Positions 1-64,000 of a stretch of DNA of 64,000 nucleotides are shown in pieces. The notes below the pieces were generated by a model. It made no database searches. It saw only the letters and a program-made list of their open reading frames with translations, and was not told where the DNA came from. How positions within the stretch are numbered: position 1 is the first letter of the stretch; each line of letters begins with the position of its first letter. The position numbers were made by a program, and so were the translations under genes. Origin of the DNA: Nocardioides baculatus (GTDB lineage Bacteria; Actinomycetota; Actinomycetes; Propionibacteriales; Nocardioidaceae); the NCBI RefSeq assembly GCF_016735675.1, contig NZ_JAERSG010000001.1:372001-436000 (forward strand). Direction: 5' to 3'.

Positions 1-28
1 GCGCCTGACGTTTGCGAGGATCTCCCCC

Positions 29-925
29 ATGCCCGACCTCGACCTCCAGACGATCCGGCGCAGGGTGGAGCTCGGTCGGCTGCTCCTCGGCTCGGTCCTG
101 GAGTGGCTGGTGAAGGCGTACGGCGCCGGCGCGGCGCTGTCGGTGGCGCTCAGCGACTCCGAGACCACCGGCGGCAAGGTCGGTGACGCAGTCCGGGCGG
201 TGCCCAACCTCGCCGACAAGGTGCACGAGGCGCAGTACGTCATCACGCACCGCGAGGAGATCCAGTCCGCCATCACCTACCTCAACGAGCACACGCTCCC
301 GCAGGACGAGCTCCAGCGGACCGCGGACGAGAGCATGCGGACGCTGCAGTCGATCGAGTCGACGTACGACGAGGTGGGCGCGGCCCGCGACGCGCTCCAG
401 ATCGACGGCATCTCCGGAACCCTCGACAACGTCCGCGAGGCGATCGGCCACATCGGCAACGCCTACGACGGGCGGCCCGACCTCGACTCCCTGCGACAGC
501 TGGCCGAGGTGGCCGACCAGGTCGAGCCGTTCCGGCAGCAGGTGGACGTGCTGATCCCCGTCTACTACGGCAACTTCTTCACGCTGACCGACAACTTCGC
601 GGGCGACGAGATCGTCTCGACGGTCTTCGTGATGGCCCTGGCCCTCGCCGTGGCCGCCGTCGTCGGCCGGGCCGTCGGCTTCTGGGTACGCCGCGGCCGG
701 CCGGGGATCATCACGCAGCTGCTCCAGGCGCTGGGCGCGCGCGTCTACCGACCCTGGTACGTCGCCAACGTCCCCTGGGCGATCACCCCGCCGCTGTACG
801 ACGCCGCCCGCGAGCACGTCGAGGCCGAGATCCTGGCCGATCCCTCGAACCCGCTCGACGAGGATGCGCGGCGCGCCCTCGCGGCGTGGTTGGAGAGAAG
901 ACGCGGCCCCGAGTCCAGGACTTAG
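29..925 (+). CDS. Hypothetical helical membrane-associated protein
   Basis: I do not recognise the family of this 298-residue protein. The N-terminal 45 residues include a hydrophobic stretch (about residues 18-42). Residues about 45-185 are charged, helical and probably coiled-coil, and one clear membrane segment lies at about residues 198-220, followed by an Arg-rich stop-transfer region and a soluble tail. No catalytic motif is visible. The ATG at 29 has a weak purine-rich stretch (GAGGAT) upstream. It converges on the scoAB pair, with two strong palindromes between them. Being a real gene is supported by GC-rich third positions and uninterrupted length; any role is unknown. Confidence 0.8.
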   Translation: MPDLDLQTIRRRVELGRLLLGSVLEWLVKAYGAGAALSVALSDSETTGGKVGDAVRAVPNLADKVHEAQYVITHREEIQSAITYLNEHTLPQDELQRTADESMRTLQSIESTYDEVGAARDALQIDGISGTLDNVREAIGHIGNAYDGRPDLDSLRQLAEVADQVEPFRQQVDVLIPVYYGNFFTLTDNFAGDEIVSTVFVMALALAVAAVVGRAVGFWVRRGRPGIITQLLQALGARVYRPWYVANVPWAITPPLYDAAREHVEAEILADPSNPLDEDARRALAAWLERRRGPESRT

Positions 926-938
926 CACCCAAGACTCC

Positions 939-995
939 CGCTTACAGGTGGAGATCTCTACCTGTGAGCGGGCAGGTCCCCGGATATCCGGGGAC
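939..995. terminator. Two palindromes between convergent genes
   Basis: A 16-bp-arm near-perfect palindrome (939-970, with G.U wobbles) is followed by a perfect 20-bp palindrome centred on GATATC (976-995). They lie between converging coding regions and have no T-tract, as usual for high-GC actinobacterial terminators. Confidence 0.6.
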
Positions 996-1002
996 TTCCG
1001 AG

Positions 1003-1671
1003 TCAGACCAGCTCGGGCTGGGTCTTCTCGCGGACCTCGTCCTCGGTGACGCCGGGGGCGAGCTCGACGAGCCTGAGCGCCCGGTCGCCGAGGGTGCCCG
1101 ACGGGGCCACCTCGCCGGTGCTCGGGTCGATCACGTCGATGACGGCCAGGTCGGTGATGATCCGCTGCACCACGCGCTTGCCGGTGTAGGGCAGGTCGCA
1201 CTCGTCGAGGATCTTCAGCGAGCCGTCCTTGGCGGTGTGCTCCATCAGCACGATCACCCGCTTGGCGCCGTGGACCAGGTCCATCGCGCCGCCCATGCCC
1301 TTGACCATCTTCCCGGGGATCATCCAGTTCGCGATGTCGCCGGCGGCCGAGACCTGCATCGCACCGAGGATCGCGGCGTCGATCTTCCCGCCGCGGATCA
1401 TCCCGAACGACTGCGCGGAGTCGAAGAACGACGCCCCCTTGCGCAGGGTCACCGTCTCCTTCCCCGCGTTGATCAGGTCGGGGTCCTCGTCACCTTCGAA
1501 GGGGTACGCACCCACGCCGAGGATGCCGTTCTCCGACTGCAGCACCAGCTCCACGTCGTCGTCGACGTAGTTGGGCACCAGCGTCGGCAACCCGATGCCG
1601 AGGTTGACGTAGGACCCGTCCTTGAGCTCCGAGGCCGCCCGCGCGGCCATCTCCTCACGACTCCAGCTCAT
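1003..1671 (-). CDS. scoB: 3-oxoacid CoA-transferase subunit B
   Basis: Beta subunit (222 residues) of a family I CoA-transferase that moves CoA from succinyl-CoA to a 3-oxoacid such as acetoacetate, in ketone body or short-chain acid catabolism. The active-site signature SENG occurs at residues 46-49, with Glu47 expected to form the glutamyl-CoA thioester. The start at 1671 has a strong GGGAGG site, and only 1 nt separates it from the stop of the alpha subunit gene (TGA-C-ATG), so the two are translationally coupled. An upstream in-frame start would overlap scoA and is not needed. Family and subunit call are secure; the exact acyl substrate is not shown by sequence. Confidence 0.93.
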
Positions 1672-1672
1672 G

Positions 1673-2512
1673 TCAGCCTCCCAGCCCGTGCGTCGCTGCG
1701 TCGTCGACGAGGGCACCCTCGGTCGAGTCGGGTCGCGGTCGCGTGGTCGTCTTCTCGATCCGCTTGTCGGCGGCCTGCTCCGGGGTCAGCGCCACCACGC
1801 GCTGGACGTACACACCCGGGGTGTGGATGTCGTTGGGGTCGAGCTCGCCGGGCTCGACCAGCTCCTCGACCTCGGCGATCGTGACCCGGCCGCACATCGC
1901 CGCGAGCGGGTTGAAGTTGCGCGAGGACTGGCGGTAGATCAGGTTGCCGTGCCGGTCGCCCTTCCAGGCGCGGACCAGGCCGAAGTCGGCGACGATCGCC
2001 TCCTCGAGGACGTACTCCTTCTCCACCACCCCATCCGAAGTGGCCGTCGCGAAGACCTTGGTCTCCTTCGGCGGCGAGGCCACGACGACGTTGCCCGCGT
2101 CGTCGTACTTCCACGGCAGGCCGCCCTCGGCGACCTGGGTGCCGACACCGGTCGCGGTGTAGAAGCCCGGGATGCCGGACCCTCCGGCGCGCATCCGCTC
2201 CGCCAGCGTGCCCTGCGGCGTCAGCTCGACCTCGAGCTCACCGGAGAGGTACTGCCGGGCGAACTCCTTGTTCTCCCCGACGTAGGACGAGATCATCCGG
2301 CGCAGCCGCTTCTCGAAGAGCAGCCGACCCAGGCCCCACTCGTCCACGCCACAGTTGTTCGAGACCGCCTCGAGGTCGGTCGTGCCGGCCTCCAGCACCG
2401 CCTCGATGAGGACCGACGGGATCCCGCACAGTCCGAATCCGCCGACCGCGAGGGTCGCACCGTCCGGGATGTCGGCCACTGCAGCGGCGGCCGAGCTGAC
2501 CACTTTGTCCAT
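1673..2512 (-). CDS. scoA: 3-oxoacid CoA-transferase subunit A
   Basis: Alpha subunit (279 residues) of the same family I CoA-transferase. The N-terminal signature with GGFG-x-CGIP (about residues 24-33) is the CoA-binding loop of this subunit. The final 30 residues (Thr/Arg/Asp-rich) extend beyond the usual end of the family. I place the start at ATG 2512 because a TAGGGT -10 box lies exactly 7 nt upstream, implying a leaderless mRNA; a GTG at 2521 is also in frame but would lie within the promoter. The gene is divergent from the first ArsA-type ATPase, sharing a roughly 100-bp promoter region, and heads the scoA-scoB operon. Confidence 0.93.
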
Positions 2513-2519
2513 GCCCGGC

Positions 2520-2525
2520 ACCCTA
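2520..2525 (-). promoter_or_regulatory. -10 box of leaderless scoA transcript
   Basis: TAGGGT on the minus strand, 7 nt before ATG 2512. It fits the actinobacterial TANNNT -10 pattern with transcription starting at the start codon. Confidence 0.5.
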
Positions 2526-2600
2526 GCGGGGGTGTGAGCGCCGCCACTGTGTGGGCCGGGACCACACTTCGGCCCTCCGGATGGGTGCCCGGCCCGCCTC

Positions 2601-2606
2601 TACGCT
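2601..2606 (+). promoter_or_regulatory. -10 box of leaderless ArsA-like gene
   Basis: TACGCT, 6 nt before the GTG start at 2613, with no ribosome-binding site between. It supports the GTG start. Confidence 0.5.
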
Positions 2607-2612
2607 GGTCCC

Positions 2613-3638
2613 GTGACCGCCTACCCGGACCGCTCCCCCGACTGGCCGCAGGTCGGTCTGCACGTGGTCACCGGCAAGGGCGGCACCGGGAAGTCGACCG
2701 TGGCGGCGGCGCTCGCGCTGGCGCTGGCGACGACGGGCAAGAACGTGCTGCTGTGCGAGGTGGAGGGTCGCCAGGGCATCGCGAAGATGTTCGACGTCGA
2801 CCCGCTGCCCTACGAGGAGCGCCGCATCGCCAAGGGCGCACCGGACGAGAGCGGTCGCGCCGGCCAGGTCTTCGCGCTGCACATCGACCCGGAGTCGGCG
2901 CTGCTGGAGTACCTCGCGATGTACTACCGACTCGGTCGCGCCGGGCGGGCGCTCGACCGCTTCGGCGTCATCGACTTCGCCACGACCATCGCCCCCGGCG
3001 TGCGCGACGTGCTGCTCACCGGCAAGGTCTACGAGGCGGTGCAGCGCCCGCGCGGAGGTCGGAAGAAGGACCAGGTCCAGTACGACGCCGTGGTGCTCGA
3101 CGCGCCGCCCACCGGCCGGATCGGTCAGTTCCTCAACGTCAACTCCGAGCTCGCCGGACTCGCGAAGGTGGGCCCGGTCAAGTCGCAGGCCGACAACATC
3201 ATGAACCTCCTGCGCTCCCCGCGGACGGCCGTGCACCTGGTCACGATCCTCGAGGAGATGCCCGTGCAGGAGACCAGCGACGCGGTCGCCGAGCTGCGCG
3301 CCGCCGGGCTGCCCGTCGGCGGCGTGGTCGTGAACCTCGTGCGGCCGCAGGCCCTCAGCGCGGCCTCGCTCGCCCAGGTGCGCGACGACGCGGTCGACCT
3401 CACCGCGATCACCTCGCAGCTCACGCGCGCCAAGGTCGACGTCGACGCCGAGCTGGTCGCCTCGCTGGTCGACGAGGGCCGCGACCACGCCGTACGCCGT
3501 CAGCTCGAGGACGAGCAGCGCGCGCTCGTCGCGGCCGAGGACCTCCCGACCTACGAGCTGCCCCGGCTGGCCGCCGGCATCGACCGCGGCGCGCTGCTCG
3601 AGCTGGCCCAGCTCCTCCGTCAGCAGGGCCTGGCATGA
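2613..3638 (+). CDS. Get3/ArsA-like ATPase, first of pair
   Basis: A 341-residue P-loop ATPase of the ArsA/Get3 branch of the SIMIBI class. The deviant Walker A motif GKGGTGKST is at residues 21-29 and keeps the signature lysine (Lys22); a DAPPTGR switch-like motif follows near residue 165. Get3 proteins target tail-anchored membrane proteins and ArsA proteins drive anion pumps. The mycobacterial relatives Rv3679/Rv3680 sit in the same place next to whiB4 and ponA2, so this is most likely the Rv3679 counterpart and not an arsenite pump; there is no arsB or arsR here. The stop overlaps the start of the second ATPase, so a heteromeric complex is likely. The GTG start is supported by a -10 box 6 nt upstream. 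Confidence 0.9.
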   Translation: MTAYPDRSPDWPQVGLHVVTGKGGTGKSTVAAALALALATTGKNVLLCEVEGRQGIAKMFDVDPLPYEERRIAKGAPDESGRAGQVFALHIDPESALLEYLAMYYRLGRAGRALDRFGVIDFATTIAPGVRDVLLTGKVYEAVQRPRGGRKKDQVQYDAVVLDAPPTGRIGQFLNVNSELAGLAKVGPVKSQADNIMNLLRSPRTAVHLVTILEEMPVQETSDAVAELRAAGLPVGGVVVNLVRPQALSAASLAQVRDDAVDLTAITSQLTRAKVDVDAELVASLVDEGRDHAVRRQLEDEQRALVAAEDLPTYELPRLAAGIDRGALLELAQLLRQQGLA

Positions 3639-4795
3639 CGCCCGCCCGACGCCACGGAGGTCGACCAGTGCCAGTTCTGGACGTCGATGCGCTCCTCGAC
3701 GACCGCGGCACCGAGATCATCGTGTGCTGCGGCTCGGGCGGGGTGGGCAAGACCACCACGTCGGCGGCGCTCGCCCTGCGGGCGGCCGAGCGGGGGCGCA
3801 AGGTCGTCGTGCTGACGATCGACCCGGCGCGCCGGCTCGCGCAGTCGATGGGCATCGAGAAGCTCGACAACACGCCGCGGCCGGTGGCCGGCATCGAGGC
3901 CTCCGGGGACGGCGCCCTCGACGCGATGATGCTCGACATGAAGCGCACCTTCGACGAGGTGGTGGAGAGCCAGGCCACCCCGGAGAAGGCGAAGCAGATC
4001 CTGGAGAACCCCTTCTACATCGCTCTGTCGAGCTCCTTCGCCGGCACCCAGGAGTACATGGCGATGGAGAAGCTCGGCCAGCTCCACCGCGAGGCGCTCG
4101 GTCAGGGCACCTACGACCTCATCGTCGTCGACACGCCCCCGTCACGGTCCGCCCTGGACTTCCTCGACGCCCCGGAACGGCTCTCCAGCTTCCTCGACGG
4201 CCGGCTGATCCGCCTGCTCGTGGCGCCGGCGCGCGGTCCGGCACGGCTGATGACGGCCGGGCTGTCGGTCGTCACGAATGCCCTCGGCAAGATCCTGGGT
4301 GGCCAGATGCTGCGCGACGTCCAGACCTTCGTCACCGCGCTCGACACCCTCTTCGGGAGCTTCCGGCAGCGGGCGGAGAAGACGTTCGCCCTGCTGCAGG
4401 CAGACGGGACCGCGTTCATCGTGGTCGCGGCTCCCGAGCCCGACGCGCTCCGCGAGGCGGCGTACTTCGTGGACCGGCTCACCGACGACGACATGCCGCT
4501 GGCCGGCCTCGTGATCAACCGGGCCAGCCCGTCGGCACGCACGGAGCTGTCGGCCGAGGAGGCGATCGCCGCGGCGGACCGGCTGCGCGCCCAGGACTCG
4601 TCGTCGCTGACCGCGGGCCTGCTGCAGCTGCACGCCGATCGGGTCCGCATCGTCGAGCGCGAGCAGCGCCTGCGTGAGCGGTTCGCGGCCTCGCACCCGC
4701 AGGTGCCGACGACGGTCGTGCCGGCCATGGCCGGCGACGTCCACGACCTCGACGGCCTCCGGGAGATCGGCCGAAAGCTGGCCGACGAGGAGTGA
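3635..4795 (+). CDS. Get3/ArsA-like ATPase, second of pair
   Basis: Second ArsA/Get3-like ATPase (386 residues from ATG 3635), overlapping the previous stop in an ATGA arrangement. The Walker A region at residues 33-41 reads GSGGVGKTT, so the signature lysine typical of the deviant Walker A is a serine, while the catalytic P-loop Lys and Thr remain. A DTPPSR switch motif follows. An alternative GTG start at 3668 has an ideal GGAGG site 7 nt upstream and would give 375 residues; either is plausible. By gene order it matches mycobacterial Rv3680. The two ATPases probably form one complex in which only the first has the full nucleotide-dimerisation motif. Confidence 0.88.
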   Translation: MTPARRHGGRPVPVLDVDALLDDRGTEIIVCCGSGGVGKTTTSAALALRAAERGRKVVVLTIDPARRLAQSMGIEKLDNTPRPVAGIEASGDGALDAMMLDMKRTFDEVVESQATPEKAKQILENPFYIALSSSFAGTQEYMAMEKLGQLHREALGQGTYDLIVVDTPPSRSALDFLDAPERLSSFLDGRLIRLLVAPARGPARLMTAGLSVVTNALGKILGGQMLRDVQTFVTALDTLFGSFRQRAEKTFALLQADGTAFIVVAAPEPDALREAAYFVDRLTDDDMPLAGLVINRASPSARTELSAEEAIAAADRLRAQDSSSLTAGLLQLHADRVRIVEREQRLRERFAASHPQVPTTVVPAMAGDVHDLDGLREIGRKLADEE

Positions 4796-4802
4796 TCCGA
4801 TG

Positions 4803-4827
4803 CCCGCTCGTACCCCGCACGAGCGGG
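4803..4827. terminator. Hairpin between ATPase gene and whiB
   Basis: 9-bp perfect stem CCCGCTCGT/ACGAGCGGG with a 7-nt loop, between converging genes. It can serve either strand. Confidence 0.6.
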
Positions 4828-4845
4828 TAAGGGATCCGTCGGAGG

Positions 4846-5139
4846 TCAGACCGAGACGCTCGGGGCCTCGACCTTGGTGCGGGCGGTCTCGAGGATCGAG
4901 CGCCACGACGAGTCGGGACGACGGCGGAGCAGCGCACGGCGCTCACGCTCGGTCATGCCGCCCCAGACACCCCACTCGATCTGGTTGTCCAGAGCCTCGG
5001 CCAGGCACTCGGTCCGCACGGGGCAACCCGCGCAGACCTGCTTGGCCTTGTTCTGCTCCGCTCCGCGCACGAAGAGTGCGTCCGGCGTGTCCGCCTTGCA
5101 AGCGGCGCGCGATGCCCAGTCCTCAACCCACATAGTCAT
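4846..5139 (-). CDS. whiB4: WhiB-family Fe-S regulator, WhiB4-like
   Basis: A 97-residue WhiB-type protein with the four cluster-binding cysteines (Cys14, Cys36, Cys39, Cys45, spacing C-x2-C-x5-C), the G-V-W-G-G turn at 57-61 and a basic C-terminal region. Such proteins bind a 4Fe-4S cluster that senses O2 or NO and act on transcription. The WhiB4 name rests on the neighbourhood: two Get3-like ATPases on one side and a PonA2-type PBP on the other, as in mycobacteria. It is divergent from ponA2 across 188 bp of non-coding, comparatively AT-rich sequence that should hold both promoters. Start codons at 5139 and 5133 are both possible. Confidence 0.92.
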   Translation of the reverse strand: MTMWVEDWASRAACKADTPDALFVRGAEQNKAKQVCAGCPVRTECLAEALDNQIEWGVWGGMTERERRALLRRRPDSSWRSILETARTKVEAPSVSV

Positions 5140-5289
5140 TCCCCACGATCAATGGAGCCCGGTCAGCCGCCCCCATAGCGGCCATCCCGATCTCGAGTAG
5201 AAAAGTAAACGACCTGGCCCCGGTCCAGACAGGGGCCGAGTGGCTCAATTCGCATAGTCCGATGTGACTATTCGGCTGCGCGAGTGGAA

Positions 5290-5320
5290 TTGAGGGTGGT
5301 AGGCCCTCCCCCCGTACTCT
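5290..5320 (+). promoter_or_regulatory. Putative leaderless promoter of ponA2
   Basis: TACTCT at 5315-5320 lies 7 nt before ATG 5328, and a TTGAGG -35-like element is at 5290-5295 (19-bp spacer). No ribosome-binding site is present. Confidence 0.45.
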
Positions 5321-5327
5321 GGTGCCC

Positions 5328-7688
5328 ATGTCCTCCCGTACGCCGTCGCCCGCCAGGCGCCCCCAGGGGCGCCCGAACGCCGGACGCATCGCCTCGCACC
5401 TCGCCGTGATGGGCGCCGTCGCGGTGGTCATGGGCGTCCTCATCGCCTGCCTCGCCATCCCGTTCGCGGGCCTGGTCGGCGTGGCCGCGAAGGACGTCAG
5501 CAAGGGCATGGTCAACCTCCCGGAGTCGCTCGAGGCCAAGGACCTGTCGCAGAAGACGCGGATCTACGACGTCAACGGCAACCTCATCGCCTCGCTCTAC
5601 GACCAGAACCGGATCAACGTCCCGCTCACCTCCATCTCGCGCCCGATGGTGAAGTCCATCGTCGCGATCGAGGACTACCGCTTCTACGACCACGGCGCGC
5701 TCGACCTCAAGGGGACGCTCCGCGCCTTCGTCACCAACCAGGCCAACGGCGGCTCGGTCCAGGGTGGCTCGTCGATCACCCAGCAGATGGTGAAGCAGAC
5801 GCTGCTCTACCAGGCGGAGAGCGACGAGGAGCGCAAGGCCGCGACCGAGGAGACCTACGCCCGCAAGATCCGCGAGCTGCGCTACGCCATCGCCTTCGAG
5901 AAGAACCACAGCAAGGACTGGATCCTCGAGCGCTACCTCAACATCGCCTACTTCGGCGACGGCGCCTTCGGCGTCCAGGCGGCTGCGAAGCACTTCTTCT
6001 CCAAGAACGCCAGCAAGCTCAACCTGCTGGAGTCGGCCACGCTTGCGGGTCTGGTCAAGAACCCGGTCGGCTACGACCCGATCGACAACCCCGACCGCGC
6101 CGAGAGCCGCCGCAACGTCGTCCTCGACCGCCTCGCCCAGCTCGGCGTGGTCACCGAGAAGAAGGCCGAGCGCCTCAAGGGCGTCCCCCTCGAGGAGACC
6201 CTCAAGGTCACCGACGCCGCCAACGGCTGCCAGCAGTCGCAGGCTCCGTTCTTCTGCGACTACGTGCGCAACTACCTGCTCAAGGACCCGGTGCTCGGCG
6301 ACACCCCCAAGGAGCGCCTCCGCACGCTCAACAACGGTGGCCTCAAGATCTACACGACCATCGACCTCGACATGCAGAAGGCCGCCGACCAGTCCGTCGC
6401 CGCCCACGTCTACCAGACCGACCAGGCCATCGGCGGCCTGGCGATGGTCGAGCCCGGCACCGGCGACGTACGCGCGCTGGCGCAGTCGCGCCCGATGGGC
6501 CAGGACAAGGCCGCCGGTGAGACCGCCATCAACTACACAGTCCCGAAGAAGTACGGCGCCGCCAACGGCTTCCAGGCCGGCTCGACGTTCAAGGTCTTCG
6601 TCCTCGCCACCGCGATCAACCAGGGCATCCCGCTGAGCACCACGATCAACTCGCCGCAGGAGATGCACATCGACGACGAGGAGTTCGAGAACTGCGACGG
6701 CCCCTACGCCGGCGACGGCATGGGCTGGGACGTCAAGAACTCCACCGGGTTCGGCTCCTACGACCTCTACTCCGGCACCCAGAACTCGGTGAACACCTTC
6801 TTCGCCCAGCTGGAGGTGGAGACCGGCATGTGCGAGCCGCTCCAGCTCGCGAAGGACATGGGCGTCAAGGTCCCGCTCGCCCAGAAGGTCCCGTCGTGGA
6901 TCCTCGGCGTGTCCGACTCCAACCCGCTCGAGATGGCCCAGGCCTACGCCACCTTCGCGGCGCGTGGGCTCCACTGCGACCCGCGACCCGTGACCAAGGT
7001 GCTGGACTCGCAGAACCAGCCGCTCAAGGAGTACTCGACCCAGTGCGAGCAGGTCATGCCGGGCGCCACCGCCGATGCCGTCAACGACATCCTGCGCGGT
7101 GTCATGGAGCCCGGCGGCTTCGGGCAGAACCTCGCCATCGACAAGCCGTCGGCCGGCAAGACCGGTACGACGACCAGCGGCCGCTCGGTGTGGTTCGTCG
7201 GCTACACCCCGGCGATCTCCGCCGCGGCGATGATCGCCGGCGCCGACGCGCAGGGCCAGTGGCTCGAGCTGGGCGGCCAGAGCGTGGGCGGACAGATCAT
7301 CTACGAGGCGTCCGGCTCGGGCTACGCAGGCCCGATCTGGGGTGACGCGATGGCGGCGATCTCCGCCAAGCTCCCCTCCGAGGACTTCCAGGCACCGCCC
7401 GGCGACGAGATCGCCGGGGTGCTGACCCTGGTCCCCGAGGTGACGGGTCAGTCCGTCGAGGCGGCGACCGCGGCCATCGAGAACGCCGGGTTCACCGTCG
7501 TCGACGGCGGCCAGGTCAACTCCGAGGTCGGCGAGGGCCTCGTCGCCTCCACCTCACCCGTCGCGGGCACGTCGTTGAGCAGCGGCGACACCGTCACGAT
7601 CTACACCTCGACCGGCTACGTCCCGCCGCCGCCGAAGGGCAACGGCGGCAAGGGGAAGGGCAAGGGCGGCGGCAGGGGCAACCGCTAG
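5328..7688 (+). CDS. ponA2: Bifunctional class A penicillin-binding protein with PASTA domain
   Basis: Peptidoglycan synthase of 786 residues. It has a short basic cytoplasmic tail and one membrane anchor (about residues 25-50). A GT51 glycosyltransferase domain follows, with the E-D-Y-R-F-Y-D-H-G motif near 113 and QGGSSITQQ soon after. The transpeptidase domain has STFK (catalytic Ser about 419), SVN, and KTG near 610. One PASTA repeat (about 706-768) and a Gly/Lys/Arg-rich tail end the protein. It polymerises and cross-links peptidoglycan outside the membrane. Divergence from whiB4 and the single PASTA domain match mycobacterial PonA2. The ATG start is supported by a -10 box 7 nt upstream; a GTG at 5322 is in frame. 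It converges on yqeY with only 5 bp between stops. Confidence 0.95.
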   Translation: MSSRTPSPARRPQGRPNAGRIASHLAVMGAVAVVMGVLIACLAIPFAGLVGVAAKDVSKGMVNLPESLEAKDLSQKTRIYDVNGNLIASLYDQNRINVPLTSISRPMVKSIVAIEDYRFYDHGALDLKGTLRAFVTNQANGGSVQGGSSITQQMVKQTLLYQAESDEERKAATEETYARKIRELRYAIAFEKNHSKDWILERYLNIAYFGDGAFGVQAAAKHFFSKNASKLNLLESATLAGLVKNPVGYDPIDNPDRAESRRNVVLDRLAQLGVVTEKKAERLKGVPLEETLKVTDAANGCQQSQAPFFCDYVRNYLLKDPVLGDTPKERLRTLNNGGLKIYTTIDLDMQKAADQSVAAHVYQTDQAIGGLAMVEPGTGDVRALAQSRPMGQDKAAGETAINYTVPKKYGAANGFQAGSTFKVFVLATAINQGIPLSTTINSPQEMHIDDEEFENCDGPYAGDGMGWDVKNSTGFGSYDLYSGTQNSVNTFFAQLEVETGMCEPLQLAKDMGVKVPLAQKVPSWILGVSDSNPLEMAQAYATFAARGLHCDPRPVTKVLDSQNQPLKEYSTQCEQVMPGATADAVNDILRGVMEPGGFGQNLAIDKPSAGKTGTTTSGRSVWFVGYTPAISAAAMIAGADAQGQWLELGGQSVGGQIIYEASGSGYAGPIWGDAMAAISAKLPSEDFQAPPGDEIAGVLTLVPEVTGQSVEAATAAIENAGFTVVDGGQVNSEVGEGLVASTSPVAGTSLSSGDTVTIYTSTGYVPPPPKGNGGKGKGKGGGRGNR

Positions 7689-7693
7689 GCGGA

Positions 7694-8152
7694 TCAGCCG
7701 AGCTGCTTGCGCACCTCGGCGGCGACCGCGCCGCCGTCGGCGCGACCCTTGACCTGGGGCGTCACGACGCCCATCACCTTGCCCATCGCGCGCATCCCCT
7801 CCTCGGCGGCGCCCGTCCGGGTGATCGCGGCCGACACGAGCTCGGAGATCTCGGCGTCGGTCAGCGGCGTCGGGAGGTACTCCGCGATGACCTCGCCCTC
7901 GGCGGCCTCCTTGGCCGCCATCTCCTCGCGACCGCCCTCGGCGAAGGCGGTGGCTGCCTCGCGGCGCCGCTTGGCCTCGCTCGACAGCACGCCGAGGATG
8001 TCGTCGTCGGTGAGCTCGCGGGCCTCCTTGCCGGCGACCTCCGCGTTGGTGATGGAGGTCAGCACCATCCGCAGGGTCGAGGAGCGCACCTCGTCACGCG
8101 CCTTGATGGCGGTGGTGAGGTCGGCGCGGAGACGGTCCTTCAGAGCACTCAT
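7694..8152 (-). CDS. GatB/YqeY domain protein
   Basis: A 152-residue, all-helical protein of the YqeY family, homologous to the tail domain of the GatB amidotransferase subunit. The family sequence is clear, including the E-Y-L-P motif near residue 98 and the conserved G-x-V-M-G near 128. The family may bind tRNA, but its cellular job is not established. The start at 8152 is preferred: a CACAAT -10-like box lies 7 nt upstream, although an ATG three codons earlier is in frame. It is divergent from the phosphoesterase gene with 26 bp between start codons, so the promoters overlap. Confidence 0.9.
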   Translation of the reverse strand: MSALKDRLRADLTTAIKARDEVRSSTLRMVLTSITNAEVAGKEARELTDDDILGVLSSEAKRRREAATAFAEGGREEMAAKEAAEGEVIAEYLPTPLTDAEISELVSAAITRTGAAEEGMRAMGKVMGVVTPQVKGRADGGAVAAEVRKQLG

Positions 8153-8159
8153 GCACACC

Positions 8160-8165
8160 ATTGTG
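8160..8165 (-). promoter_or_regulatory. -10-like box of yqeY-type gene
   Basis: CACAAT on the minus strand, 7 nt before ATG 8152. It is weaker than the other leaderless boxes because the first T is replaced. Confidence 0.35.
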
Positions 8166-8178
8166 GCAGCCTTGGCGA

Positions 8179-9129
8179 ATGGCTTTCGTCCCCGTCGTAC
8201 GGCGCACCGCGGCCCTCGGTGCCCTCGCCGGGGCGGGCCTGACGGCGTACGCCGCCTGGGAGGCGCGGCAGTACACCCTGCGCCGGGTGACGGTGCCGTT
8301 GCTGCCGCCGGGGCACGCGCCCCTGAAGGTGCTGCACCTCAGCGACATCCACATGGCGCCGGACCAGCGGGCCAAGCAGGAGTGGCTGCGCGGACTGGCC
8401 GCCCTCGAGCCCGACCTGGTCGTCAACACCGGTGACAACCTCGCGCACTCCCGCTCGGTGCCCGTCGTCGCTGACGCGCTGGGTGGACTGCTCGACGTGC
8501 CCGGCGTCTACGTCCTCGGCTCCAACGACTACTGGGTGCCCGGCATGCGCAACCCGTTCCTCTACCTGCTTCCCGACACCGGCAAGCGGCACACGTCCGG
8601 GCGCCAGCTGCCGTGGCCCGAGCTCAAGGAGCGCTTCGGCTCCTCCGGCTGGCTCGACCTCACCAACGGCTTCGGCCGTCTGGACGTCGGTGGCACCTCG
8701 ATCGCCTTCGCCGGGGTCGACGACCCGCACCTGCAGTACGACGACCTGGCGCGCGTCGCGGGCCCGGCCGACCCGGCGACCGACGTGCGGCTCGCCGTCA
8801 CCCACGCGCCGTACCTCCGGGTCCTCGACCAGTTCGTCGCCGACGGCTACGACGCGGTCATCGCAGGACACACCCATGGCGGGCAGGTGTGCCTGCCCCT
8901 CCTCAGCGGGGGAGGCCGCGCGCTGACGACCAACTGCGACATCGAGCCGGCCCGCGCCCGAGGCCTGCACCGCCACCCCGCGGACTCCGCGCCCGGAGAT
9001 GCCGGCTCGGCCTGGCTGCACGTGTCGGCCGGGCTCGGGACCAACCCCTACGTCCGGATCCGGGTGGCCTGCCGGCCCGAGGCCACCCTGATGACCCTCG
9101 TCCCCACCGGTCCCGCCCAGGAGGCCTGA
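8179..9129 (+). CDS. Metallophosphoesterase
   Basis: Calcineurin-type metallophosphoesterase of 316 residues. An N-terminal hydrophobic segment (about residues 8-25) suggests membrane attachment. The di-metal motifs are present in order: L-S-D-I-H (DxH), N-T-G-D-N, S-N-D-Y-W (a GNHD variant with Ser and Asn) and G-H-T-H-G-G-Q. The substrate is unknown. The mycobacterial equivalent (Rv3683) also sits beside ponA2, which suggests a cell-envelope role. ATG 8179 is chosen because the upstream TTG at 8161 would overlap the promoter of the divergent yqeY gene. The stop overlaps the next start (TGATG), so the two are probably co-translated. Confidence 0.9.
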   Translation: MAFVPVVRRTAALGALAGAGLTAYAAWEARQYTLRRVTVPLLPPGHAPLKVLHLSDIHMAPDQRAKQEWLRGLAALEPDLVVNTGDNLAHSRSVPVVADALGGLLDVPGVYVLGSNDYWVPGMRNPFLYLLPDTGKRHTSGRQLPWPELKERFGSSGWLDLTNGFGRLDVGGTSIAFAGVDDPHLQYDDLARVAGPADPATDVRLAVTHAPYLRVLDQFVADGYDAVIAGHTHGGQVCLPLLSGGGRALTTNCDIEPARARGLHRHPADSAPGDAGSAWLHVSAGLGTNPYVRIRVACRPEATLMTLVPTGPAQEA

Positions 9130-9764
9130 TGTCGCTCGTCCGCGTCACCAACTTCTCGATCTCGCTCGACGGCTTCGGCGCCGGTGAGCCCCAGTCGTTC
9201 GAGGCACCGTTCGGCCATGCCGGGCACAAGCTCCACCAGTGGATGTTCGCCACCTGGCAGGACGACGCTCCGTTCAACGTCGACCTGGCCTTCGCGAAGC
9301 GCTGGGACGTCGGCTTCGGCGCCGAGATCATGGGCGCCAACAAGTTCGGTCCGCCCGGCTGGCAGGACGACGCCGACTGGCGCGGCTGGTGGGGCGAGGT
9401 CCCGCCGTTCCACACGCCGACCTACGTCCTCACGCACCGGCCGCGGGCCTCGATGGAGATGGAGGGCGGCACGACCTTCCACTTCCTCGACGCCTCTCCC
9501 GAGGAGGCACTGGCGGTCGCGAAGGAGGCCGCCGGCGACCTCGACGTGCGCATCGGCGGCGGCTCCTCGACCCTGCGCGACTACCTGGCCGCCGGCCTCG
9601 TGGACCAGGCCCACCTCGTCGTCGTACCCATCCTGATCGGCCACGGCACGCGCCTCTGGGACGGCCTCGAGGCCCTCGAGGAGACCTACGCCATCGAGGC
9701 CACCTCCTCCTCGACCGGGGTCACCCACCTGTCCCTGACCCGGAGGTCGACCGGCCCTGCATGA
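9129..9764 (+). CDS. RibD C-terminal (dihydrofolate reductase-like) protein
   Basis: A 211-residue protein with the RibD_C/DHFR-like fold: an N-terminal strand ending in S-I-S-L-D-G, a central Pro-rich segment with L-T-H-R-P, and G-G-G-S-S near residue 142, the likely NADPH-binding turn. These stand-alone RibD-C proteins are predicted NAD(P)H reductases of pterin- or pyrimidine-like substrates, mostly uncharacterised. It follows the phosphoesterase gene with a one-base TGATG overlap and is closed by a hairpin that begins at its stop codon. Confidence 0.88.
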   Translation: MSLVRVTNFSISLDGFGAGEPQSFEAPFGHAGHKLHQWMFATWQDDAPFNVDLAFAKRWDVGFGAEIMGANKFGPPGWQDDADWRGWWGEVPPFHTPTYVLTHRPRASMEMEGGTTFHFLDASPEEALAVAKEAAGDLDVRIGGGSSTLRDYLAAGLVDQAHLVVVPILIGHGTRLWDGLEALEETYAIEATSSSTGVTHLSLTRRSTGPA

Positions 9765-9786
9765 GTCCCCGCTCGTGCGGGGACTC
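9763..9786 (+). terminator. Hairpin at stop of RibD-C gene
   Basis: Perfect 10-bp stem GAGTCCCCGC/GCGGGGACTC with a TCGT loop; the 5' arm begins inside the TGA stop codon. Confidence 0.65.
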
Positions 9787-9926
9787 CGTCACTGGGAGGG
9801 GGTTGCAACGGCCCCCCAGTGTCCGACTCGCCCTCCCAGTCCACGGGGTGAGGGGCGATTTCGGACGGCCCTCACCGAGCGGGTATGGTTGCCCGCGTTG
9901 CCCAGCCGGGGTTCTCGGCCGGGCGG

Positions 9927-10000
9927 CGGGCTGTGGCGCAGCTTGGTAGCGCGCCTCGTTCGGGACGAGGAGGCCGCAGGTTCAAATCCTGTCAGCCCGA
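9927..10000 (+). tRNA. tRNA-Pro (CGG)
   Basis: Full cloverleaf: 7-bp acceptor CGGGCTG/CAGCCCG, D-arm GCGC...GCGC, anticodon stem CCTCG/CGAGG with loop TTCGGGA giving anticodon CGG, and a TTCAAAT T-loop. CCA is not encoded. Confidence 0.95.
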
Positions 10001-10007
10001 CATCGGG

Positions 10008-10034
10008 ACGGACCCACGTGAGACGTGGGTCCGT
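10008..10034 (+). terminator. Terminator after tRNA-Pro
   Basis: Perfect 12-bp stem with a GAG loop, followed by a T-containing tail (TCGTCATTTC). It starts 8 nt after the tRNA. Confidence 0.75.
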
Positions 10035-10052
10035 TCGTCATTTCCGGCTCCC

Positions 10053-10058
10053 TACAGT
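10053..10058 (+). promoter_or_regulatory. -10 box of esterase gene
   Basis: TACAGT, 6 nt before ATG 10065, so the transcript is probably leaderless. Confidence 0.45.
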
Positions 10059-10064
10059 GGAGCG

Positions 10065-10835
10065 ATGGCCCTGCTGACGTGCGACTTCTTCTCCGACGCC
10101 CTCGCGTTCGGGACCTCGATGACCGTCGTCCTGCCGCAGCCCACCGAGGAGCAGATCGGGGTGAGCGGGACGGGCTTCACGGACCCGCCCCGGGTGCTCT
10201 ACCTGCTCCACGGGCTCTCCGACGACCACACCGCCTGGCTCCGCTACACCTCCATCGAGCGCTACGCCACCGCGCTCGGGTTCGCCGTCGTGATGCCCGC
10301 GGTCGACCGCTCGTTCTACGCCAACGAGAAGCACGGGCACCGCTACTGGGACTACGTGTCCGACGAGCTGCCGCAGGTCGTACGCCGTTTCCTCCGCGTC
10401 TCCGACGACCCCGCCGACACGTTCGTGGCCGGGTTGTCGATGGGCGGCTACGGGGCCCTCAAGCACGCGGTCACCCACCCCGAGCGCTACGCGGGCGTGG
10501 CCTCGCTGTCGGGCGTCGCGGACATCCGACAGCTCGGCGAGCGGCTCGACCGCGCCGAGATCGTCGAGCGGGTGTTCGGCGGCGAGCTGGGACCCGAGGA
10601 CGACCTGTTCGAGCTGCTCGGCGCGGTGGACCCCGCTACGGCTCCGCGGTTCTACATCGGCTGCGGCACCGAGGAGGACCGGTTGATGGGGGCCAACGAG
10701 CGACTCGTCGCCGCGGCACGCGAGCGCGGGCTCGACGTCACCACCGACTTCCGGCCCGGCGTGCACGAGTGGGGGCTCTGGGACGCCCAGATCCAGGACG
10801 TCCTCACCTGGATGGCCGAGTCCTCACGGCGCTGA
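10065..10835 (+). CDS. Esterase D-type alpha/beta hydrolase
   Basis: A 256-residue serine hydrolase of the esterase D / acetyl-esterase family. The oxyanion region L-L-H-G-L-S-D is near residue 45 and the nucleophile elbow G-L-S-M-G-G places the catalytic Ser at about 125. The acidic residue should lie in the D-P segment near 190 and the catalytic His in H-E-W-G near 235. Relatives include S-formylglutathione hydrolases, tributyrin esterases and feruloyl-type esterases, and the sequence alone does not separate these. No signal peptide is visible, so it is cytoplasmic. The ATG start is supported by a -10 box 6 nt upstream. The next gene begins only 20 bp downstream. Confidence 0.88.
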
Positions 10836-10854
10836 ACTTTGGCACACTGCCCCC

Positions 10855-11727
10855 ATGGCAGACACGGGCAAGCCCGCCGACGACGGCACGGACGAGGGAC
10901 CCTCGCTGGAGATGCCCTCCTTCTCGCTCCGGCGGAGGAAGAAGACGGCACCGCCCGAGGAGGTCGCGAGCGAGGACGTTGCTCCGGAGTCCGAGCCCGA
11001 GCCCGAACCCGAACCCGAACCCGAACTGAAGCCCGAGCCGGAACCCGAGCCGGAACCCGAACCCGAACCCGAGCCCGAGCCGGAGCCCGAACTGGAGCCG
11101 GAGCCGGAGCCCCAGCCCGAGCCCGAGCCCGCACCGGTTCCTACGACCGAGCCCGAGCCGCAGCCCCTCCCCGAGTCGACGCCTGGGCCCGCACCGGTTC
11201 CGGCGCCCGAGCCCGAGCCTGCACCGGCGGCGTACGAGCCTCCGACCGTGGTCGTGCCAGTGGTCGACCAGGAGATCGAGGAGGACGCACAGCCTCGCGA
11301 ACCCCGCGAGCTGCCGCTCTCCGGCCTGCCCGCCGCAGCGGCGACCGGTGTGGTGGTCGGCGCCCTGGCGGTGCTGTTCTGGTGGCTCGCGACGCGCGCG
11401 TGCGAGGCCGTCCGCGGTACGTCGTCGTGCGGAGGCGGCCCCGGCCTCCTGATCCTGCTCGTCGTGCTCGCACTCCTCGCGGTGTCCGGCGCGTGGCTGC
11501 TCGACCTCTTCGGCGAGCCGGAGCACGGTTCCACCAGCCTCCTGGCCGTCGGCATCATCGCGGTGCTGGTGATGGTCTTCCTGCTCGGCTCGCTGGACGA
11601 GCCGTGGGCACTGGTCGCCGTACCCGTCACCGCCGTCATCGGCTACTGCACGTCGTGGTGGGTCACCCACGCCGTCGTCGGCGACGACGCACCCCAGGAG
11701 GTCGCGGAGTCCCGCGACGTCCGCTGA
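10855..11727 (+). CDS. Membrane protein with Glu-Pro repeat region
   Basis: A 290-residue protein of unknown function in three parts. Residues 1-44 are charged. Residues about 45-125 consist almost entirely of alternating Glu-Pro dipeptides with occasional Lys, Leu or Gln. The C-terminal 120 residues hold four predicted membrane segments with a short Cys-containing loop after the first. The EP stretch should form a rigid, highly negative cytoplasmic rod of polyproline type. It probably shares a transcript with the esterase, though a CACACT box 6 nt before the ATG may give its own leaderless start. It ends before a 16-bp hairpin. No function can be assigned. Confidence 0.8.
10990..11230 (+). 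repeat. Glu-Pro codon tandem repeat
   Basis: About 40 units of GAG-CCC, GAA-CCC or GAG-CCG encode the EP region of the membrane protein. The synonymous variety shows the repeat is old or selected at the protein level and not a recent slippage product. Confidence 0.8.
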
Positions 11728-11780
11728 GCAGGACCTGTCAGGCCCTCCCTGAACCTGTCAGGCCGTGCACGGGCCGACAT

Positions 11781-11816
11781 GTCCAGTGATCCCCGGCTGA
11801 CCGGGGATCACTGGAC
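11781..11816. terminator. 16-bp perfect hairpin between convergent genes
   Basis: Stem GTCCAGTGATCCCCGG paired with its exact complement, loop CTGA. It lies between the EP membrane protein gene and asd and can end transcription on both strands. Confidence 0.75.
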
Positions 11817-11826
11817 GACGCAGCGA

Positions 11827-14269
<2,443 letters not shown>

Positions 14270-14337
14270 GATTGGTCCCTCGGAAGATCGGTTGCGACGG
14301 TGTCCGTCGACGCCGTCGGCGGCGGACGCAGCCAATT

Positions 14338-14931
14338 CTACGGCTGGGCGGCGGGCGCGCTCTCCAGCATCTCATCGGCGACCTCGACCTGCTCGGCGTC
14401 GGCCTCGAAGTCGGTGTCGAAGCGGTCGTGGGCGACGACGGTGATCAGCGCGTTGAGCGCCGCCCCTGCGAGGTTGCCCCAGTTGTTGACGTAGGAGAAC
14501 TGCCACCACCAGAGCGCCTCGTCGACGTTGCCGGCGCGGAAGTGGCGCAGCCCGTTCTCCAGGTCGATGGCGATCGAGGCGAGGTCGTCGGAGAGCCGGC
14601 TCTCGACGACCTCGGGCACGTAGGGGTCGAAGACGAAGGTGTAGTCGTCGACACCCTCGAGCATCTCGGCGAGGCGCAGTCGCAGCTCGTCGATGTCGGC
14701 CTCGGGGCCGACGTCGGGCTGGAACTCCTCGCGCGGGGTGAAGTCGGTCTGGGCGCCCAGGCGCGCGCCGGCGAGCAGCACCTGGCTGATCTCTAGCAGC
14801 AGCAGGGAGATGGCCTGCGCACCGTTGCCCTCGCGCGCGATCTCGCGCAGCGCGAGCAGGAAGCTCGTCACCGAGTCGGCGATCTGCTCCTCGAAGCGGA
14901 TCTTCTCGGTCTGATCGGTCTGGTCGGTCAT
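14338..14931 (-). CDS. DUF5063 family protein
   Basis: A 197-residue, acidic, helical protein of the DUF5063 family, conserved in actinobacteria beside recR. Several Trp residues cluster near residue 140 (A-L-W-W-W-Q), and the rest is Asp/Glu-rich. No catalytic motif is visible. Its ATG overlaps the recR stop by four bases (ATGA), so it is translated with recR and belongs to the dnaX-ybaB-recR transcription unit. A role in recombination is only suggested by this position. Confidence 0.85.
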
Positions 14932-15524
14932 TCGGCTGATCTCCTTCCGGCGAACGCTCGCCCGAGCGTGACCTCGTCGGCGTACTCCAAGTCTCCGCCC
15001 ACCGGCAGTCCACTCGCCAAGCGGGTCACGCGCAAGCCCATCGGCAGCAGCAGGCGTGTGAGGTAGGTCGCGGTCGCCTCGCCCTCGAGGTTGGGGTCGG
15101 TGGCGAGGATGACCTCGGTGACCGTGCCGTTGGCCAGGCGGGGCATGAGCTCCTTGACGTGGAGCTGGTCGGGGCCGATGCCGTCGATCGGCGAGATCGC
15201 ACCGCCGAGCACGTGGTAGCGGCCGCGGAACTCACGGGTGCGCTCGATGGCAACGACGTCCTTGTACTCCTCGACGACGCACAGCACGCTCGGGTCGCGC
15301 CGCTCGTCGCGGCAGATCCGGCACTGCTCGTCCTCGCTGACGTTGAAGCAGACCGAGCAGAACTTCACCTTGGCCTTGACCTCGATCAGCACGTCGGCGA
15401 GCCGGCGTACGTCGGTGGGCTCGGCCTGCAGCAGGTGGAACGCGATGCGTTGCGCGCTCTTGGGACCGACGCCGGGCAGCCTGCCCAGCTCGTCGATGAG
15501 GTCCTGGACGACGCCTTCGTACAA
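14928..15524 (-). CDS. recR: Recombination mediator RecR
   Basis: RecR (198 residues) works with RecO and RecF to load RecA at single-strand gaps. It has an N-terminal helix-hairpin-helix region (L-P-G-V-G-P-K-S), a four-cysteine zinc site (Cys56, Cys59, Cys68, Cys71), and a Toprim domain with E-Y-K-D near 87 and the A-T-D-P-N acidic motif near 140. The universal RecR N-terminus (M-Y-E-G) fixes the start at a rare TTG codon (15524), with AGGA 7 nt upstream. It lies 9 bp after ybaB and overlaps the DUF5063 start. Confidence 0.96.
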
Positions 15525-15533
15525 GGGAGGTCC

Positions 15534-15914
15534 TCAGCCCAGCGAGGGCGGGGTGAAGCCCATGCCGCCGCCGGACCCGCCGAGGCCCTCGGACAGCGGG
15601 CCGAGCGAGTCGCCCGCCAGGGCCTCGGACTTCGCCCGGGCGTCGCGGTAGGCGGCGACGATCAGGTCGGAGAGGTCGGAGAGGTCGTCGGGGTCGGTGC
15701 CGTCGAACTCGCCCGCACGGATGGTGACGCCGACCAGCTCGCCCACGCCGTTGGCGGTGACGGTGACGGCACCGCCGGCGACGGTGCCGTCGACGGTCTG
15801 GCGGGCGAGCGCGGCCTGCGCCTCCTCGAGCTGCTGCTGCATCTGCTGGGCCTGCTGGAGGAGGGCATTCATGTCGAAGCCGCCACCGAGGGCGTCGAAC
15901 GGGTTCTGGGTCAT
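15534..15914 (-). CDS. YbaB/EbfC family nucleoid-associated protein
   Basis: A 126-residue DNA-binding protein of the YbaB/EbfC family, with a Gln-rich helix (about residues 15-40) followed by the conserved V-x-V-T-A-N-G strand and the D-P-x-D-L-S-D-L helix. These dimers bind DNA broadly and affect nucleoid structure. It lies between dnaX and recR, the standard arrangement in bacteria. A GGAGA site 4 nt before the ATG supports the start. The Gly-rich C-terminal tail (about residues 108-126) is a variable part of the family. Confidence 0.93.
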   Translation of the reverse strand: MTQNPFDALGGGFDMNALLQQAQQMQQQLEEAQAALARQTVDGTVAGGAVTVTANGVGELVGVTIRAGEFDGTDPDDLSDLSDLIVAAYRDARAKSEALAGDSLGPLSEGLGGSGGGMGFTPPSLG

Positions 15915-15951
15915 CGGGTCTCCAGGTGAGGAAGGACGGGGGATCGGCTCA

Positions 15952-18090
15952 TCAGTCGTTGCGGATCTCCTCGATCAGCCGGGCGCCGAGCGTCTGGCTG
16001 AGGAGGGACTCGGTGTCGAGCGCCGCCGACTCGGCGTCGCGGTCGTCGTCGCGGTCGACGTCGTCGTCGGCCGAGCGGACGGGCTCGGTCGGCGCGACCG
16101 GGCCGCCGGCGCGGGCCGCCTCGAGCGCCTCGCGAGCGGCATCGGCGGTGACCTGCGGCTGGGGATCCGGTGCCGGGGGCTGGACGGGCTCGCCGTTGGG
16201 GGCCTCGACCGCCGGCGCGGGACCACCCGTCACCCAGTCGGGCGGCGCGTCCGGCGCCGACGGGGCCGGAGCGGCGTCCGTGGCCGCGGGAGTGCTGGTG
16301 GCCGCCTGGTGCACGACGGGCGCCTGGGCCGACGCGCCGCTCGGGTCGACGATCGACTCGACCTTCCAGTCCATCCCGACGACGTCGATCGACGCCTGGC
16401 GGAGGATCTCGTCGCACCCGCCGTTGACGAAGGAGTCGCGCGCGCCCGCGTTGGCGAAGCCGATCGTGAGGCGGGTGGCGTCCACGTCGACCACGTGGGC
16501 GTGCTGCGAGAGCACCATCCATGCGAGCCGGCGACGGTTCTTGGTCTGCTCGAGGATGTCGGGCCACAGCCGGCGTACGTCGACGAGGCTGAGGCCGCCC
16601 TGCGGTCCGCCCGGCTGCTCGGCGACCGGCTCGTCGGAGGCGGGCGCGGGCGGGGCGGCGGCAGCGGGCTCGGCGACGACGACGGGCTCGGGGGCCGACG
16701 TCGGCATCGGCGGGGGCGGCGGCGGGCCGTCCTGCGCGGGGAAGGAGGTCGGCACCGGGGGCGGCGGCGCGGGCTCGTCGCGGACCGGTGCGGGCGCGGC
16801 CTGAGCGGCGGGGGCGGGAGCAGCGGCCGGGGCCTCCACCGGCGAGGCCGGCGGCGAGGCGGGCGCGGGCGCAGCGGCGGCGCGCGCGGCCGCGACCGGT
16901 GTTGCGGGGGCCGGCGTGCCGGTGACGTCGAGGCGACGCTCGAGCCGCTCGAGCCGGGCCATCACGCCGTCGGAGGTGTGGTCGGCGCCCGGCAGGAGGA
17001 CGCGGGCGCACAGCAGCTCGAGCAGCAGCCGGGGCGCGGTGGCGCCGCGCATCTCGGTGAGTCCCGCGGCGACGATGTCGGCGGCACGGCTGAGCTCGAT
17101 CGCACCGAACCGGGCGGCCTGGGCGACGAGCCGCTCCCCCGCGTCCTGCGGGACGTCGATGAGGCCGGTCGCCGGCGCGTCGGGCACGGCGGTGACGATC
17201 ACGAGGTCGCGCAGGCGACGGAGCAGGTCCTCGGTGAACCGGCGCGGGTCCTGGCCGGTCTCGACGACCTTGTCGACCACGGAGAACACCCCGGCCCCGT
17301 CGCGGGACGCGAACGCCTCGACGACCTCGTCGAGCAGCGAGTCGGGTGTGAAGCCGAGCAGGTCGGTGGCGAGCTTGTGGGTCACCCCGGCCTCACCGGC
17401 GCCGCCGAGCAGCTGGTCGAGGACGGACAGCGTGTCGCGCGCCGACCCCGCGCCGGCGCGGACCACCAGGGGCAGCGCGGCCGGCTCGATCGCCACGCCC
17501 TCCTCGCCCGCGAGCTGGGAGAGGTAGTCGCTGAGCAGCCGCGGCGGGATCAGCCGGAAGGGGTAGTGGTGGGTGCGCGAGCGGATCGTCGGCAGCACCT
17601 TGTCGGGCTCGGTCGTGGCGAAGATGAACCGCAGGTGCGGCGGGGGCTCCTCGACCAGCTTGAGCAGGGCGTTGAAGCCCTGCGTGGTGACCATGTGGGC
17701 CTCGTCGATGATGTAGACCTTGTAGCGGTCGCGGACCGGCGCGAAGAACGCCTTCTCCCGCAGGTCGCGCGCGTCGTCGACGCCACCGTGGGACGCGGCG
17801 TCGATCTCGATGACGTCGATCGACCCCGGTCCGCCGCGCGCCAGGTCGCGACAGCTGTCGCACTCGCCGCACGGGTCGGAGATCGGCGCCTGCGCGCAGT
17901 TGAGCGAGCGGGCCAGGATCCGCGCCGACGTGGTCTTGCCGCAGCCGCGCGGGCCGGAGAAGAGGTAGGCGTGGTTGACCCGGTTGGCCGCGAGGGCGGC
18001 GCGCAGCGGCTCGGTCACGTGGTCCTGCCCGATGACCTCCTGGAAGGTCTCGGGCCGGTAGCGGCGATAGAGCGCGAGCGGTGACTCCAC
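15952..18090 (-). CDS. dnaX: DNA polymerase III subunit gamma/tau
   Basis: Clamp-loader ATPase of 712 residues. The AAA+ domain has Walker A G-P-R-G-C-G-K-T at 46-53, a zinc site (Cys65, Cys74, Cys77, Cys80), the Walker B motif D-E-A-H and the sensor S-A-R-D near 215. Domain III ends at about residue 370. A long Pro/Ala-rich linker (about 370-510) and a tau-type C-terminal domain follow. The GTG start at 18090 is preferred because the family begins with x-x-x-L-A-L-Y-R-R-Y-R-P and a TAGGGT -10 box lies 7 nt upstream. A longer in-frame extension would run into the SRP RNA gene. I saw no obvious slippage heptamer for a short gamma form. Confidence 0.96.
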   Translation of the reverse strand: MESPLALYRRYRPETFQEVIGQDHVTEPLRAALAANRVNHAYLFSGPRGCGKTTSARILARSLNCAQAPISDPCGECDSCRDLARGGPGSIDVIEIDAASHGGVDDARDLREKAFFAPVRDRYKVYIIDEAHMVTTQGFNALLKLVEEPPPHLRFIFATTEPDKVLPTIRSRTHHYPFRLIPPRLLSDYLSQLAGEEGVAIEPAALPLVVRAGAGSARDTLSVLDQLLGGAGEAGVTHKLATDLLGFTPDSLLDEVVEAFASRDGAGVFSVVDKVVETGQDPRRFTEDLLRRLRDLVIVTAVPDAPATGLIDVPQDAGERLVAQAARFGAIELSRAADIVAAGLTEMRGATAPRLLLELLCARVLLPGADHTSDGVMARLERLERRLDVTGTPAPATPVAAARAAAAPAPASPPASPVEAPAAAPAPAAQAAPAPVRDEPAPPPPVPTSFPAQDGPPPPPPMPTSAPEPVVVAEPAAAAPPAPASDEPVAEQPGGPQGGLSLVDVRRLWPDILEQTKNRRRLAWMVLSQHAHVVDVDATRLTIGFANAGARDSFVNGGCDEILRQASIDVVGMDWKVESIVDPSGASAQAPVVHQAATSTPAATDAAPAPSAPDAPPDWVTGGPAPAVEAPNGEPVQPPAPDPQPQVTADAAREALEAARAGGPVAPTEPVRSADDDVDRDDDRDAESAALDTESLLSQTLGARLIEEIRND

Positions 18091-18097
18091 GTCGTGA

Positions 18098-18103
18098 ACC
18101 CTA
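18098..18103 (-). promoter_or_regulatory. -10 box of leaderless dnaX transcript
   Basis: TAGGGT on the minus strand, 7 nt before GTG 18090, with no ribosome-binding site. Confidence 0.5.
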
Positions 18104-18192
18104 ACCGGGCCCACCCACAGAGGACACCGCGCACGGCCCGGAGGTGAACCGGACGAGAGCCCGACGTGAGCCCGACGTGAGCAGGACATGCA

Positions 18193-18287
18193 AAGGCCCC
18201 CCACGCACCCGTCAGAGCTCACTTGCCCTTGCTGCCTTCCGGCCCTGGGGGATTGGGCGAGGTGACGCCGCGTGGGGGGTTGCGGGG
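18193..18287 (-). ncRNA. ffs: Signal recognition particle RNA, small type
   Basis: On the minus strand the conserved domain IV core GGGCCGGAAGGCAGCAAGGG is present with its asymmetric and symmetric loops. The 5' and 3' ends pair through a C6/G6-rich stem (CCCCCCACGC with GCGTGGGGGG). The length of about 95 nt is that of the bacterial 4.5S type. The 3' end runs into CCTTTGC. Ends are estimated to within a few bases. It lies just upstream of dnaX on the same strand, as in many actinobacteria. Confidence 0.92.
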
Positions 18288-18385
18288 AGTCTAGGCGAGC
18301 GCCGATCCGGCGCCCAAACCCAGGGGCGGCCAACCGCACCCCGGGCGATTTCACCGCGCTCCGGACGACCGGTACGCTCCTCGGC

Positions 18386-18471
18386 GGAGGTATCGCCTAG
18401 TGGCCTATGGCGCTCGCTTGGAAAGCGGGTTGGGTTAATAGCCCTCGGGGGTTCGAATCCCCCTACCTCCG
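18386..18471 (+). tRNA. tRNA-Ser (GGA)
   Basis: Acceptor GGAGGTA/TACCTCC, anticodon stem CTCGC/GCGGG with loop TTGGAAA giving anticodon GGA, a long class II variable arm, and a TTCGAAT T-loop. CCA is not encoded. Confidence 0.95.
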
Positions 18472-18537
18472 CCGACACGTTGGCCCCGCCGCCCTGATGG
18501 GCGCGGGGCCTTCGTGATGAGCCAGCGCGTACGCCGG

Positions 18538-19839
18538 TCAGCGCAGCTGGGCCTTGAGCCCGTAGCGCCACTCCTCGGAGATCAGCAGGCTCCCCTCGTC
18601 GAGCCGCTTCTCGACGGCGTCGACCAGCATCCGCGAGGCGCCCTCGGGGTAGACGCGTTCCCAGGAGAGCTCCTTGCGGTGCTCGAAGACGTTGTGGATG
18701 ACGCTGGTCATCAGCGCCTTGTCGATGGGCGGTGCGAGGAAGTTGCTGCCCGCGAGGAAGGTCTCGGAGCGGTCGGAGCCGAAGCGGAGCGTCACGCACG
18801 GCACCTCGAGCACGTTGGCCTCCTCCACGATGCTGCCGGAGTCGGTCACGATCACCGCGCACATCGACATCGCCGCGACGACGTCGAGGTAGCTGTCCCA
18901 CACCGGCGTCGAGATCAGCGCGTCGCCGTACCTGGCCTCGAGGTCCTCGAGCCACTGACGGCGGCCGAAGTTGTCGATGGCGGCCTCGGTGCCGAGGAGG
19001 CGGATGAAGAGGATGTGGTGGCCCTGCTCGAGGAGCGCCTCCATCGCGTCCATCAGCAGGTTGAAGCGGTCGCGGTTGGTGGTGTTCTCGCGGCGGTGCA
19101 CGCAGAAGCGTAGGAACGAGCCGTCGCCCATCTGCGGGAACTTCTGGAGCACCTGGTTCTTGTCGCTGCCGGCGATCGCCTGCGCGAGGGCGTCGACCAC
19201 CGAGTTGCCGACGACGTCGATGGCCGCGGGTGCGAAGCCCTCGTCGACGAGGAACTCGCGGTTGAGCTCGACGGGCGCGGCGTGCAGGTCGGTGCCGGCG
19301 TCGGCGACGCGGGTGTTAAACTGCTCGGGCGACGGCTCGCGGCTGCCCTTGGACCAGCTGGTGCGGTCGGTCGACTGCTCGCGGAACGCTGCCCAGTCCA
19401 GGTCGGCGCCCTGGTCGAGCCAGCCCCGGAGCACCTCCGGCTTCGGCGAGAGGGTGCGCAGGCCCGCCTCGACGTGGACGAGCGCCTGGCGCTCCCCGAA
19501 GGTCGCGAGCGCGCCGGCCATCGCGGTCGTGGTGTCGCCGTGGACGTACGTGATGGGGAACCCGCCGCGCTCGGCGAAGCCGCGCAGGTAGAGCGCGAGC
19601 TTGGCGGTGATGCCCGAGACGAGGTCGTTGACACCGCCGCGCACCTCGAGGTTCACGTCCTCGCGCACGCCGAACTCGTCGAGCATCGACTGCGACAGGT
19701 TGTGGTCGTAGTGCTGGCCGGTGTGGCACAGCACCACATCGTGGCCCCGGTTCTTCAGCTCGTGGTAGATCGGCGCCTGCTTGATGATGTCGGGCTTGGT
19801 GCCGACGACGACGATGTGCTGGCTGTTCTCGTGGGACAT
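18538..19839 (-). CDS. wecB: UDP-N-acetylglucosamine 2-epimerase-like protein
   Basis: Non-hydrolysing UDP-GlcNAc 2-epimerase family, interconverting UDP-GlcNAc and UDP-ManNAc for cell-surface polysaccharides. The N-terminal V-V-G-T-K-P-D motif, G-Q-H-Y-D, H-V-E-A-G-L-R, C-V-H-R-R-E-N and the late T-D-S-G-S-I-V-E-E motif are present. The protein is 433 residues against a usual 370. The extra comes mainly from an insert of about 40-50 residues after the V-E-A-G-L-R-T segment, rich in Trp, Ser and Arg, so the substrate may not be UDP-GlcNAc. It is the last gene of a minus-strand operon, 39 bp after the mannose-1-phosphate guanylyltransferase gene, with GAAGGA before the ATG. Confidence 0.85.
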   Translation of the reverse strand: MSHENSQHIVVVGTKPDIIKQAPIYHELKNRGHDVVLCHTGQHYDHNLSQSMLDEFGVREDVNLEVRGGVNDLVSGITAKLALYLRGFAERGGFPITYVHGDTTTAMAGALATFGERQALVHVEAGLRTLSPKPEVLRGWLDQGADLDWAAFREQSTDRTSWSKGSREPSPEQFNTRVADAGTDLHAAPVELNREFLVDEGFAPAAIDVVGNSVVDALAQAIAGSDKNQVLQKFPQMGDGSFLRFCVHRRENTTNRDRFNLLMDAMEALLEQGHHILFIRLLGTEAAIDNFGRRQWLEDLEARYGDALISTPVWDSYLDVVAAMSMCAVIVTDSGSIVEEANVLEVPCVTLRFGSDRSETFLAGSNFLAPPIDKALMTSVIHNVFEHRKELSWERVYPEGASRMLVDAVEKRLDEGSLLISEEWRYGLKAQLR

Positions 19840-19878
19840 GGGTTCCTTCGCGATTCGGGGAGAGCGGGAGGGCGTGGG

Positions 19879-20946
19879 TCAGAGGAGGTCGGGTCGGTGG
19901 CTCTCCGCGACCAGTGCGCGGAGGTGCTCGAGGGGACCGGCGCCCATCGCGCGCTGCTTGTCCATGACGTAGACCCCGTCGTCGTGCGTCACGACCACCA
20001 GGCCGGTGGCGCCGAGCACCACGACCGGCCGTCCGTCCATGCTGGCGACGAGCACGTCGTCGCTCTCGAGCTGCAGCGCGGGGCCGATGGAGTAGAGCTC
20101 CTGCTCGACGAGCACGTTCTGCAGCCGCTTCCAGGTGCCGATGTCGTTCCAGCCGAGGTGGCGCGGGACCACGAGGCACTCCATCCCGGCGGCGATCAGG
20201 GGGTAGAGCTCGTGGCCGCCGATCGCCGGGCCGGTGTAGCCGTTGACGTCGGGCCGGTCGGCGGCGAACTTCTCGATGGCGTCGAAGACGAGCGGCATCG
20301 CGGCGCGGTAGGCGTTGCACGCCTCCTGGACCCGTACGCCGTAGCAGGCGGTGTTCCAGTAGAGCCCGCCCTGGTCGCCGAGCTCGTCGATCGTCGCGGG
20401 GTCGGGCTTCTCGTAGAAGCTCGTGATCACCTCGACGGTCCCGCCCTCGCCGGCGGTGTGGATGTAGCCGAGCGTGCCGTCGAAGCCGGTCGGCTCGGCA
20501 CCGAGCACGATCATCGACTGCGGGCTCGTGCCGAGCTGGGTGAGCATGTCGCGCGAGGCCTGGTTGAAGGCCGCGTCCTCGGTGATGAGGTGGTCGGACG
20601 GGGCGACCAGCGCCGGCGCGTTGCCGTACTTCTGCGCGAGCGTGGCGATGCTCAGCGCGAAGGCGGTCGCCGGGCCGGCCGGGTCCTCCTCGAGGATCAG
20701 GTTCTCCGGCGGCACCGGTCCGAGCGTCGCGCGCGCCGCGTCGGCGAACCGGGCGCGGGTCGAGACGTGGATGCGCGACGGGTCGACGATCTCGCTCAGC
20801 CGGTCGATAGTGCCGGTCAGCAGGGGCCGCCCGCCGACGACGGGCTGGAACTGCTTGGGGCGTCGGTCGCGGCTGATCGGCCACAGGCGCGAGCCCTGGC
20901 CCCCGGCCAGGATGACGGCAACCGGCTCGTCGGACGTGTCAGTCAT
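19879..20946 (-). CDS. manC: Mannose-1-phosphate guanylyltransferase
   Basis: Nucleotidyltransferase of 355 residues making GDP-mannose from mannose-1-phosphate and GTP. The activating motif G-G-Q-G-S-R-L-W-P-I-S is at about residues 15-25 with R-P-K-Q-F after it; the F-Y-E-K-P motif near 170 and W-N-D-I-G-T-W near 255 are typical of the family. The C-terminal isomerase domain of bifunctional ManC is absent, so this is the single-function form. The ATG overlaps the stop of the HAD phosphatase gene (ATGA), so both are translationally coupled. It supplies GDP-mannose for envelope glycans. Confidence 0.92.
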   Translation of the reverse strand: MTDTSDEPVAVILAGGQGSRLWPISRDRRPKQFQPVVGGRPLLTGTIDRLSEIVDPSRIHVSTRARFADAARATLGPVPPENLILEEDPAGPATAFALSIATLAQKYGNAPALVAPSDHLITEDAAFNQASRDMLTQLGTSPQSMIVLGAEPTGFDGTLGYIHTAGEGGTVEVITSFYEKPDPATIDELGDQGGLYWNTACYGVRVQEACNAYRAAMPLVFDAIEKFAADRPDVNGYTGPAIGGHELYPLIAAGMECLVVPRHLGWNDIGTWKRLQNVLVEQELYSIGPALQLESDDVLVASMDGRPVVVLGATGLVVVTHDDGVYVMDKQRAMGAGPLEHLRALVAESHRPDLL

Positions 20947-21671
20947 GGGTAGGCACTCGCGATCGTGTCGGAGCTGACCTGCGTCACTGCGATCAGCCAT
21001 GGGCGGGTTCCGGGGGCTCGGAGGTCGTGCTCTGACAACGGGACGACGCCGTCGAGGGTACGCGGCGCGCTGGTGCGCCAGATCGTGGACAGCCCTGCGG
21101 CCAGCGACGCCCGTACGCCGGTGACCGAGTCCTCGACGGCCACGCATCGGGAGGCATCGGTGGCGAGCGCGGCCATCGCCTTGAGGTAGACCTCGGGGTG
21201 GGGCTTCGCGTGCTCGACGTCGAACGCCGACTCACGCACCTCGAAGACGTCGTCGAGGCCGATGCTCAGGAGCGCAGCATCGATGAACGCCCCGGCCGAG
21301 GACGACGCGACGGCAAGGGTGAAGCCGGCGTCGTGGAGGTCGCGGGCTGCCTGCACGCTGTCGTCGATCCGACGCGGCTCGACGGCGATGCGTCGCGATG
21401 ACGCGGCCACACAGGTGTCCGTCGCCTCGCCGAGCCGCTCGGGGCTCAGGGGCGCGAGGGCCGGCAGGTAGGCCCGCACAAGTGACTGGATGGTGTCCGG
21501 CACCCGGCCACCCTCGTAGGCGACCAGCTCGTCGTCCGGGATCCCCAACGGTTCGAGACCCGCGCCGACCGCCAGGGCGTCGATGGTCTCCCGGAATCCC
21601 GCCCGCCAATGGACCTCGGAGTCGACGAGGATGCCGTCGAGATCGAAGATCACGCATCGCCCATCGGTCAT
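20943..21671 (-). CDS. HAD-superfamily sugar phosphatase-like protein
   Basis: A 242-residue HAD hydrolase of the beta-phosphoglucomutase-like group: nucleophile motif D-L-D-G near residue 10, a cap domain at about 15-90, S-S-S motif II near 125, and K-P-H-P followed by V-E-D-S (acidic motif). The substrate is not fixed by sequence. Its place between a membrane protein and manC, with four-base overlaps at both ends, suggests a phosphosugar in the same pathway. The ATG 21671 start is supported by overlap with the upstream stop. Confidence 0.87.
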   Translation of the reverse strand: MTDGRCVIFDLDGILVDSEVHWRAGFRETIDALAVGAGLEPLGIPDDELVAYEGGRVPDTIQSLVRAYLPALAPLSPERLGEATDTCVAASSRRIAVEPRRIDDSVQAARDLHDAGFTLAVASSSAGAFIDAALLSIGLDDVFEVRESAFDVEHAKPHPEVYLKAMAALATDASRCVAVEDSVTGVRASLAAGLSTIWRTSAPRTLDGVVPLSEHDLRAPGTRPWLIAVTQVSSDTIASAYP

Positions 21672-22612
21672 GGCGCTGCGACTCCTGCCGGCCGCGACCC
21701 GTCGGCGAACGGGGAGCTCTTCTGCAGGGCGTCGTAGCACCGGACGATCGAGCCCAGGTAGCGCTTGAGCCGGACCAGCGACAACGCCACGGAGCAGGCG
21801 GTGAGGACGAGCGCGCCGACCAGGAGGGCGGCGCGGAGGGCCACCGCCTCACTTCCCGCCGCTGCGACGATGCTGACGAGCAGCACCGCAGAGAGGACCG
21901 CACCCGTCAGCGCCACGGCCCGGGCCGGGTTGCGGCGGACCTCCGTGAGCCAGAGCTGGAGCGCGCGGGCCCTGGCGGCTGGTTCGGGGGCCAGCTCCGA
22001 CGCTCCCGGAACCTGCTCCCCGACCAGCCACAGACGAGCGGCGACGCAGGACGCGAGCACCAGGACGACCAGCAGCACACCGTGGACGGCCAGGTCGTGC
22101 TTGCCCGAGATGACGGCCACGTCGATGAGCAGGGCGAGTGAACTGATCCCACCGCTCAACGCGGCGGCACGCTCGATGCGCAGCCGCTTGAGCTGGCCCT
22201 CGACCTGGGCGCTGAGCGCCGGGCTGTGCGCCAGCACGTACATCCGGAACTCCTCGCGCTGGTTCTCGTAGTGCGCGACCTCCGAGTCGTGCGCCGCCTT
22301 GACCGCCGCACCGGGTACGGCGACCCCGAACTCGCGGGCCCGGAGCTTGGCGAAGGTGAGCTCGCCGAGCCCGTGCTCGAACATGATGCGGCTCATGCCC
22401 TCTGCGAGGATGCCGAGCGCGTAGATGAAGGCGACGCCCACCACCGGCAGCAGAGCGCCGAGGGAGGAGAGGAACGGCAGCTCGTCGGGCAGCTCGGCGA
22501 GGTCGGGCCGGACCACGACGTAGCCGAGCAGGAGCAGCGAGAAGAGGACGAGCACGCCTGCCACGACGAACTCGATGACTTCCGCGATGTACTTGGCCAG
22601 GTCGCCCACCAC
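21668..22612 (-). CDS. Multi-pass membrane protein of unknown function
   Basis: A 314-residue protein with six predicted membrane segments: about 15-35, 50-72, 148-168, 176-196, 225-248 and 255-278. A charged cytoplasmic domain (about 75-145) lies between the second and third. I recognise no family motif. It is the first gene of the operon that continues through the HAD phosphatase, manC and wecB, each joined by overlaps or short gaps, so a role in making or exporting a surface polysaccharide is likely but unproven. GTG codons at 22612 and 22609 are both possible starts; the second has better spacing to the AGGAGG site. Confidence 0.78.
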   Translation of the reverse strand: MVGDLAKYIAEVIEFVVAGVLVLFSLLLLGYVVVRPDLAELPDELPFLSSLGALLPVVGVAFIYALGILAEGMSRIMFEHGLGELTFAKLRAREFGVAVPGAAVKAAHDSEVAHYENQREEFRMYVLAHSPALSAQVEGQLKRLRIERAAALSGGISSLALLIDVAVISGKHDLAVHGVLLVVLVLASCVAARLWLVGEQVPGASELAPEPAARARALQLWLTEVRRNPARAVALTGAVLSAVLLVSIVAAAGSEAVALRAALLVGALVLTACSVALSLVRLKRYLGSIVRCYDALQKSSPFADGSRPAGVAAP

Positions 22613-22681
22613 TCCTCCTCTCGCTGACGGCCGTCAGACGCAGATTCCATCACGTCGGGAGCGGCGTCGTGGCCCGTTCGG

Positions 22682-24013
22682 TCAGCGACGCACCAAGGGA
22701 CGCAGCATGAAGGCGAGCGCGAGCAGCGCCCCGGCGACGAGACCCGACCACAGCAGGATCGCGCGCGGAGTGCTGAAGAGGTCGACCCGCTGCGGCGCCG
22801 GTGGCGCCTGCGCGTCGGCCCGGGTCTCGCGCAGGGTCGTCTCGACCTTGCCCTGCCGACCGGGCTTCAGCTGGCGGGTCAGCGCGTCGTGCGCCTGGAC
22901 CACGCCGGCCCCGATCCACGGGTCGCGCGCCACGGTGCCGTCCTCGGACTCCTCTGACTCCTCGGACGGCGGTACGCCGCCGCTCTCGGTCGTGGCCTCC
23001 AGCCGGGCGACCAGCTGGCGGGGCGTCTCGCGCGGGAAGCGCTCGCTCAGCAGGGCGAGGATGCCGCTGACCTCGGCCGCGGCCCACGACGTGGCGACCT
23101 GCGGGACGACGCACACCTGACCGGTGGCGTTGACCGAGATCGCACCCAGGGTCGGGGCGGCGACGTCGGTGTCGGTGTTGGGTTTGACGTACTGGCTCGG
23201 GTCGCCGCCGTCGGGCGGGGTCGCGCTGACCGCCACCACCCCGGGGTAGTCGGCGGGGAACACGTCGGCGTTGTTGCCGGGCGTGCCCTTGAAGTCGTCC
23301 TCGGAGGCGGCGTCACCCTCCTCGCGGTTGCCGGACGACGCCACGACGACGAGGTCCTGCGCGACGAGACGGGCCACGGCCGCCTCGAGCGCGGGGTCGT
23401 TGGCGGTGACGGCGAGCGAGATGTTGACGACGTCGAAGCGCTCGCGCCGGTTGGCGGCGATCACGTCCTCGATCGCGGCGACCATCCCCGCGGAGGTGAG
23501 CGGCACCTCGCCCTGCGTCGTGTCGGCACCCTCGACGTCGAAGACCTTCACGTCGAAGACCTGCGCGTCGCGCGCGACCCCGTGCGGACCGGCGATCAGG
23601 TTGGCGACGATCGTGCCGTGCCCGGAGAGCCGGGTGTTGGGGTTGACGCCGGCGACCGCGAGGCCGCCGTAGGGGATCACCGCGCCCTCGCCGCCCACGA
23701 TGCCGCTGTCGATCACGGCGACCTTCACGCCCTTGCCGGTGGCGAGCTCCTGGGCCCGCTCCACGTGCATCCGGTCGAAGGCGGGGTTGACCTTCTCGTG
23801 CGTGTCGGCCAGGCGCTCGGAGCCCGGCACCTCCGACTCCGCGCACGGGGCGTCGTGGTCGGCGTTCGCCGGGCCCGCCCACACCGGGACGACCGCGGCG
23901 GCGAGGATCCCGGCCGCGAGGACCAGACGACCGCCCGGTCGGCGGGTCCGGGGTCCCCGCGGCGTTGTCCGGGGGAGCGCAGCGGAGGAGGAGGCCGTCG
24001 TGGGGTGGAGCAT
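22682..24013 (-). CDS. mycP: Type VII secretion mycosin (subtilisin-like serine protease)
   Basis: Membrane-anchored subtilase of ESX systems, 443 residues. The catalytic triad is visible: Asp102 (V-I-D-S-G), His132 (S-G-H-G-T) and Ser309 (A-T-S-W-A-A). A signal sequence (about residues 28-46) leads the protein outside and a C-terminal membrane helix is at about 415-440. MycP stabilises the ESX membrane complex and cleaves some substrates. The start at 24013 overlaps the eccB stop (TGATG). Residues about 3-22, before the signal sequence, are encoded by a REP-like palindromic repeat, which is unusual. A longer upstream start would sit inside eccB and is rejected. Confidence 0.93.
   Translation of the reverse strand: MLHPTTASSSAALPRTTPRGPRTRRPGGRLVLAAGILAAAVVPVWAGPANADHDAPCAESEVPGSERLADTHEKVNPAFDRMHVERAQELATGKGVKVAVIDSGIVGGEGAVIPYGGLAVAGVNPNTRLSGHGTIVANLIAGPHGVARDAQVFDVKVFDVEGADTTQGEVPLTSAGMVAAIEDVIAANRRERFDVVNISLAVTANDPALEAAVARLVAQDLVVVASSGNREEGDAASEDDFKGTPGNNADVFPADYPGVVAVSATPPDGGDPSQYVKPNTDTDVAAPTLGAISVNATGQVCVVPQVATSWAAAEVSGILALLSERFPRETPRQLVARLEATTESGGVPPSEESEESEDGTVARDPWIGAGVVQAHDALTRQLKPGRQGKVETTLRETRADAQAPPAPQRVDLFSTPRAILLWSGLVAGALLALAFMLRPLVRR
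23950..24005. repeat. REP-like palindromic element, copy B, inside mycP 5' end
   Basis: Shares GGGGTCCCCGCG, the core CGGGGGAGCG-AGCGGAGGAG and the CGTGGGG end with copy A at 12887-12946; the arms again form an imperfect inverted repeat. It is translated in frame as the first residues of mycP. Confidence 0.7.
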
Positions 24014-25443
24014 CAACCTGCGTCTGCTTCCGAGTCGGCCGGCGGCGCGTCCTCCGGCACCCGGCGCGCGCTGTTGGTCGTCAGGGGCACACCGGTGTCG
24101 AAGAACTGCATCCACGTGCTCGGGACCAGCGGCGGCGTGACGTCCTCGTAGCCGATGTAGGTCGGCACGAGGGGCCCCAGGAGGTACTTCTCGCCCTTGG
24201 TGTCGATGACGTAGGGCGTACCGCCGGTGGCCGCGTCGTCGGAGCCGGAGAGGACGTAGGCCCCGGCGCTCGGCTCGACGTCGACGTCGTGGCGGCCCGG
24301 GCTGATCGGGTCGTCACCGGCGGGGTCCGCGGCACCGGTCGGGTTGGTGGCCAGGCTGACCCGCGCGGCGGTCGCCGGGCCGGGGTGCAGCTCGGCGCAC
24401 ATGGCCCCCGACGTCACCGCCGTCGGCAGGCTGGTGGGCCACTCGGCGGGGACCGTGGTGTCGTCGAACTTCGCGTTGAGGTCGTTGGGGACCTCGACGG
24501 CCTGCCGGCCGACGATGCCGTAGACCATCGCGGCGAAGGGCGAGAGCTGCTGCGGCGCGTCGTCGCCGAGCAGGTAGTAGCGACCGGACGCCGCGGAGAT
24601 CAGGAGGTCGCCGATCACGAACTGGGAGAGGTCGGTGCGGGTGTCGCCGTAGCCCACTGCCTGGCCGGCACGGGTGATCCCGAAGGACTCCTTCTCCAGG
24701 TCCGTGCCGGACGCGGTCGGGAAGAGGTTGAGCCACTCCTCGTCGACCTCGACCGGCGTGGCGCCGAACTGCAGCTGGTTGCCGACCGTCGAGGCGGAGA
24801 TCTCGTCGTCGGGCATCGCGAAGCGCCAGGCCCGGCCCTCCTGGTCGCCGACGGGCGGCGCGGTGGCGATGAGCCACTGCTTGCCCTCGCTCGCGACGAG
24901 GAACGCCGACCCGGTGAGGTCCTGGACCGCCGGGGTCTCCTGGACCGCCAGCTTGATGCCGAGGCCGTCACCGGTGCAGGCAGTCCAGCCGTCGTCGACC
25001 AGCTCGCTCGCGCTGGGCAGGCCGGCGGGAGCGCCCTCGATCCCGAGGTCCTCCCCGAGCGCGACGGTGCGGATGTACTTGTCGCGGACGGTGAACGGGG
25101 TGAGCTCGGCGTCGCCCAGCAGCAGCTGGGCGGAGACGTAGTTGGGCACCCGCTGGAGCAGAGGGCTGGGCTCGCCCTGCATGACGACGTACTGCTCGCC
25201 GGTGTCCTTGGAGATGATGAAGCTGCCCTGCGCGAGCCACTGCGCGGGCGGACGACCCAGCAGGAAGCCGGCGATCGCGGCGCCGGCGAGCAGCAGCACC
25301 GACAGGGCGATGCCGCCGATCAGCACCCGGCCGGGACGCACCGGCTCGACCTCACGGCCGCCGGGGGCGCCGGACACGAACGCCGTGACCAGCCGCCGCC
25401 GGCTGAACGCGTGGGCCTCGACGAGGTCCTTCTTGGTGGCCAC
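24013..25443 (-). CDS. eccB: Type VII secretion protein EccB
   Basis: Core ESX membrane component, 476 residues. A short cytoplasmic N-terminus with the conserved K-K-D-L-V-E-A-H-x-F-x-R-R-R motif (residues 4-17) is followed by one membrane helix (about 39-62) and a large extracytoplasmic domain of R1-R4-type repeats. EccB forms the outer-facing part of the secretion pore complex with EccC and EccD. The GTG start at 25443 lies 11 bp after the eccD stop, with AGGAG overlapping that stop. The gene overlaps mycP by one base. All of mycP, eccB and eccD should share one transcript. Confidence 0.93.
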   Translation of the reverse strand: MATKKDLVEAHAFSRRRLVTAFVSGAPGGREVEPVRPGRVLIGGIALSVLLLAGAAIAGFLLGRPPAQWLAQGSFIISKDTGEQYVVMQGEPSPLLQRVPNYVSAQLLLGDAELTPFTVRDKYIRTVALGEDLGIEGAPAGLPSASELVDDGWTACTGDGLGIKLAVQETPAVQDLTGSAFLVASEGKQWLIATAPPVGDQEGRAWRFAMPDDEISASTVGNQLQFGATPVEVDEEWLNLFPTASGTDLEKESFGITRAGQAVGYGDTRTDLSQFVIGDLLISAASGRYYLLGDDAPQQLSPFAAMVYGIVGRQAVEVPNDLNAKFDDTTVPAEWPTSLPTAVTSGAMCAELHPGPATAARVSLATNPTGAADPAGDDPISPGRHDVDVEPSAGAYVLSGSDDAATGGTPYVIDTKGEKYLLGPLVPTYIGYEDVTPPLVPSTWMQFFDTGVPLTTNSARRVPEDAPPADSEADAG

Positions 25444-25454
25444 CCGTCAGCTCC

Positions 25455-26837
25455 TCAGCCCGCCACCGCGGACACGAAGCCGGCCGCCAGCACCATCAGC
25501 GGCAGCAGGGCGATGAGCGTCATCGTCTCGACGACGTCGCCCATCCGACCGCGGCGTACGGAGGCGGAGGCGGGCACGAGCGTGAGGGCGAGCAGCACCG
25601 CGCCGACCGCGGCGAGACCGATCGCGGCGCCGGCGCGCCACCCGTCGTGGATGAGCAGCATCGAGACCGCCACGGACACCAGCCCGAGGATCCCGGAGGT
25701 GAGGCCGGCCAGCACCTCCGCGCCGGTGCGGTACTGCCGGGTGCGGAACATGACGGCGAGGCAGCACACCGCCGCGAGGACCGTGCCGTAGACGCCCCGG
25801 TCGACGGCGAAGGGGGCCAGGAGGACGAGGAGCGTGCCGACGGTGGCGGACACCGCGAGCAGGATCTCGTGACCCACGCGGGCGTCGTCGGCCACCTCGT
25901 CGGGGTCGATCTCCTCGGGGTCTGCGGTGATGTCGTGCAGCGAGTAGAGCTGGTCGACGCTCGTGCCGGTGACGCCCAGCGCGAGCCAGGGGAAGATGCT
26001 GCCGGCCAGCACCACCAGCGTCATCAGCACGGTGAAGACCGAGCCCGGCTCCCACGAGGCGACCCGGATCAGCACCGAGCTGGCAACGAGCACGGCGCCG
26101 ACGACGATGGCGGGGATCACCAGCGGACGGCCGTCCTGGAGGCCGACGACCGCGACGAGCCCGACGGCGAGGACGCCGAGGCCGGCGAAGAGCAGCGGGT
26201 CGGTGAAGAAGGCGTCGTCGAGCGGCCAGCTCCATGCCGGGAGGTCGCCGGGCGCGAGCAGCAGGCCCGCCACCCCGGCGTACAGGGCTGCGAGCAGGGA
26301 CACCGCGACGCCCGCCTCGGGCTCCTGCTGCGCGCGGGCGAGGACGATCCCGCCGACGACGAGGAGCGCGGCGATCACCGCGGCGGCGACGCCGCCGAGC
26401 AGGCTCTCGCCCTGGAGCAGGAGGGCCAGCGCGCCGAGGCCGAGCAGGACGCTGCCCGCCCCGAGTGCCGTACGACGTCCGGCGGCCGGCTCCCATGGCC
26501 GCAGCTCGTTCTCCACGACGTCGGCCATCGCCTCGACCACGTCGTCGTACACACGGGGCGCCTTGTCGTCGACGCCGGCGGTGACGGTCAGCAGGCCGCC
26601 GTCCTCGATGCCCTGCATCGTGAGGCCGGCGTTGTCGGCGAGCAGCCGACCCTCCTGCGTCACCAGGCGGTAGCCGCCGTAGACGGTGGAGGCGTCGAGG
26701 AGGCCGACCGAGCGGGCCAGCTCGGGCACCAGCTCGGCGACCGGGATCGAACCCGGCAGCACGAGGTCGACGCGACGTGAACCCGAGGCGATCGTGACCC
26801 GGACCAGGCCCGAGGCGACCGAGGACCCCTGACTCAT
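25455..26837 (-). CDS. eccD: Type VII secretion integral membrane protein EccD
   Basis: EccD of 460 residues: an N-terminal ubiquitin-like (YukD-type) domain at about 11-88, a linker, then eleven predicted membrane helices with a charged cytoplasmic loop (D-P-E-E-I-D-P-D-E-V region) between helices 6 and 7. EccD dimers frame the membrane vestibule of ESX systems. The ATG at 26837 has GGGGAAG upstream. A hairpin separates the gene from the esx pair, and a TAGGCT box near 26900 could give it a separate promoter. A second protein with the same architecture is encoded at 27843-29234, which is unusual for one locus. Confidence 0.92.
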   Translation of the reverse strand: MSQGSSVASGLVRVTIASGSRRVDLVLPGSIPVAELVPELARSVGLLDASTVYGGYRLVTQEGRLLADNAGLTMQGIEDGGLLTVTAGVDDKAPRVYDDVVEAMADVVENELRPWEPAAGRRTALGAGSVLLGLGALALLLQGESLLGGVAAAVIAALLVVGGIVLARAQQEPEAGVAVSLLAALYAGVAGLLLAPGDLPAWSWPLDDAFFTDPLLFAGLGVLAVGLVAVVGLQDGRPLVIPAIVVGAVLVASSVLIRVASWEPGSVFTVLMTLVVLAGSIFPWLALGVTGTSVDQLYSLHDITADPEEIDPDEVADDARVGHEILLAVSATVGTLLVLLAPFAVDRGVYGTVLAAVCCLAVMFRTRQYRTGAEVLAGLTSGILGLVSVAVSMLLIHDGWRAGAAIGLAAVGAVLLALTLVPASASVRRGRMGDVVETMTLIALLPLMVLAAGFVSAVAG

Positions 26838-26927
26838 ATGACGCTTCCCCCTGATGAGCGTGTCCCGGCCGGGGGCCGGGATTCCGAACGGGGAGCAGCC
26901 TAGGCGAAGACCGTCCCGCAAATGGCC

Positions 26928-26963
26928 CGAGGCCGGTCATCCCCGCAGGGACGACCGGCCTCG
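26928..26963 (-). terminator. Hairpin after the esx pair
   Basis: 11-bp perfect stem CGAGGCCGGTC/GACCGGCCTCG with a 14-nt loop, just downstream of the first WXG100 gene on the minus strand. It may keep esx mRNA levels above those of eccD-eccB-mycP. Confidence 0.6.
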
Positions 26964-26979
26964 GTCGAGCAGTGGACGC

Positions 26980-27270
26980 TCAGAAGCGGTTGGCACCGCG
27001 AGCGTCGGCCGCCTTGTACTCGGCGTTGGACGAGTCCACGCCCTGGCTGGCCTGCTGCAGCAGGAGGGTCATCTCCTGCATGGCCTGGTCCCACTTGGCC
27101 TTGGCCTGGTCGTAGGCCATCTTGGCGTTACCGTTCCAGTCCGAGCGCAGCGGGTTGAGCTCGCTCTCGAGCTGGTCGAGGCGGGCCTCGATGTCCTTGG
27201 CCGCCTTCATGACGTCGGCGGCACCGGCGTCGAGGTGGCCGTGCTGAACCTTGATTCCGTCGAAGCTCAT
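26980..27270 (-). CDS. WXG100 family secreted protein with YxxxD signal
   Basis: A 96-residue ESAT-6/CFP-10-like protein: two helices joined by a W-N-G turn (Trp45-Gly47). The C-terminal tail carries Y-K-A-A-D (Tyr85-Asp89), the general YxxxD/E secretion signal of type VII substrates. It probably pairs with the 103-residue WXG100 protein encoded 34 bp upstream, which lacks the signal, to form the usual heterodimer. AGGAG precedes two consecutive ATGs; the second (27270) has better spacing. It is secreted by the surrounding ESX machine. Confidence 0.92.
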   Translation of the reverse strand: MSFDGIKVQHGHLDAGAADVMKAAKDIEARLDQLESELNPLRSDWNGNAKMAYDQAKAKWDQAMQEMTLLLQQASQGVDSSNAEYKAADARGANRF

Positions 27271-27304
27271 CATCGATCTCCTAAGTCTGTGTGGGGACTC
27301 GGCG

Positions 27305-27616
27305 TCAGCCGAGGCGGCCCTGGAGGTTGGCGTGGGTGGCGGACTGGTTCTCGTCGGTCGAGACGTTGTCGCGCTCGGTCTCCTTCATCGACGCGGAGAG
27401 CTGGTCCAGCGCCTTGAGGATGGTCTCCTGCTTCTGGTCCCACGAGATCATCAGGTTGTTGAACGCGGTCGCACCCTGGCCACCCCATCCGGACATCAGG
27501 GTCTGGATCTGGCCCGAGAGGACGCCGCACTTCTGCTTGACGTCAGCGCGGGCCTGGTCGACGTGGTCGGCGCCCTTGGAGAGGGCCTTCTCTGTCTGGC
27601 CGTACATGTCGCTCAT
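27305..27616 (-). CDS. WXG100 family protein, heterodimer partner
   Basis: A 103-residue WXG100 protein with the turn motif W-G-G at residues 44-46 and a C-terminal tail without a YxxxD/E signal, so it would travel as the partner of the next gene product. A single cysteine (Cys30) in the first helix is unusual for the family. The ATG at 27616 has AAGGA 8 nt upstream; upstream in-frame codons read through the leader and lack a good site. It is first of the esx pair, and the 226-bp region before it contains a 14-bp inverted repeat. Confidence 0.92.
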   Translation of the reverse strand: MSDMYGQTEKALSKGADHVDQARADVKQKCGVLSGQIQTLMSGWGGQGATAFNNLMISWDQKQETILKALDQLSASMKETERDNVSTDENQSATHANLQGRLG

Positions 27617-27762
27617 GGAAGTTTCCTTCTCCCCCGGCGGTCTGACCGTCCGAGTGTCTGGTGTGTGGTGGTGACCCACCGTCTTGGTGTTGATCTGATG
27701 CTCAGGGAGACGTCCCGACCCCCTGCGCTGACGTGCATCTACCCGACCGCATCGGGGCTAAA

Positions 27763-27835
27763 CATGAATCCACCGAACGTCGTCGAAAGCGCCCGCACGG
27801 CGGCGCGTAGCCGAGAAGGTCTCGGTGGATTCATG
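27763..27835. repeat. 14-bp perfect inverted repeat upstream of the esx pair
   Basis: CATGAATCCACCGA at 27763-27776 and its exact complement at 27822-27835, separated by 45 bp, between the end of the second eccD-like gene and the esx pair. Both strands have a short open frame across it, beginning M-N-P-P and containing G-G-F-M; I regard these as by-products of the symmetry. Confidence 0.7.
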
Positions 27836-27842
27836 CTGCGCA

Positions 27843-29234
27843 TCAGGACGTGATCTCCCACAACCTGCGGAAGACGCCGGCTGCGACGACCGCCGCGGCG
27901 AAGGCGAAGCTGCCGCACAGCGACTCCGCGACCTCGGCCCGGCGCGACCACCAGACCGATCGCCAGCCGCGTCCGGTCGCGACCGCGGCCGCGAGGGCGA
28001 CGACGCCGAGACCGACGGCGACGTAGAAGAAGGTGTCGAGGTGCCCGGCGCCGGGGCCGGCCACGAGGTGCTCGGCCAGCGCGGCGAGGGCGCCGAGGCC
28101 GGCCAGCCGGAGGAAGGCCCGGGCCGCGGCGTGCCGGTAGGACCGGGCGGCGAGCAGCAGGGACAGGCCCGCGAAGAGGACGAGGCAGCGGGCGCCGATG
28201 CGGTCGAGGTCGATGGTGGCGCTGTGCAGCAGGAGCGGGCTCGCCGTGACGGTGACGACCAGGATCGCCACGCTCGCACCGGTGACGATGCGCGAGGCCC
28301 GGTGGACGAGCCGCTCCATCGCGTCCGAGCTGACCACGATGCGACCGCGTCGGCTCTTGCGCTGGGTGTCGCGTGCCGACCAGGCGGTGACCGCGAGGCG
28401 GTCGAGGTCGAGGAGCGCCTCGTCGGGCACGTCGATGGCGAGCGACGGCGCGAAGCGCGCGGCCATCATCGCCAGGAAGACGAGGAGGGTCCACGAGACC
28501 CGGGCGTCCCAGCCGAGCATCGCCGGGACGGCGCAGCACGCGAAGACCACCAGCCCGCTGACGATCCACACGACGCTCGTCTCGTCGCTGTGCGCCGCGA
28601 GCGCACGGCCGATCCCGGCGACGACCGCGGCGGCGATCCCGGCGGCGCCCAGGATGGCCGGCAGCAGGTGGACGCCCGGCTCGTAGAGGGCCGCGAAGGC
28701 GGCGGCCGCGGCGAACGCCGGAGCCGCTGCGCTTCGCTGGCGGCGGTGTCGGCCGACCGGGAGCACCCCGACCAGCGCGCAGGCGAGCAGGATCCCGACC
28801 GTCACGGTGCGGAAGGTCTCCTCGCCCGCGCGGCCGGCGTACCACGCCGCGAGCGCCGCGGCGGCCGACGCGACGGTCGCGATCATCGAGGCGAGCGCGG
28901 GGCTCTCGGGGGCGTTCTTGGCGGCGTCGAGCAGGTTCGTCTTCCTCGGCCGGTGCACGCCGCTCGTGGCGACGAGCACGTCGCCGGGCTGGACGCCGGC
29001 CTCGCCGAGCGACACGGCCGCGTTGAGCCGCTCGCCCAGTGCGGTCTGCAGGAGCGGGACGCCCGGCACGGAGCCGGCGTGGGCCCCCGACTCGCTCGCC
29101 TGCTTGGCGTACTCGCGGGCGACGTCGACCGCCGTCGCGCCGGACGGGACGACCAGGTCGAGCACCCCGGCCGGGCCGTGGATGCTGAGGGCGATGGTCG
29201 CGTCGGCGGAGCCGGGCACCACGACGTCCGACAC
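27843..29234 (-). CDS. Second EccD-like membrane protein
   Basis: A 463-residue protein with the full EccD layout: a ubiquitin-like N-terminal domain (about 10-92, ending V-Q-P-G-D-V-L-V), a basic linker, then eleven predicted membrane helices with a charged loop (about 255-305) between helices 6 and 7. Its sequence differs widely from the other EccD of this locus. It may form the second protomer of an EccD heterodimer, or replace EccE, which I do not find. The start at GTG 29234 has GGGGGGA just upstream; an ATG at 29285 lacks a site. It is divergent from eccC with 129 bp between starts. Confidence 0.85.
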   Translation of the reverse strand: MSDVVVPGSADATIALSIHGPAGVLDLVVPSGATAVDVAREYAKQASESGAHAGSVPGVPLLQTALGERLNAAVSLGEAGVQPGDVLVATSGVHRPRKTNLLDAAKNAPESPALASMIATVASAAAALAAWYAGRAGEETFRTVTVGILLACALVGVLPVGRHRRQRSAAAPAFAAAAAFAALYEPGVHLLPAILGAAGIAAAVVAGIGRALAAHSDETSVVWIVSGLVVFACCAVPAMLGWDARVSWTLLVFLAMMAARFAPSLAIDVPDEALLDLDRLAVTAWSARDTQRKSRRGRIVVSSDAMERLVHRASRIVTGASVAILVVTVTASPLLLHSATIDLDRIGARCLVLFAGLSLLLAARSYRHAAARAFLRLAGLGALAALAEHLVAGPGAGHLDTFFYVAVGLGVVALAAAVATGRGWRSVWWSRRAEVAESLCGSFAFAAAVVAAGVFRRLWEITS

Positions 29235-29363
29235 GATTCCCCCTTCGCGTGGATCCAACAGGTTCTCCGCTGGAGAGTAGGCCATGCCCTTGGTCGCAGT
29301 CGCGACGCCGGAGGGAGCACCTATCATCGGGGCGACTTCATCGGGTGAGGCAACGGGGGACGC

Positions 29364-32300
29364 GTGAGCACGACACTGCGAGGCGGACAACGGCTCGACG
29401 AGCCGGAGATGCCGGGCGGGCAGATCGTCCTGCAACCGCCGCCGGAGCTCCAGGAGGGCGAGGGCGCCAGCGGCGTGCTGATGAACGCCATCCCGATGCT
29501 CGGCAGCCTCGGCTCGATCGTGCTCGTCGCGACGATGGGCGGCGGCGCCAACCGGGGCCGCAGCTTCCTGGCCGCGGGCATGTTCCTCTTCGCCACCCTC
29601 GGCTTCATCGTCGTCCAGATCGACCGGCAGCGGAAGCAGCGCGCGCAGCAGGTCACCGGGTCGCGCACCGAGTACCTCCGCTACCTCAGCAACATCCGCA
29701 AGGTCGCGCGCGAGGCCGCCGACCAGCAGCGCCGTGCCCTCAACTGGCACCACCCGGAGCCGTCGGCGCTGCCGTCGCTCGCCGAGGACCGCACCCGGCT
29801 GTGGGAGCACAGCGGCACCGACGACAACTTCCTCCACGTGCGCTACGGCCTGTGCGCGCAGCCGCTCTCGCTCGAGCTGGTACCGCCGGAGAGCGCGCCC
29901 GTCGACCAGGTCGACCCGGCCGCCGCCTCCGCCCTGCACCGGCTGCTCGTCGTGCACCGGCTCCAGCCCAACCTGCCGGCGTCGATCGACCTGCGCGCGT
30001 TCGACCGCATCGAGCTGTGCGGCGAGGCCGACGAGGCCCGCTCGACGGCCCGGGCGATGATCTGCTCGGCCACCGCCTTCCAGAACCCCGACCAGCTGAT
30101 CGTCGCGGTGCTCAGCTCGGAGGCCAACCTCACCCACTGGGACTGGGTGAAGTGGCTCCCGCACGCCCAGAGCACCCGCGAGGCCGACGCGGTCGGTCCG
30201 ATGCGACTGGTCTCGACCTCGCTCGACGACCTCGGCAACCTGCTGCCGCCCGACCTCAGCGACCGGCCGCGCTTCGGCGCCGACGAGCGCGCGGCGACCC
30301 CGCACATCCTGCTCGTCATCGACGGCGGGCACCTGCCGCCCGGCAACCACATCGTGCCGCCCGACGGCCTGCACGGCGTCACCCTGCTCGACCTGCCGGC
30401 CCGGTGGGACGAGCTGGAGGACTCGACGCGGCTGCGGCTGGAGTTCGCGGGCGGTCCCGACGAGCTCGGCAAGCGGCCGGTGCGCGCGCTGCGGCTGCGC
30501 GGCGAGCCGATCAAGGCCCTCGCCGACCAGTGCGACCTCGCGACCGCGGAGGCCTTCGCCCGCCGCATCGCGCCGCTCAAGACGGCGAGCGCCGAGTCCG
30601 CCTCGGCCGGCGGCGCGGTCGACATCACCTCGACGACGCCCGACCACATGGACCTGCTCGGCCTCGGCGACATCTTCGCCTACGACCCCGCGACCGCCTG
30701 GCGCCCGCGGCCCGTCCGCGACCGGCTGCGCGTGCCCATCGGCATCGGCGACTCCGGCGGCCTGATCCACCTCGACATCAAGGAGTCCGCCCAGCAGGGC
30801 ATGGGCCCCCACGGCCTGGTGATCGGCGCGACCGGATCCGGCAAGTCGGAGTTCCTCCGCACGCTGGTGCTCGGCCTCGTGATGACCCACTCGTCGGAGC
30901 AGCTCAACCTCGTGCTCGTCGACTTCAAGGGTGGTGCGACCTTCGCCGGCATGGCGGACATGCCGCACGTCTCGGCCGTCATCACCAACCTCGCCAACGA
31001 GCTCACCCTCGTCGACCGCATGCAGGACGCCCTGTCCGGCGAGATGACGCGTCGCCAGGAGCTGCTGCGCGACGCCGGCAACTACGCCTCGGTCCGCGAC
31101 TACGAGAAGGCCCGCGCCAACGGCGAGCCGCTCGAGCCGATGCCGTCGCTGTTCATCGTCGTCGACGAGTTCTCCGAGATGCTCTCGGCCAAGCCGGAGT
31201 TCATCGACCTGTTCGTCGCCATCGGCCGCCTCGGCCGCTCGCTCGGGCTCCACCTGCTGCTCGCCTCGCAGCGGCTCGAGGAGGGCCGGCTCCGCGGCCT
31301 GGAGTCCCACCTCTCCTACCGGGTCGGCCTCCGCACCTTCTCCGCCGGCGAGTCCCGGGCGGTCCTCGGCGTCCCGGACGCCTACGAGCTCCCCGCCGTC
31401 CCGGGTCTCGGCTACCTCAAGCCCGATCAGTCCACGCTGCTCCGGTTCAAGGCGGCGTACGTCTCCGGGCCGCCGTCGAGCCGCGCGCGGGTCACCCGCG
31501 ACGAGGGCGGCGGCATCCGCGGCATCCTGCCCTTCACGATCTCGGAGGTGCAGGCCCTCGAGCCGACGCCCGACGAGAGCGCGGACGTGGTCGCGCCGCA
31601 GCCGCAGCAGCAGGGCGAGCAGCCCTCGCTGCTCGACGTCGCCGTCACCCGGATGATCGGCAAGGGCCCCGAGGCGCACCAGGTCTGGCTGCCGCCGCTC
31701 GACGTGCCCGACACGCTCGACGACCTGATGCCCGACCTCGCGCCGCACCCCGAGCACGGCCTGACCTCCCAGCAGTGGCGCAACGTCCCCGGCCTCGTGA
31801 TCCCGCTCGGCACGGTGGACCGTCCGCGCGAGCAGCGCCGCGACACGATGACGCTCAACCTCACCGGCGCGGCCGGCCACGTCGCCGTCGTCGGCGGCCC
31901 GCGGTCCGGCAAGAGCACGCTGCTGCGCAGCATCGTGACGAGCATGGCGCTGGTGACGACGCCGCTGGAGTCGCAGTTCTTCGTGCTCGACTTCGGTGGT
32001 GGCGCGTTCGCGCCGATGACCCGGCTGCCGCACGTCTCCGGTGTCGCGACCCGCTCCGAGCCCGACGTCGTACGCCGTGTCATGGCGGAGGTCGAGGGCA
32101 TCGTCGACCGGCGCGAGGCCTACTTCCGCGAGAACGGCATCGACTCGATCGAGACCTATCGCTCGCGTCGCGCGCAGGGCCGTGCCGACGACGGCTGGGG
32201 CGACGTCTTCCTCGTCATCGACGGGTGGAGCACGCTGCGTGCCGAGTTCGACGACCTCGAGATGGAGATCCAGCAGCTCGCCGCGCGCGGTCTGACGTTC

Positions 32301-33368
32301 GGCCTCCACATCGTCACGGCGTCGACCCGCTGGGCCGACTACCGCGCGGCGATGCGCGACGTCTTCGGCTCCAAGCTCGAGCTGCGCCTCGGTGACCCGC
32401 TCGACTCCGAGGTCGACCGCAAGGTCGCCGCGCTGGTCCCGGCCGGCCGCCCGGGTCGCGGTCTCGTGCCGTCCAAGCTGCACTTCCTCGGCGCCCTCCC
32501 GCGCATCGACGGCGACGGCAGCAGCGAGACGCTCGGCGACGGCGTCGACGACCTGATCGACAAGATGATCGCGGCCTGGCACGGCCCGGAGGGCCCCAAG
32601 CTCCGGCTGCTGCCCGGCAAGGTCACCCTCGAGGCGGTCCGCGAGGACGCCGTGCGCCGCATGGTCCCCGAGCGCCAGATCCTCCTCGGCATCAACGAGA
32701 AGGAGCTCGCGCCGATCGGCCTCGACGTCGACGCCGAGCCGCACATGCTCATCTTCGGCGACGGGCAGTCGGGCAAGAGCGCCCTGCTGCGCGCCTACGT
32801 CCACGAGATCATGCGCACCCGCACGGCGAAGGAGGCGCAGATCGTCCTCGTCGACTACCGCCGCTCGCTGCTCGGCGAGGTGCCCGACGAGTACCTCCTC
32901 AACTACCTCACCTCCGCCACCCAGGCGACGCCGACGCTGAAGGACATCGCGACCTACCTCGAGGGCCGCATCCCCGGCCCCGACGTGACGCCCGACCAGC
33001 TGCGGAGCCGCTCGTGGTGGACCGGCGCGGAGGTCTACGTCGTCGTCGACGACTACGACCTCGTCGCCACCGCCCAGTCCTCACCGGTCTCGTCGCTGCA
33101 GCCGCTCATGGCGCAGGCCCGCGACGTCGGCCTGCACGTCGTCGTGGCACGCCGTACGGGCGGTGCGTCCCGCGCGCTCTACGAGCCGGTCATCCAGTCG
33201 CTGCGCGACCTCGCGATGCCGGGCGTGATGCTCTCGGGTCCGCGGGACGAGGGCGTGCTGATCGGCAACATCCGCCCGCAGCCCGCACCCGAGGGCCGGG
33301 CTCGTGTCGTCACCCGCGACGGCGGCACCCAGACCGCCCAGCTGGCCTGGCTCGACCCGACCATGTGA
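29364..33368 (+). CDS. eccC: Type VII secretion ATPase EccC, three-domain fused form
   Basis: FtsK/SpoIIIE-type motor of the ESX system, 1334 residues, with EccCa and EccCb fused in one chain. Two membrane helices lie at about 38-58 and 67-86. A domain of unknown function leads to three ATPase domains, with P-loops G-A-T-G-S-G-K-S near 487, G-G-P-R-S-G-K-S-T near 843 and G-D-G-Q-S-G-K-S near 1130. The first domain has a full Walker B (V-V-D-E-F); the second (V-I-D-G-W) and third (V-V-D-D-Y) lack the catalytic Glu at that place, as usual when they bind substrate signals instead. The GTG start has GGGGGA upstream. It is divergent from the other ESX genes. Confidence 0.95.
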   Translation: MSTTLRGGQRLDEPEMPGGQIVLQPPPELQEGEGASGVLMNAIPMLGSLGSIVLVATMGGGANRGRSFLAAGMFLFATLGFIVVQIDRQRKQRAQQVTGSRTEYLRYLSNIRKVAREAADQQRRALNWHHPEPSALPSLAEDRTRLWEHSGTDDNFLHVRYGLCAQPLSLELVPPESAPVDQVDPAAASALHRLLVVHRLQPNLPASIDLRAFDRIELCGEADEARSTARAMICSATAFQNPDQLIVAVLSSEANLTHWDWVKWLPHAQSTREADAVGPMRLVSTSLDDLGNLLPPDLSDRPRFGADERAATPHILLVIDGGHLPPGNHIVPPDGLHGVTLLDLPARWDELEDSTRLRLEFAGGPDELGKRPVRALRLRGEPIKALADQCDLATAEAFARRIAPLKTASAESASAGGAVDITSTTPDHMDLLGLGDIFAYDPATAWRPRPVRDRLRVPIGIGDSGGLIHLDIKESAQQGMGPHGLVIGATGSGKSEFLRTLVLGLVMTHSSEQLNLVLVDFKGGATFAGMADMPHVSAVITNLANELTLVDRMQDALSGEMTRRQELLRDAGNYASVRDYEKARANGEPLEPMPSLFIVVDEFSEMLSAKPEFIDLFVAIGRLGRSLGLHLLLASQRLEEGRLRGLESHLSYRVGLRTFSAGESRAVLGVPDAYELPAVPGLGYLKPDQSTLLRFKAAYVSGPPSSRARVTRDEGGGIRGILPFTISEVQALEPTPDESADVVAPQPQQQGEQPSLLDVAVTRMIGKGPEAHQVWLPPLDVPDTLDDLMPDLAPHPEHGLTSQQWRNVPGLVIPLGTVDRPREQRRDTMTLNLTGAAGHVAVVGGPRSGKSTLLRSIVTSMALVTTPLESQFFVLDFGGGAFAPMTRLPHVSGVATRSEPDVVRRVMAEVEGIVDRREAYFRENGIDSIETYRSRRAQGRADDGWGDVFLVIDGWSTLRAEFDDLEMEIQQLAARGLTFGLHIVTASTRWADYRAAMRDVFGSKLELRLGDPLDSEVDRKVAALVPAGRPGRGLVPSKLHFLGALPRIDGDGSSETLGDGVDDLIDKMIAAWHGPEGPKLRLLPGKVTLEAVREDAVRRMVPERQILLGINEKELAPIGLDVDAEPHMLIFGDGQSGKSALLRAYVHEIMRTRTAKEAQIVLVDYRRSLLGEVPDEYLLNYLTSATQATPTLKDIATYLEGRIPGPDVTPDQLRSRSWWTGAEVYVVVDDYDLVATAQSSPVSSLQPLMAQARDVGLHVVVARRTGGASRALYEPVIQSLRDLAMPGVMLSGPRDEGVLIGNIRPQPAPEGRARVVTRDGGTQTAQLAWLDPTM

Positions 33369-33398
33369 GCCGCTTCGGGTGGACTTGGCACCCGAGCT

Positions 33399-33461
33399 CC
33401 ACGGTTGTCGGCCGAGATCTGGGCCGACAACCGTGGGAGTCACCGGACATCCGGTGACTCC
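33399..33461. terminator. Two strong hairpins between eccC and HerA-like gene
   Basis: A perfect 15-bp stem (33399-33413 with 33422-33436) and an adjacent 11-bp stem with an ACAT loop (33436-33461), between converging genes. No T-tract. Confidence 0.7.
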
Positions 33462-33466
33462 AGCCG

Positions 33467-35176
33467 TCAGCGGCGACCGGAGTTGAACATCCCCCGGGCG
33501 ATCTCGCGGGCGGCGGTGCGCATGAAGTCCTTGAACGCCGTCGACTTCACGACGCTCTCCACCATCGAGTCCTTCGGCTTCTCGGCCTTCTTCGCCTTCT
33601 CCGTGACCCGTTCGTTCTTCTGCTCGCGGGCCATCTCCTTGACCCGGGCGTCCTCGGCAGCCTTGCGGGCGCCCTCCTCGAGCTTCTTGGCGAGCAGCTC
33701 GCGGGCGGACTCGCGGTCGATGCCCTCGGCGTACTTCGAGGCGAGCGGGGAGGCCTTCACCGTCGCCTCCATCGCCGACGTCTCGGCCGCGTCCATCAGC
33801 GACTCGGGCGCACGGAGGCGGGTCCAGGCGACGGGGGTCGGGGCGCCGCGCTCGTTCATCACGGTGACCACGGCCTCGCCGATCCCGAGCGACGTGATGA
33901 CCTCGCCGAGGTCGTCGTACGCACTGTTCGGGTAGGTGTTCACGGTCGCCTTGAGCGCCTTGGCGTCGTTGGGCGTGTGCGCGCGGAGCTGGTGCTGCAC
34001 GCGCGAGCCGAGCTGGGCGAGCACGTCGTCCGGTACGTCGGTCGGCGACTGGGTCACGAAGAAGACACCGACCCCCTTCGAGCGGATCAGCCGCACGGTC
34101 TGGGCGATCTGGTCGAGGAACGCGTCGGAGGCGTCGTTGAAGAGCAGGTGCGCCTCGTCGAAGAAGAAGACCAGCTTGGGCTTGTCGAGGTCGCCCTCCT
34201 CCGGCAGGTCGTGGAACAGGTCGGCGAGCAGCCACATCAGGAAGGTCGAGAAGATCGCCGGACGGTCCTGGAGGTTGGGCAGCTCGAGCAGGCTGATCAC
34301 CCCGCGGCCGTCGTCGGTCGTGCGGAGGAAGTCCTTGGTCTCGAACTCGGGCTCGCCGAAGAAGACGCCGGCCCCCTGGGCCTCGAAGGACACCAGCTCG
34401 CGCAGGATCACGCCGGCTGTCTGCGGCGAGAGCCCGCCGATGGACTTGAGCTCGGCCTTCCCGGCCTCGTCGCCGGTGAGGTACTGCAGCACCGCGCGCA
34501 GGTCGGCGAGGTCGAGCAGCGGCAGGCCGGACTTGTCGCAGTAGTAGAAGACCAGGCCGAGCGAGGACTCCTGCGTCTCGTTGAGGCCGAGCACCTTCGC
34601 GAGCAGGGTCGGGCCGAACGCGGTCATCGTGACCCGCACCGGGACGCCGATGCCCTGGCCGCCGATCGCGTAGAACTCCGTCGGGAAGCCGGTCGCCGTC
34701 CACGTCTGGCCGACGCTGGCCGTACGTGCGGTGAGCTTGTCGCTGGGCTCGCCCGCGACGCTGAGGCCGGACAGGTCGCCCTTGATGTCGGCCGCGAACA
34801 CCGGTACGCCGTTGGCGCTGAGCTGCTCGGCCAGCAGCTGGAGGGTCTTGGTCTTGCCGGTGCCGGTCGCGCCGGCGACGAGGCCGTGGCGGTTGAGCAT
34901 CCCCAGCGGGATCTTGATGTGCACGTCGCTCAGCTCGTCGGCGTTGAGCATCAGCCCGCCGAGCTCGAGCGCCGGCCCCTCGAACCGGTAGCCCGGCGCG
35001 ACGGCCGCGGAGATCGGGTCGGTCGGAGCCGGAGGCTCCGGCGGTGCGCTGGGCTCGGTGACCGCCTCGCCGGCCGCGGCGTCGGCGGGAGTGGGCTCGA
35101 CGGCTGATGCGTCCGCGGGCGCGGCCTCCGTCGGCGTCGGCTCTGGCACTGGCGTCGTCCCCGGGGTCTCGCTCAT
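33467..35176 (-). CDS. HerA/FtsK-like ATPase of the DUF853 family
   Basis: A 569-residue P-loop ATPase of the HerA-FtsK superfamily, DUF853 branch (YjgR-like). Residues 1-60 are a Pro/Ala/Thr/Glu-rich tail. Walker A G-A-T-G-T-G-K-T is at 102-109, D-I-K-G-D-L-S-G follows near 130, and Walker B F-F-F-D-E-A-H near 340. The C-terminal 100 residues are Lys/Arg/Glu-rich. No membrane helix is visible, so it is soluble. Function is unknown; relatives are hexameric and may act on DNA or protein. The ATG 35176 start excludes an upstream extension that runs through a repeat-like intergenic region. No partner nuclease (NurA) is encoded nearby. Confidence 0.9.
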   Translation of the reverse strand: MSETPGTTPVPEPTPTEAAPADASAVEPTPADAAAGEAVTEPSAPPEPPAPTDPISAAVAPGYRFEGPALELGGLMLNADELSDVHIKIPLGMLNRHGLVAGATGTGKTKTLQLLAEQLSANGVPVFAADIKGDLSGLSVAGEPSDKLTARTASVGQTWTATGFPTEFYAIGGQGIGVPVRVTMTAFGPTLLAKVLGLNETQESSLGLVFYYCDKSGLPLLDLADLRAVLQYLTGDEAGKAELKSIGGLSPQTAGVILRELVSFEAQGAGVFFGEPEFETKDFLRTTDDGRGVISLLELPNLQDRPAIFSTFLMWLLADLFHDLPEEGDLDKPKLVFFFDEAHLLFNDASDAFLDQIAQTVRLIRSKGVGVFFVTQSPTDVPDDVLAQLGSRVQHQLRAHTPNDAKALKATVNTYPNSAYDDLGEVITSLGIGEAVVTVMNERGAPTPVAWTRLRAPESLMDAAETSAMEATVKASPLASKYAEGIDRESARELLAKKLEEGARKAAEDARVKEMAREQKNERVTEKAKKAEKPKDSMVESVVKSTAFKDFMRTAAREIARGMFNSGRR

Positions 35177-35185
35177 GTCCGGAGC

Positions 35186-35280
35186 GTAGCCGCGAGCGAC
35201 GCAGTCGCGCGCGGTGCAGCGAAGGAGGTCGAGTGACCCGCGACCGAGGCACGAGGTCGCGTCAGGTCGTATCGAGACAT
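35186..35280. repeat. Degenerate palindromic repeat between divergent genes
   Basis: Contains a CGCGACC/GGTCGCG stem (35239-35245 with 35255-35261) flanked by GGTCGAG and TATCGAGAC. It resembles the GTCTCGATACG...CTCGACC type of repeats common in Nocardioidaceae genomes. Membership of a repeat family is from memory, not a search. Confidence 0.4.
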
Positions 35281-35333
35281 AGCCCCTCGTCACGGCGGAA
35301 GGCGACGACGAGGGGGGCGCGCGGTGCCGTCGT

Positions 35334-35339
35334 TATGAT
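35334..35339 (+). promoter_or_regulatory. -10 box of leaderless small gene
   Basis: TATGAT, a near-consensus box, exactly 7 nt before GTG 35347. It includes an in-frame ATG (35335) that is therefore unlikely to be the start. Confidence 0.6.
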
Positions 35340-35346
35340 CACCGGC

Positions 35347-35643
35347 GTGATCTTCAAGCGGGTGGGCGTCGGCCGGCCCTACCCCGACCACGGGCTGACC
35401 TCGCGCACCTGGGCCGACCTGCCCCCGCGCCAGGTCCGGCTCGACGAGCTGGTGACCACCAAGGACACCCTCCAGCTCGACACCCTGCTCGACGAGGACT
35501 CCACGTTCTACGGCGACCTCTTCGCCCACGTCGTGCAGTGGAAGGGTGACCTCTACCTCGAGGACGGACTCCACCGTGCCCTCCGGGCCGCCCTCCAGCA
35601 GCGCAGCGTCCTCCATGCCCGGGTCCACAAGGCCGATCAATGA
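35347..35643 (+). CDS. Small conserved actinobacterial protein (sometimes labelled VapB-like)
   Basis: A 98-residue protein conserved across actinobacteria, with the pattern I-F-K-R-V-G, R-P-Y-P-D-H-G and L-Y-L-E-D-G-L-H-R-A. Databases sometimes call it a VapB-type antitoxin, but no PIN-domain toxin is next to it. The partner instead is a LytR_C protein whose ATG overlaps its stop (ATGA), so a toxin-antitoxin role is doubtful. The L-E-D-G-H-H/R pattern resembles ParB-like nuclease folds, which is only a suggestion. The GTG start is fixed by the TATGAT box 7 nt upstream. Confidence 0.85.
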   Translation: MIFKRVGVGRPYPDHGLTSRTWADLPPRQVRLDELVTTKDTLQLDTLLDEDSTFYGDLFAHVVQWKGDLYLEDGLHRALRAALQQRSVLHARVHKADQ

Positions 35644-36143
35644 CGGGCGCGCTCAAGTCGGCCCTGACCCTCGCCGTCCTCGCCGCGCTGGTGCTCGTCG
35701 CCGCCGTCTGGGGCTGGGCAGCGCTCACCGAGCCGTTGCCGAAGGAGGAGCCGGTCGCGATCTGCGAGCCCACGGACGTCGCCGCCGGCGGCGAGGTGCG
35801 CCGCGACCAGGTCGTGGTCAGCGTGTTCAACGGCAGCAAGCGCGCCGGGCTCGCCGGCTCCACCCTGGCCGAGCTGGCCGAGCGGGGCTTCGTCGAGGGT
35901 GACGTCGGCGACGCACCGCTGCCCGCGGCCACCACGCAGATCTGGTCCTCCGAGCCCACGAACCCCGCCGTGCTGCTGGTCCAGCAGCAGTTCAAGAAGG
36001 CCAAGATCGTCCCGGGCGACGCGATCGGCGCCGGGATCGTCGTGGTCGTCGGCGAGAAGTTCAAGACCCTCAGGAAGAAGCAGGTCGAGTCCGTGCTCGC
36101 CGAGGCGGACGCGACCTACTGCCGCGCGACCGGGTCCGAGTAA
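35640..36143 (+). CDS. LytR C-terminal domain protein
   Basis: A 167-residue protein with one N-terminal membrane helix (about 8-28) and an extracytoplasmic LytR_C domain (about 55-150) marked by V-x-V-F-N-G-S near residue 61. The catalytic LytR-CpsA-Psr domain is absent, so it is not itself a phosphotransferase; it may bind glycan or assist wall-polymer ligation. It is coupled to the preceding small gene by a four-base overlap. It converges with the antiporter gene, their stops only 3 bp apart, leaving no room for a separate terminator. Confidence 0.88.
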   Translation: MTGALKSALTLAVLAALVLVAAVWGWAALTEPLPKEEPVAICEPTDVAAGGEVRRDQVVVSVFNGSKRAGLAGSTLAELAERGFVEGDVGDAPLPAATTQIWSSEPTNPAVLLVQQQFKKAKIVPGDAIGAGIVVVVGEKFKTLRKKQVESVLAEADATYCRATGSE

Positions 36144-36146
36144 GTC

Positions 36147-37664
36147 CTACTCACGGTCGGTGCGGCGCGGGTCGCCGAGCCACTGCGCGAGCCGGCCGTT
36201 CTGCGACACCTGCCGCAGCCGGTCCTCGGTGGCCTCGCGCAGCTTGCGCGGCGTGACCACGAGGAGGTCGTCGCCCGAGCGCAGGACCGTACGCCGCTCG
36301 GGGACCAGTGAGCTGCCGCTGCGGATCACCAGCGAGACCGAGGCCCCCTGGGGCAGGCGCAGCTCGCCGACCTCGACGCCGTGCATCTTCGACGTCGGCG
36401 CGATCGTCACCTGGAGCAGGTCCGCGGCGACGCGGTCGAGGGGCGCGGCCTCGACGTCGAGCCCCCGCGGCTCGTTGCGGCGCGCGACGCGCAGCCGTCG
36501 GGCCACCCACGGCAGGGTCGGGCCGGTGAGGAGCGTGTAGACGACGACCATCACGAAGACGATGTCGAACAGGTCGTCGGCGCCGTCGACCCCCTCCGCG
36601 AGCGGGATGGTCGCCAGGACGATCGGCACCGCGCCACGCAGCCCGGCCCACGAGATGAAGCCGAGGTCGCGCAGCGCCATCGGCTGGGCGATGCTGCTGG
36701 CGAGCACCGACAGCGGTCGCGCCACGATCGTCAGGACGAGGCCGGTCACGAGCGCCTGCACCACGGTGGTGCCGTCGATCCGGCCGGGCGACAGCAGCAG
36801 GCCGAGCATCACGAAGAGCCCGATCTGGGCGAGCCAGGCGACACCCTCGGCGAACGACCTGGTCGCCACGCGGTGCGGCAGCTCGCTGTTGCCGAGGATC
36901 AGCGCGGCGACGTAGATCGCGGCGAAGCCCGAGGCGTGCACGAACGACGCGGCGCCGTACGCCGTGAACGCGATGCAGAGAACCGCGAGCGGGTAGAGGC
37001 CGGAGGACGGCAGCGCCGCCCGACGCATCACCCACGCACCCGCCACCCCGCACACCACGCCGATCAGGCCACCGGCGAGCAGCTCGAAGACGATGATGCC
37101 GGCGACCTCGAGGAGCCCGGACTCGGCGGCGGCGCCGGTCGAGATGATGCCGACGAGCACGACGGTCGGCGCGTCGTTGAGCCCCGACTCGGCCTCGAGC
37201 GCCCCGGTGAGCCGCTTGGGCAGCGGGAGCGCGCGGAGCACCGAGAACACGGCGGCCGCATCGGTCGGCGAGCAGATCGCGCCCAGCAGGATGGCGAGCT
37301 CCCACGGCAGACCGAGGAGGTAGTGGGTGCCGATGGCGACGACCGCCACCGACACGGCGACGCCGACCGTCGCGAGCGACAGCCCCAGGCGGATGCTCGA
37401 GCGCATCTGCCGCCACTCGGTGGTGAGACCACCTTCGGCGAGGATGATCGCGAGGGCGCCGAACCCCAGCGCGTGCGCGAGCTGGGCGTCGTCGAAGGGG
37501 ATCGCGAAGGGTCCGCCCTCGCCGAGCAGCACGCCGATCAGGAGGTAGATGAGCAGCGACGGGAGCCCGGCTCCCGCCGAGACCCGCACCGCGAGGATCG
37601 CCGCAAGCGTCACGACCGCGCCGACCAGCACGAACACGTCGAGCTGGTGGACGTCGAATGTCAT
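36147..37664 (-). CDS. Cation/proton antiporter with TrkA-C domain
   Basis: CPA1-type antiporter of 505 residues, close to potassium/proton antiporters of the CvrA/NhaP2 group. About 12-13 membrane helices fill residues 8-395, with the S-P-T-D-A-A-A segment near 125 and E-S-G-L-N-D near 152 forming the ion site (Asp and Glu-x-x-x-Asp). A C-terminal RCK_C/TrkA-C domain (about 410-480) should bind a regulatory ligand. It exports K+ or Na+ in exchange for protons. The ATG at 37664 has GAGGTG upstream. It is divergent from the ESX-like accessory operon. Confidence 0.9.
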   Translation of the reverse strand: MTFDVHQLDVFVLVGAVVTLAAILAVRVSAGAGLPSLLIYLLIGVLLGEGGPFAIPFDDAQLAHALGFGALAIILAEGGLTTEWRQMRSSIRLGLSLATVGVAVSVAVVAIGTHYLLGLPWELAILLGAICSPTDAAAVFSVLRALPLPKRLTGALEAESGLNDAPTVVLVGIISTGAAAESGLLEVAGIIVFELLAGGLIGVVCGVAGAWVMRRAALPSSGLYPLAVLCIAFTAYGAASFVHASGFAAIYVAALILGNSELPHRVATRSFAEGVAWLAQIGLFVMLGLLLSPGRIDGTTVVQALVTGLVLTIVARPLSVLASSIAQPMALRDLGFISWAGLRGAVPIVLATIPLAEGVDGADDLFDIVFVMVVVYTLLTGPTLPWVARRLRVARRNEPRGLDVEAAPLDRVAADLLQVTIAPTSKMHGVEVGELRLPQGASVSLVIRSGSSLVPERRTVLRSGDDLLVVTPRKLREATEDRLRQVSQNGRLAQWLGDPRRTDRE

Positions 37665-37839
37665 GCACACCTCGTGCGATCGGGCGGAGATCCGGGGTGG
37701 ACGGGGGCGGCCAGAGGACTCGATCCTATCGGTGGCGCCGAGGTGTCCCGACCGTTGTCCGGTGCGGGAGGATGCGCTGCGCGGACGTTTGGGCCCGTGC
37801 TGCAGCGGGTAGGCGGCCACCGACGAAAGGGCGTGATCG

Positions 37840-38253
37840 ATGTACGGCGACACTGCCGCGGGCCGCAAGCGCGTGGCCCAGCTGCGCGAGCAGGGCGGGG
37901 ACGTACGCGCCCTCGCCGCCCGCCTCGTCTCGCAGGCCGAGGCCGTGCCGTGGCACGGCAAGGCCGCCGAGGCGATGCGCGAGCGCATCCGCGAGCGGGC
38001 GAGCCACCTGCGCGCCGCCGCCGCCCAGCACGACACCGCTGCCGAGTCGCTGGCCGCGCACCTCGCCGAGGTGGACCGGCTCAAGGAGGCCATCGACATC
38101 CGCTCCCGCAAGGCCGCGACACTGACCGAGGACGCCCGCACCCGGGCGAGCGAGGGCACGCCGGCCGACGACGCCGACGCGGTCCTCGTCGCCTTCGACC
38201 CTCCCCCCGCCGGACATCGCGACTGGCTGACCGTCGACCTCCCGGGACTCTGA
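37840..38253 (+). CDS. WXG100-like helical protein
   Basis: A 137-residue protein: two long Ala/Arg/Glu-rich helices joined by a W-H-G turn (Trp38-Gly40), the WXG100 hallmark, then a C-terminal extension of about 45 residues that is acidic and ends in a Pro-rich segment. I see no YxxxD/E signal. It is the first gene of a three-gene operon whose other members are an EspG-like protein (1 bp gap) and a large helical protein. It probably is a type VII substrate or a subunit of one. AAAGG lies 9 nt before the ATG. The assignment to the superfamily rests on the turn motif and helix pattern. Confidence 0.75.
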   Translation: MYGDTAAGRKRVAQLREQGGDVRALAARLVSQAEAVPWHGKAAEAMRERIRERASHLRAAAAQHDTAAESLAAHLAEVDRLKEAIDIRSRKAATLTEDARTRASEGTPADDADAVLVAFDPPPAGHRDWLTVDLPGL

Positions 38254-38254
38254 C

Positions 38255-39202
38255 ATGGTGACCATCGACCTGACCACGCCGCCGGTCCCGCCGGCGAGCT
38301 TCCTCGACGGCATGGCCCGGCGCCTCGCGCTGACGCTGCCCGAGCTGCGCCTCGTCGCCGAGATGGCCGGTGGGGCGCCCCTCCCCTTCGACCTCCAGCC
38401 CGAGGGCTCATCCGGCCACGCGGGCGCCCTGTCCGGTCGCCTCGGGGCGAGCCGTGGGGCCACCGAGGACTCGGCCTACACCGACGCCCTCGGCACCCTC
38501 CACGACCCCGAGGACTCGATGCGCCGCCGCGGGCTCGTCACCGAAGAGGGCACCGACCCCGGCCTCCTCGGCGCGGTCGGCCTGCTGGCCACCCCCCGGC
38601 TCGCGCTCGACCTGGACGTGGCGGCCGGCGCCACCCAGGTGAAGGCCTGGCACCGCCAGTCCGGCGGCGCCGTCGCCAGCCTGTCCACGTGCGACGGCAT
38701 CGTCTTCGAGATCGCGTGGTTCCCGGTCGACCAGTGGACCGTCGAGCTGGCCCGGGTGACGACCGTCCCCGAGGACCTTCCGCTCACCACCTCGCGCGTC
38801 CCCGCTCTCCTCGACGTGCCCTACGCGTTGGCCGACTCGGTCGGCGAGGCGGTCCGGTCCGCCCGCTCCGACCTCGTCCCGATCCTCATGTCACAGGCCA
38901 CCGGCGAGGTCCGGGGCGACGGCGAGGTCCTCGGGGAGGCCGAGGCCACCGCCGCCCTGTCCGCCGTCCACTCCGAGAGCCGCGGCCGGCTCCGCATCCT
39001 CGCGGCCGAGGTCGCCGAGGGCGCCACCTCGTCGGTCGGCGTGGTCTCGTGGGTGCTCCTCAACGACGGCTGGCACTCGCTCACGCCTCGCCACGACGAC
39101 GGCGCCCGGGTCTCCGTCGCGCTCGTCCGGCCCGACGACCTCGCCACCGAGCTCGCACCCGTGCTCGCTCAGGTCTCGACCCGAGAGGACGTGGCGCGAT
39201 GA
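38255..39202 (+). CDS. EspG-like ESX chaperone candidate
   Basis: A 315-residue soluble alpha/beta protein with no signal or membrane helix. Its pattern resembles EspG, the cytosolic chaperone of PE/PPE-type ESX substrates: an N-terminal L-P-E-L-R segment, R-R-R-G-L near residue 90, L-x-x-P-x-L-A-L-D-L near 112, and a late strand-helix unit ending in P-D-D-L-A-T-E-L-A-P. Identity at sequence level is weak and the fold is inferred. Position between a WXG100-like and a large helical protein, with a 1-bp gap and a four-base overlap, fits a chaperone translated with its clients. Confidence 0.6.
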   Translation: MVTIDLTTPPVPPASFLDGMARRLALTLPELRLVAEMAGGAPLPFDLQPEGSSGHAGALSGRLGASRGATEDSAYTDALGTLHDPEDSMRRRGLVTEEGTDPGLLGAVGLLATPRLALDLDVAAGATQVKAWHRQSGGAVASLSTCDGIVFEIAWFPVDQWTVELARVTTVPEDLPLTTSRVPALLDVPYALADSVGEAVRSARSDLVPILMSQATGEVRGDGEVLGEAEATAALSAVHSESRGRLRILAAEVAEGATSSVGVVSWVLLNDGWHSLTPRHDDGARVSVALVRPDDLATELAPVLAQVSTREDVAR

Positions 39203-40533
39203 GCGGCCTGGACATCCCCCGCACGTCGTCCGACGACGCGACGCCGGCCACCGACTCGTCGGCGTCGGTCGCGGCCGACAAGTACGACCAGATGCTGGCG
39301 CTCGCCGACCTGTTCGACTCCTCGGGCAACGAGATGCGCACCCGCGCCCGCCTCGGCACCGAGGTCCTCGCCGACGACGAGGTCGTCGACTCGGGTGAGC
39401 TGTCGAAGGCCACCTGGGGCCAGGTCGAGGAAGACATCCGCGCCGCGATGACGGGCAAGCACGGACTGCTGACCCGCTCGGTCGAGCTGGACGCCGACGC
39501 GCTCGTCGTACGTGCCACGGTGCTGACCTACCGCTGGATCGACGAGCTCCAGCAGGCGGCCTACAAGACGCTCGGCTCCATCGCGGGCCGGGCCATCGGC
39601 TACCTCGCCCCCGAGGTCGCGCTCGGCGGTGCCATCGTCAGCGCCGGGCTGATCGAGACCGACGCGATGGACCGCGACGGCGTCGCGGCCTACCTGAGCG
39701 AGCTCGCCGACAACAACCCCGAGCTCATGGAGCACCTCTCCGGTGGTGGCGGCCTGCTCGACGGCCTCCACATGCGCTCGCTGCTCACGGCCGGCGTCCT
39801 GGCCTCCGACCAGGGCGCCCACGCGGCGCGCGGGGGCCTGCGCGCGATCGGCGTCGAGCCCTTCCCGACCGACGCAGTGTCCGCTTTCCGCGACTCGGCC
39901 GGCTCCTTCGTCGAGGCGGAGGAGCCCGAGGCCGAGGCCGAGGCCGGCACCGGCCAGCCGCCCCGCTCGCTCGAGGAGCTCATCGCCACCCTGCTCGCCG
40001 AGGACAGCAAGATCTCGGTGCAGCGCGTCGGCACCGGCCGCTACATCGCCTACCTGCCGGGCTCCCTCGGCGCGGAGGCCGGACGGCTGCGCCTCGTCGG
40101 CGCCGACCCGACCACGTCGGTCGGCCAGGTGATCCGGGCGATCGAGAGGGTCGTGACCGAGGACGACGCCCGCGTGATGCTGGTCGGCTCTGCGGCCGGT
40201 GGCACCGTCGCGGCGGAGATCGCCGCCGCGGCCGGCTCGCCGCGTTTCGTCGTCGACCAGGTCGTCACCGCCGGTGCGCCCTCGTCACAGGTGCCCCGGA
40301 TCCCCGAGGCCACCCGCGTCCTCTCGCTGGAGGACCGCTCCGACCCGGTCGCCCTCCTCGGGTCGCTGATCAACGCCTCGACGCCCAACCGGCTCACGGT
40401 CGTCTTCGACGCCGGCACCTCCGCCGGCTCGGAGCTCTACGTCGCCGGCGCCAAGGCCGCCGACAGCGCGGAGCACCCCGAGCTGCGCGCCGAGATCGCC
40501 CGGATGCAGGACCTGGGCTACCTCGCCGGCTGA
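39199..40533 (+). CDS. Large ESX-like substrate with inactive-looking alpha/beta hydrolase domain
   Basis: A 444-residue protein. Residues about 25-130 form a long helical region with a T-W-G turn near 74, followed by a hydrophobic stretch (about 130-155). The C-terminal half (about 255-440) looks like an alpha/beta-hydrolase or PE-PPE-type fold with the elbow V-G-S-A-A-G-G near 328. The expected G-x-S-x-G reads G-S-A-A-G, so the nucleophile position holds Ala if aligned this way. It overlaps the EspG-like stop by four bases. Likely a secreted or surface-associated substrate of a type VII system; not a working esterase on this evidence. Confidence 0.7.
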   Translation: MSGLDIPRTSSDDATPATDSSASVAADKYDQMLALADLFDSSGNEMRTRARLGTEVLADDEVVDSGELSKATWGQVEEDIRAAMTGKHGLLTRSVELDADALVVRATVLTYRWIDELQQAAYKTLGSIAGRAIGYLAPEVALGGAIVSAGLIETDAMDRDGVAAYLSELADNNPELMEHLSGGGGLLDGLHMRSLLTAGVLASDQGAHAARGGLRAIGVEPFPTDAVSAFRDSAGSFVEAEEPEAEAEAGTGQPPRSLEELIATLLAEDSKISVQRVGTGRYIAYLPGSLGAEAGRLRLVGADPTTSVGQVIRAIERVVTEDDARVMLVGSAAGGTVAAEIAAAAGSPRFVVDQVVTAGAPSSQVPRIPEATRVLSLEDRSDPVALLGSLINASTPNRLTVVFDAGTSAGSELYVAGAKAADSAEHPELRAEIARMQDLGYLAG

Positions 40534-40550
40534 GCCGTCCCCGCCGTTGC

Positions 40551-41918
40551 TCAGACGATCTGGTGCACGAACTCCCCGAGCTGGGCGAGGTTGCGGCACT
40601 CGACCATCGGGACGACCTGGCCGTACTGCTCGGCCGCGCTGTCGCCGGTGCCCCAGTGGCGCGGGTGCTCGGGGTTGAGCCACCAGGAGTGGCGGGCGCG
40701 GCCGGCGAGGTCGGTCAGCACGGGCAGGGCGAGGTCGCTGTAGTTCGAGCGCGCGTCCCCGAGGACGAGCAGTGACGACCGGGGGCCGATGGCGTCGGCG
40801 TGCTCCTCGGCGAACCGGGTGAGCGCGCGACCGTAGTTGGTCCGCACCCACAGCGCGGCGTGCGAGATGCTCGCGGACAGCGACTCCATCACCTCCACGA
40901 CGTCGGCACCCGGACGGAACGTGTCGCTCACCTCGACGACGTCGTCGACGAACGTGAACGCACGCACGCCGCTGAACGCCTCGCGCAGGGCGTACACGAG
41001 CAGCAGCGTGAACTGCGCGAAGTTCGCGACCGACCCGCTCACGTCGCACAGCACGACGAGGTCGGTGCGGTGCGGGCGGCGAGGTCGGTGGTGGGTGGTC
41101 AGCGGCACCCCGCCCGTGGCGATCGACGCGCGCACCGTGCGGCGTACGTCGAGGGGGCCGCGCCGCATCGCGTGCTGCTCCTTGGTGAGCCGGGCCGCGA
41201 GGCGGCGGGCCAGCGGGTAGATCTCGCGACGCATGTCCTCGAGGTCGCTGCGGCGGGCGGCGGTGAAGTCGAGCCGGTCGATCGTTGGGCGCACGGTGAC
41301 GTCCACGACGTGCTCGGGCCCCTTCTCCTCGGCGATCCGGCGGCGGGCGTCGCCCTCGACGAGGCGGGTGAAGTCACCGATGCGCCGACCGGCCGTACGC
41401 TCCGCCCGCTCGTCGTCGAGCCCCGCGGCCAGCAGTCCCTGCACGAGCCGGTCCATCAGCTCGGCGGGCGAGACCCGCTGGAGCGAGGTGTAGGCCGACC
41501 AGCTCGACAGGCCCGGCCCCCGGCCGGGCATCGCACCGAACCGCGCGACCGCCTCGACTGCGAGGTCCTGCAACGCCTGCTCGTCGCCGGACGCCAGGGC
41601 CTCGGCCAGCGCCTCGCGGAACCGGGCCAGCTCGGGCCCGGTGTCCAGCGGTCCGTCGGGTGCCGGCCCCGCGTCCTCGCCGGCGACCCCGCTGCCGATG
41701 AGTCGCGGGTAGTAGATGTCGAAGACCGCGTCGAAGGTGACCCGCTGCGGGTGCCGCTTCACCAGCGTCGCCGCGTAGGCCGCCCGCACGGTCTCGCGGT
41801 CGTGCCAGCTCACCTTCTCGAGCGCGCTGATCGCGTCGAGCCCCTCGGCCAGCGACACCGACAGACCCGCCGAGCGCAGCGCCTCGACGAATCCGATGTG
41901 GGTGTCGAGCAGTGTCAT
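40551..41918 (-). CDS. VWA domain protein, CoxE-like
   Basis: A 455-residue protein of the CoxE/VWA family. The C-terminal half has the metal-binding MIDAS motif D-V-S-G-S near residue 292; the N-terminal half is helical and Arg-rich. With its MoxR partner such proteins form chelatase-like or chaperone pairs that assemble metal cofactors or complexes. The ATG overlaps the stop of the MoxR gene by four bases (ATGA). No coxL/M/S or other client is encoded here, so the target is unknown. It converges on the large ESX-like protein gene, 17 bp apart. Confidence 0.88.
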   Translation of the reverse strand: MTLLDTHIGFVEALRSAGLSVSLAEGLDAISALEKVSWHDRETVRAAYAATLVKRHPQRVTFDAVFDIYYPRLIGSGVAGEDAGPAPDGPLDTGPELARFREALAEALASGDEQALQDLAVEAVARFGAMPGRGPGLSSWSAYTSLQRVSPAELMDRLVQGLLAAGLDDERAERTAGRRIGDFTRLVEGDARRRIAEEKGPEHVVDVTVRPTIDRLDFTAARRSDLEDMRREIYPLARRLAARLTKEQHAMRRGPLDVRRTVRASIATGGVPLTTHHRPRRPHRTDLVVLCDVSGSVANFAQFTLLLVYALREAFSGVRAFTFVDDVVEVSDTFRPGADVVEVMESLSASISHAALWVRTNYGRALTRFAEEHADAIGPRSSLLVLGDARSNYSDLALPVLTDLAGRARHSWWLNPEHPRHWGTGDSAAEQYGQVVPMVECRNLAQLGEFVHQIV

Positions 41919-42784
41919 CGAGGGAGCTTCAGCTCCTTCATCGCGCGCTGCTGGTCCGAGGCGTGCTTGAGCACGACCCCGAGCGTGCGCGCGACGGTCG
42001 CCTCGTCGAGGTCGCCGATCTGCAGCGCGATCAGCGTGCGCGCCCAGTCGACGGACTCCGCGATCGAGGGCGCCTTCTTGAGCTCGAGCTCGCGCAGGCG
42101 TACGACGACGTCGACGAGCTGCGCGGCGACCTTGTCGTCCAGCCCGGGCACCTGGCTGGTGACGATCGCCCGCTCGCGCTCGGCATCGGGGTAGTCGAGG
42201 TGCAGGAACAGGCAGCGACGCTTGACCGCCTCCGACAGCTCGCGGCTCGCGTTGGAGGTCAGCACGACGAACGGTCGCCGGGTCGCCGTCACCGTGCCCA
42301 GCTCGGGGATGGTCACCTGGAAGTCGCTCAGCACCTCGAGCAGCAGGCCCTCCACCTCGACGTCGGTCTTGTCGACCTCGTCGACGAGGAGCACGGTCGG
42401 CTCGTCGCGCCGGATCGCGCTCAGCAGCGGCCGGGTGAGCAGGAACTCCTCGGTGAAGATGTCGTCGTGGGTCTCGCTCCACGTGTCCTCACCACCACTG
42501 GCCTGGATCCGGAGCAGCTGCTTCTTGTAGTTCCACTCGTAGAGCGCGCGCGCCTCGTCGAGCCCCTCGTAGCACTGGAGCCGCACCAGCTCCGCGCCCG
42601 CCGCCCGCGCCACCGCCTTGGCCAGCTCGGTCTTGCCGACGCCTGCCGGACCCTCGACCAGCAGCGGCTTCTCGAGTGCGCCCGCGAGGTACGCCGTCAG
42701 TGCGGTGGCGTCGTCGGTGAGGTAGCCGGCCGCGCGCAGCCGCGCGGCCGCGTCGTCGGCGGACTCGAACCAGGTCGTCGTCAC
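41915..42784 (-). CDS. MoxR-family AAA+ ATPase
   Basis: A 289-residue AAA+ ATPase of the MoxR type. Walker A G-P-A-G-V-G-K-T is at 45-52, Walker B L-L-V-D-E-V-D near 125, sensor 1 T-S-N-A near 160, and the arginine finger region R-R-C-L-F-L-H near 175. It should act with the VWA protein encoded next as a chaperone or cofactor-insertion machine. The GTG start at 42784 has a TAGGCT -10 box 7 nt upstream, so the transcript is leaderless; an upstream ATG-initiated extension is rejected. Confidence 0.9.
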   Translation of the reverse strand: MTTTWFESADDAAARLRAAGYLTDDATALTAYLAGALEKPLLVEGPAGVGKTELAKAVARAAGAELVRLQCYEGLDEARALYEWNYKKQLLRIQASGGEDTWSETHDDIFTEEFLLTRPLLSAIRRDEPTVLLVDEVDKTDVEVEGLLLEVLSDFQVTIPELGTVTATRRPFVVLTSNASRELSEAVKRRCLFLHLDYPDAERERAIVTSQVPGLDDKVAAQLVDVVVRLRELELKKAPSIAESVDWARTLIALQIGDLDEATVARTLGVVLKHASDQQRAMKELKLPR

Positions 42785-42791
42785 GCGGGCG

Positions 42792-42797
42792 AGCCTA
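42792..42797 (-). promoter_or_regulatory. -10 box of leaderless moxR-vwa transcript
   Basis: TAGGCT on the minus strand, 7 nt before GTG 42784. Confidence 0.5.
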
Positions 42798-42891
42798 GAC
42801 CGCCGCCGTGACGCGGCTCGGCTCAGCTCTTCTGGCAACGCGGTTGGTGGCGCGGGCGCTCGCTGCGCTCACGCTCTTCCGTGAAAGACGT

Positions 42892-42930
42892 CTCTGCTGA
42901 GGCCACCGCTCCGCGATGGCCTCAGCAGAG
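42892..42930 (-). terminator. Terminator of tRNA-Ser (TGA)
   Basis: 14-bp perfect stem with an 11-nt loop. Its 5' arm on the minus strand includes the last bases of the tRNA. Confidence 0.65.
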
Positions 42931-43010
42931 AGGGCGGGATTCGAACCCGCGGTAGGTCTCCCTACGACCGCTTTCAAGGCGGTTCCGATCGGCCGCTCCG
43001 GCACCTCTCC
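42926..43010 (-). tRNA. tRNA-Ser (TGA)
   Basis: Minus-strand class II tRNA: acceptor GGAGAGG/CCTCTCT (first pair G.U), anticodon stem ACCGC/GCGGT with loop CTTGAAA giving anticodon TGA, long variable arm, T-loop TTCGAAT. Confidence 0.93.
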
Positions 43011-43066
43011 TCGTGCCGCGCAGAGGCGCCGCACACCGCGGAACTCTACCGTGGGAAAATCTGCAG

Positions 43067-43528
43067 GTGAGCACCGAGACCGTGACCGTGCACCGCCTCG
43101 CGCCCGCCGTGGCGGCGCGACTGCTGGGGCTGGTGCTGTGCGCGATCGCCGTCCTGATCCTGGCCAGCACCGTCGCGATCGCGGTCATCGACCTGCACAC
43201 GGTCTTCCTCCTGGTGCCGGTCGGCATCACCCTCGTCGTCCTGGCGGCCAACTGGTGGGCCTGGCGCCAGAAGGGCTGGGTCGTCCGGTTCACCCCTGAG
43301 GGCTACCGCGTGCAGTGGGTGCGCGGCGTCGGTACGGCGTCGGGGCGGTGGAAGGACGTGGAGGACGCGGTGACGACGACCATCGCCGACGCGCCCGTCG
43401 TGGTCCTGAGGCTGCGCGACGGTCGTACGACCACCATCCCCGTCGAGGTGCTCGCCACCGACCGCGAGGACTTCGTCCGCGACCTGCAGCAGCACCTCCG
43501 GCGCGGGCAGGGCCACCGCCCGCTCTGA
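43067..43528 (+). CDS. Small membrane protein with PH-like domain
   Basis: A 153-residue protein with two membrane helices (about 15-38 and 43-63) and a cytoplasmic domain of about 85 residues in a strand-rich pattern typical of bacterial PH-like domains (W-V-V-R-F-T...G-Y-R-V and R-L-R-D-G-R-T-T-T-I-P). Function is unknown. The GTG start at 43067 is the first plausible start in the frame after the divergent tRNA; there is no clear ribosome-binding site. A TACCGT box lies 14 nt upstream. Confidence 0.78.
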   Translation: MSTETVTVHRLAPAVAARLLGLVLCAIAVLILASTVAIAVIDLHTVFLLVPVGITLVVLAANWWAWRQKGWVVRFTPEGYRVQWVRGVGTASGRWKDVEDAVTTTIADAPVVVLRLRDGRTTTIPVEVLATDREDFVRDLQQHLRRGQGHRPL

Positions 43529-43617
43529 GCAGCTCCGACCACGCTCGGTGCGACCTGATTCGGCACACCCGCACTGCGCCTTGTAACCTTCTGTGCGCCC
43601 GGCCCACAGCCGGGCAT

Positions 43618-43708
43618 GGAGGCGTCGCCTAGTCCGGTCTATGGCGCCCGCCTGCTAAGCGGGTTTGGGGCTAAAACCCCATCGAGGGTTCAAATCCCTC
43701 CGCCTCCG
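43618..43708 (+). tRNA. tRNA-Ser (GCT)
   Basis: Acceptor GGAGGCG/CGCCTCC, anticodon stem CCCGC/GCGGG with loop CTGCTAA giving anticodon GCT, long variable arm, T-loop TTCAAAT. A GCCCGGC/GCCGGGC hairpin lies just upstream. Confidence 0.95.
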
Positions 43709-43713
43709 CCAGA

Positions 43714-43746
43714 GACCGGCCCCCCATTCGGGTGAGGGGGCCGGTC
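43714..43746 (+). terminator. Terminator after tRNA-Ser (GCT)
   Basis: 11-bp stem GACCGGCCCCC/GGGGGCCGGTC with an 11-nt loop, 6 nt after the tRNA. Confidence 0.7.
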
Positions 43747-43773
43747 CATCGCGCCGCGTGCAGTTTTGCAAGA

Positions 43774-43795
43774 ACCTGCAATGCACAGACCTGCA
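43774..43795 (+). promoter_or_regulatory. Direct repeat ACCTGCA upstream of peptide gene
   Basis: ACCTGCA at 43774-43780 and 43789-43795, 15 bp apart, about 90 bp before the secreted peptide gene. It could be an operator for the neighbouring LuxR/TrmB-like regulator; this is only a guess from position. Confidence 0.35.
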
Positions 43796-43883
43796 GCACC
43801 ATCGCACTGACGCTGCCGCAGGGGGTGCGAGAGAATGGACAGGTCATCCCCTGTGACACCGTGACAATAGAGGTGAAAGTCAA

Positions 43884-44015
43884 ATGACTCCAGTACGCCG
43901 CATCGCCGCCGCCGCTCTCGTGGCTGCCCTCGGATTCGGAGCCGTCGGTCTTGGCGCAGCCCCGGCCAACGCCGGCATCGACACGAGCTGGGGCACCAAG
44001 GTCAAGAGCCACTGA
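43884..44015 (+). CDS. Tiny secreted peptide, candidate signal
   Basis: A 43-residue precursor with a textbook signal peptide: basic start (T-P-V-R-R), a hydrophobic core at residues 7-24, and a likely A-P-A-N-A cleavage site at 26-30. The predicted mature peptide is only 13 residues, G-I-D-T-S-W-G-T-K-V-K-S-H, with a D-T-S-W-G motif. I recall D-T-x-W-G tails in other small actinobacterial peptides next to LuxR-like regulators, but cannot confirm this here. AGAGGTG lies 8 nt before the ATG. It converges with a regulator gene across a shared hairpin, and the upstream region carries direct repeats. It may be a peptide pheromone; no export or processing partner is evident. Confidence 0.7.
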   Translation: MTPVRRIAAAALVAALGFGAVGLGAAPANAGIDTSWGTKVKSH

Positions 44016-44120
44016 TCCAGTCGTGCCATGATGTGCACGCAGTGAAGAAGCCGGGACACGGACCCCTCAACCCCCCACGAGTTCTGGTCTGGAGGCCTCC
44101 CCCACAGGCCCGTCCCGGCA

Positions 44121-44153
44121 CGAGGGCAGCAGCTCATCGAGCTGCTGCCCTCG
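44121..44153. terminator. Shared hairpin between peptide and regulator genes
   Basis: Perfect 14-bp stem CGAGGGCAGCAGCT/AGCTGCTGCCCTCG with a 5-nt loop, followed on the plus strand by CCTCGTT. Confidence 0.75.
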
Positions 44154-44175
44154 CCTCGTTCCCGGGGTCGCAGCG

Positions 44176-45183
44176 TCAGCTTGCGGGCTCGTCCGTCTCG
44201 CGCCCGGAGATCCCGCGCTTGCCCATCTCGTAGCCGAGCTGGAAGCGCGTCTCGACCTCGAACTCGTTCTTGAGGTCCGCGACATAGGCCGCGTAGGTGC
44301 GGGGGCTGACGCCCAGGCGCTTGGCACCAGCCGGGTCGGCGCGCCCCTCGAGGAGCATCCGGATGGTCATCGCGCGCTGCTCGGCGGCGATGTCGCGCAT
44401 GAGGGAGGTCTCGCTGCTGGTGAACGGGCGGGCGCGCTCCCAGTGCCGCTCGAACATGTCGACGAGGTAGCCGACCATCGAGCGGTCGCTGATCACCATC
44501 GCGGCGTCGACGCCCTCGTGGCTGGGGATGATCGCGATCCTCCGGTCGACCACGATCAGGCGGTTGAAGAACTCGTCCAGGGTGCGCACCTCGGCACCGG
44601 CGGCGGTCACCGCGGCGACGTACTTGCGGGTGTCGACGCCGCGCCGGGCGGCGTGCTGGTAGAGCGTGCGCATCTTGACGCCTCGCTTGAGCGCGGCGAT
44701 GTCACGGGCGCCGACGACTGCCCCGAGCTGCTTGACCCCGCGCCGGTCCTGCGGCTGAGCAGTGAGGAGCTCGTCCTCCGCATCGTTGACAAGCGAACCG
44801 AGGAAGGTGCCGATCGTCGCCTCTCCGCGGAGCTCGGCGAACGGACCGCCGACAGCGCTCGGTGAACGGCGCCAGGCGTGCGAGAGCGTGCTGAAGGCCT
44901 GTGCCCAGTGCGCCGACTCGGCGATCAGCTCCGCGCCCTGCTGGCCGAGCGGGGCCACGACCTGCGCCTGCACCGCGGCCGGGTCGACCGCGCGCCACTG
45001 GGCGCCGTCGTCGCTCTTGTTGACCAGGCCGACCTCGACCAGGAGCTGGAAGGCTTCGTGGAGCTCGCCGCGCTGGGCGATGCGTGGGTCGGAGACGCTG
45101 ACGCCGCCGGCACTCACGATCTCCTCGTAGAGCGGGGTGGAGTCGTCCTCGAACACGCCGCGTTCGTGCTGCCCGAAGGGCAT
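44176..45183 (-). CDS. LuxR/TrmB-like helix-turn-helix regulator
   Basis: A 335-residue regulator. The N-terminal 60 residues look like a TrmB-type winged helix, the centre (about 125-245) resembles the PLD-like sensor domain of TrmB relatives, and the C-terminus (about 265-325) is a LuxR-type helix-turn-helix with L-G-V-S-P-R-T-Y near 301. Regulators of this build are frequent in actinobacteria, and some lie beside very short secreted peptides, as here. The ATG at 45183 is preceded by GGGAGGTG with ideal spacing. It faces the peptide gene tail to tail, 160 bp apart. What it senses and controls is not shown by sequence. Confidence 0.82.
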   Translation of the reverse strand: MPFGQHERGVFEDDSTPLYEEIVSAGGVSVSDPRIAQRGELHEAFQLLVEVGLVNKSDDGAQWRAVDPAAVQAQVVAPLGQQGAELIAESAHWAQAFSTLSHAWRRSPSAVGGPFAELRGEATIGTFLGSLVNDAEDELLTAQPQDRRGVKQLGAVVGARDIAALKRGVKMRTLYQHAARRGVDTRKYVAAVTAAGAEVRTLDEFFNRLIVVDRRIAIIPSHEGVDAAMVISDRSMVGYLVDMFERHWERARPFTSSETSLMRDIAAEQRAMTIRMLLEGRADPAGAKRLGVSPRTYAAYVADLKNEFEVETRFQLGYEMGKRGISGRETDEPAS

Positions 45184-45315
45184 GACTCACCTCCCAGTTC
45201 CCACGAGACCAGTGGGAGGATCGTGCCACACGGGGCCCAGCGGACCGGCCGAAACGGGGCGGCACGTGCATCGACCCGCCTTCCGCACGTGGGTAGACGG
45301 GTCGAGGCGCAGCGA

Positions 45316-47151
45316 TCAGGCGTCGAGGCGGGCCTTCAGGGTGTCGAGCTCGCTCCACAGCACGGCCGGGAGGTCGTCGCCGAACTTCTCGAACCACTCC
45401 TCGATCTGCGGCAGCTCGGCCTTCCACTCCTCGACGTCCACGGCGAGGGCCTGGGCGAGCTGCTCGTCGGTGAGGTCGAGACCGTCGACGTCGAGCGAGC
45501 CCGGCGCCGGCACGTGGCCGATGGGGGTCTCGACCGCCGCGGCCTGGCCGTCGAGGCGCTCGATGACCCACTTGAGGACGCGGCTGTTCTCGCCGAAGCC
45601 CGGCCAGAGGAAGTCGCCGTCGTCGCCGCGGCGGAACCAGTTGACGTAGAACATCTTCGGCAGCTTGGCCGCGTCGTTGTCCTTGCCGATGCCGACCCAG
45701 TGACCGAAGTAGTCACCGGCGTTGTAGCCGATGAAGGGCAGCATCGCCATCGGGTCACGGCGTACGACGCCCACGGCGCCGACGGCGGCCGCGGTCGTCT
45801 CCGAGGAGAGCGTGGCGCCCATGAAGGTGCCGTGGTTCCAGTCGCGGGCCTCGGTCACGAGCGGGATGGTCGTCTTGCGGCGGCCGCCGAAGAGGATCGC
45901 GTCGATCGGCACGCCGCGCGGGTCGTCGTACTCGTCGGCGAGGATCGAGCACTGCTTGATCGGCGTGCAGTAGCGGCTGTTGGCGTGACTCGAGAGCTCG
46001 CCGGACTCGGGGGTCCAGGGCTCGCCCTTCCAGCTCGTGGCCTCGGCGGGCGTGTTCTCCAGGCCCTCCCACCACACGTTGCCGTCCGGGGTCAGCGCGA
46101 CGTTGGTGAAGACCGAGTTGCCCTTGCGGATGGTCTCCATCGCGTGCGGGTTGGTGTGCTCGTTGGTGCCGGGCGCGACGCCGAAGAAGCCGAACTCCGG
46201 GTTGACCGCCCACAGGCGGCCGTCCTCGCCGATGCGCATCCACGCGATGTCGTCACCGATCGCCTCGACGGTCCAGCCGGGGATGGTCGGCTTGAGCATC
46301 GCGAGGTTGGTCTTGCCGCACGCGCTCGGGAAGGCCGCGGCGACGTACTTGGTGACGCCCTGCGGCGAGGTCAGCTTGAGGATGAGCATGTGCTCGGCGA
46401 GCCAGCCCTCGTCGCGGGCCATGACCGACGCGATGCGCAGCGCGTAGCACTTCTTGCCGAGCAGCGCGTTGCCGCCGTAGCCCGAGCCGAAGCTCCAGAT
46501 CATCCGCTCCTCGGGGAACTGGACGATGTACTTGGTGTCGTTGCACGGCCAGGCGACGTCCTCCTGGCCCTCCTCGAGCGGCATGCCGACCGAGTGCAGG
46601 GCGGGCACCCAGGCGGGCGACTCACCGGCGGACTCGAGCTCCTCGATGCGACGCAGCACGTCCGTGCCCATGCGGGCCATCACGCGCATGGAGACGGTGA
46701 CGTAGGCCGAGTCGGTGACCTCGATGCCGAACATCGGGCTGTCGGCCTCGAGGTGGCCCATCACGAACGGGATGACGTACATCGTGCGTCCGCGCATGCA
46801 GCCGGCGTAGAGCCCGCGCATGAGCTCCTTCATCTTCTCCGGCTCCATCCAGTTGTTGGTGGGGCCGGCGTCGCGCTCGGCGACGGAGCAGATGTAGGTG
46901 CGGTCCTCGACGCGCGCCACGTCGGTGGGGTCGGACGCCGCGTGGAACGAGTTGGGCATCACGTCGGGGTTGAGGCGGGTGAAGGTGCCGGTGGCCTCGA
47001 GGGAGGCGGTGAGCTCGGCCCACTCCTCGTCGGATCCGGTGCACCAGTGGATGCGGTCGGGCTGGGTGAGCTCGGCGACCTCGGTGACCCAGGCGAGGAT
47101 GCCTGCATGGGTCGTCGCGGGAGTCGTGGCAGTGTCGATCGTTGCGGTCAT
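45316..47151 (-). CDS. pckG: Phosphoenolpyruvate carboxykinase (GTP), canonical copy
   Basis: GTP-dependent PEPCK (611 residues) converting oxaloacetate to PEP for gluconeogenesis. The family P-loop F-P-S-A-C-G-K-T-N has the hyper-reactive Cys278, the kinase-2 motif D-D-I-A-W follows, and the G-S-G-Y-G-G-N region is present. The start at ATG 47151 with AAGGAA upstream gives the usual N-terminus; a longer in-frame extension lacks family similarity. It lies 125 bp after the c-di-GMP/glycosyltransferase operon on the same strand, with promoter space. A second, diverged PEPCK gene is at 51286-53124. Confidence 0.95.
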
Positions 47152-47276
47152 GACCGTTCCTTCAGCGTGCGGCATCTGGTTCGCGCGGCCTCGTTGTCGG
47201 CGACTTTCCGGGGACGCTAGTGCTTGTGAATGCACGCACGAATTGGATCGTGCCAAGGGTTGTGACCTGCGTCTCG

Positions 47277-47567
47277 CTACGTCCACGTACGCCGGCGCGG
47301 CTGCGCCAGCCGCTCGCCGAGCGAGCCACCGACGGGTCCGCCGACCGCGGCGTCCGGGTGGATGCTCCGGGTCTCGGCACGACGGTTGCGCGCCGCCAGC
47401 CAGTCGCGGAGGTAGAACTTGGGCAGGATCTTGGCGACGGCCAGCGCGACGTAGGCGACCGTGTTGATCGCGACGAAGGCAGCGAGCACGGCGATCACCT
47501 CGTTGCGCAGGATGCTGTCGGGCAGCAGGATCCCCATCGGGACCAGGGCCGGGGCGAGGGCCGCCAT
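47277..47567 (-). CDS. Small membrane protein linked to glycosyltransferase
   Basis: A 96-residue protein with an N-terminal hydrophobic region that probably crosses the membrane once or twice (about 4-18 and 24-46) and a basic cytoplasmic tail. No family recognised. Its ATG comes 1 nt after the stop of the glycosyltransferase gene (TGA-C-ATG), so it is translationally coupled and is likely a small accessory subunit of that synthase. Confidence 0.75.
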
Positions 47568-47568
47568 G

Positions 47569-48996
47569 TCAGACCCCCGTCCGCACGCGCGAGTCGGGCT
47601 GGACGATGTGCTTCCAGGTGGCCTGCCGGGCGAGGGTCAGGTCGAGGATGCCCTTGAGGAAGACCACGTTGAGGAACATCGCGTAGAAGAGCTCGGGGAA
47701 GAGCGAGAGCCCCAGCAGGCGGGCACCACGTCCGCCACGCCAGACCGTGACGATGCGCTCGAGGGTGAACACCAGCCCGATGCCGATCCAGAACGGGAAC
47801 CAGACCCAGTCCGAGGTCGCCAGCACCATCAGGATGATGAGGAGCAGGTAGGAACCCAGCGCGATGACGCCGTAGCCGATGCCGAGCTGCTGCATCCAGT
47901 AGCGGAACGTCTGCGGGCGCATGCCGTACGCACCGAGGTTCTCCAGCGCTCCGCGCTGCCAGCGCAGGCGCTGGGCCCAGAGCGCGCTCCACGACGGCAT
48001 CACCTCGGTGACGACGGTGCACTCGCTCGGCGAGATCATCAGGGCGCCCAGGGTCTTGAGCGCGATCGTCAGCTCGTTGTCCTCGGTCAGGGCGACGGTG
48101 TCGTAGACGTCGCCCGGGACGCCGGGCAGGATCCTGCCGCGCTCGGCGGCCACGGCGCGCAGCGCGCGCGGGCGGAACACCGACGCCGTACCGGTCAGGA
48201 CGAAGACCCGGCCGCGCCGACGGCGCAGGTCGCGCTGGTAGCGGGTGTACTCGTTGCGCTGGAACTGCCCGATCAGGCCGAACCCGTCCTCGCCGTAGAA
48301 CAGCCCGCCGACCGCCATGAGTGCACGGTCGTCGGTGAGCCGCCGCGCGGCGCCCGCGAGGAAGCCGGCGTCGAGCGTCGTGTCGGCGTCCATGACCATC
48401 ACGCAGTCGTTGTCGCCCTGGCCTGGCAGCACCTCCGCCAGTGCCTGGTTGAGCCCGCCCGCCTTCTTGTGGGCGTTGTCGACGGTCTCGAACACCTCGA
48501 CGCCGGCGTCGTACGCGATCCGCACGGTCGCGTCGGTGCAGTTGTCCGCGACGACGATGATCCGCGCCGGCGGCAGCGACTGGGACTGCAGCGACTTGAG
48601 CGTCTCGGCGATGCAGCCCTCCTCGTTGTGGGCAGGGATGAGGACGGTGATGGTCACCGGACCGGCGTACTCCCCGCGGGTCTCGGCCATCACGAGCTTC
48701 GGGGCCAGCGGCATCCGGCTGCCGTCCTCGCTGCGGCGGGCCCGGCTGAGCAGCCGGCGCTCGAGCGCGGCGACGCCGGCCGCGAGGAGGAGGGCAACGC
48801 CCACGGCGGCGATCAGCACCCGACGCGGAGGCATCTCGGTGTCGTAGAAGACCTGCCAGACGCCGAACAGCAGGCCCTCGGACGGTCGCTCGCCGACCGC
48901 TGGGTCACCCGAGGCGACGGCCACCCAGAGGGCGGCTGCACCCAGCGCGGCCGTGCCGATGATCGCGAGCCCGACCGCGCGCTGCAACATCTGCAT
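47569..48996 (-). CDS. Processive family 2 glycosyltransferase, polysaccharide synthase
   Basis: A 475-residue membrane glycosyltransferase of the cellulose/hyaluronan/poly-GlcNAc synthase type. Two N-terminal helices (about 7-27, 60-82) precede a GT2 domain with the family motifs in order: D-N-C-T-D near 152, D-A-D near 200, T-G-T-A near 270, T-E-D near 310 (catalytic base), and Q-R-L-R-W (QxxRW) near 345. Three to four C-terminal helices form the polymer channel. No PilZ domain is present. It follows the GGDEF-EAL gene by 3 bp, so c-di-GMP control is likely. The sugar added is not evident. Confidence 0.88.
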   Translation of the reverse strand: MQMLQRAVGLAIIGTAALGAAALWVAVASGDPAVGERPSEGLLFGVWQVFYDTEMPPRRVLIAAVGVALLLAAGVAALERRLLSRARRSEDGSRMPLAPKLVMAETRGEYAGPVTITVLIPAHNEEGCIAETLKSLQSQSLPPARIIVVADNCTDATVRIAYDAGVEVFETVDNAHKKAGGLNQALAEVLPGQGDNDCVMVMDADTTLDAGFLAGAARRLTDDRALMAVGGLFYGEDGFGLIGQFQRNEYTRYQRDLRRRRGRVFVLTGTASVFRPRALRAVAAERGRILPGVPGDVYDTVALTEDNELTIALKTLGALMISPSECTVVTEVMPSWSALWAQRLRWQRGALENLGAYGMRPQTFRYWMQQLGIGYGVIALGSYLLLIILMVLATSDWVWFPFWIGIGLVFTLERIVTVWRGGRGARLLGLSLFPELFYAMFLNVVFLKGILDLTLARQATWKHIVQPDSRVRTGV

Positions 48997-48999
48997 CGT

Positions 49000-51237
49000 T
49001 CAGTCCACCATCCCGGCCGGCGTGAGCATGAAGTCCTCGACGAAGACGTCCATCGGCACGGGCTTGCCGATCATGAATCCCTGCGCGTAGTCCACGCCCT
49101 CGGCCCGCACCACGTCGAAGATCTCGGGGTCGGACACGAACTCGGCGACCGTCTGCTTGCCCAGGTCCTTGGCGATGCCGACGATCGAGCGCACGATCGT
49201 GCGGTCGACGGAGGAGCGGTGCACGTGGGCGACGAACTCGCCGTCGATCTTCACGTAGTCGAAGATCAGGTGCTTGAGGTAGTAGAAGGAGCCGAAGCCA
49301 GCGCCGAAGTCGTCGAGCGCGAACCGGCACCCCATGGCGGCCATCCGCTCCGCGAACTCGCGAGCCAGGGCGACGTCTGCCACCGCGGACGTCTCGGTGA
49401 TCTCGAGGATGAGCGCCTTGGGGTCCACGTCGAAGCGTCGGAGCGCCGACAGGATCGTGGCCTCGACCGAGGCGTCGCCCATGGACGCGCCGGAGATGTT
49501 GACCTCCAGGCAGAAGTCCGGGACCAGCTCGCGCAGCTGGGCGAGCATCTCGATGCTGCGGTCCAGCACCCAGCTGTCGACGCGCGGCATCAGGCCGGCG
49601 CGCTCGGCGATGTAGACGAAGCGGCCGGGCGGGACGATCTCCCCGTCCTCGCCACGCAACCGGAGCAGCACCTCCGCGGAGTCGATCCGCCCGGTGGCGA
49701 TGTCCATGATCGGCTGGAAGTGCAGGACGAAGCGGTCGTTGTCCAACGCGTCCTCGATCCGGGCCTGCCACTGCAGTCGCATCGAGCTGCGGGGGCTGCG
49801 CGAGTCGCCCTCGGCGAGGAGCGCCACGCGGTTGCGCCCGGACTCCTTGGCGTCGTACATCGTCATGTCCGCGAGGGCGAGGATGTCCGCGGAGTGCTCG
49901 GTGGCCGCGGCGAAGGTGACGGCACCGACGCTGGCGGAGACCCGGCGGCGTACGCCGTCCAGGGTGGCCGCGTGGTCACGGATCCGCTCGACCACCTGGT
50001 CGGCCACCCGCTGGGTGGCGGCCTGGTCGCCGTCGGTGAGCATGATGGCGAACTCGTCCCCGCCGACGCGGGCCACGACGTCGGTGCTGCGGATCGATCG
50101 ACGGAGCAGGCCGGCGATCGTCACGAGCAGCTCGTCTCCCGCGTTGTGGCCGAGCGAGTCGTTGACCTGCTTGAAGTTGTCGAGGTCGAGGAGCAGGAGC
50201 GCGCCGACCGGACCGTGCCTGCGGCACCGGTCGAGGTGACGCTCCAGCTCGACCTCGAACCGCCGGCGGTTGGCCAGACCCGTCAGCACGTCGTGGTCGG
50301 CGAGGTGCGACAGCCGGTCCAGGTAGCGACGGCGGTCGGAGATGTCGACCACGTTGACCATGACGATGTCGCCGACCTGAGGGTCCGGGACGACGGTGCT
50401 GCTCAGCGCGATCGCGACGTCGTTGCCGCCGGAGTCGCGGAGCCGACACTCGGCATCCATGTCGACGCGGTCGGACATCAGCCGCTCGAGGTGGTCGGCG
50501 ATGGCGTGCTCGCCCGGCGTCTCGAAGGAGCCGAGGTGGTGTCCGACCATCTCCGAGGGCTCGAGTCCCACGGTGACCGCGAGCGAGGTGTTGACCCGCA
50601 GGATCACCCCGGCCGCGTCGAGGAGCGCGACCCCGTGCGGGGCATCGTCGAACAACCGCTCGACCCGCTCGTTGGCCAGTCGCGCCCGGCGGGTCTGCCG
50701 GTCGAGGTCGTGCACGATGCGCTGGACGAGGGGACCGAGGACGAGCGCGACCGCGCTCCACACCACGATGCGTCGCCAGTCGCCCCAGCCGTAGGCGGGG
50801 GGCCCGACCAGGACGATCGGCGCGACGAAGACCAGGACAGTGAGGCCACTGGCGATCCCGAGCTCACGCCGGGTGCCGGTGATCGCGAGCCAGAGGATCG
50901 GCAGCAGCACGGCCGCGCTCAGGCCCGACGACGACCCTCCGACCGCTCCGCCGGCCGCGTGGTGGACGAGGGCGACGAACACGAACATGAGGTACGCCGG
51001 CACGGCGTCGAGCCACGTCCGCTCGGCCTCCCGCAGCGAGAGCGCGAAGGAGCCGCCGACGCACGCCAGCACGGCCGCGGCCAGCGTGTAGACCCACCAC
51101 GCGCTGACGTAGGGCGGCACGAGGATGACCGCGAGGCACGCCGCGGCCACCGCGGCGAACGGCGCCGCCAGTCCGAGACCGGGCTTGCCGTCGCCCGACC
51201 ACAGGGCAGCACCCCCGAGTTGACGTTTTGTTGACAC
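49000..51237 (-). CDS. GGDEF-EAL c-di-GMP signalling protein with PAS and membrane domain
   Basis: A 745-residue protein: about six N-terminal membrane helices (20-160), a PAS-like domain (about 185-300), a GGDEF diguanylate cyclase domain with intact G-G-D-E-F near 390, and an EAL phosphodiesterase domain with E-V-L near 522 in place of E-A-L. The other EAL metal and catalytic residues are present (N-I-S, E-I-T-E, D-D-F-G, V-K-I-D, A-Q-G-F), so both activities are possible. It likely controls the polysaccharide synthase encoded 3 bp downstream. The GTG start is supported by TAACAT 7 nt upstream; three TTGA(C/T) repeats overlap this promoter. Confidence 0.93.
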   Translation of the reverse strand: MSTKRQLGGAALWSGDGKPGLGLAAPFAAVAAACLAVILVPPYVSAWWVYTLAAAVLACVGGSFALSLREAERTWLDAVPAYLMFVFVALVHHAAGGAVGGSSSGLSAAVLLPILWLAITGTRRELGIASGLTVLVFVAPIVLVGPPAYGWGDWRRIVVWSAVALVLGPLVQRIVHDLDRQTRRARLANERVERLFDDAPHGVALLDAAGVILRVNTSLAVTVGLEPSEMVGHHLGSFETPGEHAIADHLERLMSDRVDMDAECRLRDSGGNDVAIALSSTVVPDPQVGDIVMVNVVDISDRRRYLDRLSHLADHDVLTGLANRRRFEVELERHLDRCRRHGPVGALLLLDLDNFKQVNDSLGHNAGDELLVTIAGLLRRSIRSTDVVARVGGDEFAIMLTDGDQAATQRVADQVVERIRDHAATLDGVRRRVSASVGAVTFAAATEHSADILALADMTMYDAKESGRNRVALLAEGDSRSPRSSMRLQWQARIEDALDNDRFVLHFQPIMDIATGRIDSAEVLLRLRGEDGEIVPPGRFVYIAERAGLMPRVDSWVLDRSIEMLAQLRELVPDFCLEVNISGASMGDASVEATILSALRRFDVDPKALILEITETSAVADVALAREFAERMAAMGCRFALDDFGAGFGSFYYLKHLIFDYVKIDGEFVAHVHRSSVDRTIVRSIVGIAKDLGKQTVAEFVSDPEIFDVVRAEGVDYAQGFMIGKPVPMDVFVEDFMLTPAGMVD

Positions 51238-51250
51238 AAAGTTGATGTTA
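51220..51250 (-). promoter_or_regulatory. Leaderless promoter and TTGAC iterons of the GGDEF-EAL operon
   Basis: TTGAC at 51220-51224 and 51231-51235 and TTGAT at 51242-51246 (plus-strand reading) are spaced exactly 11 bp. They overlap the start codon (51235-51237) and the TAACAT -10 box (51245-51250). This looks like an operator of three phased half-sites. Confidence 0.45.
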
Positions 51251-51285
51251 TGTAGATCTTTCCCACCGCGTGTGGGTTTTCGGGG

Positions 51286-53124
51286 TCAAACCTCTGAATC
51301 GAGCTCCGCGGCGACCCGCCGGTGGGCCTCCCAGATCTCCTCGGGCATCCGGTCGAACTGGGCGAGGTGCTCCTCGCGGAAGCCCATCTCCTGCTGCCAG
51401 CGCGCCTTGTCGATCGACAGGATCCGGTCGAGGTCCTCGGGAGCGATGTCGACGCCCTCCAGGTCGAGCTCCTCCTCGGTCGGGATGATGCCGACAGCCG
51501 TACGCCGTCCCTTCACCTCGCCGTTCTTGAGCTGGAGCAGCCACAGCAGCGGTCGCAGGTTGTCGCGGTAGCCCGGCCAGAGGAAGTGACCGTCCTCGGC
51601 GTCGCGCTGGAACCAGTTGACGTGCGCGAAGATCGGCTGGTCCGTCGCCGCGCCGACGACGTCGAGGTAGTGCCGCGCGTAGTCGCCCTCGCCGTAGGCC
51701 ATGAACGGACGGTTGGACATCGGGTCGTAGCGGAGGATCCCCTCCTTGCCCTCGGCGGCCGAGGTCGCCTCGGCGCCCAGGGTGAGGCCGTCGTAGACGC
51801 CCTCGGCGAGGTCGGTGATCGCGCGGATCAGCGGCTCGCGGTCGCGGGTGCGGCCGCCGAAGATGATCGCGTCGATCGGCACCCCCATCGGGGCGTCGTA
51901 GTCCTGCGCGATGTTGGGGACGTTGGCGAGCGTCGTGGTGAAGCGGCTGTTGGGGTGGGCCCACGGAGCGGTGTCGTCGTCCTTGCGGTCGGCGACCGGC
52001 GAGCCCGTCCAGTCGAGCCAGCCGTGGCGGTCCCGCGGCTTCTCCTTGGTGCGCCCCTCCCACCAGACCTCGCCGGTGGTCGGGTTGTAGGCGACGTTGG
52101 TGAAGATGCAGTCGGTGCCGTGGCCGACCGACGCGAGGGCGTTGGGGTTGGTGTTCTCGTTGGTGTCCTTGGCGACCCCGAAGACGCCGTACTCCGGGTT
52201 CATCCCGTAGAGCTTGCCGCTCTCCTCCTCGACCCACAGCCACGCGATGTCGTCGCCGTAGAACGACACGTGATAGCGGTCGCCGAGCGCGTCGGGGGCG
52301 GCCATCATCGCCAGGTTGGTCTTGCCGGAGGCGCTCGGGAAGCCGCCGCAGATGTGGTAGCGCCTGCCGGTCTCCTTGTCGTCGATCCCGATCAGCATGT
52401 ACTGCTCGGCGAGGAACTTCTTGCTCGCCCAGCCGTCGTACGCCCCCTGCCGCAGGCCGTGCGCGATCTTGCCGAGCAGCGCGTTGCCGCCGTAGGACGA
52501 GCCGAAGTGCAGGATCGTGCGCTCGTCGGCGACGGTCACGAAGTAGCGCTTGTCGCCGTCGGTGCCCTGACCGAGGTTCTCCAGGTCACCGGTGACGTGG
52601 ACCGCCTTCACGAAGTGGCCGGGGTCCTCGAGGTCGTTGACGAACTGCACGCCGACGCGCGCCATCCGGATCATGTGGAGCACGACCGTGCGGGTGTCGG
52701 TGATCTCGACGCCGGCCGCCCAGGGTGCGAGCGCATTGCCGGCCGGGGCCATCAGGTAGGGGACGACGTACATCGTCTTGCCCGCGCTGGCGCCACGCAT
52801 CAGGTCGTGGAGCTTGGGCTTCATCTCCGAGGAGTGCCGCCAGTTGTTGTAGACGCCCCTGTCCTTCTCGTCGCTGGTCGCGACGATCGTGCGCTCCTCG
52901 GAGCGGGCGGTGTCCTTGTGGTAGCTGCGGGAGTAGTAGCGCCCCTCGCCGGCCTTCTCCAGCTCGCCGGCCGCGACGGCCTCGTCCAGGAGACGGCGGT
53001 CGTCGGAGGCGTTGACCACCTCGATCCGCTCGGCGCCGGTGAGCTCGGCGTACTCCTTCACGAACTCGCGGACCTTCGGGTTGGTGAGCCCGGCCTCGTC
53101 CATGACTGCCTCGAGATCTGCCAT
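51286..53124 (-). CDS. pckG: Phosphoenolpyruvate carboxykinase (GTP)-like, diverged copy
   Basis: A second GTP-type PEPCK, 612 residues, with the complete fold and the motifs D-D-I-A-W, G-S-S-Y-G-G-N and P-L-I-R-A-I-T-D-L. The P-loop reads F-P-S-A-S-G-K-T-N, so the family's hyper-reactive cysteine is Ser266. In vertebrate enzymes modification of this cysteine inactivates PEPCK, so this copy may have altered kinetics or regulation. Overall it is quite different from the copy at 45316-47151, suggesting an old duplication or transfer. The ATG has GAGAGGTAG upstream. It lies upstream of the GGDEF-EAL gene on the same strand, 48 bp apart. Confidence 0.92.
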   Translation of the reverse strand: MADLEAVMDEAGLTNPKVREFVKEYAELTGAERIEVVNASDDRRLLDEAVAAGELEKAGEGRYYSRSYHKDTARSEERTIVATSDEKDRGVYNNWRHSSEMKPKLHDLMRGASAGKTMYVVPYLMAPAGNALAPWAAGVEITDTRTVVLHMIRMARVGVQFVNDLEDPGHFVKAVHVTGDLENLGQGTDGDKRYFVTVADERTILHFGSSYGGNALLGKIAHGLRQGAYDGWASKKFLAEQYMLIGIDDKETGRRYHICGGFPSASGKTNLAMMAAPDALGDRYHVSFYGDDIAWLWVEEESGKLYGMNPEYGVFGVAKDTNENTNPNALASVGHGTDCIFTNVAYNPTTGEVWWEGRTKEKPRDRHGWLDWTGSPVADRKDDDTAPWAHPNSRFTTTLANVPNIAQDYDAPMGVPIDAIIFGGRTRDREPLIRAITDLAEGVYDGLTLGAEATSAAEGKEGILRYDPMSNRPFMAYGEGDYARHYLDVVGAATDQPIFAHVNWFQRDAEDGHFLWPGYRDNLRPLLWLLQLKNGEVKGRRTAVGIIPTEEELDLEGVDIAPEDLDRILSIDKARWQQEMGFREEHLAQFDRMPEEIWEAHRRVAAELDSEV

Positions 53125-53309
53125 CGGCGCTACCTCTCCTCGTGCGACGTACGTCGTCGACGCGGCGTCGCGTGTGCGGGTGCTAGGCACCCTAGGGGAT
53201 CGTCTCAGTGGGTGGGACCAGCCCTCGGGGGAGGCACTGATTTCGCTCGGCCCGAGGGGGTCGGCTATTCTCGTCCAGTCCTCGCGGGCCGGTCGGCCAG
53301 CGCAGGTGA

Positions 53310-53382
53310 GCGCCTGTAGCTCAACGGATAGAGCATCTGACTACGGATCAGAAGGTTTGGGGTTCGAATCCCTACAGGCGCG
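53310..53382 (+). tRNA. tRNA-Arg (ACG)
   Basis: Acceptor GCGCCTG/CAGGCGC, anticodon stem TCTGA/TCAGA with loop CTACGGA giving anticodon ACG (A34 presumably becomes inosine), T-loop TTCGAAT. Confidence 0.95.
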
Positions 53383-53395
53383 CAGATGCAAGGAG

Positions 53396-53420
53396 CGGCC
53401 CGGTCGTCACGACCGGGCCG
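53396..53420 (+). terminator. Terminator after tRNA-Arg
   Basis: 11-bp perfect stem CGGCCCGGTCG/CGACCGGGCCG with a TCA loop, then TTCGTGCG. The loop TCA is also the stop codon (TGA, reverse) of the small minus-strand gene. Confidence 0.75.
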
Positions 53421-53586
53421 TTCGTGCGTCCGCGGCACCTTCGCCGGAGAACTGGGAGTGCTTCGGACGAGCAGCGCCCCAGAGGAACAGGCCCATCCCG
53501 ATGACGACCACGGTCGCCAGGACGAGCAGCAGCAGCGCCCACAGGGCAGGGGGCCAGTCGTGCTGGACGTATTGGTGGGCGGGCAT
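53407..53586 (-). CDS. 59-residue single-pass membrane protein
   Basis: A short open frame with GGAGG 5 nt before its ATG. The protein has a Trp-flanked membrane helix at about 16-37 and a polar, Ala/Arg-rich tail. No family recognised. It converges on tRNA-Arg, and its stop codon forms the loop of the tRNA terminator hairpin. The strong ribosome-binding site and clear helix support a real gene, but it is too short for certainty. Confidence 0.6.
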   Translation of the reverse strand: MPAHQYVQHDWPPALWALLLLVLATVVVIGMGLFLWGAARPKHSQFSGEGAADARTARS

Positions 53587-53730
53587 GAGGACCTCCGGTT
53601 CGTGGGGTGGGACCACGCTCTCGCGAGGTCTGGGCATGCGGGCAGGTCCGAGTGACCCGACGTGGGGGGCCGAAGTCCCGGGCGGGCGTGGTCCGTCCGG
53701 TCGACGACCAGGTCGCCACACCCCGGCGCC

Positions 53731-53736
53731 TAGGCT
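53731..53736 (+). promoter_or_regulatory. -10 box of leaderless hemerythrin gene
   Basis: TAGGCT, 7 nt before GTG 53744. Confidence 0.5.
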
Positions 53737-53743
53737 CGTCCCC

Positions 53744-54280
53744 GTGCCGATCGACGACTCGACCCGACCGCGGGTGGCGGGGGCCGTCGAGCTGACCCCG
53801 CACCAGAAGGTCGGGGGCCTCCACCTCCGGCAGATCCACGACCACTTCCGCCAACAGCTCGAGGCGATGACCCGGGCGGTCGAGGAGGTCCGCGACGGCG
53901 TCGGGGACGTGGACGTCGTACGCGCCGGGGTGCACGGCCTGGCACCGGCACTGACCGCGCAGCAGGCGTCCGGGTTGTGCCGACAGGTGTGCCAGTTCCT
54001 GACGATGCACCACTCGATCGAGGACCAGGCGATGTTCCCGGCCGTCGCGACCCTGGAGACGTACGCCCCGGTGGCGGCGCGGCTGGCCGAGGAGCACCTC
54101 GTCATCCACGACCACCTCGAGCGGGTCGACCGACTGGCCGTGGCGGTGCACGCCGACCCGTCGCGGGTCGCGGAGCTGGTCGACGCGGTCGCCGACCTCC
54201 GGGCCGACCTGGAGTCGCACTTCACCTATGAGGAGATCGAGATGACCGAGCCGCTCGGCCTGCTCGGTCTCGGCGTCTAG
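53744..54280 (+). CDS. Hemerythrin-like (HHE) domain protein
   Basis: A 178-residue four-helix protein with the expected iron-ligand pattern: His in I-H-D-H (32 and 34), H-H-S-I-E-D near 88-93, E-E-H-L-x-x-H-D-H near 118-125 and H-F-x-x-E-E at the end. Such proteins bind a di-iron centre and O2 or help in iron and NO handling; actinobacteria carry many. Here the role is unknown. The GTG start is supported by a TAGGCT box 7 nt upstream. The next gene follows 77 bp later. Confidence 0.88.
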   Translation: MPIDDSTRPRVAGAVELTPHQKVGGLHLRQIHDHFRQQLEAMTRAVEEVRDGVGDVDVVRAGVHGLAPALTAQQASGLCRQVCQFLTMHHSIEDQAMFPAVATLETYAPVAARLAEEHLVIHDHLERVDRLAVAVHADPSRVAELVDAVADLRADLESHFTYEEIEMTEPLGLLGLGV

Positions 54281-54357
54281 CACGCCGCAATTTCACTGTC
54301 GGTCCCCCGTTACCAACCGGTCACTTCTTCGTTGATCAGGTCGGGAGGAGAGGGACC

Positions 54358-55155
54358 ATGACCGATCAGCAGGCCAACGACACCACCGGCTCACGCTTCA
54401 CCAGCGTGCTGCTGCTGCTCGTCGTCGTCACCGTGATCGCGGTCCTGACGACCTGGGACAGCAGGCCCGACGAGCGCAGCGGCGCCGCGGACGTCGACCT
54501 GACCAAGCTCGTCGCGTCGACCACGAAGGCCAAGCTCGGCCGAGCGCCGCTCGACCCCGACCCGACGGGCACCACCGACGGGCAGGTCGTCCATCCGCGC
54601 CGCGTGCTCCCGGTCTACGCCGCCCCGGGTCGCAAGCCGTTCGCCAAGGTCACGCCGACGCAGATGAACGACACCTGGCTGCCGGTGATCAACCGCGAGG
54701 CCGGCTGGACCCAGGTCCTGCTGCCGTCGCGGCCCAACGGGTCCGTCGGCTGGCTGCGGACCGCGCAGCTCGTCGAGCGCCACACGCCCTACGTGGTGCG
54801 CGTGCACGTCGGCTCGCGCCGGATGGAGCTCGTCCGCAGCGGCGAGACGATCGGTGAGTGGAGCGTGGCGGTGGGTGCGCCGGAGACGCCGACGCCGACC
54901 GGGCGCACCTTCCTGCTCGGCTCGATCGTCGACGAGAACCAGAGCTTCTCGCCGGTGATCCTGCCGCTGGGCACCCACAGCGACACCCTCGACACCTACG
55001 GGGGCGGTCCCGGGACCGTCGCCCTCCACGGCTGGACGGACACCTCCGTCTTCGGCCAGGCCATCAGCCACGGCTGCGTCCGCGTGCCCGCCGATGCCCT
55101 CGACCAGCTCCGCGACGTGCCGCTCGGCACCCTCGTCATCATCGATCAGCAGTGA
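54358..55155 (+). CDS. L,D-transpeptidase (YkuD) with membrane anchor
   Basis: A 265-residue wall enzyme: one N-terminal membrane helix (about 17-35), an SH3-like region (about 80-140) and a YkuD domain (about 145-262) with H-G near 223 and the catalytic S-H-G-C-V-R motif (His238, Cys240). L,D-transpeptidases make 3-3 peptide cross-links or attach proteins to peptidoglycan in actinobacteria. The ATG has GGAGGAGAGGGACC upstream. The secreted protein gene begins 17 bp after its stop, so they probably form one operon. Confidence 0.92.
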   Translation: MTDQQANDTTGSRFTSVLLLLVVVTVIAVLTTWDSRPDERSGAADVDLTKLVASTTKAKLGRAPLDPDPTGTTDGQVVHPRRVLPVYAAPGRKPFAKVTPTQMNDTWLPVINREAGWTQVLLPSRPNGSVGWLRTAQLVERHTPYVVRVHVGSRRMELVRSGETIGEWSVAVGAPETPTPTGRTFLLGSIVDENQSFSPVILPLGTHSDTLDTYGGGPGTVALHGWTDTSVFGQAISHGCVRVPADALDQLRDVPLGTLVIIDQQ

Positions 55156-55172
55156 ACCAACGGGAGAACACC

Positions 55173-56060
55173 ATGCGTACCTCAACCACCGCCGGCATCG
55201 CCGGCATCGCGATGGCCGCCACCACCCTGCTCGTCGTGGCGACCTCCACCGCGAGCGGCGACCCGGTCTCCAGCTCGTCGGCCTACGGTGCCTCCGTGGG
55301 CGGTACGCCGGGCCAGCCGGCCGTGGCGTCCGACGGCACCAGCACCCAGACGGGCGGCGGCGCCCTGCCCGCCCAGCTCGGTCCGCTCGCCTCCGGCGGT
55401 GTCCTCGAGGTCAGTGCCGGCGACGACGCCGCGTCCGCCGCGGTCACCAACCTGACCCTCGGCAGCGCGCTCGCCCAGCTGCCGCCGGAGGTCAAGGACG
55501 GCATCGCCAACCTCAACCAGGTGTGCACCGGGCTCGGCCAGGCCGGTCAGGCCAACCAGGTGCTCACCCCGATCAACGACGCGATCAACCAGATCCCGGG
55601 CCTCGGCACGGTCGTCGAGGTGCCGACCGTCGAGGCCGCCCAGGCCTTCTGCAACCAGCTGGTCGACACCGACATCCTCGACCTCGCGACGGTCGGCACG
55701 CTCAAGACGCAGTGCACCGACCAGACCGGAACCGTCACGCTGAGCGACGTCAAGGTGCTCGGCGCGCCGCAGCCGGTGCTCGCCGGTGAAATCGCCCCCG
55801 AGACCCAGCTGCTGCCGCCCGAGCTGGCCGCGGTCGCGAAGATCACCCTCAACCACCAGGTGCCCGACGGCGAGAACTTCACCGTCGAGGGCCTGCGCCT
55901 CGAGGTCGGCGGTCAGCTGGTCGCCGTGCTCGCGTCGGCCACGTGCGGCGGCCCGCAGGCCGAGCCGGTCGTCCAGCAGGCGCCGACCAAGCCCAACAAG
56001 GGCCCGAAGCAGGCTCCGAAGCCCACGCCGGTCAAGACCTCGGCTCCCGTCACGGGGTGA
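55173..56060 (+). CDS. Secreted protein of unknown function
   Basis: A 295-residue exported protein. It has a signal peptide (about 1-28, with T-S-T-A-S-G-D at the likely cleavage), a Gly/Ser/Ala-rich linker, a domain of about 190 residues containing four cysteines (likely two disulphides) and strand-rich segments, and a Lys/Pro/Thr-rich tail ending in P-V-T-G. The ending lacks a hydrophobic stretch and charged tail, so it is not a sortase substrate as it stands. Co-transcription with the L,D-transpeptidase suggests a wall-bound product. AGGAGA-like GGGAGA precedes the ATG. Confidence 0.8.
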   Translation: MRTSTTAGIAGIAMAATTLLVVATSTASGDPVSSSSAYGASVGGTPGQPAVASDGTSTQTGGGALPAQLGPLASGGVLEVSAGDDAASAAVTNLTLGSALAQLPPEVKDGIANLNQVCTGLGQAGQANQVLTPINDAINQIPGLGTVVEVPTVEAAQAFCNQLVDTDILDLATVGTLKTQCTDQTGTVTLSDVKVLGAPQPVLAGEIAPETQLLPPELAAVAKITLNHQVPDGENFTVEGLRLEVGGQLVAVLASATCGGPQAEPVVQQAPTKPNKGPKQAPKPTPVKTSAPVTG

Positions 56061-56067
56061 CGGCGGG

Positions 56068-56100
56068 GATCGGCGCCCGCGCGGGGTGCGGGCGCCGATC
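56068..56100. terminator. Hairpin between secreted protein and GH16 genes
   Basis: Perfect 13-bp stem GATCGGCGCCCGC/GCGGGCGCCGATC with a 7-nt loop, between convergent genes. Confidence 0.7.
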
Positions 56101-56103
56101 GCC

Positions 56104-57303
56104 TCACGCCTGCCAGATGCGGATCCAGTCCACGGACATGTGCTGCGGGAGCTGGCGGTCCTTCATCTCCGACAGCTCGTAGTCGGAGGACAGCAGGCTG
56201 AGGATCGGGTACTCCGGCTGACCGGACACTCCCTTGCTCGTGCGCCACGTCTCCTGGCCGTCGATGCGGAAGATGTAGTGCTTCGGCGTCCACTCGACCG
56301 AGAAGACGTGGTAGTTCTTCGACCAGCCGTCGCGCCGGTTCTTCAGGAAGCTGCGCGGCTTCTTGATCCACGACCCGGTCTTGATCACCCGGTTGTTCTT
56401 CTTCCAGTGGATGAAGCTCGTCAGCCCACCTCGAGGGTGCTTGTTCCCGAAGTACTCGATCACGTCGATCTCCGCGCCCGCCGTACGAGGCGTCCCGGCC
56501 TGCGACCGCTGGGGCTGGAGCCAGAAGCTGCTGTGCTGACCCCGGCGCTCGTGCATCCTGACCCGCGCGGCCGCGAAGCCGTAGCGGAACGACACCCGGT
56601 TCTGCGTCGAGATGTGTCCGTTGAGACGCCAGGCGTAGCGGCCGGACGACTTGCCCCGCTTGGTCGCGCGGCACGTGCCGGAGCGGTCCGGGTCCTTGAT
56701 GACGCTCAGCCGCACCTTGCCGCCGCTGACGCGAACGGACTGCGGGCTGCCCTTGGAGCAGCGCCGGAGGCTCACCTTCTCGTAACGCTGTCCGCGGTGG
56801 CTCCACGCCGGGCCCAGGGCGCGGCCGGAGAACTCGTCGGTCCACGTCGGGGTGAGCCAGCGCTCGGTGCTCCGCGTACGGCTGACCGCGCGGGCGAGGC
56901 CGCGGTAGCGGGGCGTCGTCACACGGTAGGCCGCAGGCTCCCCGCGACGCAGCGCCCGGGCGGAGAAGGTCGCGTGACCACGACGGTCCGTGCGGGCCTT
57001 CCCCACGTTCTTCCACCCTGATCCACGCCTGACCTGCAGCCGCACGGGCCGACCGGCCCGACGCGGCTTCACCGTGGCCTCGACGGCCACCTTGGCGGCG
57101 TCGGCGCGAGCGGTGCGGCGTCCCTGCTGGACGATCTGCGGCAGCACGGCGATGCGCACCCGGGAGCGGGTCGCCGCCCGCTCCGTCGAGGTGGCCGGCT
57201 GCGCGGACGGGCCGGCGGCCGAGCCGGTCTCGGTAGCGGTGAGGAGCGAGGCGGGCAGGAGCAGCGCGAGGGCGCCCCCGGCAAGCACGCGGCGTACGGG
57301 CAT
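56104..57303 (-). CDS. Secreted GH16 beta-glucanase-type glycoside hydrolase
   Basis: A 399-residue exported enzyme: signal peptide (about 1-25), a basic beta-rich module (about 50-150) that may be an Ig-like or carbohydrate-binding domain, and a GH16 catalytic domain (about 160-399) with the hallmark E-I-D-V-I-E near 277-282 (nucleophile and acid/base glutamates). Family members cleave beta-1,3- or mixed-linkage glucans; the exact substrate cannot be read here. Very high Arg/Lys content suggests binding to acidic polymer or wall. The ATG 57303 has GGAGAAG upstream. It lies after the agmatinase gene on the same strand, 96 bp away. Confidence 0.9.
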   Translation of the reverse strand: MPVRRVLAGGALALLLPASLLTATETGSAAGPSAQPATSTERAATRSRVRIAVLPQIVQQGRRTARADAAKVAVEATVKPRRAGRPVRLQVRRGSGWKNVGKARTDRRGHATFSARALRRGEPAAYRVTTPRYRGLARAVSRTRSTERWLTPTWTDEFSGRALGPAWSHRGQRYEKVSLRRCSKGSPQSVRVSGGKVRLSVIKDPDRSGTCRATKRGKSSGRYAWRLNGHISTQNRVSFRYGFAAARVRMHERRGQHSSFWLQPQRSQAGTPRTAGAEIDVIEYFGNKHPRGGLTSFIHWKKNNRVIKTGSWIKKPRSFLKNRRDGWSKNYHVFSVEWTPKHYIFRIDGQETWRTSKGVSGQPEYPILSLLSSDYELSEMKDRQLPQHMSVDWIRIWQA

Positions 57304-57399
57304 GGGATCTTCTCCGTTCGTGGCGGCTGTCGTCGTCCTTCGAGGGTCTCCCGGACCGGCCCTCGACCCAAATCGACGACGGGCCACACGTCCCGTCGG

Positions 57400-58410
57400 C
57401 TAGCGGTCGAGGAGCGGCCTCGCGGGATCCCACGTGGTCCCGTCGCGCTCGTCCTGACGCTTGCGGGCGATCGCGGAGAGCGCCTCGAGGACGACCCGGT
57501 TGGCGAGGGCCGCGGTGATGTCGGCGTGGTCGTAGGGAGGGCTGACCTCGACCACGTCGACGCCGACGACGGGCAGCTCGAGACAGATGCGGCGTACGGC
57601 GTCGAGGAGCTGGCGGGCCGACAGCCCACCCGGCTCCGGGGTGCCGGTGCCGGGCGCGTGCCCGGGGTCGCAGACGTCGATGTCGACGGAGAGGAAGACG
57701 CCGTCGCACTCGTCGGTCGCGATCGTGAAGGCCTCGGTCAGGCACTCCTCGAGACCGCGGTGGACGATCTCGGTCATCTCGTAGGACCGCATCTTCTCGG
57801 CGGCCATCCAGTCGAGCGTCTCGGGTCCGGGCCAGTAGCCGCGCAGGCCGACCTGGAGGAAGCGGTCCCCGCGCAGGGCTCCCGACTCGATCAGCCGGCG
57901 CATCGGCTGGCCGTGCCCCCAGAGGGAGCCGAACTCGATGTCGCCGGTGTCGGCGTGGGCGTCGAAGTGGATCATCGAGACGCGGCCGTGGCCGAGGACG
58001 TTGGCCACGCCCTTGGCGTCGGGGAACGCGATCGAGTGGTCGCCGCCGAGGACGACCGGGATCGCTCCGGCACGGGCCACCTTCTCGACCGCGGCCTCGA
58101 GCACGCCGAGCGCACGCTCGATGTCGCCGGGCGGCATCTCGACGTCACCGGCGTCGACGACGCGCAGGTCCTGGAGCCCGTCGGTGCGCAGTGCGAGCGA
58201 GGGCCGCGAGCCGTCGTGCGGGAGGTAGTCGGTCATCCGGATGGCCTGCGGGCCGAAGCGCGTGCCCGGCCGGTGCGACGTACCTCCGTCGAACGGCGCA
58301 CCGACCACGACGACGTCGGCGCCGGCGTAGGTCGACTCGTCGTCGAGGTCGCAGGCGGGCACGCCCAGGAACGTGATGTCGGGACCGAACTGAGCGCCGT
58401 AGCGAGCCAT
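57400..58410 (-). CDS. Agmatinase/arginase-family ureohydrolase
   Basis: A 336-residue manganese enzyme of the ureohydrolase family, which removes urea from guanidino compounds. Metal ligands are visible: G-G-D-H-S (His125), F-D-A-H-A-D (Asp150, His152, Asp154) and S-V-D-I-D (Asp243, Asp245). The E-P-G-G segment near 260 is also typical. The substrate (agmatine, guanidinobutyrate or another guanidino acid) is not decided. A TAGAGT -10 box lies 6 nt before the ATG, so it has its own leaderless promoter although the SHMT-like gene ends only 31 bp upstream. Confidence 0.9.
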   Translation of the reverse strand: MARYGAQFGPDITFLGVPACDLDDESTYAGADVVVVGAPFDGGTSHRPGTRFGPQAIRMTDYLPHDGSRPSLALRTDGLQDLRVVDAGDVEMPPGDIERALGVLEAAVEKVARAGAIPVVLGGDHSIAFPDAKGVANVLGHGRVSMIHFDAHADTGDIEFGSLWGHGQPMRRLIESGALRGDRFLQVGLRGYWPGPETLDWMAAEKMRSYEMTEIVHRGLEECLTEAFTIATDECDGVFLSVDIDVCDPGHAPGTGTPEPGGLSARQLLDAVRRICLELPVVGVDVVEVSPPYDHADITAALANRVVLEALSAIARKRQDERDGTTWDPARPLLDR

Positions 58411-58416
58411 GGCTGG

Positions 58417-58422
58417 ACTCTA
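58417..58422 (-). promoter_or_regulatory. -10 box of leaderless agmatinase-family gene
   Basis: TAGAGT on the minus strand, 6 nt before ATG 58410. Confidence 0.45.
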
Positions 58423-58441
58423 GGGGCCGGCGGCGGGTCCG

Positions 58442-59773
58442 TCAGTGGGGCCGGTCGGTCGTGAAATGGATGTCGCGGAAACCGCTGCGCCAGGCCGTGA
58501 CCTCGGCGGCGACGGGCTCGGGCTCGTGGGTGAGCGCCCGCGCGATGAAACCGGCCAGGGTGGGCATGTCCTCGACCGTCATCCCGAGGCGCACCAGCTC
58601 GGGCGTGCCGATGCGCAGTCCGTTGAGGTCGCCGTCGACCGGGTCGAGCGGCAGTCCGATCCCGCACGCCAGGAGGTGGGCGCGCCGCAGGCGGGCGGCG
58701 GCGGTCTGGCCACCGCCGTAGGCCGCTGCCTCGACGGCGAACTGGTGCGACCTGGTGGCCACCGTGTCGCGCCGGAAGACGGGGACGCCGGCGGCGACGA
58801 GTGCCTCGGCCAGCGCAGCTGCGGTGTCGACCATCGTGCGGGCGTAGGCGCGGCCGGCGACGTGCCAGTCGAGCATCGTCTGGGCCAGGGCGGCCGTCTT
58901 GCCCGCGTCGAAGTTGGCGGTGAGACCGGGGTAGGCGATGGCCTCGATGCGCTCCGCGAGCACGGGGTCGTTGCCCAGCAGCAGCCCACCGGGGGGACCG
59001 CCGAGGCTCTTGTAGGTGCTCATCGACATCAGGTGGGCGCCTTCGTCGAGCGGGTTGGGCCAGGCGCCACCGGCGATCACACCACCGAGGTGCGCGGCGT
59101 CGAAGAGCACCACAGCGCCGACCTCGTCCGCGATCCCGCGGACCCGGGCCACGGGGTGGTGGGTGAGGTTGAGGCTGCCGCCGATCGTGATCATCCGCGG
59201 TCGCTCCATCCGGGCCAGCTCCGCGAGCGCGGTGACGTCGACGGTGTAGGTCGAGGCATCGACCGGCGCGGCGACCGTGCGGAGCCGGTAGAGCCCGGCG
59301 GCACCGGCACCGTGGTGCGTGACGTGTCCGGCGATGGTCGCGGGCGGCGCGATGATCGTGTCGCCCGGCTCGCAGACCGCCATGAAGGCGTAGAGGTTCG
59401 CCAGTGCCCCGGACCCCACCCTGACCTCAGCGAACGACGCGTGGAAGACACGAGCAGCCAGCTCAGCGGCGACGACCTCGATCTGCTCGATCGCCTCCAG
59501 CCCGGTCTCGTACTTCTCACCCGGGTAGCCCAGTGACGCACGGGACCCGAGGCGGGCCGACAGCATCGCCTCGGCGCGCGGGTTCATCCGGTTGGTGGCC
59601 GGGTTGAGGTTGAGGCACGTCTCGTCGTGGATGCGGCCGTTGTCCGCCACCAGGTCGGCGAGGAGGCCCTGCACGCCGAGGGCGTCGAGGTCCCCGAGCG
59701 GGGCGAGCGCCTCCGCGACGCGGTCGCGGACCGGCGCGGGCAGCCAGGGGCGGGGAGCGAGGGACTCGGTCAT
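58442..59773 (-). CDS. SHMT-like PLP-dependent enzyme
   Basis: A 443-residue fold type I PLP enzyme related to serine hydroxymethyltransferase. The PLP ligands are in place: Asp225 and His228 in F-D-A-A-H, and the Schiff-base Lys255. The usual T-T-T-H-K-T-L-R-G-P-R-G-G motif instead reads M-S-T-Y-K-S-L-G-G-P-P-G-G, so the residue before Lys and the following Arg are changed. This points to a paralogue with another amino-acid substrate, such as an aldolase or 2-methylserine-type hydroxymethyltransferase, not the housekeeping GlyA. It precedes the agmatinase-family gene. The ATG at 59773 has GGAG upstream. Confidence 0.85.
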   Translation of the reverse strand: MTESLAPRPWLPAPVRDRVAEALAPLGDLDALGVQGLLADLVADNGRIHDETCLNLNPATNRMNPRAEAMLSARLGSRASLGYPGEKYETGLEAIEQIEVVAAELAARVFHASFAEVRVGSGALANLYAFMAVCEPGDTIIAPPATIAGHVTHHGAGAAGLYRLRTVAAPVDASTYTVDVTALAELARMERPRMITIGGSLNLTHHPVARVRGIADEVGAVVLFDAAHLGGVIAGGAWPNPLDEGAHLMSMSTYKSLGGPPGGLLLGNDPVLAERIEAIAYPGLTANFDAGKTAALAQTMLDWHVAGRAYARTMVDTAAALAEALVAAGVPVFRRDTVATRSHQFAVEAAAYGGGQTAAARLRRAHLLACGIGLPLDPVDGDLNGLRIGTPELVRLGMTVEDMPTLAGFIARALTHEPEPVAAEVTAWRSGFRDIHFTTDRPH

Positions 59774-59882
59774 GGTCGGCTCCGGGGAGAGTGGTGGCGA
59801 GGCGGTCGAGCGACAACCTAGGGGCGGTGGTCGCCGGCCGGGCACGTTGTCGCGCGATCCGGGACTCAGCCACACTGCACCC

Positions 59883-60146
59883 ATGACCGTCTTCCGCACC
59901 ACGCTCGAGGCCACCGGTGGCAACAACGTGGGCATCGTGGTGCCCGAGGATGTCGTCCTGGCCTTCGAGCGCGGCAAGCGGGTGCCAGTGGTCGTCACGA
60001 TCGACGGCGACTACACCTACACGACGACGATCGGTGTGATGGGCGGTCGCTACCTCGTCTCCTTCAACGCCGAGACGCGCAAGCGCACCGGTCGCGGAGC
60101 CGGCGACGAGGTCGAGGTCGAGCTGGTCGTCGACCCCGACCGCTGA
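59883..60146 (+). CDS. DUF1905 domain protein
   Basis: An 87-residue beta-rich protein matching the DUF1905 pattern (F-R-T-T-L-E, G-I-V-V-P, V-V-V-T-I-D-G, F-N-A-E-x-R). The family's function is unknown. Here the C-terminal YdeI/OmpD-associated-like domain often fused to DUF1905 is missing. A CACACT box 6 nt before the ATG may give a leaderless mRNA; no ribosome-binding site is seen. It converges on the SGNH hydrolase gene with 1 bp between stops. Confidence 0.85.
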   Translation: MTVFRTTLEATGGNNVGIVVPEDVVLAFERGKRVPVVVTIDGDYTYTTTIGVMGGRYLVSFNAETRKRTGRGAGDEVEVELVVDPDR

Positions 60147-60147
60147 C

Positions 60148-61272
60148 CTACCAGTCCCCCAGCCAGTCCCCCAGCGCCGCGAACCGCTCGCCGATGAGCC
60201 GGTGGGCCGCGGAGTCGGGGTGGAGGTTGTCGGGGAGCGGGAGCCGCTCGGCGTCCTCGGCGCCGTAGAGCGCGAGACCGTCGACGTACGACAGGTGCGG
60301 GTCGCCGCGTCGCTCCACCACCTCGGCGAGGACCTCCCGGACCACCTCCAGGGTGAGCGCGCCCTGCGCCACCGTGGCCGGGTCACCGCCAGCGACGAAC
60401 GCCAGCCGGCCCTCCGCGAGCGCCGCCATGTCGGGCGCGCTCGGGCCCGGGGTCGACTCGTGGATCCCGCAGTGGATCGACGAGACGAGGCGGATCGGCG
60501 TCTCCGGGTGGCCGTCGCGGATCGTGTCGAGCCAGCCGTGGACGGCCGGGCCGAGCGCGCGCCGGCGGAGCAGGTCCTGGTTGACCAGGTTGATGCCCAG
60601 CTTGACCGAGATGAGGTCGGCCGGGGTGTCCCGGATGGTGCGCGCGACGAACGGGTCGAGCAGGGCGCTGCCGCCGAGACCGAGGTTGACGAGGTCGAGG
60701 CCGGCCAGCCGCGCGGCGACGACGGGCCAGGTCTCGGTCGGGTGCGTCGCCATCGATCCGTGGCTGATCGAGCTGCCGTGGTGCAGCCACCGCGGCCGGT
60801 CGCTCGTCAGCGGCTCGACAGGGGCGTCGGCGCGCAGGTCGACCAGCTCGGTCTGCTCGTCGTGGGGCAGCCAGACCTCGACGTCCTTCTCGCCGTCGGC
60901 CAGGGCGATCGCCAGCGTCAGCGGCTCACCGGCGGTGAAGGTGCTCGCTCCGGTCATCATCTCGACGTCCAGGACGTTGCCACCGGGCGCCTGGAGCCGC
61001 TGGACGAGCTCGCCGTCGACGAGCACGTCGTACCAGCCATCGGGCCGCGGCGGCGTGCCGGCGTAGCGCCTCTTGGTGGGCAGGACGTCGAGCTCGAGCC
61101 GGGTCGCGGAGGTGCGCAGCGCGAGGCGTACGCCCGCGGGCTGCGCCTCGACGAGGTGGAGCTGCGGGTCGTCCGTCTGCGCCCGCGCCCACGCGGGCAG
61201 CCGGTGCGGCAGCAGGCCGCGGTCCGTGCGCTCGAGCTCGATGGCGCCGTGGACGAGTGCGGGGTCGATCAT
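60148..61272 (-). CDS. SGNH hydrolase with CE2-like N-terminal domain
   Basis: A 374-residue esterase. The N-terminal 155 residues look like a beta jelly-roll, and the C-terminal part is an SGNH hydrolase with G-S-S-I-S (Ser168), N-L-G-L-G-G (Gly), K-L-G-I-N (Asn) and D-N-L-H (catalytic Asp and His near 355-358). This order matches carbohydrate esterase family 2 acetyl esterases. There is no signal peptide, so it would act on imported sugars. It overlaps the TetR stop by four bases, and both sit divergent to xylB-xylA, which suggests deacetylation of xylo-oligosaccharides. GGGAGGACCG lies before the ATG. Confidence 0.85.
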   Translation of the reverse strand: MIDPALVHGAIELERTDRGLLPHRLPAWARAQTDDPQLHLVEAQPAGVRLALRTSATRLELDVLPTKRRYAGTPPRPDGWYDVLVDGELVQRLQAPGGNVLDVEMMTGASTFTAGEPLTLAIALADGEKDVEVWLPHDEQTELVDLRADAPVEPLTSDRPRWLHHGSSISHGSMATHPTETWPVVAARLAGLDLVNLGLGGSALLDPFVARTIRDTPADLISVKLGINLVNQDLLRRRALGPAVHGWLDTIRDGHPETPIRLVSSIHCGIHESTPGPSAPDMAALAEGRLAFVAGGDPATVAQGALTLEVVREVLAEVVERRGDPHLSYVDGLALYGAEDAERLPLPDNLHPDSAAHRLIGERFAALGDWLGDW

Positions 61273-61847
61273 CGGTCCTCCCAGGAGGTCAGCAGGGTGT
61301 GGAGCCCGTCGACGACGCGCTCCCAGGTCTCGTCGGACGTGGGCACCCCGCGCCCGCCGTGGCCGAAGGCCCCGGCCGCGTCGAGGGCGGCGTAGCCGTG
61401 GAAGGTCGCCCCGACCAGCCGGACGGCATGGGTCACGTCGTGGTCCGCGAGCGCGTAGCCGCGCAGGGACGAACGGCTCAGGTCGGCGTGCCGCGGGCCG
61501 GCGCTGGCGGCGGCGGTGTCCGCGTCCAGCGGCAGCCGGGTGGCGGCGTAGCGCCCCGGGTGCTCGACGGCGTACGCCCGCCAGACCTGGCCGACGGCGG
61601 CGATCGCCTCGCGTCGGCTGACCCCGGCGAGGGCGGACGCAACCCGGTCCGCGGTCTCGTCGAGCGCGAGCAGCGCGACCCGGACGCGGACGTCGGCCGT
61701 GCTGCGGACGTGGGAGTAGAGGCTCGGCGCGGCCACGTCGAAGCGTCGCGCGAGCGCCGACAGGGTGACGGCGTCGAGGCCGACCTCGTCCGCGAGCTCG
61801 GCAGCAGCCTCGGCGACCCGCGCAGTGGTGAGTCCCGATCTCGGCAT
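61269..61847 (-). CDS. TetR-family regulator
   Basis: A 192-residue TetR-type repressor: N-terminal helix-turn-helix (about 28-48, with T-L-S-A-L-A-R-R-F-D-V-A-A-P-S-L-Y-S-H-V) and a ligand-binding C-terminal domain resembling the TetR_C_33/WHG type. The ATG 61847 has AAGGAGG 6 nt upstream; the adjacent GTG 61850 is too close. It is co-translated with the CE2-like esterase (four-base overlap) and divergent from xylB, so it probably controls this locus, but ligand and targets are unknown. Confidence 0.9.
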   Translation of the reverse strand: MPRSGLTTARVAEAAAELADEVGLDAVTLSALARRFDVAAPSLYSHVRSTADVRVRVALLALDETADRVASALAGVSRREAIAAVGQVWRAYAVEHPGRYAATRLPLDADTAAASAGPRHADLSRSSLRGYALADHDVTHAVRLVGATFHGYAALDAAGAFGHGGRGVPTSDETWERVVDGLHTLLTSWEDR

Positions 61848-61926
61848 CACACACCTCCTTCATTCATGAGGACAAAACCTATGCATCGTAGATTTCATCT
61901 GCAAATCCCCGCCGTGCCAGACCACC

Positions 61927-61958
61927 TTGACTTTAGTTCGAGACTCGTACTTAATAGT
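61927..61958 (+). promoter_or_regulatory. xylB promoter with imperfect palindromic operator
   Basis: TTGACT at 61927-61932 and TTAATA at 61951-61956 give an 18-bp spacer. Between them an imperfect palindrome TTAGTTCGAG-A-CTCGTACTTA (61933-61953, 8 of 10 pairs) overlaps the -10. The whole 61860-61960 region is AT-rich against its surroundings. It may bind the TetR protein or a ROK-type xylose repressor not in this window. Confidence 0.5.
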
Positions 61959-61961
61959 GAC

Positions 61962-63350
61962 GTGGCTCTCACCCTCGGCATCGACTCCTCCACCCAGTCG
62001 ACCAAGGCCCTCTTGGTGGACGCCGACAGCGGCGAGGTCGTCGAGGCGCGTACGGCGTCGCACCCGGCCGGCACCGAGGTCGACCCACGGGCATGGCTGA
62101 GCGCCGTCGACGAGGCGACCGACGGTCTGCTCGACCGCGCCGATGCGATGGCTGTCGCCGGCCAGCAGCACGGGATGGTGGCGCTCGACGCGTCCGGTAC
62201 GCCGGTCCGCGACGCGCTGCTCTGGAACGACACCCGCTCCGCCGGTGCCGCGGTCGAGCTGATCGAGGAGATGGGCGGGCCGCAGGCCTGCGCCGACGCG
62301 ATCGGCAGCGTCCTCGTCGCGTCGTTCACCTCCACCAAGCTGCGCTGGCTGCGCGACCACGAGCCCGACCACGCGGCGGCGGTCGCCACGGTGCTGCTCC
62401 CCCACGACTACGTCTCGTGGCACCTGGCGGCGGAGGGCACCGACCCGTTCACCGACCGCGGCGACGCCTCCGGCACGGGCTACTTCGACGCCCGCCACGA
62501 CGCCTGGCGGCACGACCTCCTCGAGCAGGCGCTCGGCCACGCAGCGCAGACGCCCCGCATCGTCGCGCCCGGCACCGTCGCCGCCCACACCGCGAGCGGG
62601 ACGCCCATCGGCGGCGGCACCGGCGACAACATGGGCGCCGCCCTCGGCATGGCGCTCGAGCCCGGCGACGTCCTCGTCTCGGTCGGCACGTCCGGCGTGG
62701 CGTCGGCCGTCAGCAGCGTGCCGGTCGCCGACGGCACCGGCGTCGTCACCGGCTTCGCCGACGCCAGCGGCGGCTACCTGCCGATGGTCACCACGATGAA
62801 CGCCGCCGGGATCCTCGACCTCCAGGCCCGCTGGCTCGGCGTCGACCACGACGGGCTCGCCGACCTCGCCCTGCAGTCAGCTCCCGGCGCGGGCGGGGTC
62901 ACCCTTCTCCCCTACTACGGCGGCGAGCGCACGCCCAACCGGCCCGACGCCGTCGGCACCTGGACCGGCCTGACGCCCGCCACGACTCGCGCGGACCTCG
63001 CGCGGGCGGCGTACGAGTCCCTGCTCTGCTCCCTCGCCGACGCCGTCGACCGGCTGGTCGCTGCGACCGGCGAGACGCCGAGGCGCGTGCTCATGGTCGG
63101 CGGCGCGACGAAGAGCGCCGCGCTGCGCGAGCTCGCGCCCGCCGTGCTCGGCTGCCCCGTGGTGCTGCCGCCCCCGGGTGAGTACGTCGCCCTCGGCGCG
63201 GCCCGGCAGGCCGCCTGGGCGCTCGCCGGCACGGCAACGCCCCCGGCCTGGCCGGCCGCCGAGACCACGGTCCTCGAGGCCGACCCCACCCCCCACGTCC
63301 GCGAGGCCTACGGAGACCTCCGCGAGCGCACCACCACCTGGACCGACTGA
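61962..63350 (+). CDS. xylB: Xylulokinase
   Basis: FGGY-family sugar kinase of 462 residues that phosphorylates D-xylulose. The N-terminal [10 protein letters not shown] (about 6-15) is the phosphate-1 motif, Q-Q-H-G-M near 67 and W-N-D-T-R near 88 contact sugar, and G-G-G-T-G-D-N near 220 and G-G-A-T-K near 383 bind ATP. The GTG 61962 start has no ribosome-binding site but the motif begins right after it, so nothing further upstream is needed. It is followed by xylA after 28 bp, forming a xylose catabolic operon. Confidence 0.95.
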
Positions 63351-63378
63351 AGTACGGCCGAACACCGAAAGGCACCTC

Positions 63379-64000
63379 ATGAGCATCGATGTCCCCACGC
63401 CCACCCCCGAGGACAAGTTCTCCTTCGGCCTCTGGACCGTCGGCTGGCAGGGCGTGGATCCGTTCGGCGGCGCCACCCGCCCCCCGATGGACACCGTCCA
63501 CGCGCTGGAGAAGCTCGCCGAGCTCGGCGCCTACGGGGTCAACTTCCACGACGACGACGTGATCCCCTTCGGCAGCGACGACGCGACGCGCCAGCAGATC
63601 ATCGACCGCTTCACGAAGGGCCTGGCCGACACCGGCCTCGTCGTCACCACCGCGACGACCAACCTCTTCAGCCACCCGGTCTTCAAGGCCGGCGGCTTCA
63701 CCAACAACAACCGCGACATCCGCCGCTTCGCGCTGCGCAAGGTGATGCGCAACATCGACCTCGCCGCCGAGCTCGGCGCCAAGGTCTACGTCGCGTGGGG
63801 CGGACGTGAGGGCGCGGAGTACGGCGCCTCGCAGGACACCGCCGTCGCGCTCGACCGGATGAAGGAGGCCTTCGACCTCCTCGGCGACTACGTCACGGAG
63901 AAGGGCTACGACCTCCGCTTCGCGATCGAGCCCAAGCCCAACGAGCCGCGCGGTGACATCCTGCTCCCGACGATCGGGCACGCGCTGGCCTTCATCAACC
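63379..64000 (+). CDS. xylA: Xylose isomerase (5' part)
   Basis: N-terminal 207 residues of xylose isomerase, cut by the window end; the full family length is about 390. The N-terminal F-S-F-G-L-W-T-V-G motif, the catalytic F-H-D-D-D region (His54 ligand pair near residues 53-57) and V-A-W-G-G-R-E-G near 137 are present, as is I-E-P-K-P near 181 with the metal-binding Glu and Lys. It converts D-xylose to D-xylulose for xylB. AAAGG lies 7 nt before the ATG. Confidence 0.95.

Follow-up and report, generated by a model that had tools for sequence, protein, structure and literature searches.

The window, that is, the whole stretch of 64,000 nucleotides analysed here, carries a gene for a small peptide precursor and, convergent to it, a gene for a regulator. 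The features of the locus are as follows:

43767..43794, no strand: putative TGCA operator array, an exact match to TGCA-N6-TGCA-N-TGCA-N6-TGC with half-sites at 0, 10, 15 and 25
43774-43780 and 43789-43795: two copies of ACCTGCA, within a 14-nt direct repeat at 15-nt spacing
43807-43812 (CTGACG) and 43831-43836 (GAGAAT), plus strand: putative promoter hexamers with an 18-bp spacer (43807..43836)
43843..43857, no strand: element B, GTCA-N7-TGAC, an inverted repeat lying where transcription presumably starts
43884-44015, plus strand: precursor gene with ATG start, 43 aa, MTPVRRIAAAALVAALGFGAVGLGAAPANA followed by GIDTSWGTKVKSH, the cleavage point set by eye
43884..43973, plus strand: signal peptide (first 30 codons of the precursor gene), cleavage predicted by eye between ANA and G
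43974..44015, plus strand: predicted mature peptide GIDTSWGTKVKSH and stop, with the DTSWG core at 43980-43994
44121-44135 and 44139-44153, no strand: perfect inverted repeat of 15 bp with a 3-nt loop
44176-45183, minus strand: regulator gene, 335 aa

The ribosome-binding site GAGGTG lies 8 nt 5' of the precursor ATG, and the TGCA array overlaps both ACCTGCA repeats. We take the two hexamers to be a promoter on the basis of a promoter consensus. A preliminary description of this DNA had reported the 43-codon gene with its signal peptide, DTSWG core and ribosome-binding site, the direct ACCTGCA repeats upstream and the 335-residue regulator facing the peptide gene, and all of these were recovered at the positions above. 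The hairpin that it placed between the convergent genes is also present, with a stem of 15 bp rather than 14, and is probably a terminator common to both.

Exact copies of element B in the window's 4.23-Mb genome are confined to this locus, and for this reason we rejected it as the operator of a regulon; 13 more places match with two mismatches. In some other species its place is taken by a repeat of the type GGGCC-N8-GGCCC, the form GTCA-N7-TGAC being found in one clade, and at homologous places both arms change together.

Six neighbours in the window were scanned (PEPCK, VWA, AAA, glycosyltransferase, GGDEF-EAL and one without a Pfam match), and among them we identified neither a modifying enzyme, the hallmark of a RiPP, nor a kinase. 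A PADLOC search returned no match. The genome encodes four SBP_bac_5 proteins that are candidates for oligopeptide binding.

When the first 20 codons of the precursor are compared across 42 close relatives, most of the variation falls on third positions (mean minor fraction 0.311 versus 0.144 and 0.138), and codon differences in close pairs amount to 2378 synonymous and 910 non-synonymous. This third-position bias and synonymous excess indicate that the frame is under selection at the protein level. No Pfam or NCBIfam family was found for the peptide. A scan for D[TS].WG near a stop codon, covering 68 loci (66 related ones and two from the window's own genome), placed the motif beside the regulator throughout with one exception, a second match at L035 that has no signal peptide.

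The 66 related loci, each with a regulator homologue, came from a scan of a genome collection and comprise 54 of Nocardioidaceae type and 12 from Streptomyces or Streptacidiphilus. In the former group, a script identified an ORF with a signal peptide and a [DE]-x-[STGNA]-W core, convergent and just after the regulator, at 52 of 54 loci; L017, with DITWG, raises this to 53, and L028 has a short DTSWG ORF lacking a clear signal peptide. In the latter group, an adjacent divergent precursor occurs at 10 of 12 loci, slightly farther away at L062 and not at L057. The larger set yielded scripted candidates at 162 of 166 Nocardioidaceae-type loci, duplicates included, and a divergent precursor beside the regulator at 129 of 136 Streptomyces-type loci. 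Because candidates were filtered for [DE]..W, the invariance of D/E and W is partly circular, and conservation is judged fairly by the share of misses: 13 of 225 loci overall (4/166 Nocardioidaceae-type, 9/59 others) lack a scripted precursor, and L116, whose sole candidate is spurious, is a further miss. The four Nocardioides-type misses are L028, described above, a locus that looks frameshifted (L195), one with ASSWG and no D (L203) and one that shows nothing (L187). The expectation that the peptide would be conserved beside homologues of the regulator was therefore strongly borne out (Nocardioidaceae 53/54, Streptomyces 129/136). The D-T-x-W-G family suggested in the preliminary description stands as a conserved core beside the regulator, but proved too narrow and has to be widened to [DE]-x-x-W.

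PEPCK is kept as a neighbour at 52 of the 54 Nocardioidaceae loci, and this synteny together with the conserved core led us to reject a chance neighbour. Orthologues of the regulator occur in 200 of 215 genomes of the window's genus at E<=1e-60 and in 329 of 392 genomes of a genus taken to be Streptomyces; the presence of the precursor was checked in the fetched loci, a subset of these. Among the named records listed, the closest regulator is that of Nocardioides glacieisoli (91%). Twenty loci with weak paralogues of the regulator (L072-L091) were also inspected and none has a convincing short precursor; of three stretches flagged there by the script, two lie inside frames of more than 1.8 kb and one in a frame of 282 nt.

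The core differs between strains (DTSW, DITW, DSGW, EPTW and others) and is usually uniform inside one precursor, as in 46 of the 49 multi-copy precursors among 169 unique regulator-precursor pairs. That set omits duplicate pairs, the weak paralogues L072-L091, and L033, for which the script picked another ORF although a DTNWP precursor is present. In many Nocardioides peptides (L022, L026, L035-L038, L050 and others) the core is followed by a Cys pair in CGGYC, CGGWC or similar, which suggests a disulfide in the mature peptide.

Streptomyces precursors carry repeated cores: among 126 unique ones, 12 have a single copy and 114 have 2-14, the core being uniform in 104 of these 114. Examples are DSTW ten times (L108), DIAW nine times (L094) and DTGW fourteen times (L321). 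Their promoters share AACATGATGC in 124 of 126 cases, and part of them (34/126) contain TGCAGGAACATG. Some Streptomyces-type loci (L122-L129) hold two to five paralogous regulators in tandem, and each such cluster has a single scripted precursor next to it; the paralogues are possible eavesdroppers or alternative receptors.

The predicted structure of the regulator (pLDDT 80, pTM 0.47) has an N-terminal winged helix, a long helix, a PLD-like sensor of the TrmB type (about residues 113-252) and a C-terminal HTH, so that the arrangement of winged helix and PLD-like sensor seen in the TrmB family is found here. A Foldseek search with this model placed TrmBL2 (E 3.4e-13) and TrmB (E 2.6e-8) on top, followed by proteins of the PLD fold, with 2f5t, the sugar-binding domain of TrmB, at rank 13. 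Whole-chain TM-scores to the matches are low (0.32-0.36), and these values together with the pTM make the domain placement uncertain. A Pfam scan gave no TrmB sequence model at E<=1 and no TPR domain; the best matches were below their cut-offs, namely DUF7436 at 21.9 bits (cut-off 34.2) and TbsP_N at 17.4 (27.1). GerE matches three Streptomyces-type relatives at 18.3-18.7 bits, below the cut-off of 23.5, and does not match three Nocardioidaceae relatives or the window protein.

If the regulator recognizes the peptide, its sensor should change when the core changes. Core changes were placed by parsimony, and we measured the excess of change in the sensor (residues 113-252) on core-changing branches. 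The Nocardioidaceae-type tree, which holds 128 regulators, has 24 changes at core residue 2 and 23 at residue 3; the trees used here are quick ones with long-branch warnings. The sensor-to-rest ratio in Nocardioidaceae is 1.22 for core residue 2 (p 0.0115), 1.32 for residue 3 (p 0.0015), 1.22 for both together (p 0.0005) and 1.30 for residue 5 (p 0.009), and 22 control positions range from 0.86 to 1.07, each with p>0.2. Changes in the Nocardioides signal peptide do not coincide with sensor changes on the tree. In Streptomyces, core residue 3 (1.47, p 0.0005), residues 2 and 3 together (1.25, p 0.0015) and residue 5 (1.27, p 0.003) give a signal; core residue 2 (1.01) and core residue 1 (p 0.24) give none, and 4 of 27 control positions reach p<0.05. 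The sample for the sensor test fell from 126 to 124 after the short regulators L062 and L121 were left out. Under a stricter rotation null the Nocardioidaceae values become 0.009 for residues 2 and 3 together, 0.012 for residue 3, 0.118 for residue 2 and 0.146 for residue 5, and the Streptomyces values 0.069, 0.138, 0.39 and 0.003 in the same order. The covariation thus gives moderate support to direct recognition of the peptide by the sensor, with a mixed replicate in Streptomyces.

Upstream of the peptide genes, the ACCTGCA repeats belong to an array with the consensus TGCA-N6-TGCA-N-TGCA-N6-TGM. Of 128 Nocardioidaceae-type peptide promoters, 100 contain it without a mismatch and 116 with at most two, at a median of 119 nt 5' of the ATG. 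There were no matches in 128 shuffled promoters (one shuffle each) and none in regulator coding sequence (249 kb, both strands counted). Across the genus, 169 of 196 genomes have 1-6 matches, many of which are a single palindromic place counted on both strands, and the reversed pattern matches in 4 genomes. By hand tally, the array occurs in 163 of 181 regulator-positive and 6 of 15 regulator-negative genomes (Fisher 1.4e-5); 18 regulator-positive genomes lack a perfect copy. The six regulator-negative genomes that have it are all fragmented (290-890 contigs), G493 nonetheless being 99% complete, and it is absent from five near-complete regulator-negative genomes of at most 30 contigs (G440, G101, G485, G490, G597). 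From this position and co-occurrence, the array is probably the operator to which the regulator, or else a paralogue of it, would bind.

The window's genome has a second perfect operator, upstream of a secreted metalloprotease of the matrixin/astacin-like kind. At L355:6509-7434 (G000:C8) the operator lies upstream of a secreted metzincin-type protease, a second copy of which, 70% identical, is encoded at G000:C8:8292-9059. A matrixin-like protease was matched in 71 of 147 genomes. Among the best-scoring 30 protease loci from these 71 genomes, the top 13 carry the operator (12 perfect, one with one mismatch), two more have it with two mismatches and 15 have none, so that an operator within one mismatch is absent from 17 of the 30; elsewhere in these loci there was no match in 95 kb of one strand. 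Two further operators precede M4 proteases. When thirty fetched operator loci were sorted by hand, 11 proved to be peptide genes, 4 were proteases and 9 were hairpin RNAs (L389 is a doubtful case); 6 stayed unassigned, among them L383 and L387 with a variant hairpin. In two species (L368, L369) the operator lies, as judged by eye, 44-45 nt 5' of ORFs for PadR-like regulators.

In the hairpin RNA a long stem is closed by the loop UCUCGGGA, which is invariant; the hairpin follows the operator at a distance of 163-168 nt in nine seed sequences. One example is:

L354:6228-6420 (G000:C3:304227-304450): hairpin RNA with the UCUCGGGA loop, behind an operator

In the seed alignment 20 of 35 pairs are changed on both sides. 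The seeds were found via the operator, which the covariance model built from them excludes, and this model matches 134 of 147 genomes of the genus. Among the 30 best-scoring loci, all 23 non-seed RNAs have the operator with at most one mismatch (20 perfect) at 163-177 nt from the loop. The RNA tracks the regulator weakly: it occurs in 125 of 135 regulator-positive and 9 of 12 regulator-negative genomes (Fisher p 0.07). Sub-threshold Rfam microRNA matches were taken as chance. At L365 and L367 the operator is followed by a small terminator-like hairpin with the loop CCCGAGA, which by eye complements UCUCGGG, the loop of the conserved hairpin RNA.

We propose, with a probability of about 0.7, that the locus encodes a peptide quorum-sensing circuit with a cytoplasmic TrmB-like receptor, a core that sets the pherotype, and protease and RNA targets. 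As read from the sequence, the signal peptide would export the precursor, which would then be trimmed to a short [DE]-x-x-W peptide; the Streptomyces precursors would yield several copies from one chain. An oligopeptide permease could re-import the peptide (four candidate binding proteins are encoded in the genome), and the PLD-like sensor of the neighbouring regulator would recognize it in the cytoplasm, as the covariation supports. The regulator would bind the TGCA array 5' of the promoter and, probably acting as an activator, switch on the peptide gene itself, giving positive feedback. Further targets would be the conserved hairpin RNA and, in some species, secreted metalloproteases, and the two variable core residues could act as a strain-specific pherotype. 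An operator 5' of a plausible promoter, a precursor, a receptor and public-good targets together make an anatomy that fits a pheromone with positive feedback.

The main rival is that the regulator controls an extracellular peptide that it does not itself sense, for example an inhibitor guarding the cell from the co-regulated metalloproteases. Snake venoms have Trp-containing tripeptides that inhibit metalloproteases and are encoded in tandem, and here too the cores are in tandem and end in Trp, while the operator precedes secreted metalloproteases of both metzincin and M4 type. Against this, core residues covary with the sensor, the regulator is more widespread than the matrixin-like protease (200/215 versus 71/147 genomes), and the core varies from strain to strain more than one would expect of a fixed inhibitor. 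We consider it improbable.

Less likely again is the precursor of a ribosomal natural product or bacteriocin with a pathway-specific regulator: a small precursor, repeated cores and the CGGYC pairs of many Nocardioides peptides would suit it, but it sits poorly with the absence of a modifying enzyme among the six scanned neighbours, the retained PEPCK neighbour and a signal peptide in place of a leader. We give slightly less credence still to the idea that some membrane receptor senses the peptide outside while the regulator answers another ligand such as a sugar. TrmB homologues, archaeal TrmB included, bind sugars, and both the 2f5t match and the adjoining PEPCK could be read this way; the covariation of sensor and core argues against it, as does the lack of a kinase among the same neighbours.

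Returning to the circuit with a cytoplasmic receptor, we found no description of this peptide-regulator system among the matches listed from the open-access literature; other journals or preprints may have one. Signalling in Streptomyces is known mainly via small lactone-type molecules, and cytoplasmic receptors of peptide pheromones are known mainly as TPR proteins of Firmicutes. On somewhat better than even odds, we view the loci as a widespread actinobacterial quorum-sensing family of D-x-x-W pheromones, many of them encoded in multiple copies, with a TrmB/PLD-like receptor, sRNA and metalloprotease output, pherotypes set by the x-x residues and, possibly, paralogous eavesdroppers. If true, a near-core peptide circuit whose receptor has another fold would give the main antibiotic producers among bacteria a further signalling language. 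An old question would also become testable, that of the oligopeptide that Streptomyces imports as a developmental signal.

For BldK of Streptomyces, an imported oligopeptide signal is postulated in the account given in PMC10067837, and import of an oligopeptide is likewise what we suppose at this locus. That the D-x-x-W peptide of Streptomyces is itself the BldK-imported developmental signal is conceivable, but we think it unlikely. The hairpin RNA, which sits behind a putative quorum operator, recalls the quorum-regulated sRNAs of Vibrio (Qrr), but differs from them in having no Rfam match at the gathering score. The regulator resembles archaeal TrmB and TrmBL2, its top Foldseek matches, in its winged helix and PLD-like sensor, and differs from them in its extra C-terminal HTH, its peptide partner and its bacterial host. 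PlcR activates itself and has protease targets, and both features have probable parallels in the present circuit. The RRNPPA systems of Firmicutes (PlcR-PapR, Rgg-SHP, ComR-XIP, AimR) are similar in pairing an exported precursor with an adjacent DNA-binding regulator; such a precursor, with predicted export, is present at this locus and its relatives. As outlined in PMC9765709, these systems consist of an adjacent gene pair, an exported precursor, a short peptide and a DNA-binding cytoplasmic receptor. In contrast to the TPR receptors of RRNPPA, the receptor here combines a TrmB/PLD-like fold with a C-terminal HTH that may be LuxR-like; the peptide family, operator and phylum are also different, and a precursor may hold up to 14 copies. 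Because the defining TPR fold is absent, we place this circuit, which would work in an RRNPPA-like manner, outside RRNPPA.
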